In this document: in pieces, positions 1 to 64,000 of the stretch
How positions within the stretch are numbered: the first letter of the stretch is position 1
How the letters are laid out: the number at the start of each line of letters is the position of its first letter
Assembly (NCBI RefSeq): GCF_000348745.1
Contig: NC_020812.1
Location: forward strand, 186,001-250,000
Source: Micavibrio aeruginosavorus EPB
Lineage (GTDB): Bacteria > Pseudomonadota > Alphaproteobacteria > Micavibrionales > Micavibrionaceae
Direction of reading: 5' to 3'
DNA length: 64,000 bases
The notes under the pieces: model-generated
The model's input: only the letters and a program-made list of their open reading frames with translations
What the model was told of the DNA's origin: nothing
Databases searched by the model: none
Translations under genes and position numbers: made by a program

Positions 1-218
1 AGCAGGCGCAGCCGCAGATGCGGAATGGCAACACCACCGCCAATACCGGATGTGGCCTGACGCTCACGCTGCAACAAACGTGCGGCGATGGCGGCGGGTT
101 CCATAGAGGCAGGGGAGGCGGCCAGATCGGCCAGACGGTCAATGATTTTTCGGCGGGTGGGCAATTTCGCCAGCGGCAAAACAAGGTCGGCGTCGATGTG
201 AAATACCGAGTCGGACAT
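1..218 (-). CDS. ptsN: PTS EIIA-type (PtsN-like) protein, C-terminus outside the window
   Basis: Reading leftwards from an ATG at 216-218, the frame stays open to the window edge and gives the first 72 residues. The sequence contains GIGGGVAIPHLRL, the signature around the phosphorylated histidine of mannitol/nitrogen-type EIIA domains (usual form GIGxGVAIPH). The preceding stretch ERERQATS also matches the family. PtsN takes phosphate from NPr in the nitrogen PTS and acts as a cytoplasmic regulator rather than in sugar uptake. A purine-rich AAGGAACGGGAA lies upstream of the start. The hibernation factor gene (hpf) that often precedes ptsN is not upstream here. The rest of the protein cannot be judged. 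Confidence 0.8.
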   Translation of the reverse strand, partial: MSDSVFHIDADLVLPLAKLPTRRKIIDRLADLAASPASMEPAAIAARLLQRERQATSGIGGGVAIPHLRLRL

Positions 219-430
219 TCTGTCTTTTCCCGTTCCTTTAAAAACCAAGTGAACGATAAGGCAAAGAATCTACGCCGTTCTTTGTACAGCGTGTGATTCG
301 CTTCGCCAACGGTTTCTGAATCATGTGATTCATTTTAATCACAACTTTGAGATTACCGTAAGATGGGTGTTTGTTACGGGAAACCAGCGCGCGCGTGAAC
401 TGGACCCGCGATCATATTATTCACGCGCGC
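219..430. other. Gene-poor stretch with a GC-rich stem-loop at the recR stop
   Basis: No convincing gene lies between the ptsN-like start and the recR stop. A perfect 11-bp inverted repeat (389-399 and 420-430, GCGCGCGTGAA/TTCACGCGCGC) with a 20-base loop covers the recR stop codon. It has no T-run, so it may act as a transcript-end structure rather than as a classical terminator. The AT-richer part (220-360) probably holds the promoter of the leftward ptsN-like gene. Confidence 0.45.
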
Positions 431-1047
431 GATTTCAACGCCGTGGCGATGGTGCCATCATCCAGATAATCCAGATCGCCACCCACGGGAATGCCGTGCG
501 CCAGCCGTGTGATTTTCACGCTCTGGGTCCCGGTGGCATTTCCATTCAGACGGTCGGTGATGTAATGGGCTGTGGCCTGTCCGTCGACTGTTGCGGCCAG
601 CGCCAGAATAATTTCATCAAATCCGTCCCGGTTCACGCGCTCCAACAACGATGTGATGCGTAAATCCTGCGGCCCGATCCCGTCCAATGCCGACAACAAA
701 CCACCCAGGATGTGATAGCGCCCTTTATACGCACCAGTGCGTTCAATCGCCCATAAATCCGATACGCCGGAAACGACGCACAATGTGCGCGCATTGCGGC
801 TGGTGTCCTGACACACGCGGCAGGGATCGACCATGTCCAGATTGCCGCACGCCGAACAGGTGCGAATGGTTTCCGCCGCATGGTCCAGCGCATGGGCCAG
901 CGGTTTCATCGCACTGTCCTTGCGTGACAGAAGATGCAGGGCAATGCGCCGCGCCGACCGTGGCCCCAGACCGGGCAGATTGGCAAACGCGCGGATCAAT
1001 TGATCCATCGGTCCGTCATCGCGCCCGTAATTGTTGCTCTGGCTCAT
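421..1047 (-). CDS. recR: Recombination mediator protein RecR
   Basis: RecR works with RecO (and RecF) to load RecA at single-strand gaps. The 208 residues have the full family layout: a helix-hairpin-helix near residues 23-36 (LPGLGPRSARRIA), a four-cysteine zinc motif at C64, C67, C76 and C79, then a TOPRIM domain from about residue 85. Length is normal for the family. The ATG overlaps the stop of the upstream flavin reductase by four bases, which implies translational coupling. A second Met at residue 14 would also leave a complete protein. Confidence 0.96.
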   Translation of the reverse strand: MSQSNNYGRDDGPMDQLIRAFANLPGLGPRSARRIALHLLSRKDSAMKPLAHALDHAAETIRTCSACGNLDMVDPCRVCQDTSRNARTLCVVSGVSDLWAIERTGAYKGRYHILGGLLSALDGIGPQDLRITSLLERVNRDGFDEIILALAATVDGQATAHYITDRLNGNATGTQSVKITRLAHGIPVGGDLDYLDDGTIATALKSRA

Positions 1048-1916
1048 GGGTGATGTCCCGTTGGCTGGCGACCCAAACCGCCGGCGCGGGCGGCTGAATC
1101 ATCGGTATGAATATCCCCGCGATGGGCCTTGTGCGCCAGCAATTGCGGAATGACGGCGGACACCATCGGTGGCGGCCCTGCAACATAGATGGACGCACCG
1201 GACAAATCGGCATGATCGTGAATCACAACGTCGCCGACCATGCCACCCTTGGCATCGGCCGGGCGGCTTTTGTCATCTTGTACAACGGGGACGAATCGAA
1301 ATGTTGGGTGCGTGGCCTGCAGCGTCCGGAAATGATTGGCAAGGTACAGGTCGTCGCCATGGTTGACGCCCCAATACAATGTGACCGGGCCCGGATGTCC
1401 GGTGTTCAACGCGGATTCAACGATCGCCTTCATCGGTGACAATCCCATGCCGCCGGCAATCGCGATAATCGGTTTCACGCATCCCGGGGCCAATGTGGCA
1501 TTGCCCATGGGGGCGGTGATGGTGACATTGTCACCAATTTTCAACTGCGTGGTGACGTGCTGGCTGGCCGCGCCGCCCGTATTTCGGATGTGAAATTCCA
1601 GACGGTCGGCGGTGCCATTGGCATCGGGCGCATTGGCAATGGAATAAGACCGCGCGGGCAAACCCGCCACGGCCAGATCGGCATAATGCCCGGCCCGATA
1701 GGTCAGGCGCGCATTGTTGGAGAGGCGCAGGCGCAGAATGCGGATATCGGCGCTGGGCGCATCAATCCCCTCCACCACCGCATCAAGGGGCGCGGGTGGC
1801 GGTGCAGGGGGCAGGGCGGCACACATTCCGGTGCATGAACCAGATGTGTGCGCGGCTGCCGGATCAGCGCTGGCTTTCAGCGTATCGCTCAATCGCGGTC
1901 TCCGTTTGCTGGCCAT
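1044..1916 (-). CDS. FAD/NAD(P)-binding oxidoreductase, ferredoxin-NADP reductase fold
   Basis: This 290-residue protein has the two domains of the ferredoxin reductase family. The FAD-binding barrel carries RSYSIANAP (RxYS flavin motif) near residue 100. The pyridine-nucleotide domain begins with AGGMGLSP and ends with YVAGPPPMV. It most resembles the reductase half of phenol hydroxylase or CDP-6-deoxyglucoseen reductase proteins. Those normally have an N-terminal [2Fe-2S] domain; here there is only a roughly 45-residue lead with two cysteines (C28 and C32, SCTGMC), too short for that domain. It lies 20 bp after lolA and overlaps recR by four bases. Its electron partner is unknown. Confidence 0.85.
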   Translation of the reverse strand: MASKRRPRLSDTLKASADPAAAHTSGSCTGMCAALPPAPPPAPLDAVVEGIDAPSADIRILRLRLSNNARLTYRAGHYADLAVAGLPARSYSIANAPDANGTADRLEFHIRNTGGAASQHVTTQLKIGDNVTITAPMGNATLAPGCVKPIIAIAGGMGLSPMKAIVESALNTGHPGPVTLYWGVNHGDDLYLANHFRTLQATHPTFRFVPVVQDDKSRPADAKGGMVGDVVIHDHADLSGASIYVAGPPPMVSAVIPQLLAHKAHRGDIHTDDSAARAGGLGRQPTGHHP

Positions 1917-1936
1917 TCAAGATGCCTCGTTATACC

Positions 1937-2659
1937 CTATTGGTTCAGCGAACCAGGCTTTTTTTGCGGGTCGCGATAGACAAATAAATCACGCTCCAGC
2001 GCAACACCGGTCTGCATCTGGAACAATTCCACTTCGCTGACCGATCCCTGTGGGTCGACGACACGCCATTTTTTCAACTGGAACGGCTCCCGCGTGAAGC
2101 CCAGGGTCAGGCTGCCCGCACCCGCATCGGCGCTTTGGCTCAGTTTAATCTGGATCAACCCACCGCTTTCCACCACGCTGTCGACCTTCACATCGCCGGA
2201 CAGGCGAATGTCACTGCGCAGCAGGAAGTCGGCCAGCGTCTGGCCAATCGGCGCGTTGGATTGTTCGCCCAGATTGGCGTCATAGAAATAGATGAACACG
2301 CCATCGGCCACGACGAAATCCTTCACCGGATCATCATAATCAAACCGCAAGCGGCCCGGACGGTTCAGGTAGAACGTCCCGATCAATTGCGTGCCGTTCC
2401 CGGCGGTGAGCAGGAAGCGCGCCCGCGCGGTTTTCAGGGCCTGCAACCATTGCTCGGCCTGTGCGGTCACGGCGGCGGCCTGGTCCGGGCTATACGCAAT
2501 CACGCCGGGGGCCAGGGCCGGAACGGCCTGCGGCGCCGTGACGGCGGTTGCGGGCATGTCTGTCGGGGCTGCGGTTTGGGCGGCTGCCCCGGTGCCAATG
2601 AATGCCACGGCCCCCAAAAGAGCCACCCCGGTCAAAACTGTCAAAATACGTGTTTTCAT
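1937..2659 (-). CDS. lolA: Outer-membrane lipoprotein carrier protein LolA
   Basis: LolA carries lipoproteins from LolCDE across the periplasm to the outer membrane. The 240-residue product starts with a clear Sec signal peptide (MKTRILTVLTGVALLGAVAF, ending near the AAAQ at about residue 28). It then shows the LolA pattern: GTFYLNRPGRLRFDYDDP, a conserved DG, and a C-terminal TLGFTREPFQLKKWRVVDPQ. The ATG at 2659 is preferred over an in-frame TTG six codons upstream because it begins the signal peptide. The gene follows ftsK on the same strand, a common alphaproteobacterial arrangement, and precedes the flavin reductase and recR. Confidence 0.93.
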   Translation of the reverse strand: MKTRILTVLTGVALLGAVAFIGTGAAAQTAAPTDMPATAVTAPQAVPALAPGVIAYSPDQAAAVTAQAEQWLQALKTARARFLLTAGNGTQLIGTFYLNRPGRLRFDYDDPVKDFVVADGVFIYFYDANLGEQSNAPIGQTLADFLLRSDIRLSGDVKVDSVVESGGLIQIKLSQSADAGAGSLTLGFTREPFQLKKWRVVDPQGSVSEVELFQMQTGVALERDLFVYRDPQKKPGSLNQ

Positions 2660-2704
2660 GGGGTCATTTGTACCCAAACAACCCGGCGAAAGAAAGGCAT
2701 GAAG

Positions 2705-2738
2705 AAGGCCGGATCAGGGTGTATCCCGAACCGGCCTT
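2705..2738 (-). terminator. Probable terminator after ftsK
   Basis: The inverted repeat AAGGCCGG/CCGGCCTT (2705-2712, 2731-2738) lies between the ftsK stop (2770) and lolA. Read on the minus strand, the stem is followed by a T-rich TTCTTCATGCCTTTC. It lacks a continuous T-run and may be only a partial terminator. Confidence 0.5.
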
Positions 2739-2769
2739 GTTGCGTGGTTATGGTAATATATGCAAGGGG

Positions 2770-5328
2770 TCAGGCGTCCGAATAATCCCCGACCAGAACT
2801 TCGCGTTTGCCTGTCGCACTCGCGCGGCTGACCACGCCCTGGCGCTCCATCTCCTCCATAATCCGCGCGGCGCGGTTATAGCCGATCTGGAAGTGACGTT
2901 GGATAAAGCTGGTTGATGCCTTGCGTTCGCGGGCGACCAGCGCGACGGCCTTGTCGTAGAACTCATCGCAGTCATTGCCGCCGCCGCCTTCGCCGAACAT
3001 CGCGGACATGATTTCGGAATCACCGAAATCGCCGCCCTCGGTGACATCGTCGATATAAGACGGTTCGGCCTGGCTCTTGATGAAGGTGACAACGTTTTCG
3101 ACGTCATCATCCGCCACGAACGGGCCATGGACGCGCGTGATGCGGCCGCCGGATGCCATGTACAACATGTCACCCATGCCCAGCAATTGTTCCGCCCCGC
3201 CTTCGCCCAGAATGGTGCGGGAGTCAATTTTGGATGTGACCTGGAACGAAATCCGGGTGGGGAAGTTGGCTTTGATAACGCCCGTAATAACGTCAACGGA
3301 CGGACGTTGGGTGGCCATGATCAAATGGATACCGGCGGCCCGGGCCATCTGGGCCAGACGCTGGATCGCGTTTTCAACATCCTTGCCCGCCACCAGCATC
3401 AGGTCGGCAAATTCATCGACCACAACGACGATATACGGGATTTCATTCATATCCATCGGCTGTTCTTCGAACACGGGCTTGCCGGTGTCACCGTCAAATC
3501 CGGTCTGAACACGACGGGTCAGAACCTCGCCCTTCTTGCGGGCTTCGCGCAGGCGTTCGTTATACCCCTCGATGTTCCGCACGCCCAGTTTCGACATGGC
3601 GCGGTAGCGGTCTTCCATCTCCTTGACCGTCCATTTCAGGGCGACAACGGCCTTGCCGGGTTCGGTCACGACAGGGGACAGCAAATGCGGAATGTCATCA
3701 TAGACGGACAATTCCAGCATCTTCGGGTCAATCATGATGAAGCGGCATTTCTCCGGCGGCAGGCGGTACAGCAGCGACAGGATCATCGTGTTCACGGCGA
3801 CCGATTTCCCCGAACCGGTGGTCCCGGCGACCAGCAAGTGCGGCATGCGGGCCAGATCGGCGATGATTGGTTGACCACCGATATCCTTGCCCAGGATCAA
3901 CGGCAACGCGCCCTTGGCGTCCTGAACATCCGATGTTTCCAGCATTTCGCGCATAAACACGGTCTGGCGTTTGCGGTTCGGCAATTCGATACCAATGACG
4001 TTGCGACCCGGAATAACGGCGCACCGCACCGACGTGGCCGACATGGACCGGGCAATATCGTCGGACAGTGAAATCACGCGCGATGATTTCACGCCCGGTG
4101 CGGGTTCCAGTTCGTACAATGTCACAACCGGGCCGGGGTGAATGGATACAATTTCCCCCTGAACATTGAAATCCTGCAACACGGTTTGCAGCAATTCGGC
4201 ATTTTTCTGCAACGTGGCTTCGTCCATCTGCCCATCGCCCAGATTGTCCGGCAATTCGCGCAGCAAATCGGTGGACGGGAATTCCCATTCGCCATCGGCG
4301 GTGGCCAGCGCCAATTGGCGTTGCTTGGTGGATGTTTTCGGGGCTTTTTTCATGGCCTTTTCCGGCTTGACGACTTTGGCGGCCTTTACCGGCGCGCGCA
4401 GTTGCGGGGCGGAATCTTCATCCTCCTCGTCCACTTCTTCCTCGTCATCGTCTTCGTATTCCTCGTCGTCCTCATCCTCGTCTTCTTCCTCATACTCCGC
4501 GTCAATGACGTCGTCGTCATCATCGGCGGTGATGCGGGCGCGGCGGGACCGGGATTTCGGAGCCTCCAATTGGGTCAGGCGTTCGCGGGCCGGGGCGACG
4601 TATTCCGGATCGGAATAATGACGGACCCAATCATAAAACGCATGGGCGGCCCCCATAATCTTTTCGGCTGTCCATGCGGCCATGTACCGTACTGAATCCC
4701 AGACATAAACGACCTCATCCTTCGTCACGGCCATGGCCAGCGGCAGGCAGGCCAGCGCCCCGACCGCTGCAATCATGGCGGCAATCGTGTGTGCGCCCAA
4801 TCCGGTGGACGACCCCGGCAACCATCCGGCCAGCGTGTTCAGCAGGACAACACCGCCACTGCCACCCAACCAATCCTGCGTCATCCATCCGCCAGAGGGC
4901 AGGCGGGCCGCCGCGGTGGCGGTAAACAACGCCGCCAGAATGGTGAACACAAACCGCAATGTCAGCGGGCGAATGGGTGTGCGGCGAATAACCCGCGCGC
5001 CAAGCGCAATCAGCACCAGCGCAAACACGCACGACCCGATGCCCAGCGTTTGCAAAAACAAATCCGACATAAACGCCCCCGGCGTGCCCAGCCAGTTCTG
5101 CGTACCCGCCAGCATGTCATCGGCGGCGCTGGCCGTGTTCATCGACGGATCGGCGGGGTGATAGCTGATCAACGCGGCCACCATGGCCAGCCCGGCCAGC
5201 GCAATCGCGCCGCCAAATCCATCAACCAGACGGTTGGCGGCAAAGGCCTGAATCCGCTCCGGCACAAAGGAGGGCCCCTTTTGACGGGATGAAGAACGGG
5301 AGCGCGAAGAACGGCGGGAACGGGCCAT
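2770..5328 (-). CDS. ftsK: DNA translocase FtsK
   Basis: FtsK pumps chromosome ends through the division septum and activates XerCD recombination at dif. The 852-residue protein starts with an Arg/Ser-rich segment, followed by about four membrane helices (residues ~35-190). A very acidic linker follows (~265-305, mostly Asp/Glu). The motor has Walker A GTTGSGKS near residue 500 and Walker [11 protein letters not shown] near 633. A winged-helix gamma domain occupies the last ~65 residues ([20 protein letters not shown]). I chose the ATG at 5328 because it opens the basic N-terminus; an in-frame TTG at 5400 would add 24 residues. Length is normal for alphaproteobacteria. Confidence 0.95.
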
Positions 5329-5495
5329 GGCGAAAGACAGTCCAGAGGGTATGATTATGAAAAAATGACCCGAGAGGGCCGGTTTGAAAGGGTAAGGCAA
5401 AGCACCTTGTCCACCATTTTATCCCCAGACTCCGCCCTATACAAGCGGGGATCAGTACGGAAAATGGGGTTTGTGCGGGGGATAAAAACAGCCCG

Positions 5496-5510
5496 TTAAC
5501 GCTTTATTAA
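5496..5510. promoter_or_regulatory. Candidate CtrA-binding site (TTAA-N7-TTAA)
   Basis: TTAACGCTTTATTAA is a perfect match to the TTAA-N7-TTAA consensus bound by the cell-cycle regulator CtrA in alphaproteobacteria. It lies in the divergent gap between ftsK (start 5328) and the 122-residue membrane protein (start 5614), about 100-170 bp from each start. A chance match is possible in an AT-rich gap. Confidence 0.5.
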
Positions 5511-5613
5511 AGTTTTTAGCCAAAATTCAGGGATGGAGAGTCCTGCGCTTTCTCCAAGCGCCGGGGTGTGTGTTTTTTGAAATTGATATTTTAGACGAAG
5601 CAAGGGGTTTTCA

Positions 5614-5982
5614 ATGCCTTCAGCCGCCATGCGCGATTCTGCCAAGAAATCCGCACCACCGGGCGCCATCGAATACAGCGTCTACAGCTTTCAAAAATCT
5701 GGCGGGGCCTCGGGCGATCGCTGGAAAAAACACGACTCCTTTTCCGACATGACCAAAGCGGTCGAACAGGCGGAAACCTTGTTCGCCACGGACGAATATT
5801 GCCGTGTCGAAATCAAACAAAAATACACCGACCCGAAAAACAACCGCTGCGTCGATATGACGCTGAAAACATATGAGCGCAAAGGGATCCGCATCTCCGG
5901 CACGGTCATGGCGCTGGGTGGCGCGGTGGTGTGTGGTGTGATTGCCTTCGTTGCCGCCTATATTGTCGGCACAAAAATGTAA
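5614..5982 (+). CDS. Small hypothetical protein with C-terminal membrane anchor
   Basis: I do not recognise this 122-residue protein. The first ~93 residues are soluble and charged, with the features IEYSVYSFQKSGG, DMTKAVEQAETLF and CRVEIKQKY. The C-terminus (~94-118, ISGTVMALGGAVVCGVIAFV) is one hydrophobic helix, giving a tail-anchored topology. The start is supported by a strong AAGGGG Shine-Dalgarno seven bases upstream of the ATG. It lies 57 bp upstream of the SPFH/NfeD pair on the same strand, so it may be co-transcribed and act at the inner membrane. A CtrA-like box lies upstream. Confidence 0.8.
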   Translation: MPSAAMRDSAKKSAPPGAIEYSVYSFQKSGGASGDRWKKHDSFSDMTKAVEQAETLFATDEYCRVEIKQKYTDPKNNRCVDMTLKTYERKGIRISGTVMALGGAVVCGVIAFVAAYIVGTKM

Positions 5983-6039
5983 TCGAATCCCTGCTTTCCT
6001 CCTGCGTTTCGCGCTCCTCAACACAAGGACATTTTCTCC

Positions 6040-6993
6040 ATGGACGGTTTTATTTCCTTCGGTTTTATCGTGTTTATCATGTTCCTGTTCGTGGCGTTCA
6101 AGGGCGTCATCACAGTGCCGCAGGGCTATGAATACACGCTGGAAATGTTCCGCCGTTACACCCGCACCTTGGGCCCCGGCTTGCACCTGATTATTCCGTT
6201 TGTCGAAGGCATCGGTGCCCGCATCAACATGATGGAACAGGTGCTGGACGTCCCGTCGCAAGAAGCCATTACCAAAGACAACGCCATGGTGAAGGTCGAC
6301 GGCGTCGTGTTCTTTCAGGTGATGAGCGCGGTCAAGGCCGCGTATCAGGTGTCTGAACTCAATCTTTCCATCCTCAACCTGACCATGACCAATTTGCGGA
6401 CCGTGATCGGGTCGATGGATCTGGATGAATTGCTGTCACAGCGGGAAAAGATCAATCACCAATTATTGCGTGTGGTGGACGAAGCCACGGCCCCATGGGG
6501 TGTCAAAGTCACGCGTATTGAGGTGCGCGATATTTCTCCGCCGCGCGATCTGGTCGATTCCATGGCGCGCCAGATGAAGGCCGAACGCGAACGCCGCGCC
6601 GTCATTCTGGAAGCCGAAGGGATTCGCCAGAGCGAGATCCTGCGCGCCGAAGGTGAAAAACAAGCCGCCATTCTGGAGGCCGAGGGTCGCAAGGAAGCTG
6701 CCTTCCGCGATGCCGAAGCCCGCGAACGCGAGGCCGAAGCCGAAGCGCGTGCAACACAGATGCTTTCGGATTCGATTGCGAACGGGAACGTCAATGCCAT
6801 CAACTATTTCGTGGCCCAGCAATATGTGGAAACGCTGAAGCAATTTGCGATTTCCCCGAACCAGAAACTGATCTTCATGCCGCTCGAAGCCTCCGGCGTG
6901 ATCGGCGCATTGGGCGGAATCAACGATCTGATCCGCGATGCGGGCCTGGCGCGCGACAGCGCCGCCGCAACAAAAAGTCCGTGGAAAGAATAA
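6040..6993 (+). CDS. qmcA: SPFH/stomatin family membrane protein (QmcA-like)
   Basis: Stomatin-like SPFH proteins form large oligomers in membrane microdomains and usually partner with an NfeD protein, which follows here. The 317 residues comprise one N-terminal membrane helix (~4-22), an SPFH domain (~20-180) with the typical [35 protein letters not shown] and EVRDISPP, and a long Glu/Ala/Arg-rich coiled coil (~180-260). The C-terminal block near [12 protein letters not shown]-type positions is also typical. Length matches E. coli QmcA. Function is structural and no enzymatic residue is expected. Confidence 0.92.
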
Positions 6994-7025
6994 CCCCGCC
7001 AGTATGACGAAATAGAAGGAACGTG

Positions 7026-7085
7026 ATGATGGAATCACTAAATTTATTCTGGGGCTGGCCCGCGGCGTTTCGCCGCAATCAATAA
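7026..7085 (+). CDS. Short leader-like ORF copying the NfeD N-terminus
   Basis: ATGATG at 7026-7031, preceded by AAGGAACG, opens an ORF of 18-19 codons. Its first ten residues (MESLNLFWGW) are identical to the start of nfeD downstream. After that it diverges (PAAFRRNQ) and stops at 7083-7085. A 6-bp hairpin (GCGGCG TTT CGCCGC, 7062-7076) lies at its end. It may be a remnant of a duplicated gene start or a translated leader. Expression is unknown. Confidence 0.35.
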   Translation: MMESLNLFWGWPAAFRRNQ

Positions 7086-7140
7086 AACGGATAGAGGCGG
7101 AACGATAATCATGGAATCACTGAATTTATTCTGGGGCTGG
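7029..7140. repeat. Direct repeat duplicating the nfeD start (7029-7058 and 7111-7140)
   Basis: The 30-base block at 7029-7058 recurs at 7111-7140 with one difference (CTA versus CTG, both Leu). Copy spacing is 82 bp. The second copy is the true nfeD start and the first runs into a stop within 30 bases. This looks like a local tandem duplication of the gene start. Confidence 0.85.
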
Positions 7141-7551
7141 TTCGCCCTTGCCGCGTTGTTTCTGGTGATGGAAATGGTGCTGCCGGGCTTTGCGTTCTTA
7201 TGGATCGGCTTGGCCGCGGCGATTGTGGGGGTGATTGTTTTTGTCGCGCCCATGCTGACCCTGCCGGTACAAATCGCGTTATTCGGCGTGCTGGGTGTTG
7301 CGGCCTATTTTGTGTCCCGCCGCTTCCTGCCGCAAAAAACACGCGAAGAACCGGGCGGTATCGGCAACAACGTCCATGCCCGCCATATAGGCACCACCGT
7401 TATTCTGGAAGAAGCCATCGAAAACGGCCGCGGCCGCGCCCGTGTCGGCGACACAACATGGGCCGTCGTCGGGCCGGATGCCCCCGCAGGGACATCGGTG
7501 AAAATTATTGGATTAAAAGACGAAACGACGTTTCGGGTTGAGCCTGTTTAA
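7111..7551 (+). CDS. NfeD family membrane protein
   Basis: NfeD proteins are partners of SPFH proteins; the gene directly upstream encodes one. The 146-residue product has two to three membrane helices in the first 75 residues (LNLFWGWFALAALFLVMEMV and IGLAAAIVGVIVFVAPML among them). A C-terminal soluble domain (~85-146) ends in VKIIGLKDETTFRVEPV, matching the OB-fold of short NfeD proteins. It lacks the ClpP-like protease domain of long NfeD. The start is set by the second copy of a duplicated block, with a GAGGCGGAA ribosome site upstream. Confidence 0.9.
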   Translation: MESLNLFWGWFALAALFLVMEMVLPGFAFLWIGLAAAIVGVIVFVAPMLTLPVQIALFGVLGVAAYFVSRRFLPQKTREEPGGIGNNVHARHIGTTVILEEAIENGRGRARVGDTTWAVVGPDAPAGTSVKIIGLKDETTFRVEPV

Positions 7552-7567
7552 TATATGGGGCCGCTGC

Positions 7568-8128
7568 ATGGAAAAGAATATCGGGCAGAAAATCTGCAAT
7601 ATTCTGTTCAGTGAAAATTTGTATTTTGAAAAAACTTCTGGCGATCTGGAGATTTTTTACCCTTGGTGCGGGCCAGGCGATGCCTTCTATATCAATAAAG
7701 AGCAAAAAAGATGGATTTTGCTCTTTATTAGAACCTCGATGGTTTTGTTTTTATCCTCGGCTGTTTTGTTAACGGCTCTATCCGAAGCCAATGCCGTTAG
7801 CTTCGATACACTATTTTACGCGGGGCATCTTTTTCTCTGGGTGTCGTTTAGTGTTCTGTGCGGCAGTCTGCTTTTATTCGGTAGATTTTTTGGTCCTTTC
7901 ATTGTCCCTGCGCACGAGCAGGTCAAACGGACACCTTCTTGGATTTGGGGGTATCTTTTTATATTTTCAGCGTGGCTTTTGATATTACTTATGGGATACG
8001 CGCCCATAAGTAATATGGACTCACCCCCCTTCTTGATGGGGATGGTCGTCATGGACGGTATTTTCGCCGCGCTATCGGGTTGGCTTCTGTGGCGCAGTAA
8101 AACAACCGGGCTTTATTTCTTCACGTAA
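7568..8128 (+). CDS. Hypothetical four-helix membrane protein
   Basis: No family was recognised. The 186-residue product starts with a soluble ~55-residue segment (MEKNIGQKICNILFSENLYF). Four hydrophobic helices follow (about 60-80, 88-115, 130-150 and 160-178). It begins 16 bp after nfeD and could be the last gene of that operon. Its codons are clearly more AT-rich than those of its neighbours (TTT, ATT and TTA are frequent), suggesting later acquisition. The ATG at 7568 is preferred over an in-frame TTG at 7538 that would overlap nfeD. Confidence 0.75.
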   Translation: MEKNIGQKICNILFSENLYFEKTSGDLEIFYPWCGPGDAFYINKEQKRWILLFIRTSMVLFLSSAVLLTALSEANAVSFDTLFYAGHLFLWVSFSVLCGSLLLFGRFFGPFIVPAHEQVKRTPSWIWGYLFIFSAWLLILLMGYAPISNMDSPPFLMGMVVMDGIFAALSGWLLWRSKTTGLYFFT

Positions 8129-8143
8129 GCCCCGGCGACCCCA

Positions 8144-8323
8144 TCACTCCCCGTCCGGTAAATGCCCCAGCGGATCGGCTTCGACCATATTCGCTACCTG
8201 TTCAAACACGGTGGCGTTTTCTTCCATCTGGTCTTTCAGGACCGGGTTCTGTTCGGCCACGGTGCGGAAGAAGAAAGCGGCGTCGCGCAGCAGGCGGGCG
8301 GCCAGTTCGGCGTGGGTTGCCAT
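8144..8323 (-). CDS. Small hypothetical protein, 59 residues
   Basis: On the minus strand an ATG at 8321-8323, preceded by a GAGGA ribosome site at the right distance, opens a 59-codon frame. It reads MATHAELAARLLRDAAFFFR and continues with a Gln/Glu/Val-rich helix ending in LGHLPDGE. The composition is that of a soluble, largely alpha-helical protein rather than random translation. The gene fills the gap between the convergent membrane protein gene and the cytochrome c upstream region. Function unknown. Confidence 0.65.
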   Translation of the reverse strand: MATHAELAARLLRDAAFFFRTVAEQNPVLKDQMEENATVFEQVANMVEADPLGHLPDGE

Positions 8324-8465
8324 GGGGGTGTCCTCGGGGTTGGGGGTGGGGGCCGCCGAAAAAAGGGGCCTGAAAAACGATGCGAACAGTGTAGGAGCTT
8401 CACGCCAGTGCGCCTAGGTTAAATATTTTGTCATAATGTTGCATTTGTTCCGCAATCACCCCCAT

Positions 8466-8512
8466 CCACCCCTTGGCTTTTTGTCCGTTTATCTGTATAC
8501 CGCAAGGGGTGG
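8466..8512. repeat. Inverted repeat upstream of cytochrome c
   Basis: The arms CCACCCCTTG (8466-8475) and CAAGGGGTGG (8503-8512) are perfectly complementary and enclose a 27-base loop. There is no T-run on either side. It lies about 70 bp before the cytochrome c start and could be an operator or a 5' UTR stem-loop. Confidence 0.45.
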
Positions 8513-8582
8513 GGGCCAAACGGGTCGCCGCATGTTAAACCTTTCTTTCCGTACGCGTTTTTGAGATTAGGGTCCGCACACC

Positions 8583-9209
8583 ATGGACAACATGGAATTT
8601 AACAAAATTTTCGCCGCCGTGTTGGTGGCCGGTATTGTCGCCAGCCTGACGGGATTCATTTCCCACACGGTGATTCATCCGCACAAGCTGCATGAAAATG
8701 CATACAAGATCGAAGGCGTGGTCGAAGACGGCGCTGGTGCTGTTGCCGCTCCGACGGGCCCGCAACCGATTTTGGCGATGCTGGCCTCTGCTGATGTCGC
8801 GCGTGGCGAGCAAGCGGCCAAGGCCTGCGCTGCCTGTCACAGCTTTAACAAAGGCGGTGCCAACGGCATCGGTCCGAACCTGTACGGCATCGTGAACGCG
8901 AACAAGGCACACCTGGCTGGCTTCGCCTATTCCGATGGCATGAAGACCAAAGGTGGCAAATGGGATTACGACAGCCTGAACCATATGTTGTGGAAGCCGA
9001 AAGCCTATATTGCCGATACGAAAATGAACTTCATTGGCCTGAAAAAACCAGAAGATCGCGCCGCTGTTATTGCATGGTTGCGCACCTTGTCTGATTCTCC
9101 GGCGGCTCTGCCGTCCGCGGCCCAGATCGCAGCAGAAGAAGCTGAATTGGCTCCGCCCGCTCCGGCTGCTGACGCGGCCCCTGCGGCAGAGGCCGCCCCG
9201 GCACACTAA
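8583..9209 (+). CDS. Membrane-anchored c-type cytochrome (CycM/c552-like)
   Basis: An electron carrier anchored to the periplasmic face of the inner membrane. The 208 residues include an uncleaved N-terminal helix (~9-30), one heme site CAACH (C82, C85, H86), a class I cytochrome c fold with GIGPNLYGI, and the probable axial Met148 (TKMNFIG). An unusual Ala/Pro/Glu-rich tail occupies ~170-208. The layout matches alphaproteobacterial CycM-type cytochromes that link the bc1 complex to a terminal oxidase. It stands alone, followed by a strong terminator. Confidence 0.9.
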   Translation: MDNMEFNKIFAAVLVAGIVASLTGFISHTVIHPHKLHENAYKIEGVVEDGAGAVAAPTGPQPILAMLASADVARGEQAAKACAACHSFNKGGANGIGPNLYGIVNANKAHLAGFAYSDGMKTKGGKWDYDSLNHMLWKPKAYIADTKMNFIGLKKPEDRAAVIAWLRTLSDSPAALPSAAQIAAEEAELAPPAPAADAAPAAEAAPAH

Positions 9210-9229
9210 GCGTCTGCGACAGATCAAAT

Positions 9230-9270
9230 AAAAAATCCCGCCGTTCGGTTCGAACTGGCGGGATTTTTTT
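9230..9270. terminator. Bidirectional Rho-independent terminator between cytochrome c and holC
   Basis: The stem AAATCCCGCC/GGCGGGATTT (centred near 9250) is flanked by A-run and T-run on opposite sides. It can stop both the rightward cytochrome c transcript and the leftward pepA-holC transcript. Confidence 0.9.
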
Positions 9271-9313
9271 AACCACGGATGGCGATTGACCAATATGGAC
9301 GGCAGGGGGGCAC

Positions 9314-9763
9314 TTACGCCTTCTGTTCCCATCCGCCTGTCGGCGTTTGTTGCCAGTATGTAATGGCATGGCCGGATTCTTTATACGTTTTCCATCGCCC
9401 GCGCGCGGCGGCGATTTGGGCATCGTCGTGGCCATCCAGAAATTCACACACCAGCGCGAATTGGTCGACATCATCCGGGGCGACGCCCATGCCGGTGATC
9501 AGCACATCGGCCTTGTTGGGATTGTCGTTTCCGGCGGTGATGTAAATGGGCTGATCTTCGGCAAACCCGTCTTTCTTCGTGCCATGGGGCAGGAAGGAAT
9601 CGGGATTATACGTCCACAAATGCGCGGCCATTTTTTCGGCGATGTCGTCATTCGGCAGGCGGATAATCACGCGCTTGCCGCCGCTGAGGGCCTTGGTCAA
9701 AACCTGGGGCAGGGCCTGCCCCAGATCCTGTGTCTGCAGATGGTAAAAACGAATTTCGCTCAT
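9314..9763 (-). CDS. holC: DNA polymerase III subunit chi
   Basis: The chi subunit links the clamp loader to single-strand DNA-binding protein. The 149-residue sequence has the family features: an N-terminal MSEIRFYHLQTQDLGQALPQ, a basic strand GKRVIIRLPNDD, the LWTYNPDSFLPHG segment and QPIYITAGNDNPNKADVLI. The start is 12 bp after the pepA stop. The pepA-holC order is the standard proteobacterial arrangement, so both are probably co-transcribed. Confidence 0.93.
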   Translation of the reverse strand: MSEIRFYHLQTQDLGQALPQVLTKALSGGKRVIIRLPNDDIAEKMAAHLWTYNPDSFLPHGTKKDGFAEDQPIYITAGNDNPNKADVLITGMGVAPDDVDQFALVCEFLDGHDDAQIAAARGRWKTYKESGHAITYWQQTPTGGWEQKA

Positions 9764-9775
9764 CCGCTGTTTCTA

Positions 9776-11329
9776 TCACGCTTTCGGGGCGGGTGCAGCG
9801 TCCGTTTTCGGCGCTTTCGGCTTTTTCTCAAAATGATCCATGATCAATTGGTTCAATAACCGCACGCCAAACCCGGTGCCGATTTTATCGGGCAGGGTCG
9901 GGTGACCGAACACGCCATTGGCCACGCCGGCGATGTCCAGGTGTGCCCATTTGGTTTTGCCTTCGATAAATTCCTGCAGGAACGCGGCCGCCGTGCTGGC
10001 CCCCGGTCCGCCATTGCCAATATTGACCAGGTCGCTGTACGTGCCGCGAATGGCCGCGGAAAATTCCGGACCCAACGGCATGGGCCAACCGCGTTCATCC
10101 ACCTTGGCCCCGCTGGTGCGGATGCGTTTGGACAATGTTTCATCGTTGGAAAACACACCGCACATCGTGCTGCCCAACGCGGCCTTGCATGCGCCCGTCA
10201 ACGTGGCCAGATCGATCACCGTATGCGGTTTGAAACGGCGCTGGACATAGGTCAGGCAGTCGGCCAAAACCAAACGCCCTTCGGCATCGGTGTTTTGCAC
10301 GTCGATGGTTTTGCCGTTCATGGCGGTGATAATGTCGTCAACGCAATTGGCGTCGGGTCCGATATCATTGCGGGCCAGGCCCAGAATGGCGACCACGTCA
10401 ACGGGGGCCTTGCGTCCGGCCAGCGCGGCCATCGCGCCCGCCACGGCGGCGGCCCCGCCCATATCGAATTTCATGGTCGACATATTGGATTTCAGCGACA
10501 GCCCACCCGTGTCAAAGGTCAGCCCCTTGCCCACCAGTGCCAGCGGTTTGGATTTCGGGTCGCCCGTGCCGTTATAGCGCATCACCAGCATGCGCTGGCG
10601 GCGGTCTTGGTCCAGATGGCTGCTGCCCTGACCAACGGACAGGAACGATCCCATGCCCAACGCCTTCATTCCGTCTTCCAGAATGGTTTCAACACTGATG
10701 CCCAGCGGGGCCAGAGCGGCGGACACGCGGGCAGCCATGTGGCCCGGTGTCATAACGTTTGGCGGTTCGTTGGCCAGATCGCGGGCCAAAAACGCACCCG
10801 CCGCCACGGGGGCCAAATGCGCGAATTTTTCGCGGGCCGCGTCCGGGTTGGGCAGGGCGATGCGGATGGTGTAATCCGGGGTCTTGGGGGCCTTGGATTT
10901 GTATTTATCGAATGCATAGGATTTCAGCACAAACCCATGGGCCAGATCGGCGGCCAGATGGGCATCATTGCCGCTGAAATCATTGGCCAGAATGGTGACG
11001 GACGTCATGCCCGTAGCGGCCACGGACGCATAAATTTTTCCGCCAATCGTTTCGGCACGCAAACTGTCCATGCCCTGTGCGGCGCCCATGCCGACCAGAA
11101 TCATTTTCTTGAAAGCGCTGTCGGCCGGTGCGGGGACGGTCAGGATTTGGCCCGTCTTCCCCATAAACTGCGTATCCGTGGTCAACGCATGTTTGATGGC
11201 GGCGCCCATGGTTTGCGGGGCGATCATCGTCGCCACACCGGGGGCGCGTTTGTCATACACCGGAACGATGACGATATCGCTGGCGTGGTCGGTTTGCCCG
11301 GCCTGGGTGGTGAATGAAAAATGCGTCAT
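9776..11329 (-). CDS. pepA: Leucyl aminopeptidase, copy 1
   Basis: A cytosolic di-metal M17 aminopeptidase that removes N-terminal residues from peptides. The 517 residues contain the family signature NTDAEGRLVLAD plus the metal and catalytic segments GKGLTFDTGG and FDMGGAAAVAG. Length is typical. The ATG at 11329 follows AAGGGAG and begins the N-terminal domain; further-upstream starts would add an unlikely Arg-rich leader. It is followed closely by holC. A diverged second copy lies at 13.8-15.4 kb. Confidence 0.94.
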   Translation of the reverse strand: MTHFSFTTQAGQTDHASDIVIVPVYDKRAPGVATMIAPQTMGAAIKHALTTDTQFMGKTGQILTVPAPADSAFKKMILVGMGAAQGMDSLRAETIGGKIYASVAATGMTSVTILANDFSGNDAHLAADLAHGFVLKSYAFDKYKSKAPKTPDYTIRIALPNPDAAREKFAHLAPVAAGAFLARDLANEPPNVMTPGHMAARVSAALAPLGISVETILEDGMKALGMGSFLSVGQGSSHLDQDRRQRMLVMRYNGTGDPKSKPLALVGKGLTFDTGGLSLKSNMSTMKFDMGGAAAVAGAMAALAGRKAPVDVVAILGLARNDIGPDANCVDDIITAMNGKTIDVQNTDAEGRLVLADCLTYVQRRFKPHTVIDLATLTGACKAALGSTMCGVFSNDETLSKRIRTSGAKVDERGWPMPLGPEFSAAIRGTYSDLVNIGNGGPGASTAAAFLQEFIEGKTKWAHLDIAGVANGVFGHPTLPDKIGTGFGVRLLNQLIMDHFEKKPKAPKTDAAPAPKA

Positions 11330-11423
11330 GGCGCGCTCCCTTAATCCCTGCTTTTTTATGATTGGACGCGTAGTTTTGCGCGTCTGCCTTCGCACCGTCA
11401 AGAAATGAATATGGCGCATAGCA

Positions 11424-11456
11424 AAACCCCCTCCGCAGGGTCGCAGGAGGGGGTTT
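11424..11456 (-). terminator. Terminator after efp
   Basis: The perfect stem AAACCCCCTCC/GGAGGGGGTTT (11424-11434, 11446-11456) has an 11-base loop and ends in TTTT on the minus strand. It lies directly after the efp stop, so efp and pepA copy 1 are probably separate transcripts. Confidence 0.85.
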
Positions 11457-11475
11457 AAGTCATTCAAATTCAATA

Positions 11476-12033
11476 TTATTTCGCGCGGGAGACGTATTCG
11501 TCCGTGCGGGTGTCGATTTCGACTTTTTCACCAATTTCGATGAAGGCCGGAACCGAAATTTCATGGCCGGTGGCCAGCTTGGCCAGCTTCATCACTTTAC
11601 CGGACGTATCGCCGCGGGCGGCCGGCTCGGTGTAGGTGATTTCGCGCACGACTTTGGTCGGGATTTCGATGGACAGCGGGCGACCTTCGTACATGACGAT
11701 TTCGCACGGCATTTCATCTTCCAGATATTTCAGCGCGTCTTCCATGTAATCCGGGGTGATTTCGTACTGGTTGTAATCGGCATCCATGAACACATAGTTA
11801 TCGCCGTCGTTATAGGAGTATTTCACTTCCTTGTGGTCCAGAACGACATCGTCGAACTTGTCATCGGCGCGGTATACGCCTTCGGTCGAGTTGCCGGTGA
11901 TCAGGTTTTTCATCTTCAGTTTCATCACGGACGCGTTACGGCCGGATTTGCTGAATTCAGCCTTGGTGATCAGCATCAGGTTGCCGTCCATCGTGACAAC
12001 GTTGCCGGAGCGCAGTTCTTGGGCGATTTTCAT
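11476..12033 (-). CDS. efp: Translation elongation factor P, arginine (rhamnosylated) type
   Basis: EF-P relieves ribosomes stalled at polyproline. The 185 residues show all three beta-barrel domains and the C-terminal signature [16 protein letters not shown]. The modification loop reads [13 protein letters not shown] with Arg32 at the tip, where E. coli EF-P has a lysine. This loop and the neighbouring [19 protein letters not shown] and YVFMD segments resemble the beta/gammaproteobacterial Arg32 type, such as that of Pseudomonas. That type is activated by rhamnosylation. The enzyme for it, EarP, is encoded 18 bp upstream on the same strand, which supports the call. Confidence 0.95.
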
Positions 12034-12051
12034 CGTATAAATGTCCTTATA

Positions 12052-13218
12052 TCAGTTTTGATCTTTTTGGTTCCGGATAAAGCAGACAAGCTGGTCGGCC
12101 AGATCCGCCTGTTCGGCCAGGGTGCGGGCCCAGTCTCGCGCGTGGGGGCCCAGCCGGGGCAGGGCCTCAAAAAAGTCGCGCATCACCGGGGTGCTGCCCT
12201 CTTCAAGGGCTTCTACATTCCACATTATAGTGAATTGTGCAAGCTTCTCCGCGTCTTCCGGGGGCAGATTCGCACTGTAACGGCTTAAAAACGCGTCCAG
12301 TTTAACCAGGTGGGCGTTCTCCTCCTGCACATAAATCTGCCAGACCATGGGCCGTCCGGCCCAGATGGCGCGGACGAAGGAATCTTCGCCCCGGACGAAA
12401 TTGACATGGGATGTCCAGAGCAATTTGTCGTAATCGCCCTGCGTCAAAAACGGCACGGTGTGCAGGGTGACGTGGCCGGATTGGAAATCTTGTAACGCTG
12501 CCCTGTGTGTCGGGGCCACCCCTGCGGGGGCGAGAAAGCGGATTTTCATCCCCATCTGGTCGATCATGCGGACCAGATCGGTGAGGGGGGCGTTGTCATA
12601 ACAAAACAGGCTGACATCCATGATCGACGGGTCGATGGCCGGGATGCCGTGGCGGGCCCGCCATGTGTTCTGGCCCTCGATGTCCGCTTGGAATGTTTTG
12701 ATCGTGTCCATCAATCCGGCCTCACGGCTCAGGCCCCCCGTGCGCGGGGTGAAGCCGGGGAAGAACAATGTCTTCTTCATTCCGGTCATCGGGTTGGTGG
12801 ACGGGATGGCATGGACCCCATCGACCCAGTCCTCGGCACTTAAGTATTCAAGGTCGATCCAGACCGGATTCGGGGTGGTGGCCTTCATCGCCGCGATGAC
12901 CGTCTGGGGCAGGTCACAGGCAAAAGCCTCGATCACTGCATCGGCCATGGGCAGGTCTGGCGTGTTATAAAATTGCCCGATCGCGTCCTCATCCCAGACC
13001 AGGATGGTGACCCCATCGATCACCTGCCGGGGGGCGGATGGGTCCAGCCGGGGTTCGATCCGGGCAAAGGTTTTGAAGTCATCAACATACAGCCGGACCC
13101 CACATTTTTGGTCCCGGACGAGTTGCCGCGCAAACCGCCAGCACACCCCGATATCGCCAAAATTGTCGATCACCCGACAGAACAGGTCGATGGTTAATGG
13201 GGACGCGGGCGGGCTCAT
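12052..13218 (-). CDS. earP: EF-P arginine rhamnosyltransferase EarP
   Basis: EarP (DUF2331, GT-B fold) transfers rhamnose from dTDP-rhamnose to Arg32 of EF-P in the cytoplasm. The 388 residues begin with the diagnostic IDLFCRVIDNFGDIGVCWRF, containing the two conserved aspartates (D18, D22). The C-terminal nucleotide-sugar site reads NFVRGEDSFVRAIWAGRP with the conserved Glu-Asp. The ATG at 13218 follows CAGGA; an upstream in-frame start would add a Trp/Cys-rich leader outside the family pattern. The gene is immediately upstream of efp. dTDP-rhamnose synthesis genes are not in the window and must lie elsewhere if the module is active. Confidence 0.93.
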   Translation of the reverse strand: MSPPASPLTIDLFCRVIDNFGDIGVCWRFARQLVRDQKCGVRLYVDDFKTFARIEPRLDPSAPRQVIDGVTILVWDEDAIGQFYNTPDLPMADAVIEAFACDLPQTVIAAMKATTPNPVWIDLEYLSAEDWVDGVHAIPSTNPMTGMKKTLFFPGFTPRTGGLSREAGLMDTIKTFQADIEGQNTWRARHGIPAIDPSIMDVSLFCYDNAPLTDLVRMIDQMGMKIRFLAPAGVAPTHRAALQDFQSGHVTLHTVPFLTQGDYDKLLWTSHVNFVRGEDSFVRAIWAGRPMVWQIYVQEENAHLVKLDAFLSRYSANLPPEDAEKLAQFTIMWNVEALEEGSTPVMRDFFEALPRLGPHARDWARTLAEQADLADQLVCFIRNQKDQN

Positions 13219-13705
13219 AAAGGGGTCCTGTTGGGGTTGGGAATGGATGGATGTATAGCAGGACACCCACCCGACCTCCAATCTTTTCCCGCTGAAAATC
13301 GGGGCGGCACCCGGTTTTTGCCTCTGGCGGGGTGATGCGTGGGTGTGGGCGGGAGATGGTTGCTAACGCATTGTTTTTATTATGACGTACGGGTGTGTAT
13401 GGGTACTTTGTACGGCTGTCCGTATGTGAGGTATGCGTATAAATGGGTGCGTGTTGGTGGTGGCTGTGATGGGTGTACGGGGTGTGTCCGTGTGATGGTT
13501 ATGGGAATTTTGGTTTGACCGCGACACATCATAACTTTGTCCTCGGCTGTGCCGGGCGCGATGTACGGGATGGCTGGTTGCGGGGTGTGTATGGGATCTG
13601 TCCGTCCGTGTGTACGTGGTGTGGTGGGGCTGTTTTACACGCGGTCGGCTAGGAAATTTATGGGGGTGTCGGGCCGAACATACGGCGGTCGCACGCAGGC
13701 AAGAA
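13219..13705. other. Noncoding, strongly G/T-skewed low-complexity region
   Basis: From about 13320 to 13690 the plus strand is very rich in G and T, with recurring degenerate words such as GTGTACGG, GTGTGTATGGG, GTCCGT and GGTGTG. No reading frame shows a recognisable protein. The short frame at 13537-13746 is composed of these words and overlaps the terminator that follows. The region must also hold the promoter of the leftward earP-efp unit, close to 13220-13320. It may be a decayed repeat, a transcribed noncoding RNA or a scar at the boundary of a transferred cassette. Confidence 0.55.
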
Positions 13706-13744
13706 AAATCCCACTTGTCATAAAACTATGCGCAAGGGGGATTT
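13706..13744 (-). terminator. Terminator after pepA copy 2
   Basis: The 12-bp stem AAATCCCACTTG/CAAGGGGGATTT has one mismatch and a 15-base loop. On the minus strand it is followed by TTTTTCTTG. It lies 35 bp after the pepA copy 2 stop. Confidence 0.85.
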
Positions 13745-13778
13745 GAAATGGACCGCGATGGTCTATCGGGTGTACGTC

Positions 13779-15386
13779 TTACTCGTAATAATCCATCACC
13801 ATCTGGTTCAGGACACGAACACCGAACCCGGTGGCACCTTTCGGGCCGAGCGGCTTGTCGGCGTTGACCCAGGCGGTTCCGGCGATGTCGAGGTGGGCCC
13901 ACGGTGTGTCGCCCTCGATGAAGTGTTGCAGGAACCCGGCGGCGGTACAGGACCCGCCATGGGGGGACCCGCTGATGTTTTTCAGGTCGGCGATGGTGGA
14001 TACCATCGATTTGCGATAAAAATCATCCAGCGGCATCCGCCACAATTTCTCGCCCGTCTTCTGGCTGGCGTCGTGCAGCTGGGTCCAGAGGGTTTCGTCG
14101 TTGGCATAGGCCCCGGCATATTCGGGTCCGAGCGCCACCATGATCGCCCCGGTCAGGGTGGCCAGGTCGATGATCATCTTCGGCTTGTCATGTTTCTGGA
14201 CATAGGTCAGCGCATCGCACAGGACCAGACGCCCCTCGGCATCCGTGTTCAGAACCTCGATCGTTTTCCCGGCCATTGAGTTAATAATGTCGCCGGGGCG
14301 ATAGGCGCGGTCCGACGGCATGTTTTCGGCCAGACCGACAATCCCGACCACATCGACCTTGGCCTTGCGGCTGGCCAGCGTGTGCATCAAACCGACCACG
14401 GCCGCCGATCCGCCCATGTCCATTTTCATGTCGTCCATGCCGGCGGCGGGCTTGATGGAAATGCCGCCCGTATCAAACGTCACGCCCTTGCCGACGAAGG
14501 CCAGCGGTTTGGTCATTTTCGGGGCGGTTTTGGCCGATTTTGCGCCCTTTGCGCCCGATTTCCCGGCATAGCGCATAATCACCACGCGCGGCGGGCGGGC
14601 CGAGCCCTGACCCACGGCCAGATGGGATTCCATGCCCAGTTTGGCCATTTTCTTCTCATCCAGAATTTCGACATGGACGCCGAGGGGCTGCAGCATTTTG
14701 GCAATCCGTTTGGCGTAGCTGTCCGGGTAAATCACGTTTGGCGGCTCGTTGGTCAGGTCGCGGGCCACATGCGTCCCGGCGGCGGCGGCGGCCAGATCGC
14801 GCTCCATCGCGGCGGCTTTGGTGGCGTCATCCAGAACGATATCGACGGATTGCAGGGCGCGGGCCTTCTTGTCGCCCTTTTTGCCGTTCCCCTTATCGGC
14901 TGATTTATACAGGTCAAAATCATAAGCGCGCAGGCGCAAACCTTCGGCGATATGGGCGGCGGTGGCGTCCGCACCAAGGGGTTGTTTTTCATCAGATTTT
15001 TTGGATTTCTTGTCCGATTTTGCTGCACCTTTTGCTGCAGCAAAAAGGGTTGCATGTTCCGTGCCGGTTGATTTCAGGGCGCTGTAGAATTTGCCCCCGA
15101 TCACGGCGGCTTCGGCGGCGGTCAGGTCGGCGGCTTCGCCCGTCCCGACCAGCATATAGCGCACCACGCCGTCCTTGTTCTTCGGAGCAGCGATCACGGC
15201 GACCTGTCCGGCCTTGCCGGTGAAATGATCCTGGGCGTCCATCCATTGGCGGATGGTGCCGCCGCTTTGTTTATTCAGGGCCTCGGCCTCGGGGCTGAAG
15301 GCGCCGTCGGCGCCAACGCAGGCGGCCAGCGTGTCGGATTTTTGCTTCGGGGTTTTGGAAAAGGTGATTTTGACGGTTTTGGTCAT
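13779..15386 (-). CDS. Leucyl aminopeptidase, copy 2 with Lys-rich insertions
   Basis: A second M17 aminopeptidase of 535 residues. It has the same catalytic segments as copy 1 (GKGVTFDTGG, MKMDMGGSAAVVG, NTDAEGRLVLCD) and should be active. It differs by lysine-rich insertions near residues 125-145 (AKSDKKSKKSDEK), near 175 (DKGNGKKGDKKAR), and before the metal site (GAKGAKSAKTAPK). The ATG at 15386 begins MTKTVKITFSK and has GCGGA upstream; an earlier ATG at 15458 would add 24 residues. It is divergent from lptF, the place normally held by the single pepA. Confidence 0.9.
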   Translation of the reverse strand: MTKTVKITFSKTPKQKSDTLAACVGADGAFSPEAEALNKQSGGTIRQWMDAQDHFTGKAGQVAVIAAPKNKDGVVRYMLVGTGEAADLTAAEAAVIGGKFYSALKSTGTEHATLFAAAKGAAKSDKKSKKSDEKQPLGADATAAHIAEGLRLRAYDFDLYKSADKGNGKKGDKKARALQSVDIVLDDATKAAAMERDLAAAAAGTHVARDLTNEPPNVIYPDSYAKRIAKMLQPLGVHVEILDEKKMAKLGMESHLAVGQGSARPPRVVIMRYAGKSGAKGAKSAKTAPKMTKPLAFVGKGVTFDTGGISIKPAAGMDDMKMDMGGSAAVVGLMHTLASRKAKVDVVGIVGLAENMPSDRAYRPGDIINSMAGKTIEVLNTDAEGRLVLCDALTYVQKHDKPKMIIDLATLTGAIMVALGPEYAGAYANDETLWTQLHDASQKTGEKLWRMPLDDFYRKSMVSTIADLKNISGSPHGGSCTAAGFLQHFIEGDTPWAHLDIAGTAWVNADKPLGPKGATGFGVRVLNQMVMDYYE

Positions 15387-15486
15387 GATTTTTCCGCTTT
15401 TTGAGAGATTTACGGCTTTGCCGCCCGGAACGGGCTTGGTATGGATAAAGGCCGACAAACTTTAACCCAGACGCGTGCCTTTTTCC

Positions 15487-16659
15487 ATGGGTGTCTTTGA
15501 CCGCTATCTGTTCAAAACTCTGCTGATCGCCACGGTGTTTATTGCCGTGGTGCTGGCGGCTATTATTTTTCTGACGCAATCGCTGCGCTTTTTGGAACTG
15601 GTCATCAATGCCGGGGCGTCGGGCTCGGCCTTCTGGCTGCTGACCCTGCTGGCCTTGCCGCGCTTCTTTGAAATCATTCTGCCCATCGCGCTGCTGGCGG
15701 CGATTGTCTTTATTTATAATCGCATGACGATGGACAGCGAACTGGTGGTCATGCGGGCCATTGGGGCCTCGCCGGCGCGGCTGGCCCGTCCGGCCTTGAT
15801 GCTGGCGGTCGGGGTGTCGGTGGTTTTGCTGGTGATGACGGCGTGGCTGGCCCCGGTGACCTTGGCGGGGATGCAGCATTTGCGGCAGGTGATCAAGGCG
15901 CAATATTCCAGCCTGCTCTTCCGCGAAGGGGTTTTTAATGCGGTGGCCCCCGGCCTGACCGTTTATATGCGGGAACGGTTGGAGAATGGCGAGCTGGGCG
16001 GATTGATGATTCACGATACCCGGGCCGAAAACCCGACCCCGGTGACAGTGATTGCCAAGCGCGGCGTGATGGTGGCCACCGATTCCGGGCAGCAGGTTGT
16101 CGTTTACGAAGGCTCCCGCCAGGCCATGGATGACAGCACCGGCAACCTGACCCGGCTGGATTTTGACCGTTATCTAATTGATTTGCCGGAAGGGTCGGGC
16201 GTGGTGCGCCAGCGCTGGCGCGAGCCGGAGGAACGGACCCTGTTCGAACTGTTCCGTCCCGACATGAATAATGAAAATGACCGCGCCAATCGCCGCGATT
16301 TTATGGTCGAAGCCCATCGCCGGATTATCAGCCCGTTTTTGGCCCTGACCTACAGCGTCATCGGTCTGGCGTTTTTGTTGCTGGGGCCGGTGGACCGCCG
16401 CGGGCAAAGCCGCCGGATCGTGGCCGCCATTGCCGCCGTGGTCGGGATTCAGGGGCTGTATCTGGCCGCCTTTAACATGGCGCAGGACCATATTGGCGGG
16501 ATCATTTTGATGGATGTGCTGGTCTTGGGGCCGCTTTTATTGTGCGGCTATCTGCTCAGCGGGGCCAGCGAAGCCATGCGGCAAAAACCATGGTGCCGCA
16601 CCCTGTCCGCGCTGTTTATAGCGGGCGCGAAAAGCACCAAGAAAGAGGGTGCAGCATGA
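15487..16659 (+). CDS. lptF: LPS export permease LptF
   Basis: LptF pairs with LptG and the LptB ATPase to extract lipopolysaccharide from the inner membrane. The 390 residues have the YjgP/YjgQ pattern: MGVFDRYLFKTLLIA and two further helices, MTMDSELVVMRAIGAS coupling region, a periplasmic beta-jellyroll (~130-280), and three C-terminal helices. The ATG at 15487 begins the MGVFDRY motif. It overlaps lptG by four bases and is divergent from pepA copy 2. Confidence 0.93.
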   Translation: MGVFDRYLFKTLLIATVFIAVVLAAIIFLTQSLRFLELVINAGASGSAFWLLTLLALPRFFEIILPIALLAAIVFIYNRMTMDSELVVMRAIGASPARLARPALMLAVGVSVVLLVMTAWLAPVTLAGMQHLRQVIKAQYSSLLFREGVFNAVAPGLTVYMRERLENGELGGLMIHDTRAENPTPVTVIAKRGVMVATDSGQQVVVYEGSRQAMDDSTGNLTRLDFDRYLIDLPEGSGVVRQRWREPEERTLFELFRPDMNNENDRANRRDFMVEAHRRIISPFLALTYSVIGLAFLLLGPVDRRGQSRRIVAAIAAVVGIQGLYLAAFNMAQDHIGGIILMDVLVLGPLLLCGYLLSGASEAMRQKPWCRTLSALFIAGAKSTKKEGAA

Positions 16660-17795
16660 TCAACCGTCACGCCACGCTCAACGCCTATCTGGGGCGGCTT
16701 TTTGCGGTCAATTTCCTGTTTATCACGGCCATTTTGCTGGGCGTTGTGTATCTGTTCGATACGGTCGAATTGCTGCGCCGGGCGGCGAAACGCGATGTCG
16801 GCCTGTCCCGCGTGCTGGAAATGGGACTATACAAGCTGCCCGAGGTGGGACAGATGATTTTTCCCTTCGCCATCCTGTTTGGGGCGATGTTCACTTTCTG
16901 GGTTCTGACCCGGCGCAGTGAATTGATCGTTGTGCGGGCGGCGGGGTTCTCCGTCTGGCAGTTCCTGGCCCCGGTGATGGGTGTGGCCGTTCTGATCGGT
17001 GTGTTGCAAATGACCGTCATCAACCCGCTGGGGGCGATGATGCTGGGGCGGTATCAGGTGCTGGAAAACCGCTACCTCCTGCCCGAGGGCAACCAGATTG
17101 CCCTGTTTAAGGAAGGGCTTTGGTTGCGGCAGGCCTATGACCCGCAGGCAGAGGCCACCCCGGCCCCCGGGGATGATGACGGCGATGCGGGCTATGCCAT
17201 TATTCATGCGGCCAAAATTCAGTTGCCGGACTGGGAATTGCGCGAAGTGATGGTGCTGTTCTTTGATGGCGACAATAATTTCCTGCGCCGGATGGATGCG
17301 GCCCGCGCCCGCCTGACCCGTGGCCAATGGAACCTGCAGGACGTGCAAATCAGCGTACCGGGGACCCGAGCCGAGCGGGTGCAGGACTATGCCCTGCCAA
17401 CCCGGCTGACCGCGGATGAGATCGAGGAGAGCTTCTCCTCCCCGGAAACTTTATCCTTCTGGAAATTGCCGGGCTTTATCGCCACGCTGAAACAAACCGG
17501 GTTTGATGCGACCCGCCTGTCGATTCATTTCCAGTCTTTGCTGGCCCAGCCCTTGCTGTTTATGGCCATGGTGTTGCTGGCGGCGACAGTGTCGCTGCGG
17601 CCGCCACGCTTCCGCGGGGCGATGGCCATGGTTATGGCCGGGGTGTTGATGGGGTTTTTGGTCTTCTTCCTGTCCAGTTTCCTGCAGGCGCTGGGCGCGT
17701 CGCAACAGATTCCGGTCCTGCTGGCGGCCTGGTCCCCGGCGCTGGTGACGTTGTTGCTGGGCGGGGCGGTGCTGCTGACGCTTGAGGATGGCTGA
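16656..17795 (+). CDS. lptG: LPS export permease LptG
   Basis: The partner of LptF in the LPS ABC transporter. The 379-residue product starts MINRHATLNAYLGRLFAVNF at an ATG whose last bases overlap the lptF stop (ATGA), indicating coupled translation. It shows the family coupling helix TRRSELIVVRAAGFSVWQ, a periplasmic domain (~130-285) and a C-terminal three-helix bundle with LRPPRFRGAM. Length is typical. Confidence 0.93.
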   Translation: MINRHATLNAYLGRLFAVNFLFITAILLGVVYLFDTVELLRRAAKRDVGLSRVLEMGLYKLPEVGQMIFPFAILFGAMFTFWVLTRRSELIVVRAAGFSVWQFLAPVMGVAVLIGVLQMTVINPLGAMMLGRYQVLENRYLLPEGNQIALFKEGLWLRQAYDPQAEATPAPGDDDGDAGYAIIHAAKIQLPDWELREVMVLFFDGDNNFLRRMDAARARLTRGQWNLQDVQISVPGTRAERVQDYALPTRLTADEIEESFSSPETLSFWKLPGFIATLKQTGFDATRLSIHFQSLLAQPLLFMAMVLLAATVSLRPPRFRGAMAMVMAGVLMGFLVFFLSSFLQALGASQQIPVLLAAWSPALVTLLLGGAVLLTLEDG

Positions 17796-17887
17796 TGCCA
17801 CTTTGCAACACCTTGTGTATTATTTGTGCCACACTGCCCGGAACGTCTTGATATAAAGGCGAAAAAAAGTTAAATCGGTGCGTCTGT

Positions 17888-17919
17888 GTTAACCATGCGT
17901 TTAGCGCGATCTGGTTAAC
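17888..17919. repeat. Inverted repeat GTTAACCA/TGGTTAAC upstream of mlaA
   Basis: Perfect 8-bp arms at 17888-17895 and 17912-17919 are separated by 16 bases, in the 212-bp gap between lptG and mlaA. The symmetry suggests an operator for a dimeric regulator or a 5' UTR hairpin. No T-run follows. The rest of the gap shows no gene. Confidence 0.45.
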
Positions 17920-18007
17920 TCGGTGTGTGTGGCGCGTGCTGGCCATGCGCTTGTTTTACAAAGCTTTACAAGATCCATGAAACCCCTTCGATTGTGCGGG
18001 ATATAAA

Positions 18008-18757
18008 ATGATGGCGCGTTTTGCGTTTTTGAAATTCTCTCATCTGATGCTGGCCGGCTTTGCCGCGCTTACCCTGTCTGCATGCAGCAGCACGCAAGCC
18101 ACAGATCCCAATGACCCGCTGGAAGGCTATAACCGCGTCATGTTCGCCGTGAACGATGTGGTGGATCAGGCGGTCCTGCGTCCGGTGGCCAAGGGCTATC
18201 GATTCGCCGTGCCGCAACCGGCCCGGACCGGTGTGCGCAACTTCCTGCGCAACCTGCGTGCCCCTGTGAACCTGGCCAACGAAGCGTTGCAGGGTGACAT
18301 GGCGGGCGTTGAAAATGTTCTGGTCCGCACCTCGGTCAACACGCTGATCGGCGTTGGCGGCCTGATTGATGTGGCTGGCATGGAAGGCTATCCGTACGAA
18401 CAGGAAGATTTCGGCCAGACGCTGGGCGTCTGGGGTATGGGTCACGGGGCCTATGTGATTTTGCCGCTGATGGGGCCGTCGTCCCTGCGTGATGGTACGG
18501 GCATGCTGGTTGACGGGTTTATGGATCCGTTGCGCTGGTACCTGTTCAACACGGAACGCGAAGGCTGGCACTATGCCCGCATGGGGATGACCGTGATCGA
18601 TTCGCGTGAAGAATTGCTGGATGCGCTGGACGATCTGCGCCGCAACTCCTTCGATTACTATGCCGCAACACGCAGCGCCTATCTCCAGCGCCGTGAAGCT
18701 CTGGTCAATGATATGGACCCGGGTATGGGCGGCGTGGCCATCCCTGATTACGACTAA
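18008..18757 (+). CDS. mlaA: Outer-membrane lipoprotein MlaA (VacJ)
   Basis: MlaA sits in the outer membrane and removes phospholipids from the outer leaflet, passing them to MlaC. The 249 residues carry a lipoprotein signal with lipobox LSAC (Cys26). The family core follows: DPLEGYNRVMFAVNDVVDQ, RNFLRNLRAPVNLANEALQG, EDFGQTLGVWGMGHGAYVILP and LMGPSSLRDG. It is followed by its own terminator, and the gene for its periplasmic partner MlaC lies 236 bp downstream. Confidence 0.95.
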   Translation: MMARFAFLKFSHLMLAGFAALTLSACSSTQATDPNDPLEGYNRVMFAVNDVVDQAVLRPVAKGYRFAVPQPARTGVRNFLRNLRAPVNLANEALQGDMAGVENVLVRTSVNTLIGVGGLIDVAGMEGYPYEQEDFGQTLGVWGMGHGAYVILPLMGPSSLRDGTGMLVDGFMDPLRWYLFNTEREGWHYARMGMTVIDSREELLDALDDLRRNSFDYYAATRSAYLQRREALVNDMDPGMGGVAIPDYD

Positions 18758-18786
18758 GGGCGTCGGGATCGCTGTATAAACGATTG

Positions 18787-18819
18787 ATTCGGGGCCCCGC
18801 GCGGGTCCCGAATTTTTTT
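18787..18819 (+). terminator. Rho-independent terminator after mlaA
   Basis: Stem ATTCGGG/CCCGAAT with additional GC pairing inside, followed by TTTTTTT at 18813-18819. Confidence 0.9.
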
Positions 18820-18993
18820 AGAGATTCAGGCCATTTGCCCTGTTTTTGCCTTTGATGTCTGGCAAACTGACAATAGAGTTTGCCGTGCGCGATAATCAGG
18901 CTATATGGTGTGCCGGAAAATAGACTGAATTGAGACGTATCGTACCTGAAACCGCCCATTTTTGGGCCCCATGAATGTGTTGAGGTTGTTTGA

Positions 18994-19674
18994 ATGCTGG
19001 ATCGGAAAACAGGATTGCGCGGATTGATTTTGGGCGCGGCGACGGCGGCCTTGCTGTCCCCTCTGATGTCGCAAGACGCGGTGGCGGGAACAGGTATGGA
19101 TCTGCGTCCGGTTTTGGCCGCGGATTCCGCTTTTGTCCGCGTTGCGGATCAAAAGGGTGCCGAGAACTTCATCGACTCCATGGCTGGCCGGGCGATTGCT
19201 TTCCTTGGTAATGAGGGGATGTCACAGCAGCAAAAGCGCGCGTCCTTCCGCAAATTGCTGGAAGATTCGTTCGATATGGCGACCATTGGCCGCTTTGCGC
19301 TGGGCACATACTGGCGGTCCGCATCCGAATCGCAACGGGCGGAGTATCAGAAGCAATTCAAAGTCATGGTTGTGAATGTGTATTCCGAACGGTTCAGCGA
19401 ATACACGAACCAGACATTCCGCACCACGGGCTCTCGCCCGGATGGGGACAAGGATGTGATCGTATCGTCCCTGATCGAATCGCCGGAGGGCAAGCCGCCG
19501 GTGAAAGTTGACTGGCGCGTCCGGAATAAGGATGGCCGTTACAAGATCGTTGACGTTTTGGTCGAAGGGGTCAGCATGTCCCTGACCCAACGTTCCGACT
19601 TTTCATCGGTCATTCAGGCGGGCGGCGGCGACGTCCAAGTCCTGCTGAACCATTTGAAGCAGAAGAACGGATAA
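18994..19674 (+). CDS. mlaC: Phospholipid-binding protein MlaC (Ttg2D family)
   Basis: MlaC shuttles phospholipids across the periplasm between MlaA and the inner-membrane Mla transporter. The 226 residues begin with a signal peptide (~1-32, ending near AVAG). The family pattern follows: FRKLLEDSFDMATIGRFALG, YWRSASESQRAEYQKQFKVM, and the C-terminal VDWRVRNKDGRYKIVDVLVE with GVSMSLTQRSDFSSVI. The location after mlaA supports the role. A strong terminator follows. Confidence 0.93.
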   Translation: MLDRKTGLRGLILGAATAALLSPLMSQDAVAGTGMDLRPVLAADSAFVRVADQKGAENFIDSMAGRAIAFLGNEGMSQQQKRASFRKLLEDSFDMATIGRFALGTYWRSASESQRAEYQKQFKVMVVNVYSERFSEYTNQTFRTTGSRPDGDKDVIVSSLIESPEGKPPVKVDWRVRNKDGRYKIVDVLVEGVSMSLTQRSDFSSVIQAGGGDVQVLLNHLKQKNG

Positions 19675-19693
19675 GCACCGTTTATCGCACGCA

Positions 19694-19733
19694 TAAAAAA
19701 ACACCCGCCAATCGGCTCGGCGGGTGTTTTTTT
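19694..19733. terminator. Bidirectional terminator between mlaC and the DotA/TraY cluster
   Basis: Stem ACACCCGCC/GGCGGGTGT (19701-19709, 19719-19727), with A-run before and T-run after. It serves both the rightward mlaC and the leftward DotA-like transcript. Confidence 0.92.
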
Positions 19734-19754
19734 GTTGTGTTGTATCGGGAGGCG

Positions 19755-22448
19755 CTATTGCTTCGCAAACATGCCCTGCAAACTGCCTGCCGCCCCTTTG
19801 AGCGATCCGCCGACAGAGTTGGCACCCATGGACACGTTGCGGACAAGGTGTTCCGCCGGATCGCCGGAGAAGTCGCCGAAACCGTTGACGTTCGTGCCCA
19901 GCCAGTACATGACGTGGTTCGGGATCAGCGTGATCAGCTTGAACGACGCCATGCCCATCATGTACACGATGATCGCGTAAATGACCGTGTGGAAGAAGTA
20001 ATCGATGGTTGATCGCATGAATTCCCATGCGCCCAATTGGCCATCCAACGCGTTTTGCGCATCTTCGTTGTTAAAGCCGGTCAGGTTGGATACGACCAGA
20101 TCAAAGATACTGTTCAGCACCTGGACCTGGGCCGCGAAGATGGATACGGCGGCGATCAGGCCAAAGACAATAAACAGCGGCCGCATAAAGATTTCAAAGA
20201 TCAGGAAATAGCCGTCCTTGGCCGCATCCCCCATCAATCCGTCCCCGTCGATCCGGATGTGGGCCAGCGCCCACAGCGGCACGCCCACCATCGCCTCAAA
20301 CACGCCCTTGACCCAGTTGCCGACGGCAAAGAAGAAATAGATGAAGGGCAAGAACGGCAGAACGTAATACAGCACAAAGCCCATGCTGAGCGTCATAAAG
20401 GCGACACCACTGGCAATGCTGGAAAACGCCCCGGCCAGCGGCCCGATCCCGAACAACCCGTTGAGCAGGTTGGAGAGCGTCGCCACGGCCCCGGACCCGG
20501 CGGCAATCCCCAGATTGGTGATGGCCGAATCCACCATGGATTTACCCAAGGCCACCAACTGGGCCAGCGGGTGGACGTTGGCGTTCGCCCGCATGTTGAA
20601 CAGACCTTCCGTCCCGAACATGGCGTTGATGACGTCAATCATGATGTTCTGCGATGTCGGAATGGGGATGTTTTCGGCCCCGCTCGGCTGGCCTGCGGCC
20701 TCGACGTTCCAGATATCATAGGCACGGTTCAGCGCGGCGGACAGGGCTGCACCATATTCCGTGAATTCCACCGCAACACCATCGGCCATGGTTGGCTGGT
20801 ACCGCAATTGGCTGATGATTTCGTTGTCCTTCTTCCGCTTTTCTTCCAGCACATATTCCATGATGGCCGGATATTTGGTCGGGAACGGGATGTTATAGGC
20901 CGCGGCAATCATCGCGCCGTTCATCTGCGCGATCTTGTTGTACCAGATGCCGCCGCCGCCCCAGCCAAGTTCCTGCTGGGTGAACAGCCATTCCGCCCCA
21001 CCGATTTGTTCAACCGTGCCGTAATAAATCCACATATCAATGTTTTCGCTCCACGACCGGACCAGGTCATCGCGATTCTGTGGTGTCGGCATGGTGTTGG
21101 TGATGCTGCTGGCCGTGCTGTTGGGCAGGGCCTCCTTCACTGCGGCATACCCGGCATTGATGAAATAGCTGCCGTTATCTTCGGTGTTGATCTGGTTCCA
21201 CGGCGCGCGGATCAGCCCCTCATAATAGGATTGCTGGATCGACCGCGATCCCGGCTCCTGCACATCGGTCGTTGTCATGACCAATTGCCCGCAATAGGGC
21301 ATGACGTAACCCGGCTTGTTTTTGTGCCGGATGGGGTCGCGTTCGCCAAACACCACGATAATGTCGCCGTTATCGTAAAACTCTACGGCTTGCGCCCAAT
21401 CCGCGTCGGACAACAACATGAATTCCGGCGCGCGGGTGACGCTGCGCACCAGATAGGCGTTGATGCTGACTTTGCCTTCGGCCAGCAATTCGTATGATTT
21501 GGTACACGCGGCCAGAACCGTATAGAACTGCAGCAAATCGTTCGGTTTGGGCTGCTGCGGTTCGGCGATCAGATAGTTCGGATTGCCCAGCAAGGTTGTC
21601 CCGGCCAGCCGCTGGTTAAACAGGTTCCAGCCATTGCTGGCCATGTTTGATCCCCATTTTGCGGCATACAGCGTGACATATTGCGCGCCGTTCAGGCCGT
21701 AGCTGAGCGGGACCAGCAAGCCCAACGCCACCACCATCCGGATCGGGGCCCAGACATGGTTAAAACGGCGGCCAAACGGCGTGCCGCTTTGGGCCGTTTC
21801 CACCACAATGGCCACGGCAAAATACAGGAAAATAATGACGGCAATGACCATCAGCCCGATGCTGTAAAATTGCAGCATGTCATGCAGGGCGCCGTGATAG
21901 GCAAAGGGCCACGGCCCATCTGGAACGGTGGATTGCAGGCAGGGTGTATTGCTGGCCACGCATGTGCCGCCGCCATTGGCGTCGGTAAACATGCCGGGCA
22001 CGCCAAAAACGCGGTCGAGAAGGATAAAGGCGATATCGTTCTGGGCGTTTTGAATTTTGAAAAAATCGCCATATCCCGCCGGCATGGCGGCCTTGGCTGT
22101 CTGCACCATCAGGCTGAACAGTAAAATCCCGATCTGTAACAACAGCAACAGGAAGCCCAGACAGACGATCGCGAAAATCACGACCTGGTCGACGTGGGAT
22201 TTGTTAAATTGCAAATTCCGATAGGCTTCGCTCAGCACGTTGCTGATGCCGAATTTGCGGATATTTTGCGGGCTCAGATACGGGTGCCCGGCCGGCAACA
22301 GGCGCGCGGCGCGAAACACCTGCGCCATAAAGAAGGACACATGGCTGAATCCCGAACCGACCAGATCCCGGGCCAACGGGACGACCCCGGGCAGAAGCGC
22401 AAATTTCAACACCTGCCGTGTTGTAAGCGTTTTTGATTCATTTGGCAT
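19755..22448 (-). CDS. DotA/TraY-like type IVB secretion membrane protein, paralog 1
   Basis: DotA/TraY proteins are polytopic inner-membrane components of type IVB (Dot/Icm, IncI conjugation) systems. This 897-residue paralog has an N-terminal conserved block (VLKFALLPGVVPLARD, LLPAGHPYL) and membrane helices near 65-90, 195-220 and 240-260. A large central soluble domain (~280-650) includes GGGIWYNKIAQMNG. The hallmark C-terminal part is LPFLPFIYFFFAVGNWVKG, then VFEAMVGVPLWALAHI and FEIFMRPLFIVFGL, with a last helix near 840. Two in-frame relatives follow the same layout upstream. No other dot/icm gene is adjacent. A CtrA-like box precedes it. Confidence 0.85.
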   Translation of the reverse strand: MPNESKTLTTRQVLKFALLPGVVPLARDLVGSGFSHVSFFMAQVFRAARLLPAGHPYLSPQNIRKFGISNVLSEAYRNLQFNKSHVDQVVIFAIVCLGFLLLLLQIGILLFSLMVQTAKAAMPAGYGDFFKIQNAQNDIAFILLDRVFGVPGMFTDANGGGTCVASNTPCLQSTVPDGPWPFAYHGALHDMLQFYSIGLMVIAVIIFLYFAVAIVVETAQSGTPFGRRFNHVWAPIRMVVALGLLVPLSYGLNGAQYVTLYAAKWGSNMASNGWNLFNQRLAGTTLLGNPNYLIAEPQQPKPNDLLQFYTVLAACTKSYELLAEGKVSINAYLVRSVTRAPEFMLLSDADWAQAVEFYDNGDIIVVFGERDPIRHKNKPGYVMPYCGQLVMTTTDVQEPGSRSIQQSYYEGLIRAPWNQINTEDNGSYFINAGYAAVKEALPNSTASSITNTMPTPQNRDDLVRSWSENIDMWIYYGTVEQIGGAEWLFTQQELGWGGGGIWYNKIAQMNGAMIAAAYNIPFPTKYPAIMEYVLEEKRKKDNEIISQLRYQPTMADGVAVEFTEYGAALSAALNRAYDIWNVEAAGQPSGAENIPIPTSQNIMIDVINAMFGTEGLFNMRANANVHPLAQLVALGKSMVDSAITNLGIAAGSGAVATLSNLLNGLFGIGPLAGAFSSIASGVAFMTLSMGFVLYYVLPFLPFIYFFFAVGNWVKGVFEAMVGVPLWALAHIRIDGDGLMGDAAKDGYFLIFEIFMRPLFIVFGLIAAVSIFAAQVQVLNSIFDLVVSNLTGFNNEDAQNALDGQLGAWEFMRSTIDYFFHTVIYAIIVYMMGMASFKLITLIPNHVMYWLGTNVNGFGDFSGDPAEHLVRNVSMGANSVGGSLKGAAGSLQGMFAKQ

Positions 22449-22507
22449 TCGTTCGTCTGCCCCGCCTTCTTCTCATCACACCGCTGCTGATTTCCAGCGC
22501 CGGAATA

Positions 22508-22522
22508 TTAAAATTTTATTAA
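22508..22522. promoter_or_regulatory. Candidate CtrA site upstream of DotA/TraY paralog 1
   Basis: TTAAAATTTTATTAA matches TTAA-N7-TTAA exactly, 60 bp upstream of the paralog 1 start in an AT-rich segment. Its 15-base core (TAAAATTTTATTAAA) recurs upstream of paralog 3. AT-richness raises the chance of a fortuitous match. Confidence 0.45.
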
Positions 22523-22615
22523 AATTATGGTTTCTCCGGTTCCCCCGATTGTACCACAACCTCTTGCTCTTTCTCCACAATCGCGCGCATGCGGCCCGCG
22601 TGACCCTGTCCTCAC

Positions 22616-25378
22616 TTAAAATCTGCTGGTCATGTTTTCGCCCCAGCCTGCGCCACGGCCCGTCATCTGACCAATAATGCTGCCGCCCGAGCTGAAGATA
22701 GAGTTGGTGCCCAGGAATGCGTTCCGGGTCAAATTCTCGGCTGGCGGCTGCAACTGGTCGCCGAAGGATTCGACCGCGCCATGCATCCAGCGCAGGATGC
22801 TCTTCGGGATCAGGTCGATCAGCTTGAACGTGGATTGTGCGATCATGTACACGACCAGCGCATACAGGATTGTATAGAAAAACTGGTCGATGATGCCGCG
22901 GTAATAAGCGACGCTGCCGGTGCTGTCGGCGGCAACGGCCTGGGCATTGGTGTGGTTAAACCCGGCCAGGTTGGAAATGACCAGGTCAAACATGTTGTTC
23001 AGCGTCCGCACCAGCGCATAAAAGATAACAATCGATGCGATCAGGCCAAACACGATCAGGATCGGGCGGATAAAGACCTCCAGCAACAGGTAATATCCGT
23101 TCATTGCGGCGCGGCCGGGCAGGCCTTCGCCATCGATTTTCAAATGCGCCAGCGCCCAGAGGGGCACACCGACCATCGCTTCGAACACGCCCTTGACCCA
23201 TCCCCCGACGGCGAAGAAGAAATACAGGAAGGGCATAAAGGGAATGACGTAGAACAAGACCAGCCCGATGCTCAGGCCGATCATGCCGATCCCCAGCAGG
23301 AAGCCGGAGACCGCCTTGCCCATGGCGCCAACCATGGTGCCGCTGGTGACCAGACCCAGAATGCCGGACCCGGCGGAATAACCCAGAACAGTGACGCCAT
23401 GTTCCACCAACGCCCGGCCCAATGATGCCAATTGGGCCAGCGGATAGACGTGTTCGTTGCGGCGCATGTCCCACAACCCCTCCATCCCGAACAGGACATA
23501 GATAAAGTCCATGATCTGGTTCCCGGTGGCGGGGCGGCGTCCGCATCCAATGTCACTGGAAATGGCGCCGTACGATGAATCACCGCATCCATATGTGGTG
23601 TCGTTCCACGAGACGAAGGCTTGGTGCATGGCCTGCGCCATCGGGACATAGGCCGGGTCGGGCAATTCAACCTGGCGGTTGTCGGAATGGTGCGGTTCAA
23701 AACGCTTGTTCCCGGTAAAGGAACTGTCTTCCTTGCGGTGGGCGGCTTGAATCAGTTCCAGGATATGCGGGTATTTCGTCGGTTGCGGCAGGGAAGTTTC
23801 CGCCGCGGTCAAATCGCCGTTGACCTGTGCAATCTTGTTGTACCAGATGGCGGCCCCGCCCCAGCCATAGATTTTGGCGTCCTCTGCCCATGGGTAATTC
23901 CCCATCTGGGCATAGGCGTCGCGGAGCGCATCCTCAATCCAGTACCGGTAATCGGTCAGGATGAATTGTTTCTCTTCCTCGGTCGGCAGCGGGGCGGTCG
24001 GGTCGCGGGTTTGCGGCAGATAGCGGCGGTTAATGTTCTTGGCCCAATCGCCGATATACACGAAATCACTGCCCGTACCGGTGCCCGGGCTTTGTGTTTT
24101 CATGTCGTACCATCCGAATTGCAGGATGTTGACGATGTAGTTTTTGGTAATCATGTCGACGGGCGATTCTGTCGCCAATGTGGTGCCCGTGGTCATGCTG
24201 GGGGCGCCCTGTGACATGATTTTATAGGTCATTTCGCCGCAATAGGGGAAAACGTAACCCTTTTCATTTTTGTATTCTGTCGGATTATGTTCGCCAAAGC
24301 GCACGATCATGTCGCCGCCTGTCCACGCGGCGATCTCCTGCACGGTCATGTTCATGTCGTCCAGCAACATATAGACAGGGGCGGGATTGTTCGTGCCGCG
24401 CACGACATAGGCCTGAATGTCCATGTTGTACATGGCACGATAGGCGTCGACGCAGGTGGACACGACGGTAAAAAATTGGAAAATATCCTGTGGCATCGAC
24501 GGGAATTCCGGAATCGATGTCAACGAATTGGGTTCACCCAGCAAGGTGGGGGCGGTGATATTATCCACGAAACGATTCCACCCGTTCGTGGCAAACCCCG
24601 ATCCCCATTTTGCGGCGTGAAGCGTGATATATTGCGCCGAGTTCAAGCCATAAGAGACCGGGATCAGCAGGCCCAAACCCGCAACAATCCGCAACGGGGC
24701 CCAGACGCGGTTAAAGCGGCGGCCAAAGGGCGTGCCGGTTTCCGCGGTTTCCACGACAATGTTGACGATCAAGTACAGCACAATGATCGTGGCAACGATC
24801 AACAGGGCTTCGCTGTACAGGGCGAACATGTTCTGCATCGCGCCGTGATAGGGAAAGGGCCACGGCCCGTCACTGACCGAACTGCCGAAGCAGGCGACGT
24901 TTTGTTCGACGCATGACCCGAACAGGCCCGGAACCCCGAACACGCGGTCCAGCAGAACATAGGCCAGATCATTGGTCGGGTCCGCCGGTGTGAACCAGCC
25001 AACGAAATCCGTGGGCATGGCCCCGGCGGCCTTAGCCGACCCAATAAAAATCGCCCCCGCCAACAGCCCGAATTGCAACACCAGCAGGACAAAGCCGATC
25101 AGCAGCAGAGCAAAAATCGCGATCTGGTCCACATGCTTGCGGTCGAATTTCAGGTTGGATGCCGCCTGGAACACGACGTTGTGTAAACCGAAGCGTCCAA
25201 AATTTTCCGGGTTCAGATACGGGTGCCCGGCGGGCAACAAGCCGACGCTGCGGTAAATCAGCGCCGTGAACATGGCAATGTACCGGAACCCGCCCGCCAT
25301 CAAGTCCCGCAATCGCGGTGCGATTCCGGGAAGCAAGGTAAATTTGAAAAACCCTTTCGGGGTCAGGTTCATGCTCAT
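22616..25378 (-). CDS. DotA/TraY-like type IVB secretion membrane protein, paralog 2
   Basis: A 920-residue paralog, middle gene of the tandem array. It shares the N-terminal block (FFKFTLLPGIAPRLRDL, LLPAGHPYLNPENFGRFG), the RFNRVWAPLRIVAGLGLLIP segment and the central GGAAIWYNKIAQVNGDL. The C-terminal DotA/TraY core is also present: MPFLYFFFAVGGWVKGVFEA, VGVPLWALAHLKIDGEG and LEVFIRPILIVFGL. The central soluble domain is the most divergent part and has extra cysteines (CGDSSYGAISSDIGC). Start ATG AGC ATG at 25378; the second ATG two codons later is equally possible. The gap to paralog 3 is 102 bp and holds a hairpin. Confidence 0.85.
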   Translation of the reverse strand: MSMNLTPKGFFKFTLLPGIAPRLRDLMAGGFRYIAMFTALIYRSVGLLPAGHPYLNPENFGRFGLHNVVFQAASNLKFDRKHVDQIAIFALLLIGFVLLVLQFGLLAGAIFIGSAKAAGAMPTDFVGWFTPADPTNDLAYVLLDRVFGVPGLFGSCVEQNVACFGSSVSDGPWPFPYHGAMQNMFALYSEALLIVATIIVLYLIVNIVVETAETGTPFGRRFNRVWAPLRIVAGLGLLIPVSYGLNSAQYITLHAAKWGSGFATNGWNRFVDNITAPTLLGEPNSLTSIPEFPSMPQDIFQFFTVVSTCVDAYRAMYNMDIQAYVVRGTNNPAPVYMLLDDMNMTVQEIAAWTGGDMIVRFGEHNPTEYKNEKGYVFPYCGEMTYKIMSQGAPSMTTGTTLATESPVDMITKNYIVNILQFGWYDMKTQSPGTGTGSDFVYIGDWAKNINRRYLPQTRDPTAPLPTEEEKQFILTDYRYWIEDALRDAYAQMGNYPWAEDAKIYGWGGAAIWYNKIAQVNGDLTAAETSLPQPTKYPHILELIQAAHRKEDSSFTGNKRFEPHHSDNRQVELPDPAYVPMAQAMHQAFVSWNDTTYGCGDSSYGAISSDIGCGRRPATGNQIMDFIYVLFGMEGLWDMRRNEHVYPLAQLASLGRALVEHGVTVLGYSAGSGILGLVTSGTMVGAMGKAVSGFLLGIGMIGLSIGLVLFYVIPFMPFLYFFFAVGGWVKGVFEAMVGVPLWALAHLKIDGEGLPGRAAMNGYYLLLEVFIRPILIVFGLIASIVIFYALVRTLNNMFDLVISNLAGFNHTNAQAVAADSTGSVAYYRGIIDQFFYTILYALVVYMIAQSTFKLIDLIPKSILRWMHGAVESFGDQLQPPAENLTRNAFLGTNSIFSSGGSIIGQMTGRGAGWGENMTSRF

Positions 25379-25410
25379 TCCACTTTGTGGTTGCCCACGT
25401 TATCAAACCG

Positions 25411-25439
25411 CAGACCGCATCCTGATGTGACGCGGTCTG
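25411..25439. repeat. Hairpin between DotA/TraY paralogs 3 and 2
   Basis: Perfect arms CAGACCGC/GCGGTCTG (25411-25418, 25432-25439) with a 13-base loop and no T-run. It could lower transcription or stabilise mRNA between two genes of the same operon. Confidence 0.5.
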
Positions 25440-25480
25440 TGTCAATTTTTAAACTTGCGTCACCGTTACGTTCGGGGCCA

Positions 25481-28207
25481 TTACGGCGTTCCGCCACCGC
25501 CGGTGATGCGTGATCCGGCGCCGCCACCGGGGCCGATATTGCCAACAACCGTTCCCACGGCACTGCCGGCCAAACGTCCGCTTTGGGTTAGCGTGCCTGC
25601 CAGCTGACCGGACATGGTCATACCGCCCATAGCCGCATATTGAACCAGGCCTTCCTTCGCGTCGCCCTGCGCATCGGCGAAGCCCTGAACGCCCGATCCC
25701 ATCCAGCGCAGGATGCTCTTCGGCACCAGATCGATCATTTTGAAGCAGGACGTTCCGATCATGTAGACCACGATCGTGTAAACGACGGTGAAGAAGAATT
25801 CGTCGATCACACTGCGTTTGAATTCCAATGGTGTGCCACCGAACAGGGTTGCGCCCGCGTCCGTGCCATCAAATCCGGTCAGGTTGTCGGTGACCAGCGG
25901 GAAAATTTCGTTCAACACCCGCACCATGGCCGAGAAAATCACAATACTGGCCAGCAACCCGAACACGGTCAAAATCGGGCGGATGAAGATTTCAAAAATC
26001 ATGAAATATCCGCTCATCGCCATATCGCCGGGCAAACCATGCCCGTCAATCTTCAGGTGGGCCAGCGCCCAGAGTGGCACGCCGACCATGGCTTCAAACA
26101 CGCTCTTCAGCCATGTGCCCACGGCGAAGAAGAAATAGATGAACGGCAGGAACGGTAAAACATAGTACAGGATAAATCCGACGGTTAAGCCCACTGTTGC
26201 CAATGAAACCAGCATGCCACTGGCGACGTTCAGGAACGCACCCATACCGGCGAATTGCGGAATTTTTTCAAACAATCCGCCGCCGACCGAAAAGATCGTT
26301 GCGGCAAACAGGTTGCGCACCGTGCTGTCCACAATACCCTTGCCGATACCAACCAATTGCGCCAGCGGGTGAATGTCCTTGTTTTCCCGCATGCTGAACA
26401 GGCCGTCCGTGCCGAACAGGAAGTTCAGCGTATCCAGAATGATGTTGTTTTTCGGTGTGACGTCGGAATCCATGTAGATGCCATCTTCACCCCAGACTTT
26501 GAAGGCGTAATACAGCACTTCCGCGACCAGATAGTCGTTCGGATCTTCGAATTCGATGGCATTCCCGTCGGATTGGTGGGGGGCAAAATATTCGGCCCCG
26601 CCCAAATTTTCATCGTGCATACGGCGCGATTCCGAAATGGTCTGCATCGGAACGGGCAGGCGGTTCGGTGACGGCAGGTTAAATGCGGCGCTGAACAACG
26701 CGCCGTTCATTTGCGCAATGCTGTTGTACCAGATACCGGCCCCGCCCCAGCCCTTGACCAGAACTTCGGGCGGAACGCTGAATCCGCCAGCCGCAACCAT
26801 ATTGTTGCGCGCATCGGTGACGGTCGCATCAAATTGGTCGTGCATATCGCGGATCAACTGGTCGATGAAGGGGGCGCGAACCCCGTCGGTACAGTTGATA
26901 TCGGCGTTGGATGTGTTGAGTGTACAGCCGCCCTGGCTGTTGGGCAGTTTTTTATAGGCCATGACCTCGGCGAAATCCGCGATGCGCGGGTTCTGCCACA
27001 GGAACATGATCATGTTGAAATAACCTTCCTGAACCTCCAGCGCGCCGACCTGGGTCACGGCGTTGGTGCGGATGACAACCTCACCGCAATAAGGTTTGAT
27101 CCCGCCGGTGTTCTGGTTGAAATTCATGCGCCCACCCGTGGGGTCGGCGGCACCGAATGAAATGATGATGTCGTTGTTTTTATAAAACTGCAGGGCGGTT
27201 TGGTAGAACCCGGCGCTGTTGGTCGGAATCTGCTGGTTGATCAGCGGGTTTTTCACCAGATAGGGTTCGATGGTGAAGACGACATTCCCGGTGTTGCCCT
27301 GGTTGTTCAGCACGCGTTCATAGGATTCTTTACAGGTCCGCGCCAGCGCCATGAATTTCACAATGGCGGCGGTGTCGGGGATGGATGGGCGCGCGACCAG
27401 GCTTTCATCCGATGTGCCCAGCCCGTTGGTCAGGCTTTCGTTGAACAGCAGCCAGCCATTGGTGGCCAGTCCGGACCCCAGCTTTGCCGCATACAGCGTG
27501 ATATATTGACCCGAGTTCAAACCATTCGCGATCGGGACCAGCAACCCAAGCGCCACAACCAGACGGATCGGGGCCCAGATATGGTTGAACCGCTTGCCAA
27601 ACGGTGTTCCCGTTTGCGCAGTTTCCCCAACGATGACCAGAACGTAATACAAAACCACAATGACCGCGACGATCAGCATGGCCAGGCTGTAAAACTGGAA
27701 CAGGCCGTGCATGGCGATGTGGAATGGCGTCGATGCGTAGGACCCGAACATGCCCGGCACACCCAAAACCGTGTGCAACAGGATGAACGCAATATCGTTA
27801 TCCGGTGCCGGGGTCGAGAACATGCCGCCACCAAAAGTCGGCCCCGCCGCGTGCGCCGTCTGCAGCACCAGCCCCATGGCCAACAGGACAAATTGCAAAA
27901 CCAGAATGACAAATCCGACCAGCAACGCGAAGAAAATCACGATCTGGTCGATATTCGACCGGGTCATTTTCAGATTGTTGGCGGCCTGGGCAATGACATG
28001 GCGAATGCCATATTTCCCGCGATTGGCGGGATCGAGATAAGGGTGGCCGTTGGGCAACAGGCGGACCGCGTTATAAATCGCGGCCATCAGGAAGGCGAGC
28101 CAGCCAAAACCGCTTTCGGCAAAGGCCCGGATCCGGGGCACAATCCCCGGCATAAAAGCATAGGCTAAGACCTGTTTTCCGCGTATTTCCTGCACTATAT
28201 CCACCAC
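25481..28207 (-). CDS. DotA/TraY-like type IVB secretion membrane protein, paralog 3
   Basis: A 908-residue paralog, first transcribed of the three. It has the N-terminal block (LAYAFMPGIVPRIRAFAESG, LLPNGHPYLDPANRGKYG), RFNHIWAPIRLVVALGLLVP, and a central domain with GGAGIWYNSIAQMNGALF. The core LPFLPFIYFFFAVGTWLKS, VFEAMVGVPLWALAHLKIDG and FEIFIRPILTVFGL follows. The C-terminus ends in a Gly/Thr-rich tail. No ATG fits the start; GTG at 28207 (or the next codon, also GTG) is the best choice. It lies 205 bp after the rseP-like gene on the same strand. Confidence 0.83.
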   Translation of the reverse strand: MVDIVQEIRGKQVLAYAFMPGIVPRIRAFAESGFGWLAFLMAAIYNAVRLLPNGHPYLDPANRGKYGIRHVIAQAANNLKMTRSNIDQIVIFFALLVGFVILVLQFVLLAMGLVLQTAHAAGPTFGGGMFSTPAPDNDIAFILLHTVLGVPGMFGSYASTPFHIAMHGLFQFYSLAMLIVAVIVVLYYVLVIVGETAQTGTPFGKRFNHIWAPIRLVVALGLLVPIANGLNSGQYITLYAAKLGSGLATNGWLLFNESLTNGLGTSDESLVARPSIPDTAAIVKFMALARTCKESYERVLNNQGNTGNVVFTIEPYLVKNPLINQQIPTNSAGFYQTALQFYKNNDIIISFGAADPTGGRMNFNQNTGGIKPYCGEVVIRTNAVTQVGALEVQEGYFNMIMFLWQNPRIADFAEVMAYKKLPNSQGGCTLNTSNADINCTDGVRAPFIDQLIRDMHDQFDATVTDARNNMVAAGGFSVPPEVLVKGWGGAGIWYNSIAQMNGALFSAAFNLPSPNRLPVPMQTISESRRMHDENLGGAEYFAPHQSDGNAIEFEDPNDYLVAEVLYYAFKVWGEDGIYMDSDVTPKNNIILDTLNFLFGTDGLFSMRENKDIHPLAQLVGIGKGIVDSTVRNLFAATIFSVGGGLFEKIPQFAGMGAFLNVASGMLVSLATVGLTVGFILYYVLPFLPFIYFFFAVGTWLKSVFEAMVGVPLWALAHLKIDGHGLPGDMAMSGYFMIFEIFIRPILTVFGLLASIVIFSAMVRVLNEIFPLVTDNLTGFDGTDAGATLFGGTPLEFKRSVIDEFFFTVVYTIVVYMIGTSCFKMIDLVPKSILRWMGSGVQGFADAQGDAKEGLVQYAAMGGMTMSGQLAGTLTQSGRLAGSAVGTVVGNIGPGGGAGSRITGGGGTP

Positions 28208-28412
28208 ACCCGGCTTTACCGCACCCGGTTTGATTTTAAGCCGGGATAGATAAAATTTTATTAAATTTTTAATTCGCCTTATTTATCCACATCCTACCAC
28301 AAAATCAGGGCGTTCGGCCAAAGGATTCAGCCGTGCGGTGGGGGGGCGGGGCCCGTTGGCCCGCGACCCGGCCGGGTGAACAGGAAAATGTAAACAGAAA
28401 CAGGGATTTGTA
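28208..28412. promoter_or_regulatory. AT-rich upstream region of the DotA/TraY cluster with a near-CtrA box
   Basis: This 205-bp gap has no gene. At 28250-28264 the sequence ATAAAATTTTATTAA matches TTAA-N7-TTAA at seven of eight fixed positions. It shares a 15-base word with the box upstream of paralog 1. The surrounding 28230-28290 is markedly AT-rich and is the likely promoter of the leftward cluster. Confidence 0.4.
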
Positions 28413-29717
28413 TTATGTCAATGAGGCGGGCGCGGGCAGGATATGGTGCAACCCGTCCAGATTTGCCATCAGCCAGGCCAGCACCATCACAAAAATCATA
28501 ATCCGCCAGATATAGGGGTAAAAGGCCCGGGTGGTGTCGGGGCCGGTTATGGCCTCCATCGCGTAACGCAGAATCCAGTACCCATCCAGCCCAGGCAGGG
28601 GGATCAGGTTCAGCAAGCCAATCATGATCGACAACAGCGCCATCATAAACAAAACCCCATGCACCCCGGCGACCAGCCGCAGCCCATCGCCAATCACTTG
28701 TGTCTCGGGTGTGATGGTGGTGCGATCCAGCGGCCACACATCGCGGAACGTGCCAAAGGCGCCCCGCGCCAACCGGGTAAAATCACGCCATCCGGTGATC
28801 ACGGCCTGTTCAAATGTTTGCGGGCGGTACATGTCCCCGCGCAGACGCCCCATGTAGAGCACCGCCGGATCGGGCATGGTGGCCAGGGCCAGATCCGCGT
28901 TGGTTTCGGGGTCAATATAAACGCGGTACGGAACGGCCCGGCCGTTTGTTGAAAATAAATCCAGCACCACAATTTTGCCGACATGGGGCTTTAACGCGGC
29001 GAACGCGGCCTGGCGCGTGGGTGTGGGAACGCCATCAACGGCGCGCACGGCGCTCAAATCCATCGGATTGTGCTGGGCAATGGTGCCCAGCCGTCCATGG
29101 GCGCGGTCGAAACCGCGTAAATCCGTATATTCATCCCAGCCGGGTGTAACCGCCATGTCCATGACGCTGTCGCCGCGCATCAGCCGCAGTGAAACCGCTT
29201 CATCCATCGGTGTGCGCAGGGCGTGGACGATCTCTTCGTACCGCTCAACGCTATGTCCCTGAAACAATATGATCTGATCGCCGGGCAGGATGCCGGCGCG
29301 GTCTGCCGGACTGCCCACTTGTACGGCGGTGACGATGGGGCGCGTCGATGGTTGCCCGATCAAGGCATAAAACCCGACAAACAAAACATAGGCGAAAAAG
29401 AAACTGGCCGCCGGTCCCGCCAGCACCATAAAGAACCGGAACCACGCTGGCCTGCGGGCAAAATCATCGGGTGTTTCGCGGTCGGGGTCGGTCAGTTGGA
29501 CCATGCCGCTGAACGGAAAAATCTTGATGCTCCACCGCGTGCCGTATTTATCGGTGCGGCCCCACACTTCGCGGCCAAAGCCCAATGATACGCGCGCAAC
29601 GTGAACGCCCAACAGGCGCGCCATCAACAAATGCCCGGCCTCATGCGCCAAAAACACCACACCCAGCGACAGCAGGAACAGAAGCGTAAAAATAATCTGG
29701 CTGTCGACGGCGAGCAT
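28413..29717 (-). CDS. rseP: RseP-like site-2 protease (M50)
   Basis: An intramembrane zinc metalloprotease that cleaves membrane-bound regulators or signal peptide remnants. The 434 residues carry HEAGH (H25, E26, H29) in the first helix and a PDZ domain (~120-200, with VQVGSPADRAGILPGDQI). The third zinc ligand motif NLIPLPGLDGYW lies near residue 375, followed by C-terminal helices. Typical rseP neighbours (dxr, bamA) are absent; it lies between ettA (12 bp) and the DotA/TraY cluster. It could be a specialised paralog rather than the housekeeping enzyme. Confidence 0.85.
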   Translation of the reverse strand: MLAVDSQIIFTLLFLLSLGVVFLAHEAGHLLMARLLGVHVARVSLGFGREVWGRTDKYGTRWSIKIFPFSGMVQLTDPDRETPDDFARRPAWFRFFMVLAGPAASFFFAYVLFVGFYALIGQPSTRPIVTAVQVGSPADRAGILPGDQIILFQGHSVERYEEIVHALRTPMDEAVSLRLMRGDSVMDMAVTPGWDEYTDLRGFDRAHGRLGTIAQHNPMDLSAVRAVDGVPTPTRQAAFAALKPHVGKIVVLDLFSTNGRAVPYRVYIDPETNADLALATMPDPAVLYMGRLRGDMYRPQTFEQAVITGWRDFTRLARGAFGTFRDVWPLDRTTITPETQVIGDGLRLVAGVHGVLFMMALLSIMIGLLNLIPLPGLDGYWILRYAMEAITGPDTTRAFYPYIWRIMIFVMVLAWLMANLDGLHHILPAPASLT

Positions 29718-29729
29718 GGTTGTCAGGTC

Positions 29730-31409
29730 TTACCCCGCACGACGCAGGGGCTTGTATTTAATCCGGTGCGGTTGGTCTGCGTCCTTGCCCAGGCGGCGTT
29801 TGTGGTCTTTCTCGTAATCCTCGTAGTTGCCTTCGAACCACGTGACTTGCGAGTCGCCTTCAAAGGCCAGAATGTGCGTGGCCAGACGGTCGAGGAAGGC
29901 GCGATCGTGGGAAATGACCACGGCGCATCCCGCGAATTGTTCCAGCGCTTCTTCCAAAGCGGCCAGCGTTTCCGTATCCAAATCGTTGGTCGGTTCGTCC
30001 AGCAGTAAGACGTTCGCGCCGGATTTCAGCATCTTGGCCAGATGGACGCGGTTGCGTTCACCGCCCGAAAGCGATCCGACTTTTTTCTGTTGGTCGGGTC
30101 CGCGGAAGTTAAAGGCGGACACGTACGCGCGGCTGGGCATTTCGATTTTGCCCAGTTTCAGAATGTCCATGCCGTCGGAAATTTCTTCCCAGACGTTTTT
30201 ATCGCCGTCCAGCGCATCGCGGCTTTGGTCGACATAGCCCAATTTGACCGTTTCACCGACGCGGAATGATCCCCCATCCGGTTTTTCCTGTCCGGTGATC
30301 ATGCGGAACAAGGTCGATTTACCGGCACCGTTCGGGCCGATCACGCCGACAATACCGCCCGGTGGCAGTTTGAAGGACAGGTTTTCAATCAACAGGCGGT
30401 CGCCAAACCCTTTGCGTAAATTTTCGGCCTCAATAACCACGTTGCCCAGACGCGGCGGCGTCGGGATAACGATCTGGGCGTTGCGTTGGTCGGCCTTTTG
30501 CGATTGGGCCAACAAATCTTCATACGCGGCCACACGGGCCTTGGATTTTTTGCGGCGGCCTTCGGGGGATTGTTGAATCCATTCCAATTCGCGCGACAAT
30601 GTTTTCTGGCGGTCGTCTTCTTGTTTCGCTTCCTGTTCCATCCGTTTGCGCTTGGCGTTCAGGTACGCGGAATAATTGCCCTCATACGGGATGCCACGGC
30701 CACGGTCGACTTCCAAAATCCATCCGGTAACATTGTCCAGGAAGTAACGATCGTGGGTGACCATTACAACCGTGCCCTTGTAATCGGTCAGGAAGCGCTG
30801 CAACCACGCGACAGATTCGGCGTCCAAGTGGTTGGTCGGTTCGTCCAGCAACAGCAGATCCGGCTTTTCCAGCAACAGGCGGCACAGCGCCACGCGGCGG
30901 CGCTCACCCCCGGATAATGTGGTGACATCCGCATCGGCGGGCGGGCAACGCAACGCATCCATGGCGATTTCAATCGTGCGGTCCAGTTCCCAGCCATCAA
31001 CGGCGTCAATCTTTTCCTGCAATTCGCCCATCTCGGCCATCAGGGAATCGTAATCGGCATCCGGTTCCGCCATCTCTACGCCGATGGCGTTGAAACGGTC
31101 CACCATGTCCTTCACGTCTTTCAACGCTTCGGTGATGTTTTCGACCACGTTTTTGGACGGGTCCAGGTGCGGTTCCTGCGCCAGATACCCAACCCGCGCG
31201 CCCTCGGCGGCCCAGGCCTCACCCGTGAAATCCTTGTCCACCCCGGCCATCAGTTTCAACAGGGTCGATTTACCCGCACCGTTCGGGCCCAGAACCCCAA
31301 TTTTTGCGCCGGGGAAAAACGATAACGTAATGTTTTCCAACACCTTTTTGCCATTCGGCCAGGTCTTGGACAAACCATTCATTACGTAAACATATTGATA
31401 CGACGCCAT
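29730..31409 (-). CDS. ettA: Energy-dependent translational throttle protein EttA (ABC-F)
   Basis: EttA binds the ribosomal E site and gates the start of elongation according to ATP level. The 557 residues contain two ABC domains. Both Walker A motifs read GPNGAGKST, with signatures LSGGERRRVAL and LSGGERNRVHL and Walker B LLLDEPTNHLD and LLLDEPTNDLD. The linker between them contains YLNAKRKRMEQEAKQEDDRQ-type charged helices, and there are no membrane segments. The ATG at 31409 begins MASYQYVYVMNGLSK and matches the family start. It is one of the most conserved ABC-F proteins, so the assignment is secure. Confidence 0.95.
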   Translation of the reverse strand: MASYQYVYVMNGLSKTWPNGKKVLENITLSFFPGAKIGVLGPNGAGKSTLLKLMAGVDKDFTGEAWAAEGARVGYLAQEPHLDPSKNVVENITEALKDVKDMVDRFNAIGVEMAEPDADYDSLMAEMGELQEKIDAVDGWELDRTIEIAMDALRCPPADADVTTLSGGERRRVALCRLLLEKPDLLLLDEPTNHLDAESVAWLQRFLTDYKGTVVMVTHDRYFLDNVTGWILEVDRGRGIPYEGNYSAYLNAKRKRMEQEAKQEDDRQKTLSRELEWIQQSPEGRRKKSKARVAAYEDLLAQSQKADQRNAQIVIPTPPRLGNVVIEAENLRKGFGDRLLIENLSFKLPPGGIVGVIGPNGAGKSTLFRMITGQEKPDGGSFRVGETVKLGYVDQSRDALDGDKNVWEEISDGMDILKLGKIEMPSRAYVSAFNFRGPDQQKKVGSLSGGERNRVHLAKMLKSGANVLLLDEPTNDLDTETLAALEEALEQFAGCAVVISHDRAFLDRLATHILAFEGDSQVTWFEGNYEDYEKDHKRRLGKDADQPHRIKYKPLRRAG

Positions 31410-31698
31410 TGTGCGCTCCGCTTCTCTCAAAAAAGGGCTGAAATCAGCCATAAAACCGGTGGGCACTATAACAGAGGGTGGCGGGAAGGGAAGGGGCGGG
31501 GTGTTCTTTTGGAATGGGTTTGCTTTCGAGTGGTACCGCGCCCGCGCTGAATCTTATGAAAATTTGTGGGTGTGGGGTTGATGGCGTGGCGAATGTGCGA
31601 CATTTATTTTCCCGGTTTTCGCACCCTGTTCATCTTTTCTACGATAGACTATTCTTTACGTTCTGTTTTCTCGCCCACCGATTCAAAAGGAATCATCC
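31410..31698. promoter_or_regulatory. Divergent upstream region of ettA and the TerD pair
   Basis: No gene is seen in this 289-bp gap. A G-rich stretch (31460-31500) is followed by an AT-richer segment (31600-31680) that probably holds the rightward promoter. AAAAGGAA at 31685-31692 is a good ribosome site for the first TerD-family gene. Confidence 0.4.
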
Positions 31699-32433
31699 AT
31701 GTCCCGTGAACAATTGTCGCAGGATTCCCTGTCTGAAGCCACGCGCAGCCGGGCGTCGTTTTCCGGCCATGGCAATGCCAAGGGGGCGGCGGGGTATCGT
31801 GCGCCGTCGACGGATCCGGATTGTGAATTCCTGTCTCAGGCGGGGCAGATGAGCGTGATCAATCCGCGCGAAGGGGGGTTCCCGAAAATTCGTATTGGTG
31901 CGGCCTGGGACAATATTCAGGTGCAACAGGCCGGGTTCTTCAGCCGCCTGCTGAAAAAAGTGTCGAAGCAGGGTGTCGATGTTGATCTGGGCTGTTTGTA
32001 TGAACTGCATGACGGACGGCGCGGGGCCATTCAATCCTTTGGTGACCTTTATGGGGCGTATAACGATGCGCCGTTTGTGCATCACACCGGGGATGAACGC
32101 ACCGGCGATAAAGACGGCTTGGATGAAATTATTGAGATTAACGGCGCGCGCTGGGGCGACATCAAACGCGTGCTGGCCTATGTTTACATTTATCACGGCG
32201 CGCCCGATTGGGATGCGATCCGCCCGCAGGTGCAATTGCTGATCCCCGGTGAAACCCCGATGATCGTCACGCCGCGCGTGGATCGGAATGATTTGTCGGT
32301 GTGTGCCGTGGCGATGTTTGAAAACCGCGAAAACGGCATTCGTATTACCAACCACACGGAATATTTCCCGGGTCATGCCGAAATGGACCGGGCGTTTGGT
32401 TTTGGTCTGGAATGGGAAGGGGGCAGTAAATGA
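31699..32433 (+). CDS. TerD-family protein, TerA-like
   Basis: TerD-domain proteins are calcium-binding stress or tellurite-resistance factors. The 244 residues have a disordered N-terminus (~1-40). The family core follows: KIRIGAAWDN, VDVDLGCLYELHDGRRGAIQ, HHTGDERTGDKDGLDE with acidic Ca-binding residues, and VLAYVYIYHGAPDW. A tail ENGIRITNHTEYFPG and FGFGLEWEGG resembles TerA more than TerD. Its stop overlaps the start of the next TerD-family gene by four bases, so the two are made together. The membrane partner TerC and the TelA-type proteins are not nearby. Confidence 0.85.
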   Translation: MSREQLSQDSLSEATRSRASFSGHGNAKGAAGYRAPSTDPDCEFLSQAGQMSVINPREGGFPKIRIGAAWDNIQVQQAGFFSRLLKKVSKQGVDVDLGCLYELHDGRRGAIQSFGDLYGAYNDAPFVHHTGDERTGDKDGLDEIIEINGARWGDIKRVLAYVYIYHGAPDWDAIRPQVQLLIPGETPMIVTPRVDRNDLSVCAVAMFENRENGIRITNHTEYFPGHAEMDRAFGFGLEWEGGSK

Positions 32434-33215
32434 GTGGCGGTATGGGTGATGATCCGTTCTGGAGCGATACAACCGGTGACAATGATTTTGAACGCCCGAT
32501 TGATATGATGGGCGATATGGGCAACGGCAATGGTGGAGTGAAAAACACGAATTTGCCGGATAGTGATGTCGATATGATCGGCGATCTGGCTGCGTCCGCA
32601 CCGGCCCCGGCGCCTTCTCCGTCCGATTTCCATCTGGTGGAAAAGGGTGATTATTTCGACCTGGTGAAAAAAGTGCCGTCCCTGCGCCGGATTATGGTGG
32701 GCGCGGGCTGGGATCATAAAATGCTCGAAAACACCAAGATCGACGTGGATTTAAGCTGTTTCCTGCTGGATAAACAGAATCAGACCCGCGTGGACGAGGA
32801 TTTCGTTTTCTACAACAATGAAAGCGGATGCGAAGGTGCCGTGCGCCACAGCGGTGACAGCCGCACCGGCGCGGGCGATGGTGATGATGAAACATTGTTC
32901 ATTGACCTGAACGGTCTGCCGTTCGATGTGTTGCGTGTGATGATCACATTGTCGATTTATAACGCGGCCGAGGCTGAACAACATCTGGGCATGGTGCGCA
33001 ATATTTACCTGCGCATCGTCAACGAAGAAGACGGCAATGAAATCGTCCGTCTGCAGATGGATGAATCCATGCTGAACAATGTGGCCGGGATGCAGGTGGC
33101 GTGCCTGGTGCGTGAAGGGCCGAAATGGTATCTGGAAGTGCTGGAAAACCCGGTTAAGGGCGGCCTGGGTGCGATTGCGACCCAGTACGGTATTATCGTC
33201 GGCGCAGGGGCGTAA
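32430..33215 (+). CDS. TerD-family protein with long disordered N-terminus
   Basis: This 261-residue protein has an Asp/Gly/Met-rich, low-complexity N-terminus (~1-65). The TerD core comes next: IMVGAGWDHK, KIDVDLSCFLLDKQNQTR, RHSGDSRTGAGDGDDETLFI with the acidic calcium-site residues, LNGLPFDVLRVMITLSIYNA and RLQMDESMLNNVAGMQVA. It starts inside the stop of the TerA-like gene (ATGA). A terminator follows immediately. The two proteins probably form a calcium-dependent envelope-associated assembly, by analogy with TerD relatives. Confidence 0.87.
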   Translation: MSGGMGDDPFWSDTTGDNDFERPIDMMGDMGNGNGGVKNTNLPDSDVDMIGDLAASAPAPAPSPSDFHLVEKGDYFDLVKKVPSLRRIMVGAGWDHKMLENTKIDVDLSCFLLDKQNQTRVDEDFVFYNNESGCEGAVRHSGDSRTGAGDGDDETLFIDLNGLPFDVLRVMITLSIYNAAEAEQHLGMVRNIYLRIVNEEDGNEIVRLQMDESMLNNVAGMQVACLVREGPKWYLEVLENPVKGGLGAIATQYGIIVGAGA

Positions 33216-33240
33216 ACCGCGTTTTTAAAGGCAAAAGAAG

Positions 33241-33274
33241 AAGGCCGTCAGGATTAAAACCCGCGGCCTTTTTT
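33241..33274. terminator. Terminator after the TerD pair, overlapping the next gene's 3' end
   Basis: Stem AAGGCCG/CGGCCTT (33241-33247, 33264-33270) followed by TTTT on the plus strand. The leftward 168-residue gene stops at 33254, inside this structure, so its last codons form part of the stem. Confidence 0.8.
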
Positions 33275-33760
33275 CATGTCCAGCAACTGGCCCGGACGGA
33301 TTTTCGGGGATTTGCCGCCGCCGCCGCCATACTGGTCGTGGAACCGTTCGCGGCTGTGAAACTCTTCCTCGATCAATGCGTCAATATCCGGCATCTGGTC
33401 CAGCTTCATAAAGCGGGCCACGGCACCGAAAAAGTTGCAGCATTTTTCTTCCCAGTTGTAAATTTCGCGATCAATCGGGTCACCCTTCAGCCGGGCGTTT
33501 ACGACATCCCAATCGGCTCCGACAACGGGCTTGCATTGGAACCAGATCACCTGCTGCATCGGTGGCTGGCCTTCGGCCGGGGTGTCATACATCAACTGGA
33601 TTTCGGCTTCGCATTCGTTCGGGTCCATGCCCATGCGGATTTCCGCGCTGCACGTCGCCCCCGTGGCCGGGTCATACACGGTCAGCGGATAGGTCTCGTA
33701 AGGCGACAGCTCATAGCCAACGCCCAGACGGTCCATCATGTTGCGGAATGTTTCGCGCAT
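33254..33760 (-). CDS. Hypothetical cytosolic protein, 168 residues
   Basis: No family was recognised. The product begins MRETFRNMMDRLGVGYELSP and contains a beta-rich region with SAEIRMGMDPNECEAEIQLM and VIWFQCKPVVGADWDV. A Trp/Cys segment NWEEKCCNFFGAVARFMKLD follows. The C-terminus is basic, with a poly-Gly stretch (YGGGGGKSPKIRPGQLLDMK). There is no signal peptide or membrane helix. Codon use is like that of its neighbours. It is convergent with the TerD pair, which may or may not be functionally relevant. Confidence 0.75.
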   Translation of the reverse strand: MRETFRNMMDRLGVGYELSPYETYPLTVYDPATGATCSAEIRMGMDPNECEAEIQLMYDTPAEGQPPMQQVIWFQCKPVVGADWDVVNARLKGDPIDREIYNWEEKCCNFFGAVARFMKLDQMPDIDALIEEEFHSRERFHDQYGGGGGKSPKIRPGQLLDMKKGRGF

Positions 33761-33841
33761 AATTGTGATTATACTCCCGATCCGGTCAAAATACCCTGAA
33801 AACCGCCGGAATCATAGGGGGAAGGCGGTGTTTTACCGGGT

Positions 33842-35284
33842 TTAATCCTTTACCGTCGCGGTGCGGTGTTTCTTGTCGCGGAATTCCAGTGTGATGTCCG
33901 ATCCTGTCTTCAGGGCGTCGGCATGCGATACGGGCAGCCCGCTTGCATCGCGCACCACGACAAACCCGCGATCCAGCACCCGTTCGAAGGACAGCGAATC
34001 CAGAACGCGCGCCGTGGCGGTCAATGTGCGGGCCTTGTCCGGGGTGATGGTCTGGGCCGCGCGGATCAGGCGCTCGGCCCGTTCGCTCAAGCGGCGTCCC
34101 GCATCCTCGACAATCTGGCGCGGGTGGCGAAGACCGGCGGCCAAACGGTCCAGCTTGGCTTTGCGGGCCTGCACCGCCTTGTCAAATGCGGCGTCCAGAC
34201 GGTGAATGGCATGGTCGGCGGATTGGGTTTTGATCTGCAGCAATTTTTGCGGATCGCCCAGCCGCGCGGCCAGCGATGTCACACGTTCATGATGCCGGTC
34301 GGTGATGCGGTTCATGCCGCCCATCAAGCGGCGGGCATCATCCATGATCTGGGCCATCAATTCGGCCCGCACGGGCACGGCCATCTCGGCGGCCCCGGTG
34401 GGTGTGGGGGCGCGCATATCAGCGGCATAATCAATCAATGTCGTATCCGTTTCATGCCCCACCGCGGAAATCAGCGGGATGGAACAGGCGGCGGCGGCGC
34501 GCACGACGATTTCCTCGTTAAACGCCATCAAATCTTCCAGTGATCCGCCCCCACGGGCAACGATCACCACATCCGGGCGCGGCACGGACCCATCGTGCGG
34601 AAGCGCATCAAACCCGGCAATCGCCGCCGCAATTTGCGCGGCGGCATTATCGCCCTGCACCGCGACGGGCCACAATAAAACATGGCGCGGGAACCGGTCG
34701 TTCAGGCGGTGCATAATATCGCGGATCACCGCCCCCGTGGGCGAGGTCACCACGCCGATCACGGTCGGCAAAAATGGAATCGGTTTTTTGCGGGCGGCGT
34801 CGAACAGCCCCTCCGCCGCCAGTTTCTTGCGGCGGTCTTCCAGCATTTTCAGCAGCGCGCCTTCGCCCGCCAGCTCAATGGAATCGACAATAATCTGATA
34901 GCGCGATGATTTCGGATAGCTGGAAACCTTGCCGACGCACACCACATCCAGCCCGTCTTCGGGCCGGATAGACAGTTTCGAAAGATTGCCCTTCCAGCAG
35001 ACGATATCAATGACCGCATCCGCATCCTTGATCGTGCCGTATAAATGGCCGGAGGAGGCGAGTTTCAAACCGGACAATTCCCCACGCACCCGCACGCGGC
35101 CAAATGTTTCTTCCAACGTTCGGCGCAACGCATTGGCCAGATCGGCCACGGTCATTTCAGGCGTGTTACCCAATCGTGATGTATCAGGTCCCACATCCGC
35201 CTTTTTTGCGGCGGGAATGGGGTCCCCAACGGGGGCCGGATTGGGTGGTGGATCGAACAGCGTACGATTGGTCATGGCGGGCAT
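33842..35284 (-). CDS. xseA: Exodeoxyribonuclease VII large subunit
   Basis: XseA, with several XseB subunits, degrades single-stranded DNA to oligonucleotides. The 480 residues have an N-terminal OB domain (~45-150, TVADLANALRRTLEETFGRV, RVRGELSGLKLASSGHLYGT). The catalytic domain includes FLPTVIGVVTSPTGAVIRDI, ARGGGSLEDLMAFNEE and SAVGHETDTTLIDYAADMRA. A coiled-coil region follows. ATGs at 35284 and 35275 are both possible; longer forms would translate a repeat element and are rejected. Confidence 0.94.
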   Translation of the reverse strand: MPAMTNRTLFDPPPNPAPVGDPIPAAKKADVGPDTSRLGNTPEMTVADLANALRRTLEETFGRVRVRGELSGLKLASSGHLYGTIKDADAVIDIVCWKGNLSKLSIRPEDGLDVVCVGKVSSYPKSSRYQIIVDSIELAGEGALLKMLEDRRKKLAAEGLFDAARKKPIPFLPTVIGVVTSPTGAVIRDIMHRLNDRFPRHVLLWPVAVQGDNAAAQIAAAIAGFDALPHDGSVPRPDVVIVARGGGSLEDLMAFNEEIVVRAAAACSIPLISAVGHETDTTLIDYAADMRAPTPTGAAEMAVPVRAELMAQIMDDARRLMGGMNRITDRHHERVTSLAARLGDPQKLLQIKTQSADHAIHRLDAAFDKAVQARKAKLDRLAAGLRHPRQIVEDAGRRLSERAERLIRAAQTITPDKARTLTATARVLDSLSFERVLDRGFVVVRDASGLPVSHADALKTGSDITLEFRDKKHRTATVKD

Positions 35285-35306
35285 CTTAGGGTCTTCATCC
35301 CTGCTT

Positions 35307-35336
35307 GTCATTCCCGCGAAAGCGGGAATCCATACG
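35307..35336. repeat. Dispersed palindromic repeat unit
   Basis: The segment contains the palindrome TTCCCGCGAAAGCGGGAA (35311-35328) within GTCATTCCCG...GGAATCC. Read on the minus strand it would encode WIPAFAGMT, a translation known to mark a dispersed intergenic repeat common in proteobacterial genomes. It lies just upstream of xseA. No second copy was seen in the window. Confidence 0.75.
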
Positions 35337-35408
35337 TTTTTGCCCTTTGCGGGGATGCTGGTTGCCTGAGAATATGAAAATTCTGGCGTGACGGCCGGAT
35401 TTTGCGCT

Positions 35409-36914
35409 ATGACAACGGCCATGAACCGTCAAAAACGCCTCGATCTGTCCTTGGGGGACCCGCTGCTGCCGCTGCGCGGGGTGGCGGCCTATGCGTTTCG
35501 CATGGCTTCGCGGGATTTGAACAATTATTACAACATGATCCCCAGCTATAGCGGGCCGGGATCGGTGCGGGATGTGCTACACCCGGTGCGCGATTATTTC
35601 AGCGCGCGGGGGTTTCATGACCGGGGCTGGTCCGGCCTGACCACCGAAGAAATCCTGCCCACGGGGGGCGGCACGACGGAAGGGTTCGATCTGGCCCTGC
35701 GGATGTTGACCGCGGATGTGGTGGAACGGAATCGCCAGGGCGCGGTGATCAAACCCGCCATCCTGATGCCGGTGCCCACCTATGGCATGTTTATGGATGC
35801 GGCCAAGGCGGCGGGGTTCCATGTGGTGAAGGTGGGCCGCGATCTGGCCGCGGGTGGGGTGCTGCACCGTGATGCGGTGATTGCCGCCACCAATGACGCG
35901 CACAAGGCCGGATACCGCATCATCGCCTATTACGATTGCAACCCGCACAACCCGACGGGGTTGATCCGGGGCAAAGCGGAAACGGAACATCTGGCGGAGA
36001 TATTCGAAGCCATCAACGCCCATTACGCGCAGCAGGATTTGGACGCTCTGTCGATCAACACCCGCTCCCGCCTGTGGGATCATGCGGGGACGCGTGTGAC
36101 CATTATCGACGATATGGTTTATGACGGGCTGGAAATGGGGGGTGAAAAACCCTTTGGTTTCGCGCAATTGCCCGAAATGTATCGCGATACCATCACATTG
36201 TTTGGCCCGTCCAAGGCGGGGCTGGTGGGTCTGCGGGCCGGGGTGGCCATCGGCCCGCGTGAAAAAATCCGCGCCATGATGGGGATTGCGCGCCATGCCG
36301 GGTATTTCCCGCCCACGCCGGTGCTGCACGCGCTGGCCGCGTATTTCAATGATGATGCAAAATTTGCGGTGGTGCGGGATAAGCATTTGCTGCGCCTGAA
36401 TGCGCAACATCGCATAAATCTTCTGCTGATGAAGGCGCTGGTGAACGGCATGGATACAATGCCCGAAGCCGATGATGCGGATCGTGCCAAAATGCTGCGC
36501 ATCGTGATGAAGGAAACCGGGTTGGACCGGGCCGCATCACGCGCCCTGCTGACCCGCGGGATCAAGGGTGTACGGATTATCACAACGCCTCAGGCGGGGT
36601 TCTTCCACCTGTTGGATTGCGCGGGCCTGCGCGACCGCGAATATTCCAATGAATTTGTCCCCTATCGCGCCTTTATGGGGGTGGCCACGGCCCAGACGGA
36701 AGAAGCCATCGACCATGTTCTGGGGGGCGGGCAAAACCTGCAATTCGCCTATGGCAGCTGGGCCGGGTTGCCGACCCATTCCATGATTGTCCGCGTCACC
36801 TGCGCCATGCCGCACCAGGATATTGTGGAGACGGCCCGGCGGTTGGCGGCGGGCGTGAAGGATTTCAAACGGGTCAAGGTGCCCGCTCCTGTTCCCTCTC
36901 CCTCCGGGAGATAG
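35409..36914 (+). CDS. PLP-dependent aminotransferase, class I/II
   Basis: A fold-type I aminotransferase of 501 residues. Seen are PTGGGTTEGFDLAL for phosphate binding, YYDCNPHNPTGLI, TIIDDMVYDGLEM with the cofactor-binding Asp and Tyr, and GPSKAGLVGLRAGVAIG with the probable Schiff-base lysine. Compared with aspartate aminotransferases it is about 100 residues longer, with an insertion around NAHYAQQDLDALSINTRS and an extended C-terminus. Substrate unknown. Starts at 35388 (GTG), 35409 and 35421 are all possible; 35409 has CCGGA upstream. The gene is divergent from xseA. Confidence 0.85.
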   Translation: MTTAMNRQKRLDLSLGDPLLPLRGVAAYAFRMASRDLNNYYNMIPSYSGPGSVRDVLHPVRDYFSARGFHDRGWSGLTTEEILPTGGGTTEGFDLALRMLTADVVERNRQGAVIKPAILMPVPTYGMFMDAAKAAGFHVVKVGRDLAAGGVLHRDAVIAATNDAHKAGYRIIAYYDCNPHNPTGLIRGKAETEHLAEIFEAINAHYAQQDLDALSINTRSRLWDHAGTRVTIIDDMVYDGLEMGGEKPFGFAQLPEMYRDTITLFGPSKAGLVGLRAGVAIGPREKIRAMMGIARHAGYFPPTPVLHALAAYFNDDAKFAVVRDKHLLRLNAQHRINLLLMKALVNGMDTMPEADDADRAKMLRIVMKETGLDRAASRALLTRGIKGVRIITTPQAGFFHLLDCAGLRDREYSNEFVPYRAFMGVATAQTEEAIDHVLGGGQNLQFAYGSWAGLPTHSMIVRVTCAMPHQDIVETARRLAAGVKDFKRVKVPAPVPSPSGR

Positions 36915-36938
36915 GGGTGTCCATCATTATGGGAATCT

Positions 36939-36962
36939 GCGGCCCCCATTGCCGCTTTTTTT
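36939..36962 (+). terminator. Rho-independent terminator after the aminotransferase
   Basis: Stem GCGGC/GCCGC (36939-36943, 36951-36955) with a seven-base loop, followed by TTTTTTT. Confidence 0.75.
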
Positions 36963-37004
36963 CAATCCTATAGACTCGTCGTCGAAGTCTTGAATGGAGA
37001 TTCG

Positions 37005-40000
37005 ATGATGACAGCCCTGCGCGCAATGACCCCCCCGAATGTGACCGACCATGATCTGGCCCCGTATCTGTACGCCGATGAAACCGTGCGCGTGAATACG
37101 CTGCTGGTCGATCTGGCGTGGAAGGCGGAACGGGCGGATCGTGTGGGCCAGGCGGCGGCCGATCTGGTCACACGCGTGCGTGCGGCGAAACGCAAGGCGG
37201 GCGAGCTGGAAGCCTTTATGCAGGAATATCGCCTGACCACGGATGAGGGGCTGGCGTTGATGGGCCTGGCCGAGGCTTTGCTGCGCGTGCCGGATGCAAA
37301 AACGGCGGACGCGTTGATCCGCGATAAAATCACCGCCGCCGACTGGGCCCCTGAAGGGGCCGTCAATGACTGGATGGTCAAGGCCACGGGGCTGGGCCTG
37401 AGCGTCACCAAGGCGACGCTGGAAAGCGTTGTGGCCAAGCTGGGCGAGCCGGTCATCCGCACCGCGATGGGACAGGCCATTCGCATTATGGGCCACCAAT
37501 TCGTTCTGGGCCGCACGATTGATGAAGGCATGAAAAACGCGCAGGCCTATGAAGCCAAGGGCTATCGCATGTCCTATGACATGCTGGGCGAAGGCGCGCG
37601 CACGAGTGTAGACGCCGAACGGTATTTCAATGCGTATGTCTCCGCCCTCAACGTCATTGCCGCCAATGGCAAAACGGTCAATGGCGTCATGCCGGGCATT
37701 TCGGTGAAGCTCTCCGCCCTGCATCCGCGCTATCGCTATTCCCAGGCGGATCAATGCATTCCGGCCCTGACCGATAAATTGATGGATCTGGCGCGTGTGG
37801 CGGCGGCGAAGGATGTCGCCCTGACCGTGGATGCCGAGGAAGTTGAACGTCTGGAAATCTCGCTGGATATTATCGGGGCCGTGGCCGCCGATCCGTCGTT
37901 GAAACACTGGGACGGGCTGGGGTTGGCGGTGCAGGCCTATTCCAAACGCACCTATCCGCTGATCGACCGTCTGGCCACCATGGCGCGGGCGGAAAAACGC
38001 CGTTTATCCGTGCGTCTGGTCAAAGGGGCGTATTGGGACACCGAAATTAAACGGGCGCAGGTGATGGGCCTGCGCGATTACCCGGTCTTTACGCGCAAAT
38101 GCAATACGGATTTGTCCTATCTGGCGTGCGCACAAAAATTGATCCAGAACCGCGATGTGTTTTACCCCATGCTGGCGACACACAATGCGCATACGGTGGC
38201 GGCGGTGCTGGATATGGTGCGTGAAAATGGTGGTGCGGCGACGGGGCCGTTCGAATTCCAACGCCTGCACGGCATGGGCGAAGCCCTCTATGACATCGTG
38301 CTGGATGATGCGAAGCAGAGCGAAAATGTCCGCGTCAGCATGTATGCCCCGGTGGGCACGCATGAAGATTTGCTGCCCTATCTGGTGCGGCGTTTGCTGG
38401 AAAACGGGGCGAACAGCTCGTTCGTCAACAAGCTGCTGGACCCGAAAGTCCCGGTGGCAGAGGCGGTGGAAGACCCGATTGCCGATGTCAAAAGCAATGA
38501 AACCCGTCGTCACCCGCGCATTCCCTTGCCCGTTGATCTGTACGGCATGGGGCGAAAAAACTCTGCCGGAATGGATTTAACCGACCCGGATTGTGTGGGG
38601 CCGTTGATCCCCGCGATGAAGGCGGCGGTGGATGATGTGGAATGGGTGGCGGCCCCGTTGATCGGCGGCAAACTGCACCGTGATGGCGCGATGATTCCGG
38701 TGACCAACCCGGCGCACCGCGACCATGTAGTGGGGCATGCGGTGTATGCCGGTGCCGACCATGTCAAACGGGCCTTTGAAACGGCGCGCCATGGCTTTGC
38801 GGTCTGGTCCGCAACCCCGACCCGCGACCGCGCGGCGTGCCTCGATCGTCTGGCCGACCTGATGCAGGATTATGCGATCCCTCTGATGGGGTTGTGCGTG
38901 CGTGAAGCGGGCAAAACCATGGATGACGCCGTGGCCGAATTGCGCGAAGCGATTGATTTCTGTCGCTATTACGCCATGCGCGGCCGCATTGATTTTGTTG
39001 ATCATGGCCATGTCATGCCGGGGCCGACCGGGGAAAGCAACGTGCTGACCCTGCATGGGCGGGGCACTTTTGTGTGCATTTCCCCGTGGAATTTCCCGCT
39101 GGCCATTTTCATGGGACAGGTGTCGGCCGCTTTGATGGCGGGCAATGCCGTGATTGCGAAACCTGCCGAACAAACGCCGTTGATCGCGTCGCTGGCGGCG
39201 AAGCTGATCCATATGGCCGGGGTGCCGCATGATGCGTTTACCCTGTTGCCCGGTGATGGGCATGTCGGCGCGGCGTTGGTTGCGCACCCGGATGTGGCCG
39301 GTGTGGCCTTTACTGGGTCGACCGAAGTGGCCCGCCTGATCAACCGCGCCTTGGCGGCGAAAGACGGTCCGATTGTGCCGTTGATCGCCGAAACCGGCGG
39401 TCAAAATGCGATGATTGTTGATTCATCGGCCCTGCCGGAACAGGTGGTGGATGATGCGATGATCAGCGCCTTTGGCTCCGCCGGGCAACGCTGTTCCGCC
39501 CTGCGCGTCCTGTGTTTGCAGGATGATGTGGCGGATAAGATCATCACGATGCTGCGTGGTGCGATGGAACAAATCCGCATTGGTGATCCGATGGATATTC
39601 GCACCGATATTGGCCCGGTGATTGATGACGAAGCACGCCAGATTCTGGTGAAGCATCGCGCGTCGATTGAAGGCTTCGGCAAAATTGTCGCCGCGGCCCC
39701 GTTGCCGATAGGGGCGGAAAAACAGGGCACGTTCTTTGCGCCTGTGGCGTGCGAAATCAAATCCATCTCTGACCTGAAACGCGAAGTGTTCGGCCCGGTC
39801 CTGCACATCATCCGGTACAAGGCGGGTGAGCGGGATGCGATGTTGAAGGCGGTCAACGATACGGGCTATGGCCTGACATTCGGAATACACAGCCGTATTC
39901 AATCCACGATCGAGAATCTGGCCGCGGGGGCCCATGCGGGCAACGTGTACGTCAACCGCACCATGATCGGGGCCGTGGTTGGGGTGCAACCCTTTGGCGG

Positions 40001-40133
40001 ACATGGACTTTCCGGTACGGGGCCCAAGGCGGGCGGGCCGTATTATCTGCCGCGTTTTGCAACGGAAAAGGTCATTTCGGTCAACACAACGGCCAGCGGC
40101 GGCAACGCCAGCTTGGTCAGTCTGGATGATTAA
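37005..40133 (+). CDS. putA: Bifunctional proline dehydrogenase / P5C dehydrogenase PutA
   Basis: PutA oxidises proline to glutamate in two steps. The 1042-residue protein has an N-terminal FAD-dependent PRODH barrel (~80-480) with ISVKLSALHPRYRYSQ, LSVRLVKGAYWDTEIKRAQ and PLIDRLATMARAE. The C-terminal aldehyde dehydrogenase (~530-1020) has ISPWNFPLAIF, FTGSTEVARLI, catalytic Glu in AETGGQNAMIV and catalytic Cys in SAGQRCSALRVL. The ribbon-helix-helix repressor domain of enteric PutA is absent, as in most alphaproteobacteria. The start has GGAG seven bases upstream; ATG at 37008 is an alternative. Confidence 0.95.
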   Translation: MMTALRAMTPPNVTDHDLAPYLYADETVRVNTLLVDLAWKAERADRVGQAAADLVTRVRAAKRKAGELEAFMQEYRLTTDEGLALMGLAEALLRVPDAKTADALIRDKITAADWAPEGAVNDWMVKATGLGLSVTKATLESVVAKLGEPVIRTAMGQAIRIMGHQFVLGRTIDEGMKNAQAYEAKGYRMSYDMLGEGARTSVDAERYFNAYVSALNVIAANGKTVNGVMPGISVKLSALHPRYRYSQADQCIPALTDKLMDLARVAAAKDVALTVDAEEVERLEISLDIIGAVAADPSLKHWDGLGLAVQAYSKRTYPLIDRLATMARAEKRRLSVRLVKGAYWDTEIKRAQVMGLRDYPVFTRKCNTDLSYLACAQKLIQNRDVFYPMLATHNAHTVAAVLDMVRENGGAATGPFEFQRLHGMGEALYDIVLDDAKQSENVRVSMYAPVGTHEDLLPYLVRRLLENGANSSFVNKLLDPKVPVAEAVEDPIADVKSNETRRHPRIPLPVDLYGMGRKNSAGMDLTDPDCVGPLIPAMKAAVDDVEWVAAPLIGGKLHRDGAMIPVTNPAHRDHVVGHAVYAGADHVKRAFETARHGFAVWSATPTRDRAACLDRLADLMQDYAIPLMGLCVREAGKTMDDAVAELREAIDFCRYYAMRGRIDFVDHGHVMPGPTGESNVLTLHGRGTFVCISPWNFPLAIFMGQVSAALMAGNAVIAKPAEQTPLIASLAAKLIHMAGVPHDAFTLLPGDGHVGAALVAHPDVAGVAFTGSTEVARLINRALAAKDGPIVPLIAETGGQNAMIVDSSALPEQVVDDAMISAFGSAGQRCSALRVLCLQDDVADKIITMLRGAMEQIRIGDPMDIRTDIGPVIDDEARQILVKHRASIEGFGKIVAAAPLPIGAEKQGTFFAPVACEIKSISDLKREVFGPVLHIIRYKAGERDAMLKAVNDTGYGLTFGIHSRIQSTIENLAAGAHAGNVYVNRTMIGAVVGVQPFGGHGLSGTGPKAGGPYYLPRFATEKVISVNTTASGGNASLVSLDD

Positions 40134-40168
40134 CCTCTTCAACCCCAATCCTGATTTACAATAGGGAT

Positions 40169-41500
40169 ATGAACAAACCGCATCCAACATTGCAGTCCTT
40201 GACCAAAATCACACCCAGGGCCAAACGGGCAAACCGGGGTGTGCGGCTGCAATCCTTCAAATCGGGCAGCCTGCTGTTCAGCGCGGGTGAACCGCGCGAC
40301 AACGCCTATCTGATTGAAAAGGGCACGGTCGATATTCTGGGCCCGGGCCCAGAGGGGCCGCAAAGCGTTCTGGCGCGGCTGGGTCCGGGGGACGTCTTTG
40401 GCGAAATGGCGCTGATTGATGGCGGCCTGCGCAGTGCCGCCGCCGTGGTGGCGACGGATGCCGAATTGTTTGTCATTCCGCGCGGCGCGCTTGGGGATCG
40501 TGTCCGTGAAATGGACCCGATTTTATCGCTGATGGTGGCGCTGCTGGTTGAACGGTATCGCACGGTACGGGTCAATTTGCCCGAATCCATCCGCCAGGAT
40601 CAAATGTCCGCGGTGGCCCAGGCCCTGGACCGGGCCACGCATTACGAAATGCCCGAAGATGCGGCCCGCCTGTCCGAACTTTGGGGCCAGCGCGATAACG
40701 CGATCAAGGAATTAAAGCTGGAACAGGAATTGCGCCGCGGGATTGAAAAGGGGGAATTTATTCCGGCCCTGCAACCCATCGTGTCGTTGCCCGGCCGCCG
40801 TCTGGTGGGGTTTGAAACGCTGGTGCGGTGGAACCACCCGGATCGCGGCCTCGTGTTCCCCGATGAATTTATCCCGGCGGCGGAACGCACCAATCTGGTG
40901 CAGTTTATCGACCATATGATGCTGCAAAAGGCCTGTGAATTGATGCCGGACTTGCTGTCCGACATGGGCGGCGATGATGTGCCGTTGTTTATCAGTGTCA
41001 ATTTGTCCGGGATCAATTTTGAAAATCTGGATATTATCCAGTCGGTCCGTGAAACCCTGATCCATAGCGGTGTTGATCCGCATCGGATCAAATTGGAAAT
41101 CACGGAAAGTGCGCTGATCGACGATCCGGAAAAAACGGAACAGGTTTTGCGGGGCTTGCGCGCGTTGGGCGTGACCATCGCGCTGGATGATTTCGGCACG
41201 GGCTATTCTTCGCTGGGCTATCTGCACCGCTTCCCGATTGATTCGATCAAGGTGGACCGCTCCTTCGTCAGCCAGATGCACGATGCCCCGCGCAGCATTG
41301 ATATCATCCGCGCCATCGTCGGCCTGGCCCACAACTTCAAAATGGATGTGGTGGCCGAAGGGTTGGAAACGGAACAGGATGTCCAGATGATCAACGCGCT
41401 GGGCTGTGAAATGGCGCAAGGCTATTTCTTCGCCAAACCCCTCATGCCCGCCCAGGCCCGTGAATTTGCCCAAGGGTTCGCGGTGCGCAAGCCGATCTGA
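40169..41500 (+). CDS. Cyclic-nucleotide-binding domain plus EAL phosphodiesterase
   Basis: A probable c-di-GMP phosphodiesterase controlled by a ligand-binding domain. Of its 443 residues, ~25-145 form a CRP-type cNMP-binding barrel (GSLLFSAGEPRDNAYLIEKG, FGEMALIDGGLRSAAAVVA). Residues ~190-440 form an EAL domain. The EAL motif itself reads ETL (GFETLVRWNHP), while SVNLSG, EITES, DDFGTGYSS, IKVDRSF, AEGLET and QGYFF keep the other catalytic residues. Thr for Ala occurs in active enzymes, so activity is likely. There is no membrane helix. It starts 35 bp after putA. Confidence 0.9.
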   Translation: MNKPHPTLQSLTKITPRAKRANRGVRLQSFKSGSLLFSAGEPRDNAYLIEKGTVDILGPGPEGPQSVLARLGPGDVFGEMALIDGGLRSAAAVVATDAELFVIPRGALGDRVREMDPILSLMVALLVERYRTVRVNLPESIRQDQMSAVAQALDRATHYEMPEDAARLSELWGQRDNAIKELKLEQELRRGIEKGEFIPALQPIVSLPGRRLVGFETLVRWNHPDRGLVFPDEFIPAAERTNLVQFIDHMMLQKACELMPDLLSDMGGDDVPLFISVNLSGINFENLDIIQSVRETLIHSGVDPHRIKLEITESALIDDPEKTEQVLRGLRALGVTIALDDFGTGYSSLGYLHRFPIDSIKVDRSFVSQMHDAPRSIDIIRAIVGLAHNFKMDVVAEGLETEQDVQMINALGCEMAQGYFFAKPLMPAQAREFAQGFAVRKPI

Positions 41501-41510
41501 TCCGCTTTGC

Positions 41511-41519
41511 GAACAATTC
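41511..41519. promoter_or_regulatory. Possible Irr/ICE-like half-palindrome upstream of mbfA
   Basis: GAACAATTC keeps the GAA-N3-TTC centre of the iron control element bound by Irr upstream of mbfA in rhizobia. The outer TTTA/TAAA arms are only partly kept. It lies about 95 bp upstream of the mbfA start. The evidence is weak. Confidence 0.3.
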
Positions 41520-41580
41520 TCAATTATTCAGTTTAATCAATGTGTTCTTGATCTGTGGCGATCCGTTGTTATCATGCTAT

Positions 41581-41603
41581 CTGATTAAAATACCAATCAG
41601 GAG
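41581..41603 (+). promoter_or_regulatory. Hairpin overlapping the mbfA ribosome-binding site
   Basis: CTGATT (41581-41586) pairs perfectly with AATCAG (41595-41600), and the AGGAGA ribosome site begins within the second arm. An ATG inside the ribosome site region starts a four-codon frame (ATGATCCGTTGA) overlapping the TTG start of mbfA. Together these could modulate translation. Confidence 0.4.
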
Positions 41604-41611
41604 ATGATCCG

Positions 41612-42568
41612 TTGAAACGCCTTGCCGATTTGAAAGAAGACGAAGTCCTTGCGCTGGCCATTTCCAGCGAGGAGGAAGATTCACAAATCTACAAGCACGT
41701 GGCCAACCGCCTGCGGACTGAATTCCCATCGACCGCGCAGATGTTCGATGAAATGGCGGCGGAGGAGCAGGATCATAAAAACATGCTGCTGACGCTGTTT
41801 AAAAAGCGTTTCGGCGACCAGCTTCCCTACATCACACGGCAGGACGTGCGCGGGTTTTTGAAACGCCGCCCGGTCTGGTTGATGGAAAACCTGCCCGTCG
41901 ACACCATGCGCCGTCAGGCCGAAATTATGGAGATCGAGGCCTCCAACTTCTACGCCAAGGCGGCGGAACAGGCGAAGGATGTCGAGGTCCGCAAATTGCT
42001 GGGCGATCTGGCCCTGATCGAAAAGGGCCACGAAGCCCGCGCCGCCGATCTGGAAGAAAAAAACCTGCCCGAAGACATCAAGCACGAGGAAGCGCAAACC
42101 GCGCATCGTATGTTTGTGTTGCAAGTGGTCCAGCCCGGTCTGGCGGGGTTGATCGACGGCTCGATTTCAACGCTGGCACCAATTTTCGCGGCGGCCTTTG
42201 CCACGCATGATTCGCACAGTGCTTTCGTTGTCGGTCTGGCCGCGTCACTGGGCGCGGGGATCAGTATGGGCATCACCGAAGCCATGTCCGATGACGGTGA
42301 AATCACCGGCCGGGGCAGTCCGTGGCTGCGCGGTGGCGTATGCGGATTGATGACGGCGGTGGGCGGCCTGGGCCACACGCTGCCTTACCTGATCCATGAT
42401 TTCTGGACGGCGACCTTTATCGCCGCGGTCGTGGTTGTGATCGAATTATGGGCGATTTCGTGGATTCGCTGGAAATACATGGACACGCCGTTCCATTCGG
42501 CCTCCGTCCAGGTGGTGCTGGGCGGGGCGCTGGTCCTGCTGACCGGTATTTTGATCGGCAGTTCGTAA
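41612..42568 (+). CDS. mbfA: Membrane-bound ferritin / VIT1-type iron exporter MbfA
   Basis: MbfA exports iron and protects against iron and peroxide stress in alphaproteobacteria. The 318 residues have an N-terminal erythrin-like ferritin domain (~1-165) with the di-iron Glu/His set in SSEEEDSQIYKHVANRL, AAEEQDHKNMLL, MEIEASNFYAKAAEQ and EKGHEARAADLEEK. The C-terminal VIT1 domain has about four helices (from ~170, VVQPGLAGLIDGSISTLAPI). The start is TTG, fixed by AGGAGA nine bases upstream; no ATG fits. The upstream gap contains a hairpin and a weak Irr-like motif. Confidence 0.92.
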   Translation: MKRLADLKEDEVLALAISSEEEDSQIYKHVANRLRTEFPSTAQMFDEMAAEEQDHKNMLLTLFKKRFGDQLPYITRQDVRGFLKRRPVWLMENLPVDTMRRQAEIMEIEASNFYAKAAEQAKDVEVRKLLGDLALIEKGHEARAADLEEKNLPEDIKHEEAQTAHRMFVLQVVQPGLAGLIDGSISTLAPIFAAAFATHDSHSAFVVGLAASLGAGISMGITEAMSDDGEITGRGSPWLRGGVCGLMTAVGGLGHTLPYLIHDFWTATFIAAVVVVIELWAISWIRWKYMDTPFHSASVQVVLGGALVLLTGILIGSS

Positions 42569-42573
42569 GGGTT

Positions 42574-43623
42574 TTACGACTTCTTGCAGTAAAGCAAAGC
42601 CAGATAAGGCGGCATGTTATTGTGCGCCGTTGCCGCGCCCGTGCTTTCCATCAGCGTGGTGCCACTGGTGCCCAGGGTCGATAAATCGGTTGTGCGGGCC
42701 ACGGCCCCGACGGTGCTGAGGCTCAGCGTGACGGTTTCCGCTCCGCCGGTATTCCCGCGGTTATAGGTTGCCCCGTCGGCCCCGACAATCATGCGGCCAT
42801 TGGCATTGGCAAAGGGCACCCATCCATCCGGACATGCGCTCAGGTCAAAGGCCATCACGGCCCCGTCGGGGATGCCGATGCCCAACGCCGTTGTGGCGCG
42901 GATGCGGATAAAATCATCGTACAGGTTGGCGTTGCTGCCCGTGCTGCGGATTGTGGTGCTGACGAATGTTGCATCATCATCGCAGTTTTCGGTTTCCCGC
43001 GCCCCGGCGGTGCAGGCAAAGCGCCCCGTGCCCGATGCGCTATAGGCCCCGGCATTGTTTTCACCGTGGCTGTTGATGACGTAATGGGCGGTGCCCGCCG
43101 CGGGGAAGGTGACAACCGGGTTGCCAGCCGCATCATTGACGAAAATGGCCCCTTCATCGCGGTTATACGTGGTGGGGTGGGCCAACGATTCCGTCACGGC
43201 ATAGGTAAACCGCCCGCCCCACGCATCGCGGATGAAATCGTCCGGCAGATTGAGCGTGCGCACCGGCACGGCCCCGATGCGGACCAGCCGTCCGCCGCGC
43301 CCGCCCCCGGCGGCGATGGTTTCATTGGCGGCCGGGGCCACCGTGTTGCATCCGTTTTCAGAAATTTCCACGCCGAAATTGGCGGTGTCCGGCGCGTCGT
43401 TCAGGCGCGCGGGGCAGGGATAGCGGCCATTCAGGCTGAGGAACAATTGCAGGGCCTCATCAATCTGGTCCAGCCGTTCCTGCGTCGTATTGATCTCGGT
43501 TTTTTTCAGATAGCTGAGCAACATGGTCGATGCCGTGGCCAGCAAAAGGCCGCCGATCAGCATGACAATCGCCACTTCCACCAGTGTAAAACCGCGTTCG
43601 CGGATGTTCGGGTGGTGCGCCAT
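42574..43623 (-). CDS. Pseudopilin-like protein with phage tail-collar-like C-terminus
   Basis: The 349-residue protein begins with a class III/type IV prepilin signal: RERG then FTLVEVAIVMLIGG, with cleavage after Gly11 and Glu at +5. A pseudopilin module follows (~35-245) with GRYPCPARLNDAPDTANFGV, VRIGAVPVRTLNLPDDFI and FTYAVTES. The C-terminal ~90 residues (CPDGWVPFANANGRMIVGAD, then HNNMPPYLALLYCKK) resemble the collar domain of phage tail fibres. The ATG has GGGGAG upstream. It is divergent from a second protein with the same N-terminal module. It may be a minor pilin or pseudopilin carrying a binding head. Confidence 0.8.
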   Translation of the reverse strand: MAHHPNIRERGFTLVEVAIVMLIGGLLLATASTMLLSYLKKTEINTTQERLDQIDEALQLFLSLNGRYPCPARLNDAPDTANFGVEISENGCNTVAPAANETIAAGGGRGGRLVRIGAVPVRTLNLPDDFIRDAWGGRFTYAVTESLAHPTTYNRDEGAIFVNDAAGNPVVTFPAAGTAHYVINSHGENNAGAYSASGTGRFACTAGARETENCDDDATFVSTTIRSTGSNANLYDDFIRIRATTALGIGIPDGAVMAFDLSACPDGWVPFANANGRMIVGADGATYNRGNTGGAETVTLSLSTVGAVARTTDLSTLGTSGTTLMESTGAATAHNNMPPYLALLYCKKS

Positions 43624-43674
43624 CGTAATCTCCCCGGTCTTCTCAAGACCAAATTGATGAATAAAAACCAGAAG

Positions 43675-43701
43675 TTACGCATTTAGATCAATTTTTACGC
43701 A
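43675..43701. promoter_or_regulatory. Direct repeat TTACGCA in the divergent pseudopilin promoter region
   Basis: TTACGCA occurs at 43675-43681 and 43695-43701, a 20-base spacing that places both copies on about the same face of the helix. The repeat lies midway between the two divergent pseudopilin genes in an AT-rich gap and could be a shared activator or repressor site. Confidence 0.4.
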
Positions 43702-43745
43702 AGTTTAATCAAAAGTATATATGATTGTTGGTTGAGAGGGCGTTA

Positions 43746-45287
43746 ATGGGGGATACGGTCATGCAGGGTCATGAAAACCGGTCTGCGTGCAAATCTGATA
43801 ATCGTGCCCATTGGAAATCGCAGGCGGGGTTCTCCCTGCTGGCGATGGCCTTTTTGATGATTATTCTGGGCGGTGTCGTCGCGGTCGGCGGGTCCTTGTA
43901 CCAGGTCTGGTCCGAACAGAAAGGGTCGTCAACCACTCAGGCGCGGATGGAATATATCCAGGATGCGCTAGCCAGTTTTGCGGCCCATCATGGACGGTAT
44001 CCGTGCCCGGCCCGTCTGACCGACCCGTTTGATACCGCCAATTTTGGCGTGGAAATTTCCGATAATTGCGCCACTGACCTGACCGCTCCGGCGGGCACGA
44101 CCCGTGTGGCCAGCGAAGATGCGACCAAAGGCTTTATCCGCATTGGTGCGGTGCCGGTGCGCACGCTGAATATTCCCGATGAATATGTGGCGGACGGCTA
44201 TAACCGCCGTCTGGTCTATGCCGTGACCGAAGTTTACACCGAAGACGGCGCGCCCTTGGCCGAGGACAGAGGCGCAATCCGCATCGAAGATGCGGCGGGT
44301 AACAGCGCCACATCCAAACCCAACAATATCGTGCAGGTGGTCTACAGCATGGGCTGGGACGATAACGGGGCCTATACCGATAACGGCGCCATCGTCGCGG
44401 CCTGTGATGCGGGCAAGAAATCCGGCATTAACTGCGACATTGCCGACAATGCGGTGTTTATGAACACCATGGAAAAATCATCCAACCCGTCCGACCCGTT
44501 TGTGTCGCGTGTGGCCTATCGCCCCAGCAAGACCGTTGTGGCGTGCGAAGATAAGGGCCTGAAAATCCCCAAAGATACCGCGTTTTTGATCGACACCAGC
44601 GGCAGTATGGCCAGCAAGGCCAATGGTTGCCCGGCCGAGGTTGGGAAGAATTGTACCCGGATGGATGTGGCCCACTGGGCCATGCGCCGCGTGATGCCGG
44701 CGCGGCTTTATTCCAACACGCTGAACAAAAGCCCCGGTGATACGATTATGACCGGGTTTACCAATAAACAATGGCTCAAGGACGTGAATCCGGTTTTGAG
44801 CTCAACATGGAAAGACCGGATTTTCGACAAGGCCCCGACCGACGGGTCCGTCTATGTCCCGCCCAAGGACGATGAAATGATGGCCGATCTGGAGGGGGAT
44901 TTGTCCAAAATGTGCCCATCGGGTGGTACGCCGCTGGGGTCGCACATGATGGGCCTGGCGGATCAGATCAAGGCGCACAAGCCGGATGGTTATGTCGATA
45001 ACCCGGATTTTCCGGATAAAATCACCATCATTTCCGACGGGGAAAATAACGGCGGCGAAGACCCGATGTCCCTGCTGGCCACGTTGAAGGCCAAGCACCC
45101 GAATATTCAGGTCGATGTGATCGATGTGGTGGGCAACCCCAGCCTGCAAAAAATTTCCCAGGAAACGGGCGGGGCCTATTACCGGTCGAACAACCCGGAT
45201 GAATTGCTGGACGCCCTGTATAAATCCGCCGGGATCTGCAAGCCCTATACCCCGGCCACGGTGGTGGATAAGCTGTATTGTAAATAA
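43746..45287 (+). CDS. Pseudopilin-like protein with von Willebrand A domain
   Basis: The 513-residue protein has a prepilin-like N-terminus (SQAG then FSLLAMAFLMIILGG, Gly28) but lacks the usual Glu at +5, as in tip pseudopilins of the GspK type. The next module (~50-260) closely matches the divergent neighbour (GRYPCPARLTDPFDTANFGV, IRIGAVPVRTLNIPDEYVAD). A vWA domain follows (~275-495) with a complete MIDAS: DTSGS near 281-285, Thr in SGGTPLGSH near 395 and Asp in IISDGENNGG near 430. Metal-dependent adhesion at a pilus tip is the inferred role. GAGAGG precedes the ATG at 43746. Confidence 0.82.
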   Translation: MGDTVMQGHENRSACKSDNRAHWKSQAGFSLLAMAFLMIILGGVVAVGGSLYQVWSEQKGSSTTQARMEYIQDALASFAAHHGRYPCPARLTDPFDTANFGVEISDNCATDLTAPAGTTRVASEDATKGFIRIGAVPVRTLNIPDEYVADGYNRRLVYAVTEVYTEDGAPLAEDRGAIRIEDAAGNSATSKPNNIVQVVYSMGWDDNGAYTDNGAIVAACDAGKKSGINCDIADNAVFMNTMEKSSNPSDPFVSRVAYRPSKTVVACEDKGLKIPKDTAFLIDTSGSMASKANGCPAEVGKNCTRMDVAHWAMRRVMPARLYSNTLNKSPGDTIMTGFTNKQWLKDVNPVLSSTWKDRIFDKAPTDGSVYVPPKDDEMMADLEGDLSKMCPSGGTPLGSHMMGLADQIKAHKPDGYVDNPDFPDKITIISDGENNGGEDPMSLLATLKAKHPNIQVDVIDVVGNPSLQKISQETGGAYYRSNNPDELLDALYKSAGICKPYTPATVVDKLYCK

Positions 45288-45305
45288 GCGGGCGTGACCG
45301 CCGGC

Positions 45306-45773
45306 TTATTTTTTCCGTTTTGCTGCAAAGAAATCCTTGAGAATCTGACCGCATGGTTCGGCCAGAACCCCGCCGGTCACGTCCGGGCGGTGGTGGCAGG
45401 TGGGTTGGGTAAAGAACTGGCCGCCATGGTCGATGCCGCCCCCTTTGGGGTCTGGCGCGCCATAAACCACGCGGCGGATGCGGGCAAAGCTGATCGCCGC
45501 CGCGCACATGGCGCAGGGTTCCAGCGTCACATACAAATCACAGGCGGGAATGCGCTGGGCTCCGGCGGTTTTACACCCGTCCCGGATCACCATGATTTCG
45601 GCGTGGGCCGTGGGGTCGGCTCGTTCGATGGTGGCATTGCCGCCCCGGGCGACAATCTCGCCGGTTTCCACGTCGACCAGCACCGCCCCAATCGGGACTT
45701 CGTTCCGGGCGGCGGCTTTCCGCGCTTCGTCCAGCGCGGCCTGCATATAATGGTCGTCGGGTTTCATGGTCAT
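45306..45773 (-). CDS. tadA: tRNA adenosine(34) deaminase TadA
   Basis: TadA converts A34 to inosine in tRNA-Arg(ACG). The 155-residue product has the deaminase zinc motifs TAHAEIMVI (His and catalytic Glu) and EPCAMCAAAI (two Cys), plus GAVLVD and a C-terminal VLAEPCGQILKDFFAAKRKK. The ATG at 45773 (or two codons later) matches the family start; the longer form reading through VPAQLCGR is not conserved in type. It is divergent from rluB, the usual partner in alphaproteobacteria. Confidence 0.93.
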   Translation of the reverse strand: MTMKPDDHYMQAALDEARKAAARNEVPIGAVLVDVETGEIVARGGNATIERADPTAHAEIMVIRDGCKTAGAQRIPACDLYVTLEPCAMCAAAISFARIRRVVYGAPDPKGGGIDHGGQFFTQPTCHHRPDVTGGVLAEPCGQILKDFFAAKRKK

Positions 45774-45910
45774 GGCTGGGGTTCTACCACAAAGCTGTGC
45801 GGGGACAAAGACGGACACGGAATGCTTCGTGTTCCTTTGTGGCGTGGTCCCTTTGTGCTACATAATTCCACGAACAACCAAAACGCCCATCGGCCAAAGA
45901 GAACACCATA

Positions 45911-46876
45911 ATGAACGACACCCCAAAAGACGGCGAACGGATTGCCAAGGTCATGGCGCGGGCGGGCCTGTGTTCCCGGCGCGAGGCGGAAAGCTGGATC
46001 ACCGCGGGCCGTGTCCGGGTGAATGGCAAAACGCTGGATTCCCCCGCCTGCCTGGTCGGGCCGGATGATCAGGTGGTGGTCGATAACAAACCCCTGCCCA
46101 CGGCGCAGGCCACCCGCCTGTTCCTGTACCATAAACCTGCCGGTCTGGTGACCTCGGCCCGGGACGAATTGGGCCGCCCCACGGTGTTCGATATGCTGCC
46201 CCCGGCCATGCCCCGGGTGGTCAGTGTCGGGCGGCTGGATTTGACGACCGAAGGTCTGTTGTTGCTGACCAATGATGGGGGCTTGTCCCGCCATCTGGAA
46301 TTACCGGCCACCGGATGGAAACGCCGGTATCGTGTACGTGTGTACGGGACCGTGAATGAAAAGAAACTGATCGGGTTAAAGGACGGCATTACGGTCGATG
46401 GTGTGCGGTATGGCGCGATCGAGGCCACGCTGGAAGAGGCACAGACCAAGGCCAATAGTTGGTTGTCCGTCACCCTGACTGAAGGCAAAAACCGCGAAAT
46501 TCGGCGCGTGATGGAAGCGCTCGATTTGCAGGTGACGCGCCTGATCCGGGTGTCGTATGGCCCGTTCCGTCTGGGCAAGCTGAACGAAGGCGCGGTGGAG
46601 GAAGTTCCCTTGGCCGCCCTGCGCGAGCTGATCCCGACATACTTTAACCCGGGGGCCGCGCAGACGGATACGGACATTGACGGTGTTGATGCCGCCCCGC
46701 GTACAGCCCGCACGCATACGGGCGCGGCCCCGGCCAAGAACGCCGCCAGCCGCAAAGGCTGGGCCAAGGCCAAGCCAGACACCAAGGTCAAGCCGCGAAA
46801 AACCCGAAAACCTGCCGGGAAAGCTGGTGGTCCCGGCGGAAAACCCACCGGTGGTCGATCAGGTAAGCGGCCGTAA
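45911..46876 (+). CDS. rluB: 23S rRNA pseudouridine synthase, RluB/RsuA family
   Basis: Modifies a uridine in 23S rRNA near the peptidyl-transferase centre. The 321 residues have an N-terminal S4 RNA-binding domain (~8-55, RIAKVMARAGLCSRREAESW). The catalytic domain carries GRLDLTTEGLLLLTND with the catalytic Asp, and KNREIRRVMEALDLQVTRLI. A basic Lys/Arg/Pro/Gly-rich tail (~265-321) is an extension also found in alphaproteobacterial homologs. Choice between RluB and a close relative such as RluE/F rests on length and synteny. Confidence 0.88.
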   Translation: MNDTPKDGERIAKVMARAGLCSRREAESWITAGRVRVNGKTLDSPACLVGPDDQVVVDNKPLPTAQATRLFLYHKPAGLVTSARDELGRPTVFDMLPPAMPRVVSVGRLDLTTEGLLLLTNDGGLSRHLELPATGWKRRYRVRVYGTVNEKKLIGLKDGITVDGVRYGAIEATLEEAQTKANSWLSVTLTEGKNREIRRVMEALDLQVTRLIRVSYGPFRLGKLNEGAVEEVPLAALRELIPTYFNPGAAQTDTDIDGVDAAPRTARTHTGAAPAKNAASRKGWAKAKPDTKVKPRKTRKPAGKAGGPGGKPTGGRSGKRP

Positions 46877-46923
46877 TTCCGATCATGCGATGTATGTGTG
46901 CCGTATGCGTACGAAGCTGCGGG

Positions 46924-49065
46924 TTACCGGCGGAATTGGGGGGCTGGCGCTCCCTGTCTGGCCGTGGCTAAAAGCCGGACTTTCTGCTGAATGACGCCCA
47001 TGGCTTTGCATTGCTTGATGAAATCCTGATAGGGCAAAGTCCGCATTTTTTGCGGCAGGAAGGCGGACATGATGGTGTACGCCTCTTCACAATGCGCCAG
47101 ATCGGTAGGATCAAACCCGATCTCGTTGATCAGGCGGTTTTTATTGTAGCTTTCCGCAACAATGGCGCGCTTTTTGTCAATATCCTGCCAGTGAACCCTG
47201 ATTTTTCCTGTGTTAATGGCGTCTATCAGCCAGTCTGCGGCTTTTTGCAGGGCGGAATGCGGTGCTTTGTTCCATTCTTTTTTGTTTTGGTTCTGGGACA
47301 ATGAGATCGCCCCATCGCGCGCCTTCTTTTCACGCAGATCCAGTGTGGAATGATGCTGTGTTCCGTTCGGTTCGGTGAAGGACAGATGCAGGATATGGGC
47401 TCCATTTTCAATACAGTTATGGGCATATCCACCAACGCAATGGTGCATACGGCTGCCCTCGGTTTCCAAATCCTGTTTTGTGGTCAGGGGCGTGCACTGA
47501 ACCCCGTTTGGGGCCGTCATGGCGGGGATTAAGGCGGGCCAGGCCAGGTCGTCGGCCACGGCAATTGAACGCAATCGTGCGTTCACGGTGTCCAGGCGGT
47601 CGTGCCAGGTCCGTGATCCGCTGACCAGATCGGCGACGGTAAACATGCCCATGAAGGCGCTGCGGACCTGGTTGTCCTGAAAAATACTCTGGGCCTCGCG
47701 CGTGGCCGTTTCATTCCCGCTCTGCTGTATTCTGGAGACGATCAGAGGCAGCAAAATGACTTTCTGGATCTTGGTGACGAAGTCGCTGATATTTTGCCAG
47801 TCTGTTTTTTTCTGCGGGTTTTTCAAACTGTAATTCACCAGAGCCTGCCGTGGCATGTGTGTATAACCCTCGGCGCGCGCAATATTGCCGCACAGTTCGT
47901 CAAAACGCCTCCATTCAGGGGCGTTTTTGGGATAATGTTCGCGGCTGAACTGCGGAAGAAATGCCAGCCGTTCTGTTAAAACTTTCAAAGAATAGCGGTC
48001 AAAAACCTGGTCGTTCGCACCATGGTACGGGGCCAGGTAACGGGGTGGGACGGGGGCGGTGGCCCCGCTTGCAAAAACCTCTTTCAAGGCCGTCGGGGCA
48101 GAGGCTCCGTTATCAATCGACCGGGTGAGGGTTTTTTGGTTTTCGATCTGGTGCTTGATCGTCGCGTGGTTTTGGCTGTTGCGGCGTTGGGCCCGATTGA
48201 ACGTTTCGTCCCAGCCCTGCGCCTCTGTAAACAGCCGCATAAGACCGGGATAGCTGGCATAGGCCCCGATCCGTTTATCCTGAATGACGGGGTCGTTCTG
48301 TTTGGTTAACCATTGATAATCCCGCAAGCCGGATTCCCGGTTGAGGAGGACGGCCCGCAGGGCTGTGCGATTGAGCATGGAAAGTAAGGTATAGCGCGCG
48401 GATTGGAGCCATTTATGCTCAACCATCTGGATGACGTCGTCCAGTTCGTTCTGGCGGATCGTTATAGATGTGCCATAACTGTGTGCCAGATCACGCAACG
48501 CCTTGTGTAGATAGGATGCGGGGCTGATTTGCCCATGATACCGACTGTCGGGCAGGGTAAAAATTTTGGCAAATTCTGTTCGGTCATAATCATGGATTTC
48601 TTTACCATAGCGTGGTGTTCCCTGCAGGGAAATCTCACCACGCATCATTTTTAAAAAATAATGGATGGCCTCGTCGTAACTTTTTTTACCGTTGTTTTTG
48701 TCCAGGCCGAATTTGAAGACGGACAAGCCCCCATGCGGGCCTGTTAGAAACAGGCGAACCCTCGATGTTTTAAACAAGGCGGCTTTTTTCTTGTTGCCGT
48801 TCTGTCTGGAGAGTTTCAGTTCGCTATAGGGCAGGATCAACAGTGCGCTGCCATCTGTGGATTGGTGCGATTGGGGGATTGTCTGGCTTTCCCATTGTTG
48901 CAGGATGGCGCGGATTGTGTTGGCGGCGGCGCTCCGGTCAACCAGTTCGCCTGTCCGGGCGTTTTCGCTCATGTCGGCGACGATTTTTTGTGTAAAATCA
49001 TCAATGTCCCGCGCCGCCGAATTTAATAGGCGATTGGCTTTGTTTTGATATAACGTGCCTGACAT
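46924..49065 (-). CDS. PcfJ-like domain protein
   Basis: A 713-residue cytosolic protein. Near residues 525-570 it has DLETEGSRMHHCVGGYAHNC followed by STLDLREKK, the core of the PcfJ-like domain known from conjugative plasmids and phages, whose biochemical role is unsettled. The first 500 residues are helical and charged with no recognised motif. No signal peptide or membrane helix was seen. Base composition is more AT-rich than that of the flanking housekeeping genes. It interrupts the rluB-rsmD order usual in this class, consistent with insertion. Mobility genes are absent on both sides. Confidence 0.75.
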   Translation of the reverse strand: MSGTLYQNKANRLLNSAARDIDDFTQKIVADMSENARTGELVDRSAAANTIRAILQQWESQTIPQSHQSTDGSALLILPYSELKLSRQNGNKKKAALFKTSRVRLFLTGPHGGLSVFKFGLDKNNGKKSYDEAIHYFLKMMRGEISLQGTPRYGKEIHDYDRTEFAKIFTLPDSRYHGQISPASYLHKALRDLAHSYGTSITIRQNELDDVIQMVEHKWLQSARYTLLSMLNRTALRAVLLNRESGLRDYQWLTKQNDPVIQDKRIGAYASYPGLMRLFTEAQGWDETFNRAQRRNSQNHATIKHQIENQKTLTRSIDNGASAPTALKEVFASGATAPVPPRYLAPYHGANDQVFDRYSLKVLTERLAFLPQFSREHYPKNAPEWRRFDELCGNIARAEGYTHMPRQALVNYSLKNPQKKTDWQNISDFVTKIQKVILLPLIVSRIQQSGNETATREAQSIFQDNQVRSAFMGMFTVADLVSGSRTWHDRLDTVNARLRSIAVADDLAWPALIPAMTAPNGVQCTPLTTKQDLETEGSRMHHCVGGYAHNCIENGAHILHLSFTEPNGTQHHSTLDLREKKARDGAISLSQNQNKKEWNKAPHSALQKAADWLIDAINTGKIRVHWQDIDKKRAIVAESYNKNRLINEIGFDPTDLAHCEEAYTIMSAFLPQKMRTLPYQDFIKQCKAMGVIQQKVRLLATARQGAPAPQFRR

Positions 49066-49208
49066 AACGAGCCTCGTCTTATGAATAAAGAAAAACGTTA
49101 TGAAAAAAAGAGAGCGATGTCCAACTTAAACGTTCGTTTCATGAAAAAAAATGACACCGGTTCTGCTCACCTTACGCGGGGGATGGGCTTGGCGCCCGTT
49201 GCCCGTCG

Positions 49209-49814
49209 ATGAGCGTTCGTATCACCGGCGGTGAATTTCGCGGGCGTGTACTGCAGGCGCCAACAGGTACGCATGTACGCCCAACGGGGGACCGGAACCG
49301 GCAGGCGATTTTCAATATGTTGAACGCCCCGCGCTGGCTGGATGATCTGATGCCCGGGACGGATTTTGATCTGGATGGGGCCGTCGTGCTGGATGGTTTT
49401 GCCGGAACCGGGGCACTGGGGGTTGAGGCCCTGTCCCGCGGCGCGGCGTACGCCGTGTTTTTTGAGAAGGATCGCGCTGTCGCGGGGCTGTGCCGTAACA
49501 ATCTGGAATCATTGAAAATTACGGATCGTACGTCGCTGTATGTCCGGGATTCGACCAAGCCGGGCACGCGTCCGGCGGATGTCCCGCCGGCGACTCTGGT
49601 CTTCCTCGACCCGCCGTATCGACAGGGTCTGGTGCCTAGGGCGCTGGGCTCGCTGGCTGCGGGTGGGTGGATGGCCCCAGGGGCGATCGCAGTCCTTGAG
49701 ACTGAAAATACGGTGCCAGCCGATGAACTGGTGCAATCGCTGTCAGGTGTACGTATTTTGGATGAGCGGGCGTATGGTCTGACCCTGTTTCGCTTTGTTC
49801 AATATTGTGGCTGA
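49209..49814 (+). CDS. rsmD: 16S rRNA (guanine966-N2)-methyltransferase RsmD
   Basis: RsmD methylates G966 of 16S rRNA in the 30S subunit. The 201 residues show RITGGEFRGRVLQAP, RPTGDRNRQAIFNML, the SAM-binding VLDGFAGTGALGVEALSRGA and the catalytic LVFLDPPYRQG. Length is typical. Its 3' end is overlapped on the other strand by the reading frame of the downstream HAD protein for 179 bases. Confidence 0.94.
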   Translation: MSVRITGGEFRGRVLQAPTGTHVRPTGDRNRQAIFNMLNAPRWLDDLMPGTDFDLDGAVVLDGFAGTGALGVEALSRGAAYAVFFEKDRAVAGLCRNNLESLKITDRTSLYVRDSTKPGTRPADVPPATLVFLDPPYRQGLVPRALGSLAAGGWMAPGAIAVLETENTVPADELVQSLSGVRILDERAYGLTLFRFVQYCG

Positions 49815-50784
49815 ACCCATGGCCGGCCTTGAAGTTGAACGCGCTGAACAGCGTGGTCAGCGAACGGGCGAGCGTAATGCTGGGGCGGACATCCTGCCGC
49901 TTCATGGCCTTTTCAATCGCACGCGTTCCGTACACATACCCCGGATCTGACATTTTGCTGGCGGATTCGGCGGTGTAGCGATCCACAATGCACCCGCGTT
50001 TGTGCCAGGCAAAGGCCACCTTGAGCGGACGGGCGGTGGCCCCATCCTTGTCGGAATCGCCGACCATCACGGCCCGGTTCGTCGGGCACGAAAAATCTTT
50101 CAGAATTTGCTGTAAATGTTTCGGGCTGGGTTTCGCCAGACGTTTGCCCGTCACCGGATGCGGGCCCCACAGCGTCATATTGCGCTTAATGGCCTGAACA
50201 AAGCCCGGATCGATTTGGCTGAGCAGGCGCGTGTCGGATTCGATGCTCGGTTGGCAGTAAAAATGGTCAAACAGCGCCGGAATTTCCATGAAATCGGCAA
50301 TTTGGCCGCTTTTTTGGGCGTTTTGGGCCAAAAACCACAGGCGCAGGATCAAAGACGTGGCTTCGGTGTCGGAATAAATCACCTGTTGCGCGCCGCTATC
50401 GCGGACACCGCGCAGGGTTTGCACCGCTTCGGGGTAGAAAACGGTCAGGTCCTTTTGTTCTTTCATCCAATGGTCGCGAATGGCCCATTGGGTCGCTTTC
50501 AGCTGCGTTTCCTCGACCGGATTGGTGGCCTTGGGCAGCATGTTTTGCGCCCCCATCCATTGCAGGGCGCCGGTGTAATCGTAAAAACGGAACTGGCTTG
50601 GGGTCTTGCGGAACGCATGCTGGACATGGGTGTGGTCCAACCCGTACAGGGCGGCGGTGCGGGCCATGGCCCGGCTGGTGGATTGGGCCCACGTCTTGAT
50701 CGTATCGGTCAGCGTGTTGTCCAGATCCCAGACGACCAGATGTTTTTCCGGGCGGCTGGCTTTTGCGTTACGCGGTTTCGACAT
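49636..50784 (-). CDS. HAD-superfamily hydrolase with C-terminal extension antisense to rsmD
   Basis: A 382-residue protein with HAD motifs in order: VVWDLDNTLTDT (D20, D22), YSDTEAT near 137-143, AKPSPKHL with Lys218, and VGDSDKDGAT with D243 and D247. The substrate is unknown; motif I and the long helical cap suggest a phosphatase. Residues ~1-320 form the expected enzyme. The last ~59 residues (from FSHNIEQSETG on) are read from the antisense of rsmD and are Pro/Ser/His-rich, as expected for a lost stop codon. A shortened functional core is likely. It is convergent with rsmD. Confidence 0.82.
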   Translation of the reverse strand: MSKPRNAKASRPEKHLVVWDLDNTLTDTIKTWAQSTSRAMARTAALYGLDHTHVQHAFRKTPSQFRFYDYTGALQWMGAQNMLPKATNPVEETQLKATQWAIRDHWMKEQKDLTVFYPEAVQTLRGVRDSGAQQVIYSDTEATSLILRLWFLAQNAQKSGQIADFMEIPALFDHFYCQPSIESDTRLLSQIDPGFVQAIKRNMTLWGPHPVTGKRLAKPSPKHLQQILKDFSCPTNRAVMVGDSDKDGATARPLKVAFAWHKRGCIVDRYTAESASKMSDPGYVYGTRAIEKAMKRQDVRPSITLARSLTTLFSAFNFKAGHGFSHNIEQSETGSDHTPAHPKYVHLTAIAPVHRLAPYFQSQGLRSPLGPSTHPQPASPAP

Positions 50785-50837
50785 AGAGCATAAACCCTGC
50801 TGTTATTTTCTATAATAACTCGACAGGGATATATGTA

Positions 50838-51680
50838 TCAGCCCAGCATGCCAGTGTAAAGCAAAACCAGCAGGAACAGGCCCAGCCCGACGCGGTACCA
50901 GACAAAAACCATGAAGCTGGAACGGGTTAGCCACTTCATCAGAATATGCATGGCCCCCAACGCGGCCAGACAGGACACAACAACCCCCACCGCAATATCC
51001 AGCCACAACCCGTTGCTGGGCGGGTTTTCGATCAGGCCCAACGCGGCCAGAAATCCGGCCCCGGCAATGGCGATACTGCCCAACAGGAAGGAAAAGCGTG
51101 CGGCCTCGACCCGGCTCAGCCCCAGAAACCGCCCGGCGGTCATGGTGATGCCCGACCGGCTGGTCCCGGGCAACAGGGCCAGACACTGGGCCAATCCAAT
51201 GATCATCACGTCCTTCAGTGTCAGGTCGGCCCCCGTGCGGGTGGTCGGACATTTCAGGTCGGCCACGCCCAGCAAAATACCGAAAATCACCAGCCCCCAC
51301 GCCGCCAGTTGCAGCGACCGCGCCCAGGCCGGCTCATAGATATGCAGGATCAGCCCGATGATCACGACCGGGATGGTTCCGGCGATCAAAAACAAACACA
51401 GCTTCGCCCGCTGGCTCAGGCCGTTTTTATGGGCGGAGAGCAGGTCGAACCCGCCCAGCACCACCTGCCAGATATCCTTGCGGAAATAGAGCAGAATGGC
51501 CAGCAGACTGCCGACATGGACCGCAATATCCAGCGTCAGCGTTTCACCCCAGTAATCCGGCTGGCCCGGCCCCTCATGCAATAACGCATGCGTCAAAATC
51601 AGATGTCCGGATGATGAAATCGGCAAAAATTCGCTGATCCCTTGGACGATGGCCAGGATGATAATATGGTAGAGGGGCAT
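50838..51680 (-). CDS. uppP: Undecaprenyl-diphosphate phosphatase UppP (BacA)
   Basis: Recycles the lipid carrier for peptidoglycan and other envelope polymers in the inner membrane. The 280 residues have the two family signatures: EFLPISSSGHLILTHAL near residue 18 and LLPGTSRSGITMTAGRFLGL near 170. About eight membrane helices are predicted from the hydrophobic runs. Length is typical. The gene is 53 bp downstream of the HAD gene start on the same strand and is convergent with nothing on its left. Confidence 0.94.
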   Translation of the reverse strand: MPLYHIIILAIVQGISEFLPISSSGHLILTHALLHEGPGQPDYWGETLTLDIAVHVGSLLAILLYFRKDIWQVVLGGFDLLSAHKNGLSQRAKLCLFLIAGTIPVVIIGLILHIYEPAWARSLQLAAWGLVIFGILLGVADLKCPTTRTGADLTLKDVMIIGLAQCLALLPGTSRSGITMTAGRFLGLSRVEAARFSFLLGSIAIAGAGFLAALGLIENPPSNGLWLDIAVGVVVSCLAALGAMHILMKWLTRSSFMVFVWYRVGLGLFLLVLLYTGMLG

Positions 51681-51746
51681 GATAACGCGCGGCCTTCCGT
51701 GATGCGGTCAGGTTTGTGATTCAAAACAATAAATGGATTTTTACCC

Positions 51747-51947
51747 ATGGTCTATGGCATCGGTGTGGCGGGATTTATTGGCGGTTTTGTGCTGGGTCTG
51801 ATCGCCCTGCGCTACATTCTGAAGGACCGCAGCAAAGACGATTTGCTGCAGGATAAATCCCTGCGCCTGTACGGGGCCATCACCTGGCTGCTGGCCGCGC
51901 TGGGCGGGGCCGTGGCGATGGCGTGCTATACGCATTTTGTGGGGTAA
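51747..51947 (+). CDS. Small two-helix membrane protein, 66 residues
   Basis: Two clear hydrophobic helices (about 4-23, GVAGFIGGFVLGLIALRYIL; and 44-62, ITWLLAALGGAVAMACYTHF) are joined by a charged loop (KDRSKDDLLQDKS). The ATG at 51747 has GGA nine bases upstream. It is divergent from uppP. The family was not recognised, but the regular helix-loop-helix pattern argues for a real small membrane protein. Confidence 0.7.
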   Translation: MVYGIGVAGFIGGFVLGLIALRYILKDRSKDDLLQDKSLRLYGAITWLLAALGGAVAMACYTHFVG

Positions 51948-52236
51948 GGTTCCTGCTTTCTACTTGTCCCCTCTCCCATGGGGGCTTTGATTTTCAATAT
52001 GAAAATACCGATTGGTATAAAATTCTGTGCGTCCGCCCTTGACCGCACCATGTCCTCGCCTAACTGACTGAAAGTGCGCGCAAAAGCGTGGTGCCGTGGT
52101 GACGATATGTTGAGGATTTGTTCATCCTTCATTCAGACTTTTCGTGTTACCTGAACACCCTGATCTTTCGCGTGATGATTGTTTTTGAAGCCAAACACAC
52201 CAACAAACACTGACAAACAGAAGGAACCGTTCCACT

Positions 52237-52845
52237 ATGTCCCGTTTTTTATCCATTCTGGCTGCTGCCGCTTTACTCATTGCTCCTGTCGCGGCGCGTG
52301 CGGCGGATAATGTTGAAACCTACACGTTGGAAACGCCGCACACGCAAATCGTTTTTGCGGTGAACCATTTGGGCTTTTCCAATTCCATCGGGAAATTTCT
52401 GGGTTATAGCGGGACGATCCATTTCGATCGCACCGACCCGGCCAAATCAAACGTCGATGTTGTGATCAAATCGGATTCGCTGGAAATCAACGATGATGCC
52501 TGGAACAAGCATTTGAAGAATGCCGACTTCCTGGATGTCGAAAAATTCCCGGAAATTACGTTCAAAAGCACGGGTATTGCCGTGACGGGTGAAAAAACCG
52601 CCGATATTACGGGCGATTTGACCATCAAGGGCGTGACCAAGCCGGTTGTATTGAAAACCACCTTTAACAATGCGGGCCCGCACCCGATGAACCCGGCGGA
52701 AAGCCGCGCAGGCTTCTCGGCCACGACCAGCTTTAAACGCTCGGACTTTGGCATCAATTACGGCATCCCCGCCGTGGGTGATGATGTCGAGGTGCGGATC
52801 GAAGTTGAATCGATCCTGCAGGCCAAACCGGCGACCAACGAATAA
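52237..52845 (+). CDS. YceI-family periplasmic lipid-binding protein
   Basis: YceI proteins are lipocalin-like periplasmic carriers of isoprenoids. The 202 residues start with a signal peptide (~1-22, MSRFLSILAAAALLIAPVAA). The family pattern follows: TPHTQIVFAVNHLGFSNSIG, DFLDVEKFPEITFKSTGI, GDLTIKGVTKPVVLKTTF and SFKRSDFGINYGIPAVGDDV. It lies 31 bp upstream of a cytochrome b561-YceI fusion; YceI and b561 genes are often paired, so the two probably form an operon. The 290-bp gap upstream (51948-52236) has no other gene. Confidence 0.93.
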   Translation: MSRFLSILAAAALLIAPVAARAADNVETYTLETPHTQIVFAVNHLGFSNSIGKFLGYSGTIHFDRTDPAKSNVDVVIKSDSLEINDDAWNKHLKNADFLDVEKFPEITFKSTGIAVTGEKTADITGDLTIKGVTKPVVLKTTFNNAGPHPMNPAESRAGFSATTSFKRSDFGINYGIPAVGDDVEVRIEVESILQAKPATNE

Positions 52846-52876
52846 TTCCTGATCCAAATCGAGAGGACCGCGCATT

Positions 52877-53977
52877 ATGCAGTGGCGTAACACATCTGAA
52901 AATTACGGCGTTGTTGCCAAAAGCTTTCACTGGGTTATCGCCCTGCTGGTGATCGGTCTTCTCGGCGTTGGGCTGTACATGGAATCGCTGGACCCCAGCC
53001 CGCTGATGTTTAAATTGTCCTTCTGGCATAAATCCTTTGGGATTGCGGTGCTGGCGCTGGTGGTTTTGCGCGTTTTGTGGCGTGTCACCAACACCCATCC
53101 GCACAGCCTGCCGACCCATGCGGGGTGGGAAAAGGTGCTGGCGAAAGTGACCCATGGCCTTTTGTATCTGGCGTTGTTTGCCATGCCGTTGTCCGGATGG
53201 ATCATGTCCTCGGCCAAGGGGTTTTCGGTCAATGTCTTCGGATGGTTCACCCTGCCTGACCTGGTGGGGGAAAGTGACCAGATCGCGTCCATCGCGCGGG
53301 CCGTTCACGGCTATGCCGGATATACGCTGATCGTTTTGATTGGTCTGCATTTTGCCGGAGCGATCAAGCATCATGTCATTGACAAGGATTCAACCCTGCG
53401 CCGGATGTTGCCCCAAGTGACGATGATGGTGGCTGTGGTGCTGGCCCTGATGATCGCGCCTGCCGCCGCTTCTGATGCAACGGCTTGGACCCTTCAAAAG
53501 GATCAAAGCACGATCGCGATCGAAGGCACGCAAATGGGTGCACCGTTTAAAGGTGGGTTTAAAAGCTTCGATGGCGTGATTCATTTCGATGCCGATCATC
53601 TGGCGGCGTCCAAGGCTGATATTACGATTGATATCGCCAGTTTCGACAGCGCCAGCAAGGATCGTGACGGGTCGGTGCAGGGGGCGGAATGGTTTGATTC
53701 CAAAACCTACCCGCAAGCCAAATTTGTCACGGATAAATTCGAAGCCGGGACCGATCCGAACAGCTTTATCGCCCATGGCACGTTGACCATTCGCGATAAA
53801 ACCGTACCGGTGCAATTGCCGTTTACATTGGTGATTGACGAAAACGGAACGGCCACGGCGAATGGGTCGGTTACCATCAACCGCATTGATTACGGCGTCG
53901 GGGCCGGACAATGGTCCAACCCCAAGGATGTCGGCACGGATGTAAAGGTTACAATCCATATCGTTGCGACAAAGTGA
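52877..53977 (+). CDS. Cytochrome b561 fused to a YceI domain
   Basis: A 366-residue fusion. Residues ~1-175 are a four-helix di-heme cytochrome b561 with candidate heme histidines in KSFHWVIALL (H18), FWHKSFGIAV, RAVHGYAGYT and GLHFAGAIKH. A further hydrophobic helix (~180-200, TMMVAVVLALMIAPAAASDA) leads to a periplasmic YceI domain (~205-366) with GTLTIRDKTVPVQLPFTL and NRIDYGVGAGQW. The b561 part would move electrons in the membrane, and the tethered YceI would bring a quinone-like lipid; this is inference from the fusion. A terminator follows. Confidence 0.92.
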   Translation: MQWRNTSENYGVVAKSFHWVIALLVIGLLGVGLYMESLDPSPLMFKLSFWHKSFGIAVLALVVLRVLWRVTNTHPHSLPTHAGWEKVLAKVTHGLLYLALFAMPLSGWIMSSAKGFSVNVFGWFTLPDLVGESDQIASIARAVHGYAGYTLIVLIGLHFAGAIKHHVIDKDSTLRRMLPQVTMMVAVVLALMIAPAAASDATAWTLQKDQSTIAIEGTQMGAPFKGGFKSFDGVIHFDADHLAASKADITIDIASFDSASKDRDGSVQGAEWFDSKTYPQAKFVTDKFEAGTDPNSFIAHGTLTIRDKTVPVQLPFTLVIDENGTATANGSVTINRIDYGVGAGQWSNPKDVGTDVKVTIHIVATK

Positions 53978-53984
53978 GATAATA

Positions 53985-54011
53985 AAAACCCGGCGATTGG
54001 CCGGGTTTTTT
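53985..54011. terminator. Bidirectional terminator after the b561-YceI gene
   Basis: Stem AAACCCGGC/GCCGGGTTT (53986-53994, 54000-54008) with a five-base loop and a T-run to 54011. The leftward subtilase gene stops at 54017, so the structure can serve both convergent units. Confidence 0.9.
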
Positions 54012-54016
54012 GTGGC

Positions 54017-56293
54017 TTATTCTCTGCGCAATTGTGGTTCGGGTGGGGCCGTGGGATAGGATCTTGCGCTGATGGGTTCGGCCGCGCCTGTTACGGCATC
54101 GCCGACCATGGCCCGGGCGGGTTCGGGCAACGCACCCGCAGCGCGTAAATGATCGCGCAGGGCGGCGATGCTGTTTCCAGGTTTTTGGCCCCGGACGTAA
54201 ATGCCAGCGCCCTCATACAGTTCTTCGGCGGTATGAATTGTGATGATATCGCCACGTTTCACATCTTCATAAGCCAGGGCGTATGTCGAAAAGATTTCAG
54301 ACACGCTCATCGGCATACGAAATTGAAAGCCCGCCGGTGTATGAACGATGGGCGTGCGGTTGAAGAACGACCCCCCGGGGACGACGAGCGTCATGCGCCC
54401 CAGCGTCATGTCCTCGGGAACGACAAATTTATAAACCTTGATGGTTTTTTTATTATCCAAAATCTCTTCATGACCGCTGGGCGTTACGAATTTGGCGATG
54501 GTGTTTTCGGTTTCCAGTCCGTCGCGGTGTTTCAATTCAATCATTTTCTGAAGGGCGTTGTTCCATTTGGCTGGATTGATAACACCCGCGCCACAGCGTT
54601 CGTGCCAGGGTAAGCCGCCGCCATTGCTGGTGTAGCGGGCGGATTCGGTTTCAAAATTTGCCGGATTTTGGGCGAACGCATGGTTTTCATCATCTTTGAA
54701 TACGCCGGGGCTTTTAAAGTCCATAATGTCGCGGTCGGCGCTCATCAATCCGGCGGCCATGATTTCTTCGAAAGACAATGCGTCGCCATACCATTCGGCC
54801 ATTTGGCGGTATGTTGCGGCCAGGGCCGGGGTGGCTGTCGATGTGCCGTGTGTTATGGCGCCGTCAAAAGTTGGTACCCGGCTACAGATATCAGCGGCGG
54901 GGTTGCTGTAATGCGCCATAGCGGGGTGCGGTTTTTTATTGTTTTTGCTGGGAAAATCCGCGCTGGCCCCAACCACAACGGCGCGCGGGCTGTGGTTGTA
55001 ATACGAGCCTTCGGCAAGGCGCCCGCCCCCGTTAAACCAGTCATTTCCGCTGGCTTTAAAAATGATGACGTTGTTTTTTTGTAAATCGTTCAGCGTGTTT
55101 TTTACTGTTGTAAAGTCAGGGTGGTTTTCGTCCCGATTCACGATCAAATCTTGCGCGTCCTCGACGTTCGTTGATGCGGGTCCTTCGGATGAGCTGAAGA
55201 CGACGTTGTCGGCAATACGCGCGCCATTATTGTTGAGCAATGCCGTGATGATGTCGCTGTTGTTCGCGTTAATCTGTCGAATGATCGTTTCGTTTACGCC
55301 GTGGAAATTTTTTGTATCGACATCAGGGTTGATCGCCATTGCCGTTTGCAGGGCCGTTTTGAAAACGATGTTGAAATGCGCACCTTTGTCATTGTTGTTC
55401 TGGCTTTCGATGGCCACCAAATCAATTTCACGGTTCGCATGATTTTGGGGTGTTGCCAGACGGGGGAGGTCGGATTTCTTTGCGGCCTTGACCGTGGGCA
55501 TGGTGCGCAAGGTGGCCCCGTTATTTTTTAACATTTCATGCGTCAAATGATTATTGTCCTGCACGATTTGACGCGCTTGCGGGCTTCCCGTTGTGATTCT
55601 TTCGTAATGTCGATCATCAATAAGGCCATACTCTTTCAAAAGATTAAGCATGTCCTTGTTGTATGCATAGTGGGACGGGCCCGGGAATGGGACGACTTTC
55701 TCCCTGTGACCGATCGCATCCTCTTCGCTCATGCCGATATCGTAGAGGAAGCGGATCACCTTTAATGCTTCTTTGGTCTCGCTGACGCTTAAATGTGATT
55801 GTTTCGCAAATGTCGCAAAGGCACGGTCCATGACCGTGATGCCGTATTCATCCTGATATTGTTTATCCGCACCTTTCGCGGCCAGTTTTCTCATCAGTGC
55901 GAAACCGGTTTCTTTTTCAAGGCCCCTTTCAATCATCAGCAGGGTGATTTCCAGCGTGCCATAAGATGTGTCGTCTTCCTGAATGACGATATTCGGGTTT
56001 GCCCCTTGATCCAGCGCGGTGTGCGCCGTCGCGATCAGGGTTTTTGAATCTGGGCCTTCTTTGTCTCGCGCATAGTAAGACGTTTCTCTTATGACTGCAT
56101 CATAGGCGGCCAGAAGAGAATCGTGCAGGGTCTTATCCTGTGGGGTACGGATGGCGTTTTTGTTGTTTTTCGCAATCTTCGCCGTCGGTTCGGCTGTCGT
56201 CTGTGCGGCAACGTCATTGAAGTGGGTGCTGAAACCCAGCAGGGTCAGGCCGGCAGCGGCCAGCGCGGAACGCAGTTTTTGAGCAGACGCCAT
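54017..56293 (-). CDS. Exported ankyrin-subtilase protein without LysM (paralog 1)
   Basis: The 758-residue protein has a signal peptide (~1-31, ending VAAQ) and ankyrin-like repeats (~75-250, DQGANPNIV, AAKGADKQYQDEYGITVMDR). A subtilisin-like (S8) domain spans ~285-530 with the probable triad E294 (LVAIES), H305 (KGAHFN), oxyanion Asn418 (KASGNDW) and Ser near 484 (GTSTATP). A conserved C-terminal module (~640-735, VPEDMTLGRMTLVVPG, TPAGFQFRMPMSVSEIFSTY) is shared with paralogs 2 and 3. The LysM segment of the paralogs is missing. It has its own promoter-like sequence. Confidence 0.8.
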   Translation of the reverse strand: MASAQKLRSALAAAGLTLLGFSTHFNDVAAQTTAEPTAKIAKNNKNAIRTPQDKTLHDSLLAAYDAVIRETSYYARDKEGPDSKTLIATAHTALDQGANPNIVIQEDDTSYGTLEITLLMIERGLEKETGFALMRKLAAKGADKQYQDEYGITVMDRAFATFAKQSHLSVSETKEALKVIRFLYDIGMSEEDAIGHREKVVPFPGPSHYAYNKDMLNLLKEYGLIDDRHYERITTGSPQARQIVQDNNHLTHEMLKNNGATLRTMPTVKAAKKSDLPRLATPQNHANREIDLVAIESQNNNDKGAHFNIVFKTALQTAMAINPDVDTKNFHGVNETIIRQINANNSDIITALLNNNGARIADNVVFSSSEGPASTNVEDAQDLIVNRDENHPDFTTVKNTLNDLQKNNVIIFKASGNDWFNGGGRLAEGSYYNHSPRAVVVGASADFPSKNNKKPHPAMAHYSNPAADICSRVPTFDGAITHGTSTATPALAATYRQMAEWYGDALSFEEIMAAGLMSADRDIMDFKSPGVFKDDENHAFAQNPANFETESARYTSNGGGLPWHERCGAGVINPAKWNNALQKMIELKHRDGLETENTIAKFVTPSGHEEILDNKKTIKVYKFVVPEDMTLGRMTLVVPGGSFFNRTPIVHTPAGFQFRMPMSVSEIFSTYALAYEDVKRGDIITIHTAEELYEGAGIYVRGQKPGNSIAALRDHLRAAGALPEPARAMVGDAVTGAAEPISARSYPTAPPEPQLRRE

Positions 56294-56343
56294 CAGTAAA
56301 CTCCAGAATTGCGACTATAAAGCGTGTTGTTATGGGGGCGCAC

Positions 56344-56371
56344 TTTATCGCAAATCTTCTGGAAAATGCAA
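56344..56371 (-). promoter_or_regulatory. Candidate sigma70-type promoter for subtilase paralog 1
   Basis: On the minus strand TTGCAT (56366-56371) and GATAAA-like GATAAAG (56344-56350) are separated by 16 bases, within an AT-rich gap between a terminator and the paralog 1 start. Match to the consensus is partial. Confidence 0.35.
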
Positions 56372-56405
56372 AAATTATAAATCGTTTATTTTCAAATTGT
56401 TAGGA

Positions 56406-56438
56406 TAATAAAAAGCCCGGATGGCCGGGCTTTTTATT
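56406..56438 (-). terminator. Terminator after subtilase paralog 2
   Basis: Stem AATAAAAAGCCCGG/CCGGGCTTTTTATT, near-perfect, with a four-base loop, centred near 56422. It overlaps the stop of paralog 2 and separates it from paralog 1. Confidence 0.9.
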
Positions 56439-59127
56439 ATCGTTCGAACCGTGACGGGTAAATCGGTGTCGGGGCGATGGGCTGGGGCCGTTGCAGGTCG
56501 ACGGGGTACATGAAATCGGATTCTTTGCCGCCGGCGATTGTTTTCAGTGGTTTAGGTAACGTGCCCGCCGCCTGTAACGCGTCGCGCAGGGCGGCGATGC
56601 TGTTTCCTGTCGCTTGTCCGCGCAGGATGATGCCAGCCCCCGGGGCCAAAGGTTGCGTGGTGCGGATGGTGAACACATCCCCGGCTTTCACATCTTCATA
56701 CGCAAAGGCGAAAGTGGATACGATTTCGCTGAATGATTTTGGCATCCACAGATCAAAGCCCGCCGGGGTGCGTACGGCGATATCGCCATGCGTGCCCAGA
56801 GGGTGCGGGAATTTGAATGTCAGCTTGCCCAGTGTCATGTCTTCAGGCACGCGGACCTGATACACATATTCTGGTTTTTTGGCATGGCCGACCGTGATGC
56901 GGGCGGGTTCCGCCATCGCGGTATGGGTGATAGGCGCCGCGCTCAGGCCTTTTTCAGCCTTTAACGCCAGCATCTTTTGAATGGCGTCGTGCCACGCCGG
57001 AACGTCCAGAATGCCGGGGCCGCATCGTTCATGGTGGGGCAAACCCCCGCCATTGGTGACGAATTCGGCCGGGGCGGACTGCAATGTGACCTCCGCTGGC
57101 GATCCAAACAGGCTTTGGAACGATCCGACATTTTCGAAATCGCGCACGTCGCGGCTGGCCGTCATCATGGCGGCGGCCATGATTTCTTCGAAATTCAACT
57201 GGTCACCGTACCAGGACGCCATTTGCCGATACAATGCGGCGGTTTCCGGTGTTGAAAACGATGTACCGCTAAGCTGTTCGCCCCGGCGGTTGGGCTGCTT
57301 CGCGCAAATGTCGCCGCCAAAGCTGCTGTACGTGCTGATCACGTGGACGGGTTGATCTTTGGACTCCTTGGTTTTGTACATGCCGCTGGATCCGACAATC
57401 ACCGCCCGCGGGGAATGGGTGGTGGAATAGCCCTGCATATACCGCCCGCCGCCGCTATACCAATCATTGCCCGCGGCTTGAAACACGATGGGTTTTGACG
57501 CGTCGAGGCGTTTGATCACCGTATCTGTCGTGCGGTAGAGCAGCGTGTCCGTCGTGTGGTGGACACGTTTCTGGTCGCCCAATTTTTCCGATCGGGTCAT
57601 GCCCATGGAGTGGGTGAACACGACACTATCCATCAACGGAGCGGCGGCGTTGTTAAACAATGCGCGCAGGATGTTGGATGTTTCCCCGCCCGGATAAAAC
57701 ATGATGGATTCTTCGACGGCGTGAAACCGTGTGAAATCCACCTCTGGATTGATGGCAAAGGCCGTGCCCGTGGCGGTGCGGAACGTATCGGTATGGTGGT
57801 CCCCTGTATCACCGGCAGGGCGTTCAACGACGATCAGGTCAACCGGCTTATTCCCCGCCGTGGGGCCGGGGACGACCGGGGCCAGATGGGTGTGGCTGTC
57901 ATACAGATAGGGCACGATAATCGGCCGGTCGCGGGGTATGGCGGCGTTGACATCCATGCCGTTGATGCGGGCCAGATCGGCCGCAATGATGGCCGTCTCG
58001 GCATCCGGGCGGACATATTCGCGGCCCACACTCTTGGCGATTTTTTCAAAACTGGTCGTGGTGTCCTTGTCGCTGATGAACACAAAATCCTGTGCAGGTT
58101 TTGTATGGATTTCCTGTCCAACCGCCACGGGAATGTGCAGGGTTTGGCCCGTGAATACGGGCAGTTTACCCGTATTCTGCGCGATGATGGCGGTGCGGCT
58201 GTCCGCCGTATCGCGTGCGCCCATGATGGGGGCAAAACGTTCGGCCAGTGTGTCCAGCGTGTCGCCGGGCTGAACCGTATATGCAAACGGTTTGAGTGGC
58301 AGGACGACAGAAAAATCCAGCACCTTGGCCCCGTTATCATGCAGCAAATCCATCGTGATGGTGGTGGCGGTGCGCGCGGCATGGGTCGCGGACGGGGTGC
58401 TGTAATGCAGGCGATAATATGTGGCGTAGTCAATCAGCCCGGCGCGCCAGAACTCCTCGGCACTGGCCAGATTGTGAATGATGTCGGTCATGCGGGTGCC
58501 GGCCTGAATTTTTATGGTCTCTTCCGCATCGCTCAGGCTCAGCCCGCGATCCAGCAACCGTTTCATCATTTTCAAGCTCAGGCGCAGGTCGGATCGTGAT
58601 TGATCCTGCGCGTCAATCACGGCTTTGACGGCATGGTCCATCGGGCTGCGTCCGCCGACATCCTGTGATTTGATGTCAGCTCCGCGCTCCATCATGAAAT
58701 CAAACAACTCCGTTGATTCCAACAGGCGCGACACCTGAAACATGGCGCTGAATGCGGTGGAGTAGGCCTCTTCGCCGATCATCAGGGAGCCGTAGCTGTT
58801 GTGATTGATGTCGCCGCCATCGTTCATCAGTTTTTTGATCAGGGCGATATTGCCCCGGACATGCAGATCGTTTTTGGGGTTGTATGATGGGTTGGCATTT
58901 TTCTGCGTCAGCAAAAACTGCCCCAAAATCCCAACTTCGCGGGCCAGGTCGTAATTTAATTTGAACTGTTTCTGGGCGGCGTCCGATTGTGTGGCCAAGC
59001 TTTGCGTTTTGGCTGTCGCATCGGCTTCTTCTATCGCCGGATGGGCGACGCTGTTGAAAGACAGGGTGAGGGCCAGCGCGCTCAGGCTGGCGGAGGCAAC
59101 GATTTTGCGAATATGGCTACGGTTCAT
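56437..59127 (-). CDS. Exported Ank-LysM-subtilase protein (paralog 2)
   Basis: An 896-residue exported protein: signal peptide (~1-29), ankyrin-like repeats (~70-250, MERGADIKSQDVGGRSPMDH), LysM 1 (~281-334, YTVQPGDTLDTLAERFAPIM to GQTLHIPV), a second LysM-like unit (~354-410) and an S8 peptidase domain (~425-665). Candidate active residues are E433 (LIVVER), H444 (DHHTD), Asn553 (AAGNDW) and Ser near 619 (SGTSFSTPETAALYRQ). The shared C-terminal module follows (~765-870). Its ribosome site AGGTGG lies in the 3' end of paralog 3, two bases upstream, so both are one transcript. Probable role: cell-wall-targeted proteolysis. Confidence 0.83.
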   Translation of the reverse strand: MNRSHIRKIVASASLSALALTLSFNSVAHPAIEEADATAKTQSLATQSDAAQKQFKLNYDLAREVGILGQFLLTQKNANPSYNPKNDLHVRGNIALIKKLMNDGGDINHNSYGSLMIGEEAYSTAFSAMFQVSRLLESTELFDFMMERGADIKSQDVGGRSPMDHAVKAVIDAQDQSRSDLRLSLKMMKRLLDRGLSLSDAEETIKIQAGTRMTDIIHNLASAEEFWRAGLIDYATYYRLHYSTPSATHAARTATTITMDLLHDNGAKVLDFSVVLPLKPFAYTVQPGDTLDTLAERFAPIMGARDTADSRTAIIAQNTGKLPVFTGQTLHIPVAVGQEIHTKPAQDFVFISDKDTTTSFEKIAKSVGREYVRPDAETAIIAADLARINGMDVNAAIPRDRPIIVPYLYDSHTHLAPVVPGPTAGNKPVDLIVVERPAGDTGDHHTDTFRTATGTAFAINPEVDFTRFHAVEESIMFYPGGETSNILRALFNNAAAPLMDSVVFTHSMGMTRSEKLGDQKRVHHTTDTLLYRTTDTVIKRLDASKPIVFQAAGNDWYSGGGRYMQGYSTTHSPRAVIVGSSGMYKTKESKDQPVHVISTYSSFGGDICAKQPNRRGEQLSGTSFSTPETAALYRQMASWYGDQLNFEEIMAAAMMTASRDVRDFENVGSFQSLFGSPAEVTLQSAPAEFVTNGGGLPHHERCGPGILDVPAWHDAIQKMLALKAEKGLSAAPITHTAMAEPARITVGHAKKPEYVYQVRVPEDMTLGKLTFKFPHPLGTHGDIAVRTPAGFDLWMPKSFSEIVSTFAFAYEDVKAGDVFTIRTTQPLAPGAGIILRGQATGNSIAALRDALQAAGTLPKPLKTIAGGKESDFMYPVDLQRPQPIAPTPIYPSRFER

Positions 59128-59129
59128 TT

Positions 59130-61844
59130 TTAAAATCCACCTGGAAAGGCTGGTTTGGCACCCGGCGTTTCGGGCAGGGCCTTGTGAATATTGACAGGTT
59201 GGGCGTCGCCCGTGACGGTGTTCATCTGCATGGTTTTTAACGGCGCCGGCAGGGTCCCGTTTCCACGCAGATAATCACGCAATGCGGCGATGGAATTGCC
59301 CGGGGCGTGGCCGTTAAAGACGATTCCCGCCTGCGGGGCCAGCGGTTGCGTAGTGCGCAGTTCAAACACATCCCCGACCTTCACATCTTCATAGGCAAAG
59401 GCGAAGGTGGATAAAACATCCGTGTATGTCCGGGGCAACAGCATTTCAAACCCGGCCGGGGTGCGCACGACCACGTCGCTGTGCGCGTTCTGGAACTGCG
59501 GTAACAGGAATGTCAGCTTGCCCAGTGTCATATCCGTCGGGACCGGGATGCGGTATATGTATTCAGACACGCCGTTTGCATCGGATGTGGTGAACGCATT
59601 TTTGATCGTGACACGCTGGTGCGATACCATGTTGGCGGTCAGGTTAAATTGTGCCTTTAACGACAATGTTTTTTGCAGGGCTTGGTGCCATGATTGCGGC
59701 TCCAGCACACCCGCGCCGCAGCGTTCATGGCGCGGCAATCCGCCGCCATTGGTGGTATAAAGTGCGGGTACGCTGTTCAATGTGGCCAGGGTCGGCGGCA
59801 ATGACGCTGTGTATTTTCCGATATTTTCAACATCCAGAACATCACGGTCCGCGCTCATCAATCCGGCGGCCATGATTTCTTCAAAGCTTAAGCGGTCGCC
59901 ATACCATTCGGCGAACTGGCGATATTGGGCGGCGGTGGACGGGGTGGAAAACGACGTGCCCGTCATAATTTCCCCACGGAAATTCGGTACGCGCGCGCAT
60001 ACATCGGCCCCGTACGAACTGTAATGGGTCATGACGTGCATTTTAACGCCGGGGGCCGTGTTTTTTGTTTTTGCGATCGCGCTGGCCCCGATCAATACGG
60101 CACGCGGTGAATGGGTCAGGGTATATCCCTGCATATACCGCCCAGCCCCATAGCTGTACCAGTAATTGCCCGCGGCGTTGAAAATAATGGGTTTTGACTG
60201 GTTCAGCGGGTCCAGCATCATGGCAATGGATTCGACATTGCGGTCATTCGCGGTGCGGGCCTGTCGCGCGTCATTGGCTGCGTTTTCCTTGATTGCGGTG
60301 CCCATGGAATGGGTGAAAACCATGCGGTTGTTGGGTGAATCGGCGGCATCGTTGCGCGTATTGGCGCTGAACAACGCGCGCAAGGCATCCGGAATTTGTG
60401 CGCTTGGGTAATCGATGGGCAGGGTTTCAATCGTGTGAATGCGATTCATGTCCGCTGCCGGATTCAGGCCATAGGTCGTGCCCGCAGCGATTCTGTAGGT
60501 ATCGCGGTGGTGCGCGTCTTCGACCTTGATGGGTAGGGGGTTGCCCTCAATCACGAATAAATCGACCGGATTGCGCGCGGCGCTTGGGTCCGGCTGGATC
60601 AGTTTGACGTGCGTGTGGCTGTCGTTCGTATATGGGAACAGAATCTTTTGCCCGGATTCCAGCTTGGTGTCGATGGGCAGGTTGTTCATCGCGGCCAGCT
60701 CCGCCGCAATGGTCTTGATGGATGCGCCGGGGCGGTAATAATGCGTGGCATTGCCCTCGGCCAGTAACTTAAAGGTGGCCCCTGTGCTGTAAACGCTGAT
60801 GGTGCCGATTTCGCGACCGGGGGGCAGGGGAATATTGACCGTATGCCCGGCGGACAGCGGGGTGTCATTGGCCTGTGTAATCAAGGTGCGGGCATGATCC
60901 AGATCAATCGCCCCCATGACCGAGGCGAAGCGTGTCACGATCGTGTCCAGCGTGTCATCCGCCGTGATCGTAACGCGGAAGGGCCCGCCGGGGCGTGAAT
61001 CCGTGAAATCCGGCGTCTGGGCCCCATATTCCTGTAACAAAGCGGGGGTGATGGTGTCCGCGTTTAACAGGGCATCGCGAGCCGCATCGGACCCGGTTAT
61101 AATTTTTCTATAGACATCATCAGGCACCAGCCCGTGATCGCGCAGCACGCTCAACCCGAACAGGTTTTTGGCGGTCGCTGCGTAATCGCGCTGCGCGACG
61201 CCTTTGAGCCGCTCGCGTGTGTCGTTCAGGGTCAGGCCGCGGGCTTCCAATGTTTGGACGATTCGCAAGGCGGCTTCGACTTTTTCGCGGGACACAAGCT
61301 GGGCGTCCTGCAAATTGCTGACGGCGTAATCCATCACGCTCCACCCATCGGCATCAATCGCCTGCAGATCCGGATTTTTGCTCAGCACATGGTCCAGAAT
61401 CTCCGTGGTCATCATCATCGCGGAGAGCTGGATCGCTGCGAACAAAGGGCTGGATACGCTGGTCTTGCCCACGCGCATGCCTTTTTCAATGCGAAAATTC
61501 GGGTTGGCGCCGCGATCCAACAGGGATTTGATCGTGTCGATATTGATGCGGATGTAATCGTCCGTGGCGGGGTTGTAATTGGTGATGCTGCCCGACCGTT
61601 CCTCGATCAAGCGGCCCAGGGCGCGCATTTCGGCGACAAGGTCGTTATTCAAATGGTACAGCGGATCAATCACAACGCTCAGCGGCGGGGGCGAAACGGG
61701 CAGGGAAGCCGGGTCCGGCGTTTGCGGACGGTCCAGATTATCGTTGATGGGCGAGATGGCGGCGGCGTTAAAAGCGCCCAGTAATGTTGCGAATCCCAGC
61801 CCAGCGGCGGCCAGAAGCCGCGCCCGTTTTTGAACGGTAGCCAT
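59130..61844 (-). CDS. Exported Ank-LysM-subtilase protein (paralog 3)
   Basis: The 904-residue first gene of the unit has a signal peptide (~1-28, ending AAAIS), a Pro-rich segment and ankyrin-like repeats (~85-190, LLDRGANPNFRIEKGM). Two LysM-like units follow (~290-335, ADDTLDTIVTRF to GHTVNIPLP; ~358-408). The S8 domain has E432 (LFVIEG), H near 445 (DAHHRD), Asn near 560 (AAGNYW) and Ser near 628 (GTSFSTPSTAAQYRQ). The C-terminal module is VPTDMTLGKLTFLLPQ and TPAGFEMLLPRTYTDVLSTF. Family membership is clear from the paralogs; substrate and target cell are unknown. Confidence 0.83.
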   Translation of the reverse strand: MATVQKRARLLAAAGLGFATLLGAFNAAAISPINDNLDRPQTPDPASLPVSPPPLSVVIDPLYHLNNDLVAEMRALGRLIEERSGSITNYNPATDDYIRINIDTIKSLLDRGANPNFRIEKGMRVGKTSVSSPLFAAIQLSAMMMTTEILDHVLSKNPDLQAIDADGWSVMDYAVSNLQDAQLVSREKVEAALRIVQTLEARGLTLNDTRERLKGVAQRDYAATAKNLFGLSVLRDHGLVPDDVYRKIITGSDAARDALLNADTITPALLQEYGAQTPDFTDSRPGGPFRVTITADDTLDTIVTRFASVMGAIDLDHARTLITQANDTPLSAGHTVNIPLPPGREIGTISVYSTGATFKLLAEGNATHYYRPGASIKTIAAELAAMNNLPIDTKLESGQKILFPYTNDSHTHVKLIQPDPSAARNPVDLFVIEGNPLPIKVEDAHHRDTYRIAAGTTYGLNPAADMNRIHTIETLPIDYPSAQIPDALRALFSANTRNDAADSPNNRMVFTHSMGTAIKENAANDARQARTANDRNVESIAMMLDPLNQSKPIIFNAAGNYWYSYGAGRYMQGYTLTHSPRAVLIGASAIAKTKNTAPGVKMHVMTHYSSYGADVCARVPNFRGEIMTGTSFSTPSTAAQYRQFAEWYGDRLSFEEIMAAGLMSADRDVLDVENIGKYTASLPPTLATLNSVPALYTTNGGGLPRHERCGAGVLEPQSWHQALQKTLSLKAQFNLTANMVSHQRVTIKNAFTTSDANGVSEYIYRIPVPTDMTLGKLTFLLPQFQNAHSDVVVRTPAGFEMLLPRTYTDVLSTFAFAYEDVKVGDVFELRTTQPLAPQAGIVFNGHAPGNSIAALRDYLRGNGTLPAPLKTMQMNTVTGDAQPVNIHKALPETPGAKPAFPGGF

Positions 61845-62133
61845 TTTAAATAATCCCTGTTTTTACTTTTTTATTTTTGTAATCGAAAACACTAGGGCGG
61901 ATTGCCGGGGAATGCAAAAGGTAAAACCGGATTTTGGAATGGCTGGGTTGCATGGGGCGTTTGTTATGAAAACAATCGTGCCAACGTTTCATTTTTGTTC
62001 TTTAAAATCAGGCCGATAAAATTTTTTTTCGGGGAAATGTGAATTTGCGGCTGGGGAATCGGCCGGGAAAAGTCTATGATGTCAGTCAATTAAAACATGT
62101 CCTTCAAGGGACGTCTGGGATAGTCTGTGTAAC
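61845..62133. promoter_or_regulatory. Divergent upstream region of the subtilase unit and the FzlA-like gene
   Basis: A 289-bp gap without a gene. T-runs at 61860-61880 and around 62018-62030 make it AT-rich. It should contain the promoters of both divergent units; no single convincing -35/-10 pair could be chosen. Confidence 0.4.
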
Positions 62134-62802
62134 ATGAGAACTCTGTATCATCTTTGGCTTCACCCCTTTTCACGGAAGGTGCGCATCGCACTGGCCGAGA
62201 AGAAGCTCGATTTCGAGCAGCGTATTGAAAAAGTGTGGGAACGCCGGACCGAGTTTCTGGCCCTGAACCCCGCGGGCGATGTCCCGGTTCTGGTCGAAGC
62301 CGATGGCACGACCTTGGCCAACTCTCAGGTCATTTGCGAATATCTCGAAGAAGTCTACCCAGAGATTAATCTGCTGGGCTTTGATCCGGCACAGCGCGCG
62401 GAAACGCGCCGCCTGGTCAGCTGGTTCGATGTGAAATTCAACCGCGAAGTCACCGACAATCTGGTCGGCGAAAAATTGATGAAGCGGTTTTTAAAATTGG
62501 GTGAACCGCATGGCCCGTCTATTCGCGCCGGTCATGCCAACATTCACTACCATCTGGATTATATCGGTTTTCTGACGGAAAAACGCCGTTGGTTGGCCGG
62601 TGAGAATTTTTCGCTGGCGGATATTGCGGCGGCGTCGCATTTATCAGCCATCGATTATATCGGCGACGTTCCATGGGATGAGCATCAGGCCGCCCGGGAA
62701 TGGTATGCACGCGTGAAATCCCGGCCCAGCTTCCAGCCTCTGCTGGAGGATCGGATCCCCGGATTTACGCCTGTTGGCCACTACGAAAACGTAGATTTCT
62801 AA
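62134..62802 (+). CDS. Glutathione-transferase-fold protein, FzlA-like
   Basis: The 222 residues have the GST thioredoxin-like domain (~1-80, TLYHLWLHPFSRKVRIALAE, NPAGDVPVLVEADGTTLANS) and a helical C-terminal domain (~85-215) with FSLADIAAASHLSAIDYIG. The HPFSRKVR start and C-terminal GFTPVGHYENVDF resemble alphaproteobacterial FzlA. FzlA binds FtsZ filaments and is required for constriction rather than for glutathione conjugation. The ordinary reading as a GST cannot be excluded. The next gene, an epimerase-like protein, is a usual neighbour in this class, though queG, often between them, is absent. Confidence 0.75.
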   Translation: MRTLYHLWLHPFSRKVRIALAEKKLDFEQRIEKVWERRTEFLALNPAGDVPVLVEADGTTLANSQVICEYLEEVYPEINLLGFDPAQRAETRRLVSWFDVKFNREVTDNLVGEKLMKRFLKLGEPHGPSIRAGHANIHYHLDYIGFLTEKRRWLAGENFSLADIAAASHLSAIDYIGDVPWDEHQAAREWYARVKSRPSFQPLLEDRIPGFTPVGHYENVDF

Positions 62803-62902
62803 GATACAGTATCGATCCGTTTTTGTCGGGGAGAGCGAAGTCTCCCCCGCATCGGTGACTGCGCTTCAAAGCGCGAGAGAAAAAGAAGAATGCAGTAAGG
62901 TA

Positions 62903-63838
62903 ATGACGGACAAAAAACTTTTTTGTTTTGGATACGGGTACACCGGTGACTATCTGGGCCAGGCTTTGAAAAAAGCCGGCGGGTGGGCCATTGCGGGCAC
63001 GACGCGTGACCCCGAAAAACGCCGCTTCCTGAAAAATCTGGGTGTGCGCGGTTATATGTTCGACTACACCCAGCCGCTCGAAGACCCGCAATTGTTCCTG
63101 AAGGGAACCACCCACCTTCTGATCTCCACCCCGCCGGCGGATAATGGTGATCCCACGTTCCTGATGCATGAAGACGATATTTTATCCATCCCGACGCTGG
63201 AATGGGTTGGGTATCTGTCATCGACGTCGGTGTATGGTGATCGCAGCGGCGAATGGGTCGACGAAAATTCCGAAGTGCGTCCATCCACCAAACGCGGTTC
63301 ACGTCGCGCCCGGGCCGAAGCGCAATGGCTGTCGCTGGCGGGCCAGGGTGTGCCGGTGCATGTGTTCCGTCTGGCGGGCATTTACGGCCCCGGACGATCC
63401 GCATTGGATTCCGTGCGCGCCGGTATTGCCCGCCGTATTGATAAACCCGGCCACGCGTTCAGCCGCATTCATATCGATGATATCGTTCAAGTGTTGATGG
63501 CGTCGATGGCAAAACCCAATCCGGGTGCGGTTTATAATCTGGCCGATGATCTGGCCGCCCCCAGCCACGCGGTGATTGCCGAGGCCTGTGACATGCTGGG
63601 CCTGACCCCGCCGCCGCTGATTAAATATGACGACGCCGACATGGCCCCAATTGCCCGCAGTTTTTATTCCGACAACAAGCGCATTAAAAACGACCGCATT
63701 AAAAACGAACTGGGCGTCGTCCTGAAACATCCGACCTTTATGGAAGGGCTGCAGGATTGTCTGGCCAAGGAACAGGCGCACCGTTCCCGTATGGGTGCCT
63801 TTGCCGCCGCCGCCATAGGCGGGTCCCGCGAGGGGTAG
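62903..63838 (+). CDS. NAD-dependent epimerase/dehydratase-like (SDR) protein
   Basis: An extended short-chain dehydrogenase of 311 residues. It begins with a nucleotide-binding motif FCFGYGYTGDYLGQALKK, a variant of GxxGxxG. It has YLSSTSVYGDRSGEWVDE for the catalytic Ser/Tyr region and FRLAGIYGPGRSALDSVR, the substrate-side motif of YeeZ-type epimerases. The substrate is unknown. The ATG at 62903 follows AAGG; an earlier in-frame start at 62855 gives an unlikely leader. A basic Arg/Ala tail ends the protein. Confidence 0.85.
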   Translation: MTDKKLFCFGYGYTGDYLGQALKKAGGWAIAGTTRDPEKRRFLKNLGVRGYMFDYTQPLEDPQLFLKGTTHLLISTPPADNGDPTFLMHEDDILSIPTLEWVGYLSSTSVYGDRSGEWVDENSEVRPSTKRGSRRARAEAQWLSLAGQGVPVHVFRLAGIYGPGRSALDSVRAGIARRIDKPGHAFSRIHIDDIVQVLMASMAKPNPGAVYNLADDLAAPSHAVIAEACDMLGLTPPPLIKYDDADMAPIARSFYSDNKRIKNDRIKNELGVVLKHPTFMEGLQDCLAKEQAHRSRMGAFAAAAIGGSREG

Positions 63839-63854
63839 ATTTTCAAGACGGATT

Positions 63855-63882
63855 GAGGGGCTTTGGGCCTCTATTTTTATGT
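63855..63882 (+). terminator. Weak terminator after the epimerase gene
   Basis: A short stem GAGG/CCTC (63855-63858, 63868-63871) with extra G-rich loop bases is followed by TATTTTTATG. The remaining 120 bases to the window edge show no supported gene. Confidence 0.4.
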
Positions 63883-64000
63883 TTATTTTCAGTGTGTTGA
63901 TGCGGTTCGCACGCGAAAGTTTGTGCGGCCTTTGTGGTTTGTGGTACGACCATATTTCTGCAAAAAACGAAACGGGATTGGGTCATGGCCGGAGTGGGCG

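What the first reader, a model, noticed from the sequence alone, without database searches (positions are those of the whole stretch)
54017..61844. Tandem family of exported proteins combining ankyrin repeats, LysM and a subtilisin-like peptidase
Three paralogs in a row share signal peptide, ankyrin-like repeats, an S8-type core (AAGN and GTSxSTP motifs) and a C-terminal module I cannot name (VPEDMTLGK, TPAGF, FSEIxSTxAxAYED). Two of them also carry LysM units, which bind peptidoglycan in known families. Ankyrin plus LysM plus subtilase in one secreted chain is not an architecture I know. A wall-docked protease for attacking or remodelling other cells would fit a predator, but that is inference.
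Basis: partly seen in the sequence, partly recalled or inferred. Interest (0 to 1): 0.87.

Follow-up and report, generated by a model that had tools for sequence, protein, structure and literature searches.

The report
Wall-binding kexin-like proteases, altered triad
A predatory bacterium carries three neighbouring genes for exported proteins built like the protein-cutting enzymes furin and kexin, two of them with cell-wall-binding domains, and all three appear to use glutamate where such enzymes normally use aspartate.

Summary
The three ORFs and their modules are real. Order: export signal, ankyrin-like helical domain, two LysM units (absent from the 54017-56293 protein), subtilase (S8) domain, C-terminal beta module. 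AlphaFold2 plus structure search matches the last two parts to furin/kexin catalytic + P-domain (furin Z 19.4, kexin 18.2, Aeromonas ASP 16.8), so the unnamed module is a P-domain relative. Thirty of 30 top-scoring S8 controls have Asp; a few other alphaproteobacterial S8s also show Glu. The genome belongs to the genus of the predator Micavibrio aeruginosavorus ARL-13. All 5 genomes held of that genus carry the family, in three copies only here and in ARL-13; 13 of 142 genomes of the order match over the core. Among 384 other class genomes one strong match turned up. Most likely: an envelope-located, wall-docked kexin-like endopeptidase with a Glu-His-Ser triad. Catalysis, location and a predation role are inferred; most members score below Pfam's S8 cut-off, and triad geometry could not be measured.

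The parts
59130..61844 (-). P3: 904 aa. Signal peptide ~1-29; ankyrin-like helical region ~61-272; LysM1 289-338; LysM2 344-406; S8 catalytic domain ~408-725 (E433, H445, S513, N560, S631); P-domain-like beta module ~739-880; only Cys 616 and 709
56437..59127 (-). P2: 896 aa, same order. LysM1 ~281-332, LysM2 ~338-408; E435, S623; only Cys 608 and 702
54017..56293 (-). P1: 758 aa, no LysM. S8 (E296, S485) plus P-domain-like module by alignment; only Cys 470 and 567; 52.5% identical to its ARL-13 counterpart
52877..53977 (+). Flanking cytochrome b561-YceI fusion (names recalled from sequence), part of the cluster that hosts the genes
62134..62802 (+). Flanking glutathione-S-transferase-like gene (name recalled), the other edge of the cluster; matched in 99 of 104 family genomes

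Best explanation
P1-P3 are exported, kexin-like serine endopeptidases of the cell envelope. Shown or well supported: intact genes under purifying selection; an S8-type catalytic domain followed by a P-domain-like module; two LysM units in P2 and P3; Glu, His and Ser invariant at what the model shows as the triad places. Moderately supported: an ankyrin-like N-terminal domain. Inferred: Glu replaces Asp as the acid that orients the catalytic His, as in the Ser-His-Glu triad of acetylcholinesterase (recalled), and the enzyme is active; LysM holds P2 and P3 on peptidoglycan while P1 is untethered; the invariant Cys pair is a disulphide; the ankyrin-like part binds a partner or keeps the enzyme silent, standing where subtilases usually have a propeptide (recalled). 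Likely task: cutting proteins in the periplasm or at the predator-prey contact, so that degradation or surface maturation happens at the wall. A role in predation is the favoured but unproven use.
For: Furin Z 19.4 (344 residues, rmsd 3.7, model 340-847), kexin 18.2, ASP 16.8; Foldseek rows 1-10 are all ASP or furin. Model of P3 pLDDT 84, pTM 0.83: E433 ends strand 428-433, H445 lies near the start of helix 442-460, N560 follows strand 553-557, S631 is at the start of helix 630-648. Only 9 columns are invariant in 22 sequences; they include E, H and S, and E is the only invariant acid. hhalign to ordinary S8 prob 97.6; to three S8 proteins that match Pfam P_proprotein (one over cut-off) prob 98.3, reaching into the C-terminal module. 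Glu and Asp interchange at the same site in the G147 S8 paralogues (E, E, D, E). P2 and P3 dN/dS 0.09 and 0.07, lowest change in the S8 core. LysM over cut-off in two relatives. Present in 5 of 5 genomes held of the genus.
Against: S8 passes Pfam's cut-off in only 1 of 12 members scanned, LysM in 2 of 12. Profile alignment to ordinary S8 covered only the C-terminal half; in the N-half comparison His and Asn aligned but Glu did not fall on Asp, at 5-9% probability. The loop next to E433 is of low confidence (436-442, pLDDT under 50). No transcript or protein evidence was seen. Found in a minority of the order. One member (G018a) lacks the oxyanion Asn. P1 was not modelled.
Confidence: 0.6

Rival explanations
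1. Housekeeping envelope protease: an active, wall-held peptidase that matures or clears the cell's own periplasmic or outer-membrane proteins, with no special part in predation.
For: LysM would bind the cell's own periplasmic wall (established knowledge); one copy found in each of the other 3 genomes of the genus, all drafts, beside b561/YceI/GST genes; strong purifying selection on P2 and P3.
Against: Core found in only 13 of 142 genomes of the order, so not general housekeeping; three copies, one with a highly divergent allele, in the two complete predator genomes.
Confidence: 0.3
2. Pseudopeptidase or scaffold: the Asp-to-Glu change marks loss of catalysis and the chain now binds wall and protein partners.
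For: Glu at the Asp position in 22 of 22; short loop before the His; oxyanion Asn lost in one member.
Against: His, Ser and Glu all invariant and Asn kept in 21 of 22, in a family with only 9 invariant columns; core least changed between strains; other S8s with His and Ser in place also carry Glu.
Confidence: 0.2
3. The catalytic acid is another residue and E433 is incidental.
For: No residue-level alignment of E433 to Asp was obtained.
Against: E433 is the only invariant acid in 22 sequences, ends the strand before the His helix, and the homologous site of a related group holds Asp in G147c.
Confidence: 0.12
4. Chance or artefact: the domain calls are over-reading of degenerate sequence.
For: Sub-threshold Pfam scores for P1-P3.
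Against: Some relatives pass the cut-offs; confident model with furin-like fold.
Confidence: 0.02

Closest known systems
Furin / kexin / Aeromonas sobria ASP (S8 catalytic domain + P-domain)
   Same: Order catalytic domain then P-domain; fold match over both
   Different: 14-17% identity in the structural alignments; Glu instead of Asp; His only 9-12 positions after the acid in P1-P3; N-terminal ankyrin-like + LysM
Tandem S8 + P-domain pair elsewhere in this genome (G000:C1 ~285.7-288.6 kb)
   Same: Divergent S8 with C-terminal P-domain match (1.6e-4, over cut-off; and 0.022, under); by eye an Ile-Glu precedes a His-rich stretch
   Different: No ankyrin or LysM hit at E 0.1; 491 and 482 aa; triad placing not tested
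Alphaproteobacterial S8s with ankyrin repeats: G147 paralogues and G491
   Same: Ankyrin and S8 in one chain (two G147 proteins and G491); Glu at the acid site in three of four G147 paralogues
   Different: Ankyrin C-terminal in G147; G491 has canonical Asp; no LysM or P-domain hit
Bdellovibrio Bd3460 ankyrin self-protection protein (PMC4686830, passages read)
   Same: Exported ankyrin protein of a predator that binds and blocks its own wall enzymes: a possible model for a silencing ankyrin part
   Different: Separate small protein against DD-endopeptidases; the paper reports that gene pair absent in related epibiotic strains; homology not tested

Membership tests
Peptidase S8 (subtilase) | Subtilisin-like fold | tested here: met
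   P3 model; hhalign prob 97.6 over the C-terminal half
Peptidase S8 (subtilase) | Catalytic Ser at the start of its helix (GTS motif), and catalytic His | tested here: met
   S631 and H445 invariant, 22 of 22; positions in model
Peptidase S8 (subtilase) | Catalytic Asp (D-H-S triad) | tested here: not met
   Glu in 22 of 22 against Asp in 30 of 30 fetched best-scoring class S8s (choosing best scorers favours canonical ones). Hence described as a variant that works like an S8, not as a canonical D-H-S member
Peptidase S8 (subtilase) | Oxyanion-hole Asn | tested here: met
   N560, 21 of 22
Kexin/furin-type (S8B) | P-domain directly after the catalytic domain | tested here: met
   by fold and profile comparison; no direct Pfam P_proprotein hit for P1-P3
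Kexin/furin-type (S8B) | Acidic pockets giving dibasic specificity; calcium sites | not testable with these tools
   no coordinates available
LysM | Beta-alpha-alpha-beta unit with family profile match | tested here: met
   P2 by profile (just under cut-off) and model, P3 by model and alignment, two relatives over cut-off; P1 lacks it
LysM | Peptidoglycan binding | not testable with these tools
   needs protein
Ankyrin repeat | Repeat motif and stacked helix-turn-helix fold | tested here: inconclusive
   Weak profile scores; structure rows for the P2 N-terminal fragment mostly name ankyrin repeats, DARPins or RNase L, some titles do not tell; best Foldseek E 4.2e-3, best Z 12.4, within the range the tool warns about for helical repeats; RNase L ankyrin Z 10.2, rmsd 1.8 over 100 residues

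The most novel reading that the evidence does not exclude
A lineage of kexin-like subtilases in Alphaproteobacteria works with a Glu-His-Ser triad on a shortened loop. In Micavibrio it has been fitted with peptidoglycan-binding and ankyrin parts and triplicated, giving a wall-anchored, perhaps self-silenced protease set used at the predator-prey contact.
Probability: 0.3. Interest if true: 0.75.

Novelty: new variant of a known kind. Interest (0 to 1): 0.58.

Why it matters
The Asp-His-Ser triad is the textbook definition of subtilases (recalled). A whole family with Glu at that place would be a natural test of how far the catalytic acid can change. For predation biology it names concrete candidate envelope proteases in an epibiotic predator, whose ARL-13 genome paper counts 49 proteases and peptidases while its main text does not contain the words ankyrin, LysM or subtilisin.

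Tried and rejected
Single-sequence scan of genome contigs with P3 found no relative; the alignment scan found 7, five of them titled Micavibrio. Single-sequence PDB search gave only 5eil and 4hb5 (E 0.059 and 0.94), both over the ankyrin-like part. The profile search listed 41 distinct sequences, all but two (8tx1, 9qgq) named as subtilisins, kexins, C5a peptidases or other serine proteases, best E 0.005. hhalign of the N-half did not put Glu on Asp. NCBIfam gave nothing for P1-P3 at E 0.01. Promoter-like sites are no more than shuffles give (6 against 6.6); terminator-like sites 19 against 12.8, sd 3.7, not pursued. The tree leaves the branching among P1, P2, P3 and the other members of the larger clade unresolved, with long branches. 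Fast adaptive evolution of P1 was considered; allele replacement or old divergence fits better, since its synonymous sites are saturated (dS 2.1 against 0.2-0.76 in the eight other genes) and dN/dS is 0.20. Paper searches for Ank+LysM+S8 and for Glu-His-Ser or Ser-His-Glu or Glu-for-Asp subtilases (the first two returned nothing) listed no paper on this architecture or triad by title and abstract start; I opened none of those hits. PMC12546842 on a Bdellovibrio prey-lytic protease, passages only, has no 'subtilisin', 'LysM' or 'ankyrin' in its main text.

Full report
What is there. Three minus-strand ORFs, P3 (59130-61844, 904 aa), P2 (56437-59127, 896 aa) and P1 (54017-56293, 758 aa), lie in transcription order P3-P2-P1 with 2 bp and 143 bp between them. 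With P3 as query the genome (2,458,610 bp) holds no other homologue at E 0.001; Pfam S8 finds a further, more distant pair at 286-288 kb. Genus-mate G002 is 2,481,983 bp, the published size of Micavibrio aeruginosavorus ARL-13 (section read), and 5 of the 7 named records of other carriers are titled Micavibrio.

Domains. Pfam gives P2 a LysM (E 6.5e-4) and S8 (1.6e-3), both just under the cut-offs, P3 a trace of ankyrin (0.055) and P1 nothing relevant. Of 12 family members scanned, S8 is over cut-off in 1 (L007, 1.6e-5) and LysM in 2 (L011, 2.5e-6; L057, 2.2e-6); the others score below the cut-off or are not listed. The AlphaFold2 model of P3 on 14 sequences has pLDDT 84.2 and pTM 0.83 and shows two beta-alpha-alpha-beta units (289-338, 344-406), the LysM pattern. 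A model of P2's N-terminal part shows the same two units, with pTM 0.50. Structure search of the P3 model puts Aeromonas ASP and furin first; furin aligns over 344 residues at Z 19.4, kexin at 18.2 and ASP at 16.8. The match runs to about residue 847 and so takes in the C-terminal module. hhalign links the family at 98.3% with three other S8 proteins, two from this genome and one from G447, that match Pfam P_proprotein (1.6e-4 over cut-off; 5.2e-4 and 0.022 under); the aligned stretch ends inside the C-terminal module. The N-terminal helical region finds mostly ankyrin-type structures with modest scores; I call it ankyrin-like. P1 was not modelled.

The triad. In 22 core sequences from 13 genomes nine columns are invariant: E27, H39, S107, G180, G223, S225, G304, G306 and Y358. 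E27, H39 and S225 are E433, H445 and S631 of P3. In the model E433 closes the first strand of the domain, H445 lies near the start of the following helix, S513 follows strand 508-512, N560 follows strand 553-557 and S631 is at the start of its helix; these are the places of Asp32, His64, Ser125, Asn155 and Ser221 in subtilisin (recalled). The His follows the acid by 9 to 12 positions in P1-P3, about 32 in subtilisin (recalled). As control, the 30 loci delivered for the best Pfam S8 matches in 115 class genomes all have Asp (one read by eye); top scorers favour canonical ones. Of 10 lower-scoring places read by eye, G147a, G147b, G147d and G226 have Glu, G147c, G175 and G234 have Asp, and G154, G215 and G241 were not assigned. 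G147's four paralogues align with E, E, D, E at the site; the G147a ORF as called begins at the site itself and may be incomplete. The S8 proteins of G411 and G316 also show Glu; G411 matches Pfam S8 over its full length. So Glu is unusual but not confined to this family. C616 and C709 are invariant in the 14 sequences of A1, and 12 of the 14 have no other Cys (G013 has 4, G018a 3), which suggests a disulphide and an oxidising location; of the divergent relatives G114a has 1 Cys and G115a none.

Distribution. In the order, 46 of 142 genomes match the full-length profile at E 0.001. By my reading of the rows 13 of them match over the S8 core at E 1e-14 or better; the other 33 match only over the N-terminal part (not checked one by one) or weakly over S8, as G062 and G079, whose proteins are ordinary S8 + P-domain chains by eye. 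All 5 genomes held of the genus are among the 13. In the class, 11 of 385 genomes match the core profile; besides this genome only G447 is strong (E 9e-23), and it has no ankyrin or LysM hit. I read 7 of the 10 other matches (not G061, G195, G281). In the phylum sample 3 of 398 match, the two others weak and unread. Bdellovibrio and other predators outside the phylum were not searched.

Locus and evolution. The genes sit between a GST-like gene and a b561/YceI cluster. One copy lies at or near this place in G001, G003 and G004 (drafts, 81-88% complete) and in G013 of another genus; three copies are seen only here and in ARL-13. Of the 30 best GST loci fetched (of 99 matches), with up to 1.5 kb flanks, 6 show the S8 family, 20 show b561/YceI near GST without it, and 4 show neither; among the 20, G018, G025 and G122 carry family genes elsewhere. 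This fits gain, or repeated loss, at a conserved site. Between this genome and ARL-13, P2 and P3 are 91.3% and 90.3% identical with dN/dS 0.09 and 0.07. P1 is 52.5% identical with saturated synonymous sites (dS 2.1; eight other genes 0.2-0.76), so it looks like a replaced or anciently divergent allele. In the tree P1, P2 and P3 each pair across the two strains (100/100), so the three copies probably predate their split.

How it probably works. The chain is exported. P2 and P3 would be held on peptidoglycan by LysM, P1 not. The kexin-like domain cuts nearby proteins with a Glu-supported His-Ser pair, and the ankyrin-like part, where subtilases usually have a propeptide (recalled), binds a partner or the enzyme itself. 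Only the anatomy and conservation are shown; location, activity, silencing and targets are inferred. Bdellovibrio's exported ankyrin protein Bd3460, which blocks that predator's own wall enzymes (PMC4686830, passages), makes a silencing role conceivable, no more.

Literature. Of the ARL-13 genome paper PMC3189940 I read passages, the outline and sections 5 and 14: its main text has no 'ankyrin', 'LysM' or 'subtilisin', and it reports that hydrolytic enzymes as a group barely change between phases. Searches for the architecture and for a Glu triad in subtilases listed no paper on either, judged by titles and abstract starts, in the open-licence library only.

Verdict. It is a new variant of a known kind (kexin-like S8). 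The strongest new point is the family-wide Glu at the catalytic Asp position; the predation role remains open.

Noticed in passing
L087:7720-10644 (G000:C1 ~285.7-288.6 kb), outside the window: A second tandem pair of divergent S8 + P-domain proteins (491 and 482 aa) in the same genome, each by eye with an Ile-Glu a short way before a His-rich stretch.
   Followed up: partly
L160-L163 (genome G147): Four short-loop S8 proteins, Glu at the acid site in three and Asp in one; two carry long C-terminal ankyrin arrays.
   Followed up: partly
L084:6678-9374 (genome G491): Apparently exported Ank + canonical S8 + long C-terminal extension that looks like an autotransporter (impression, not tested).
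   Followed up: partly
L086 and L089 (genomes G411, G316): S8 proteins with lipoprotein-like N-termini (impression) and Glu (IMEE) where Asp is expected.
   Followed up: partly
window 52877-53977 and L061, L063: Cytochrome b561 and YceI are fused here but separate in G001 and G004, and the S8 gene sits between the two there.
   Followed up: partly
window 54017-61844, N-termini: The signal peptides share an FN..A motif near the predicted cleavage site, seen also in the 9 other complete clade proteins tested and in G115a, and in no other of 77 mechanical window ORFs of at least 150 aa; the partial G018c protein lacks it there.
   Followed up: partly
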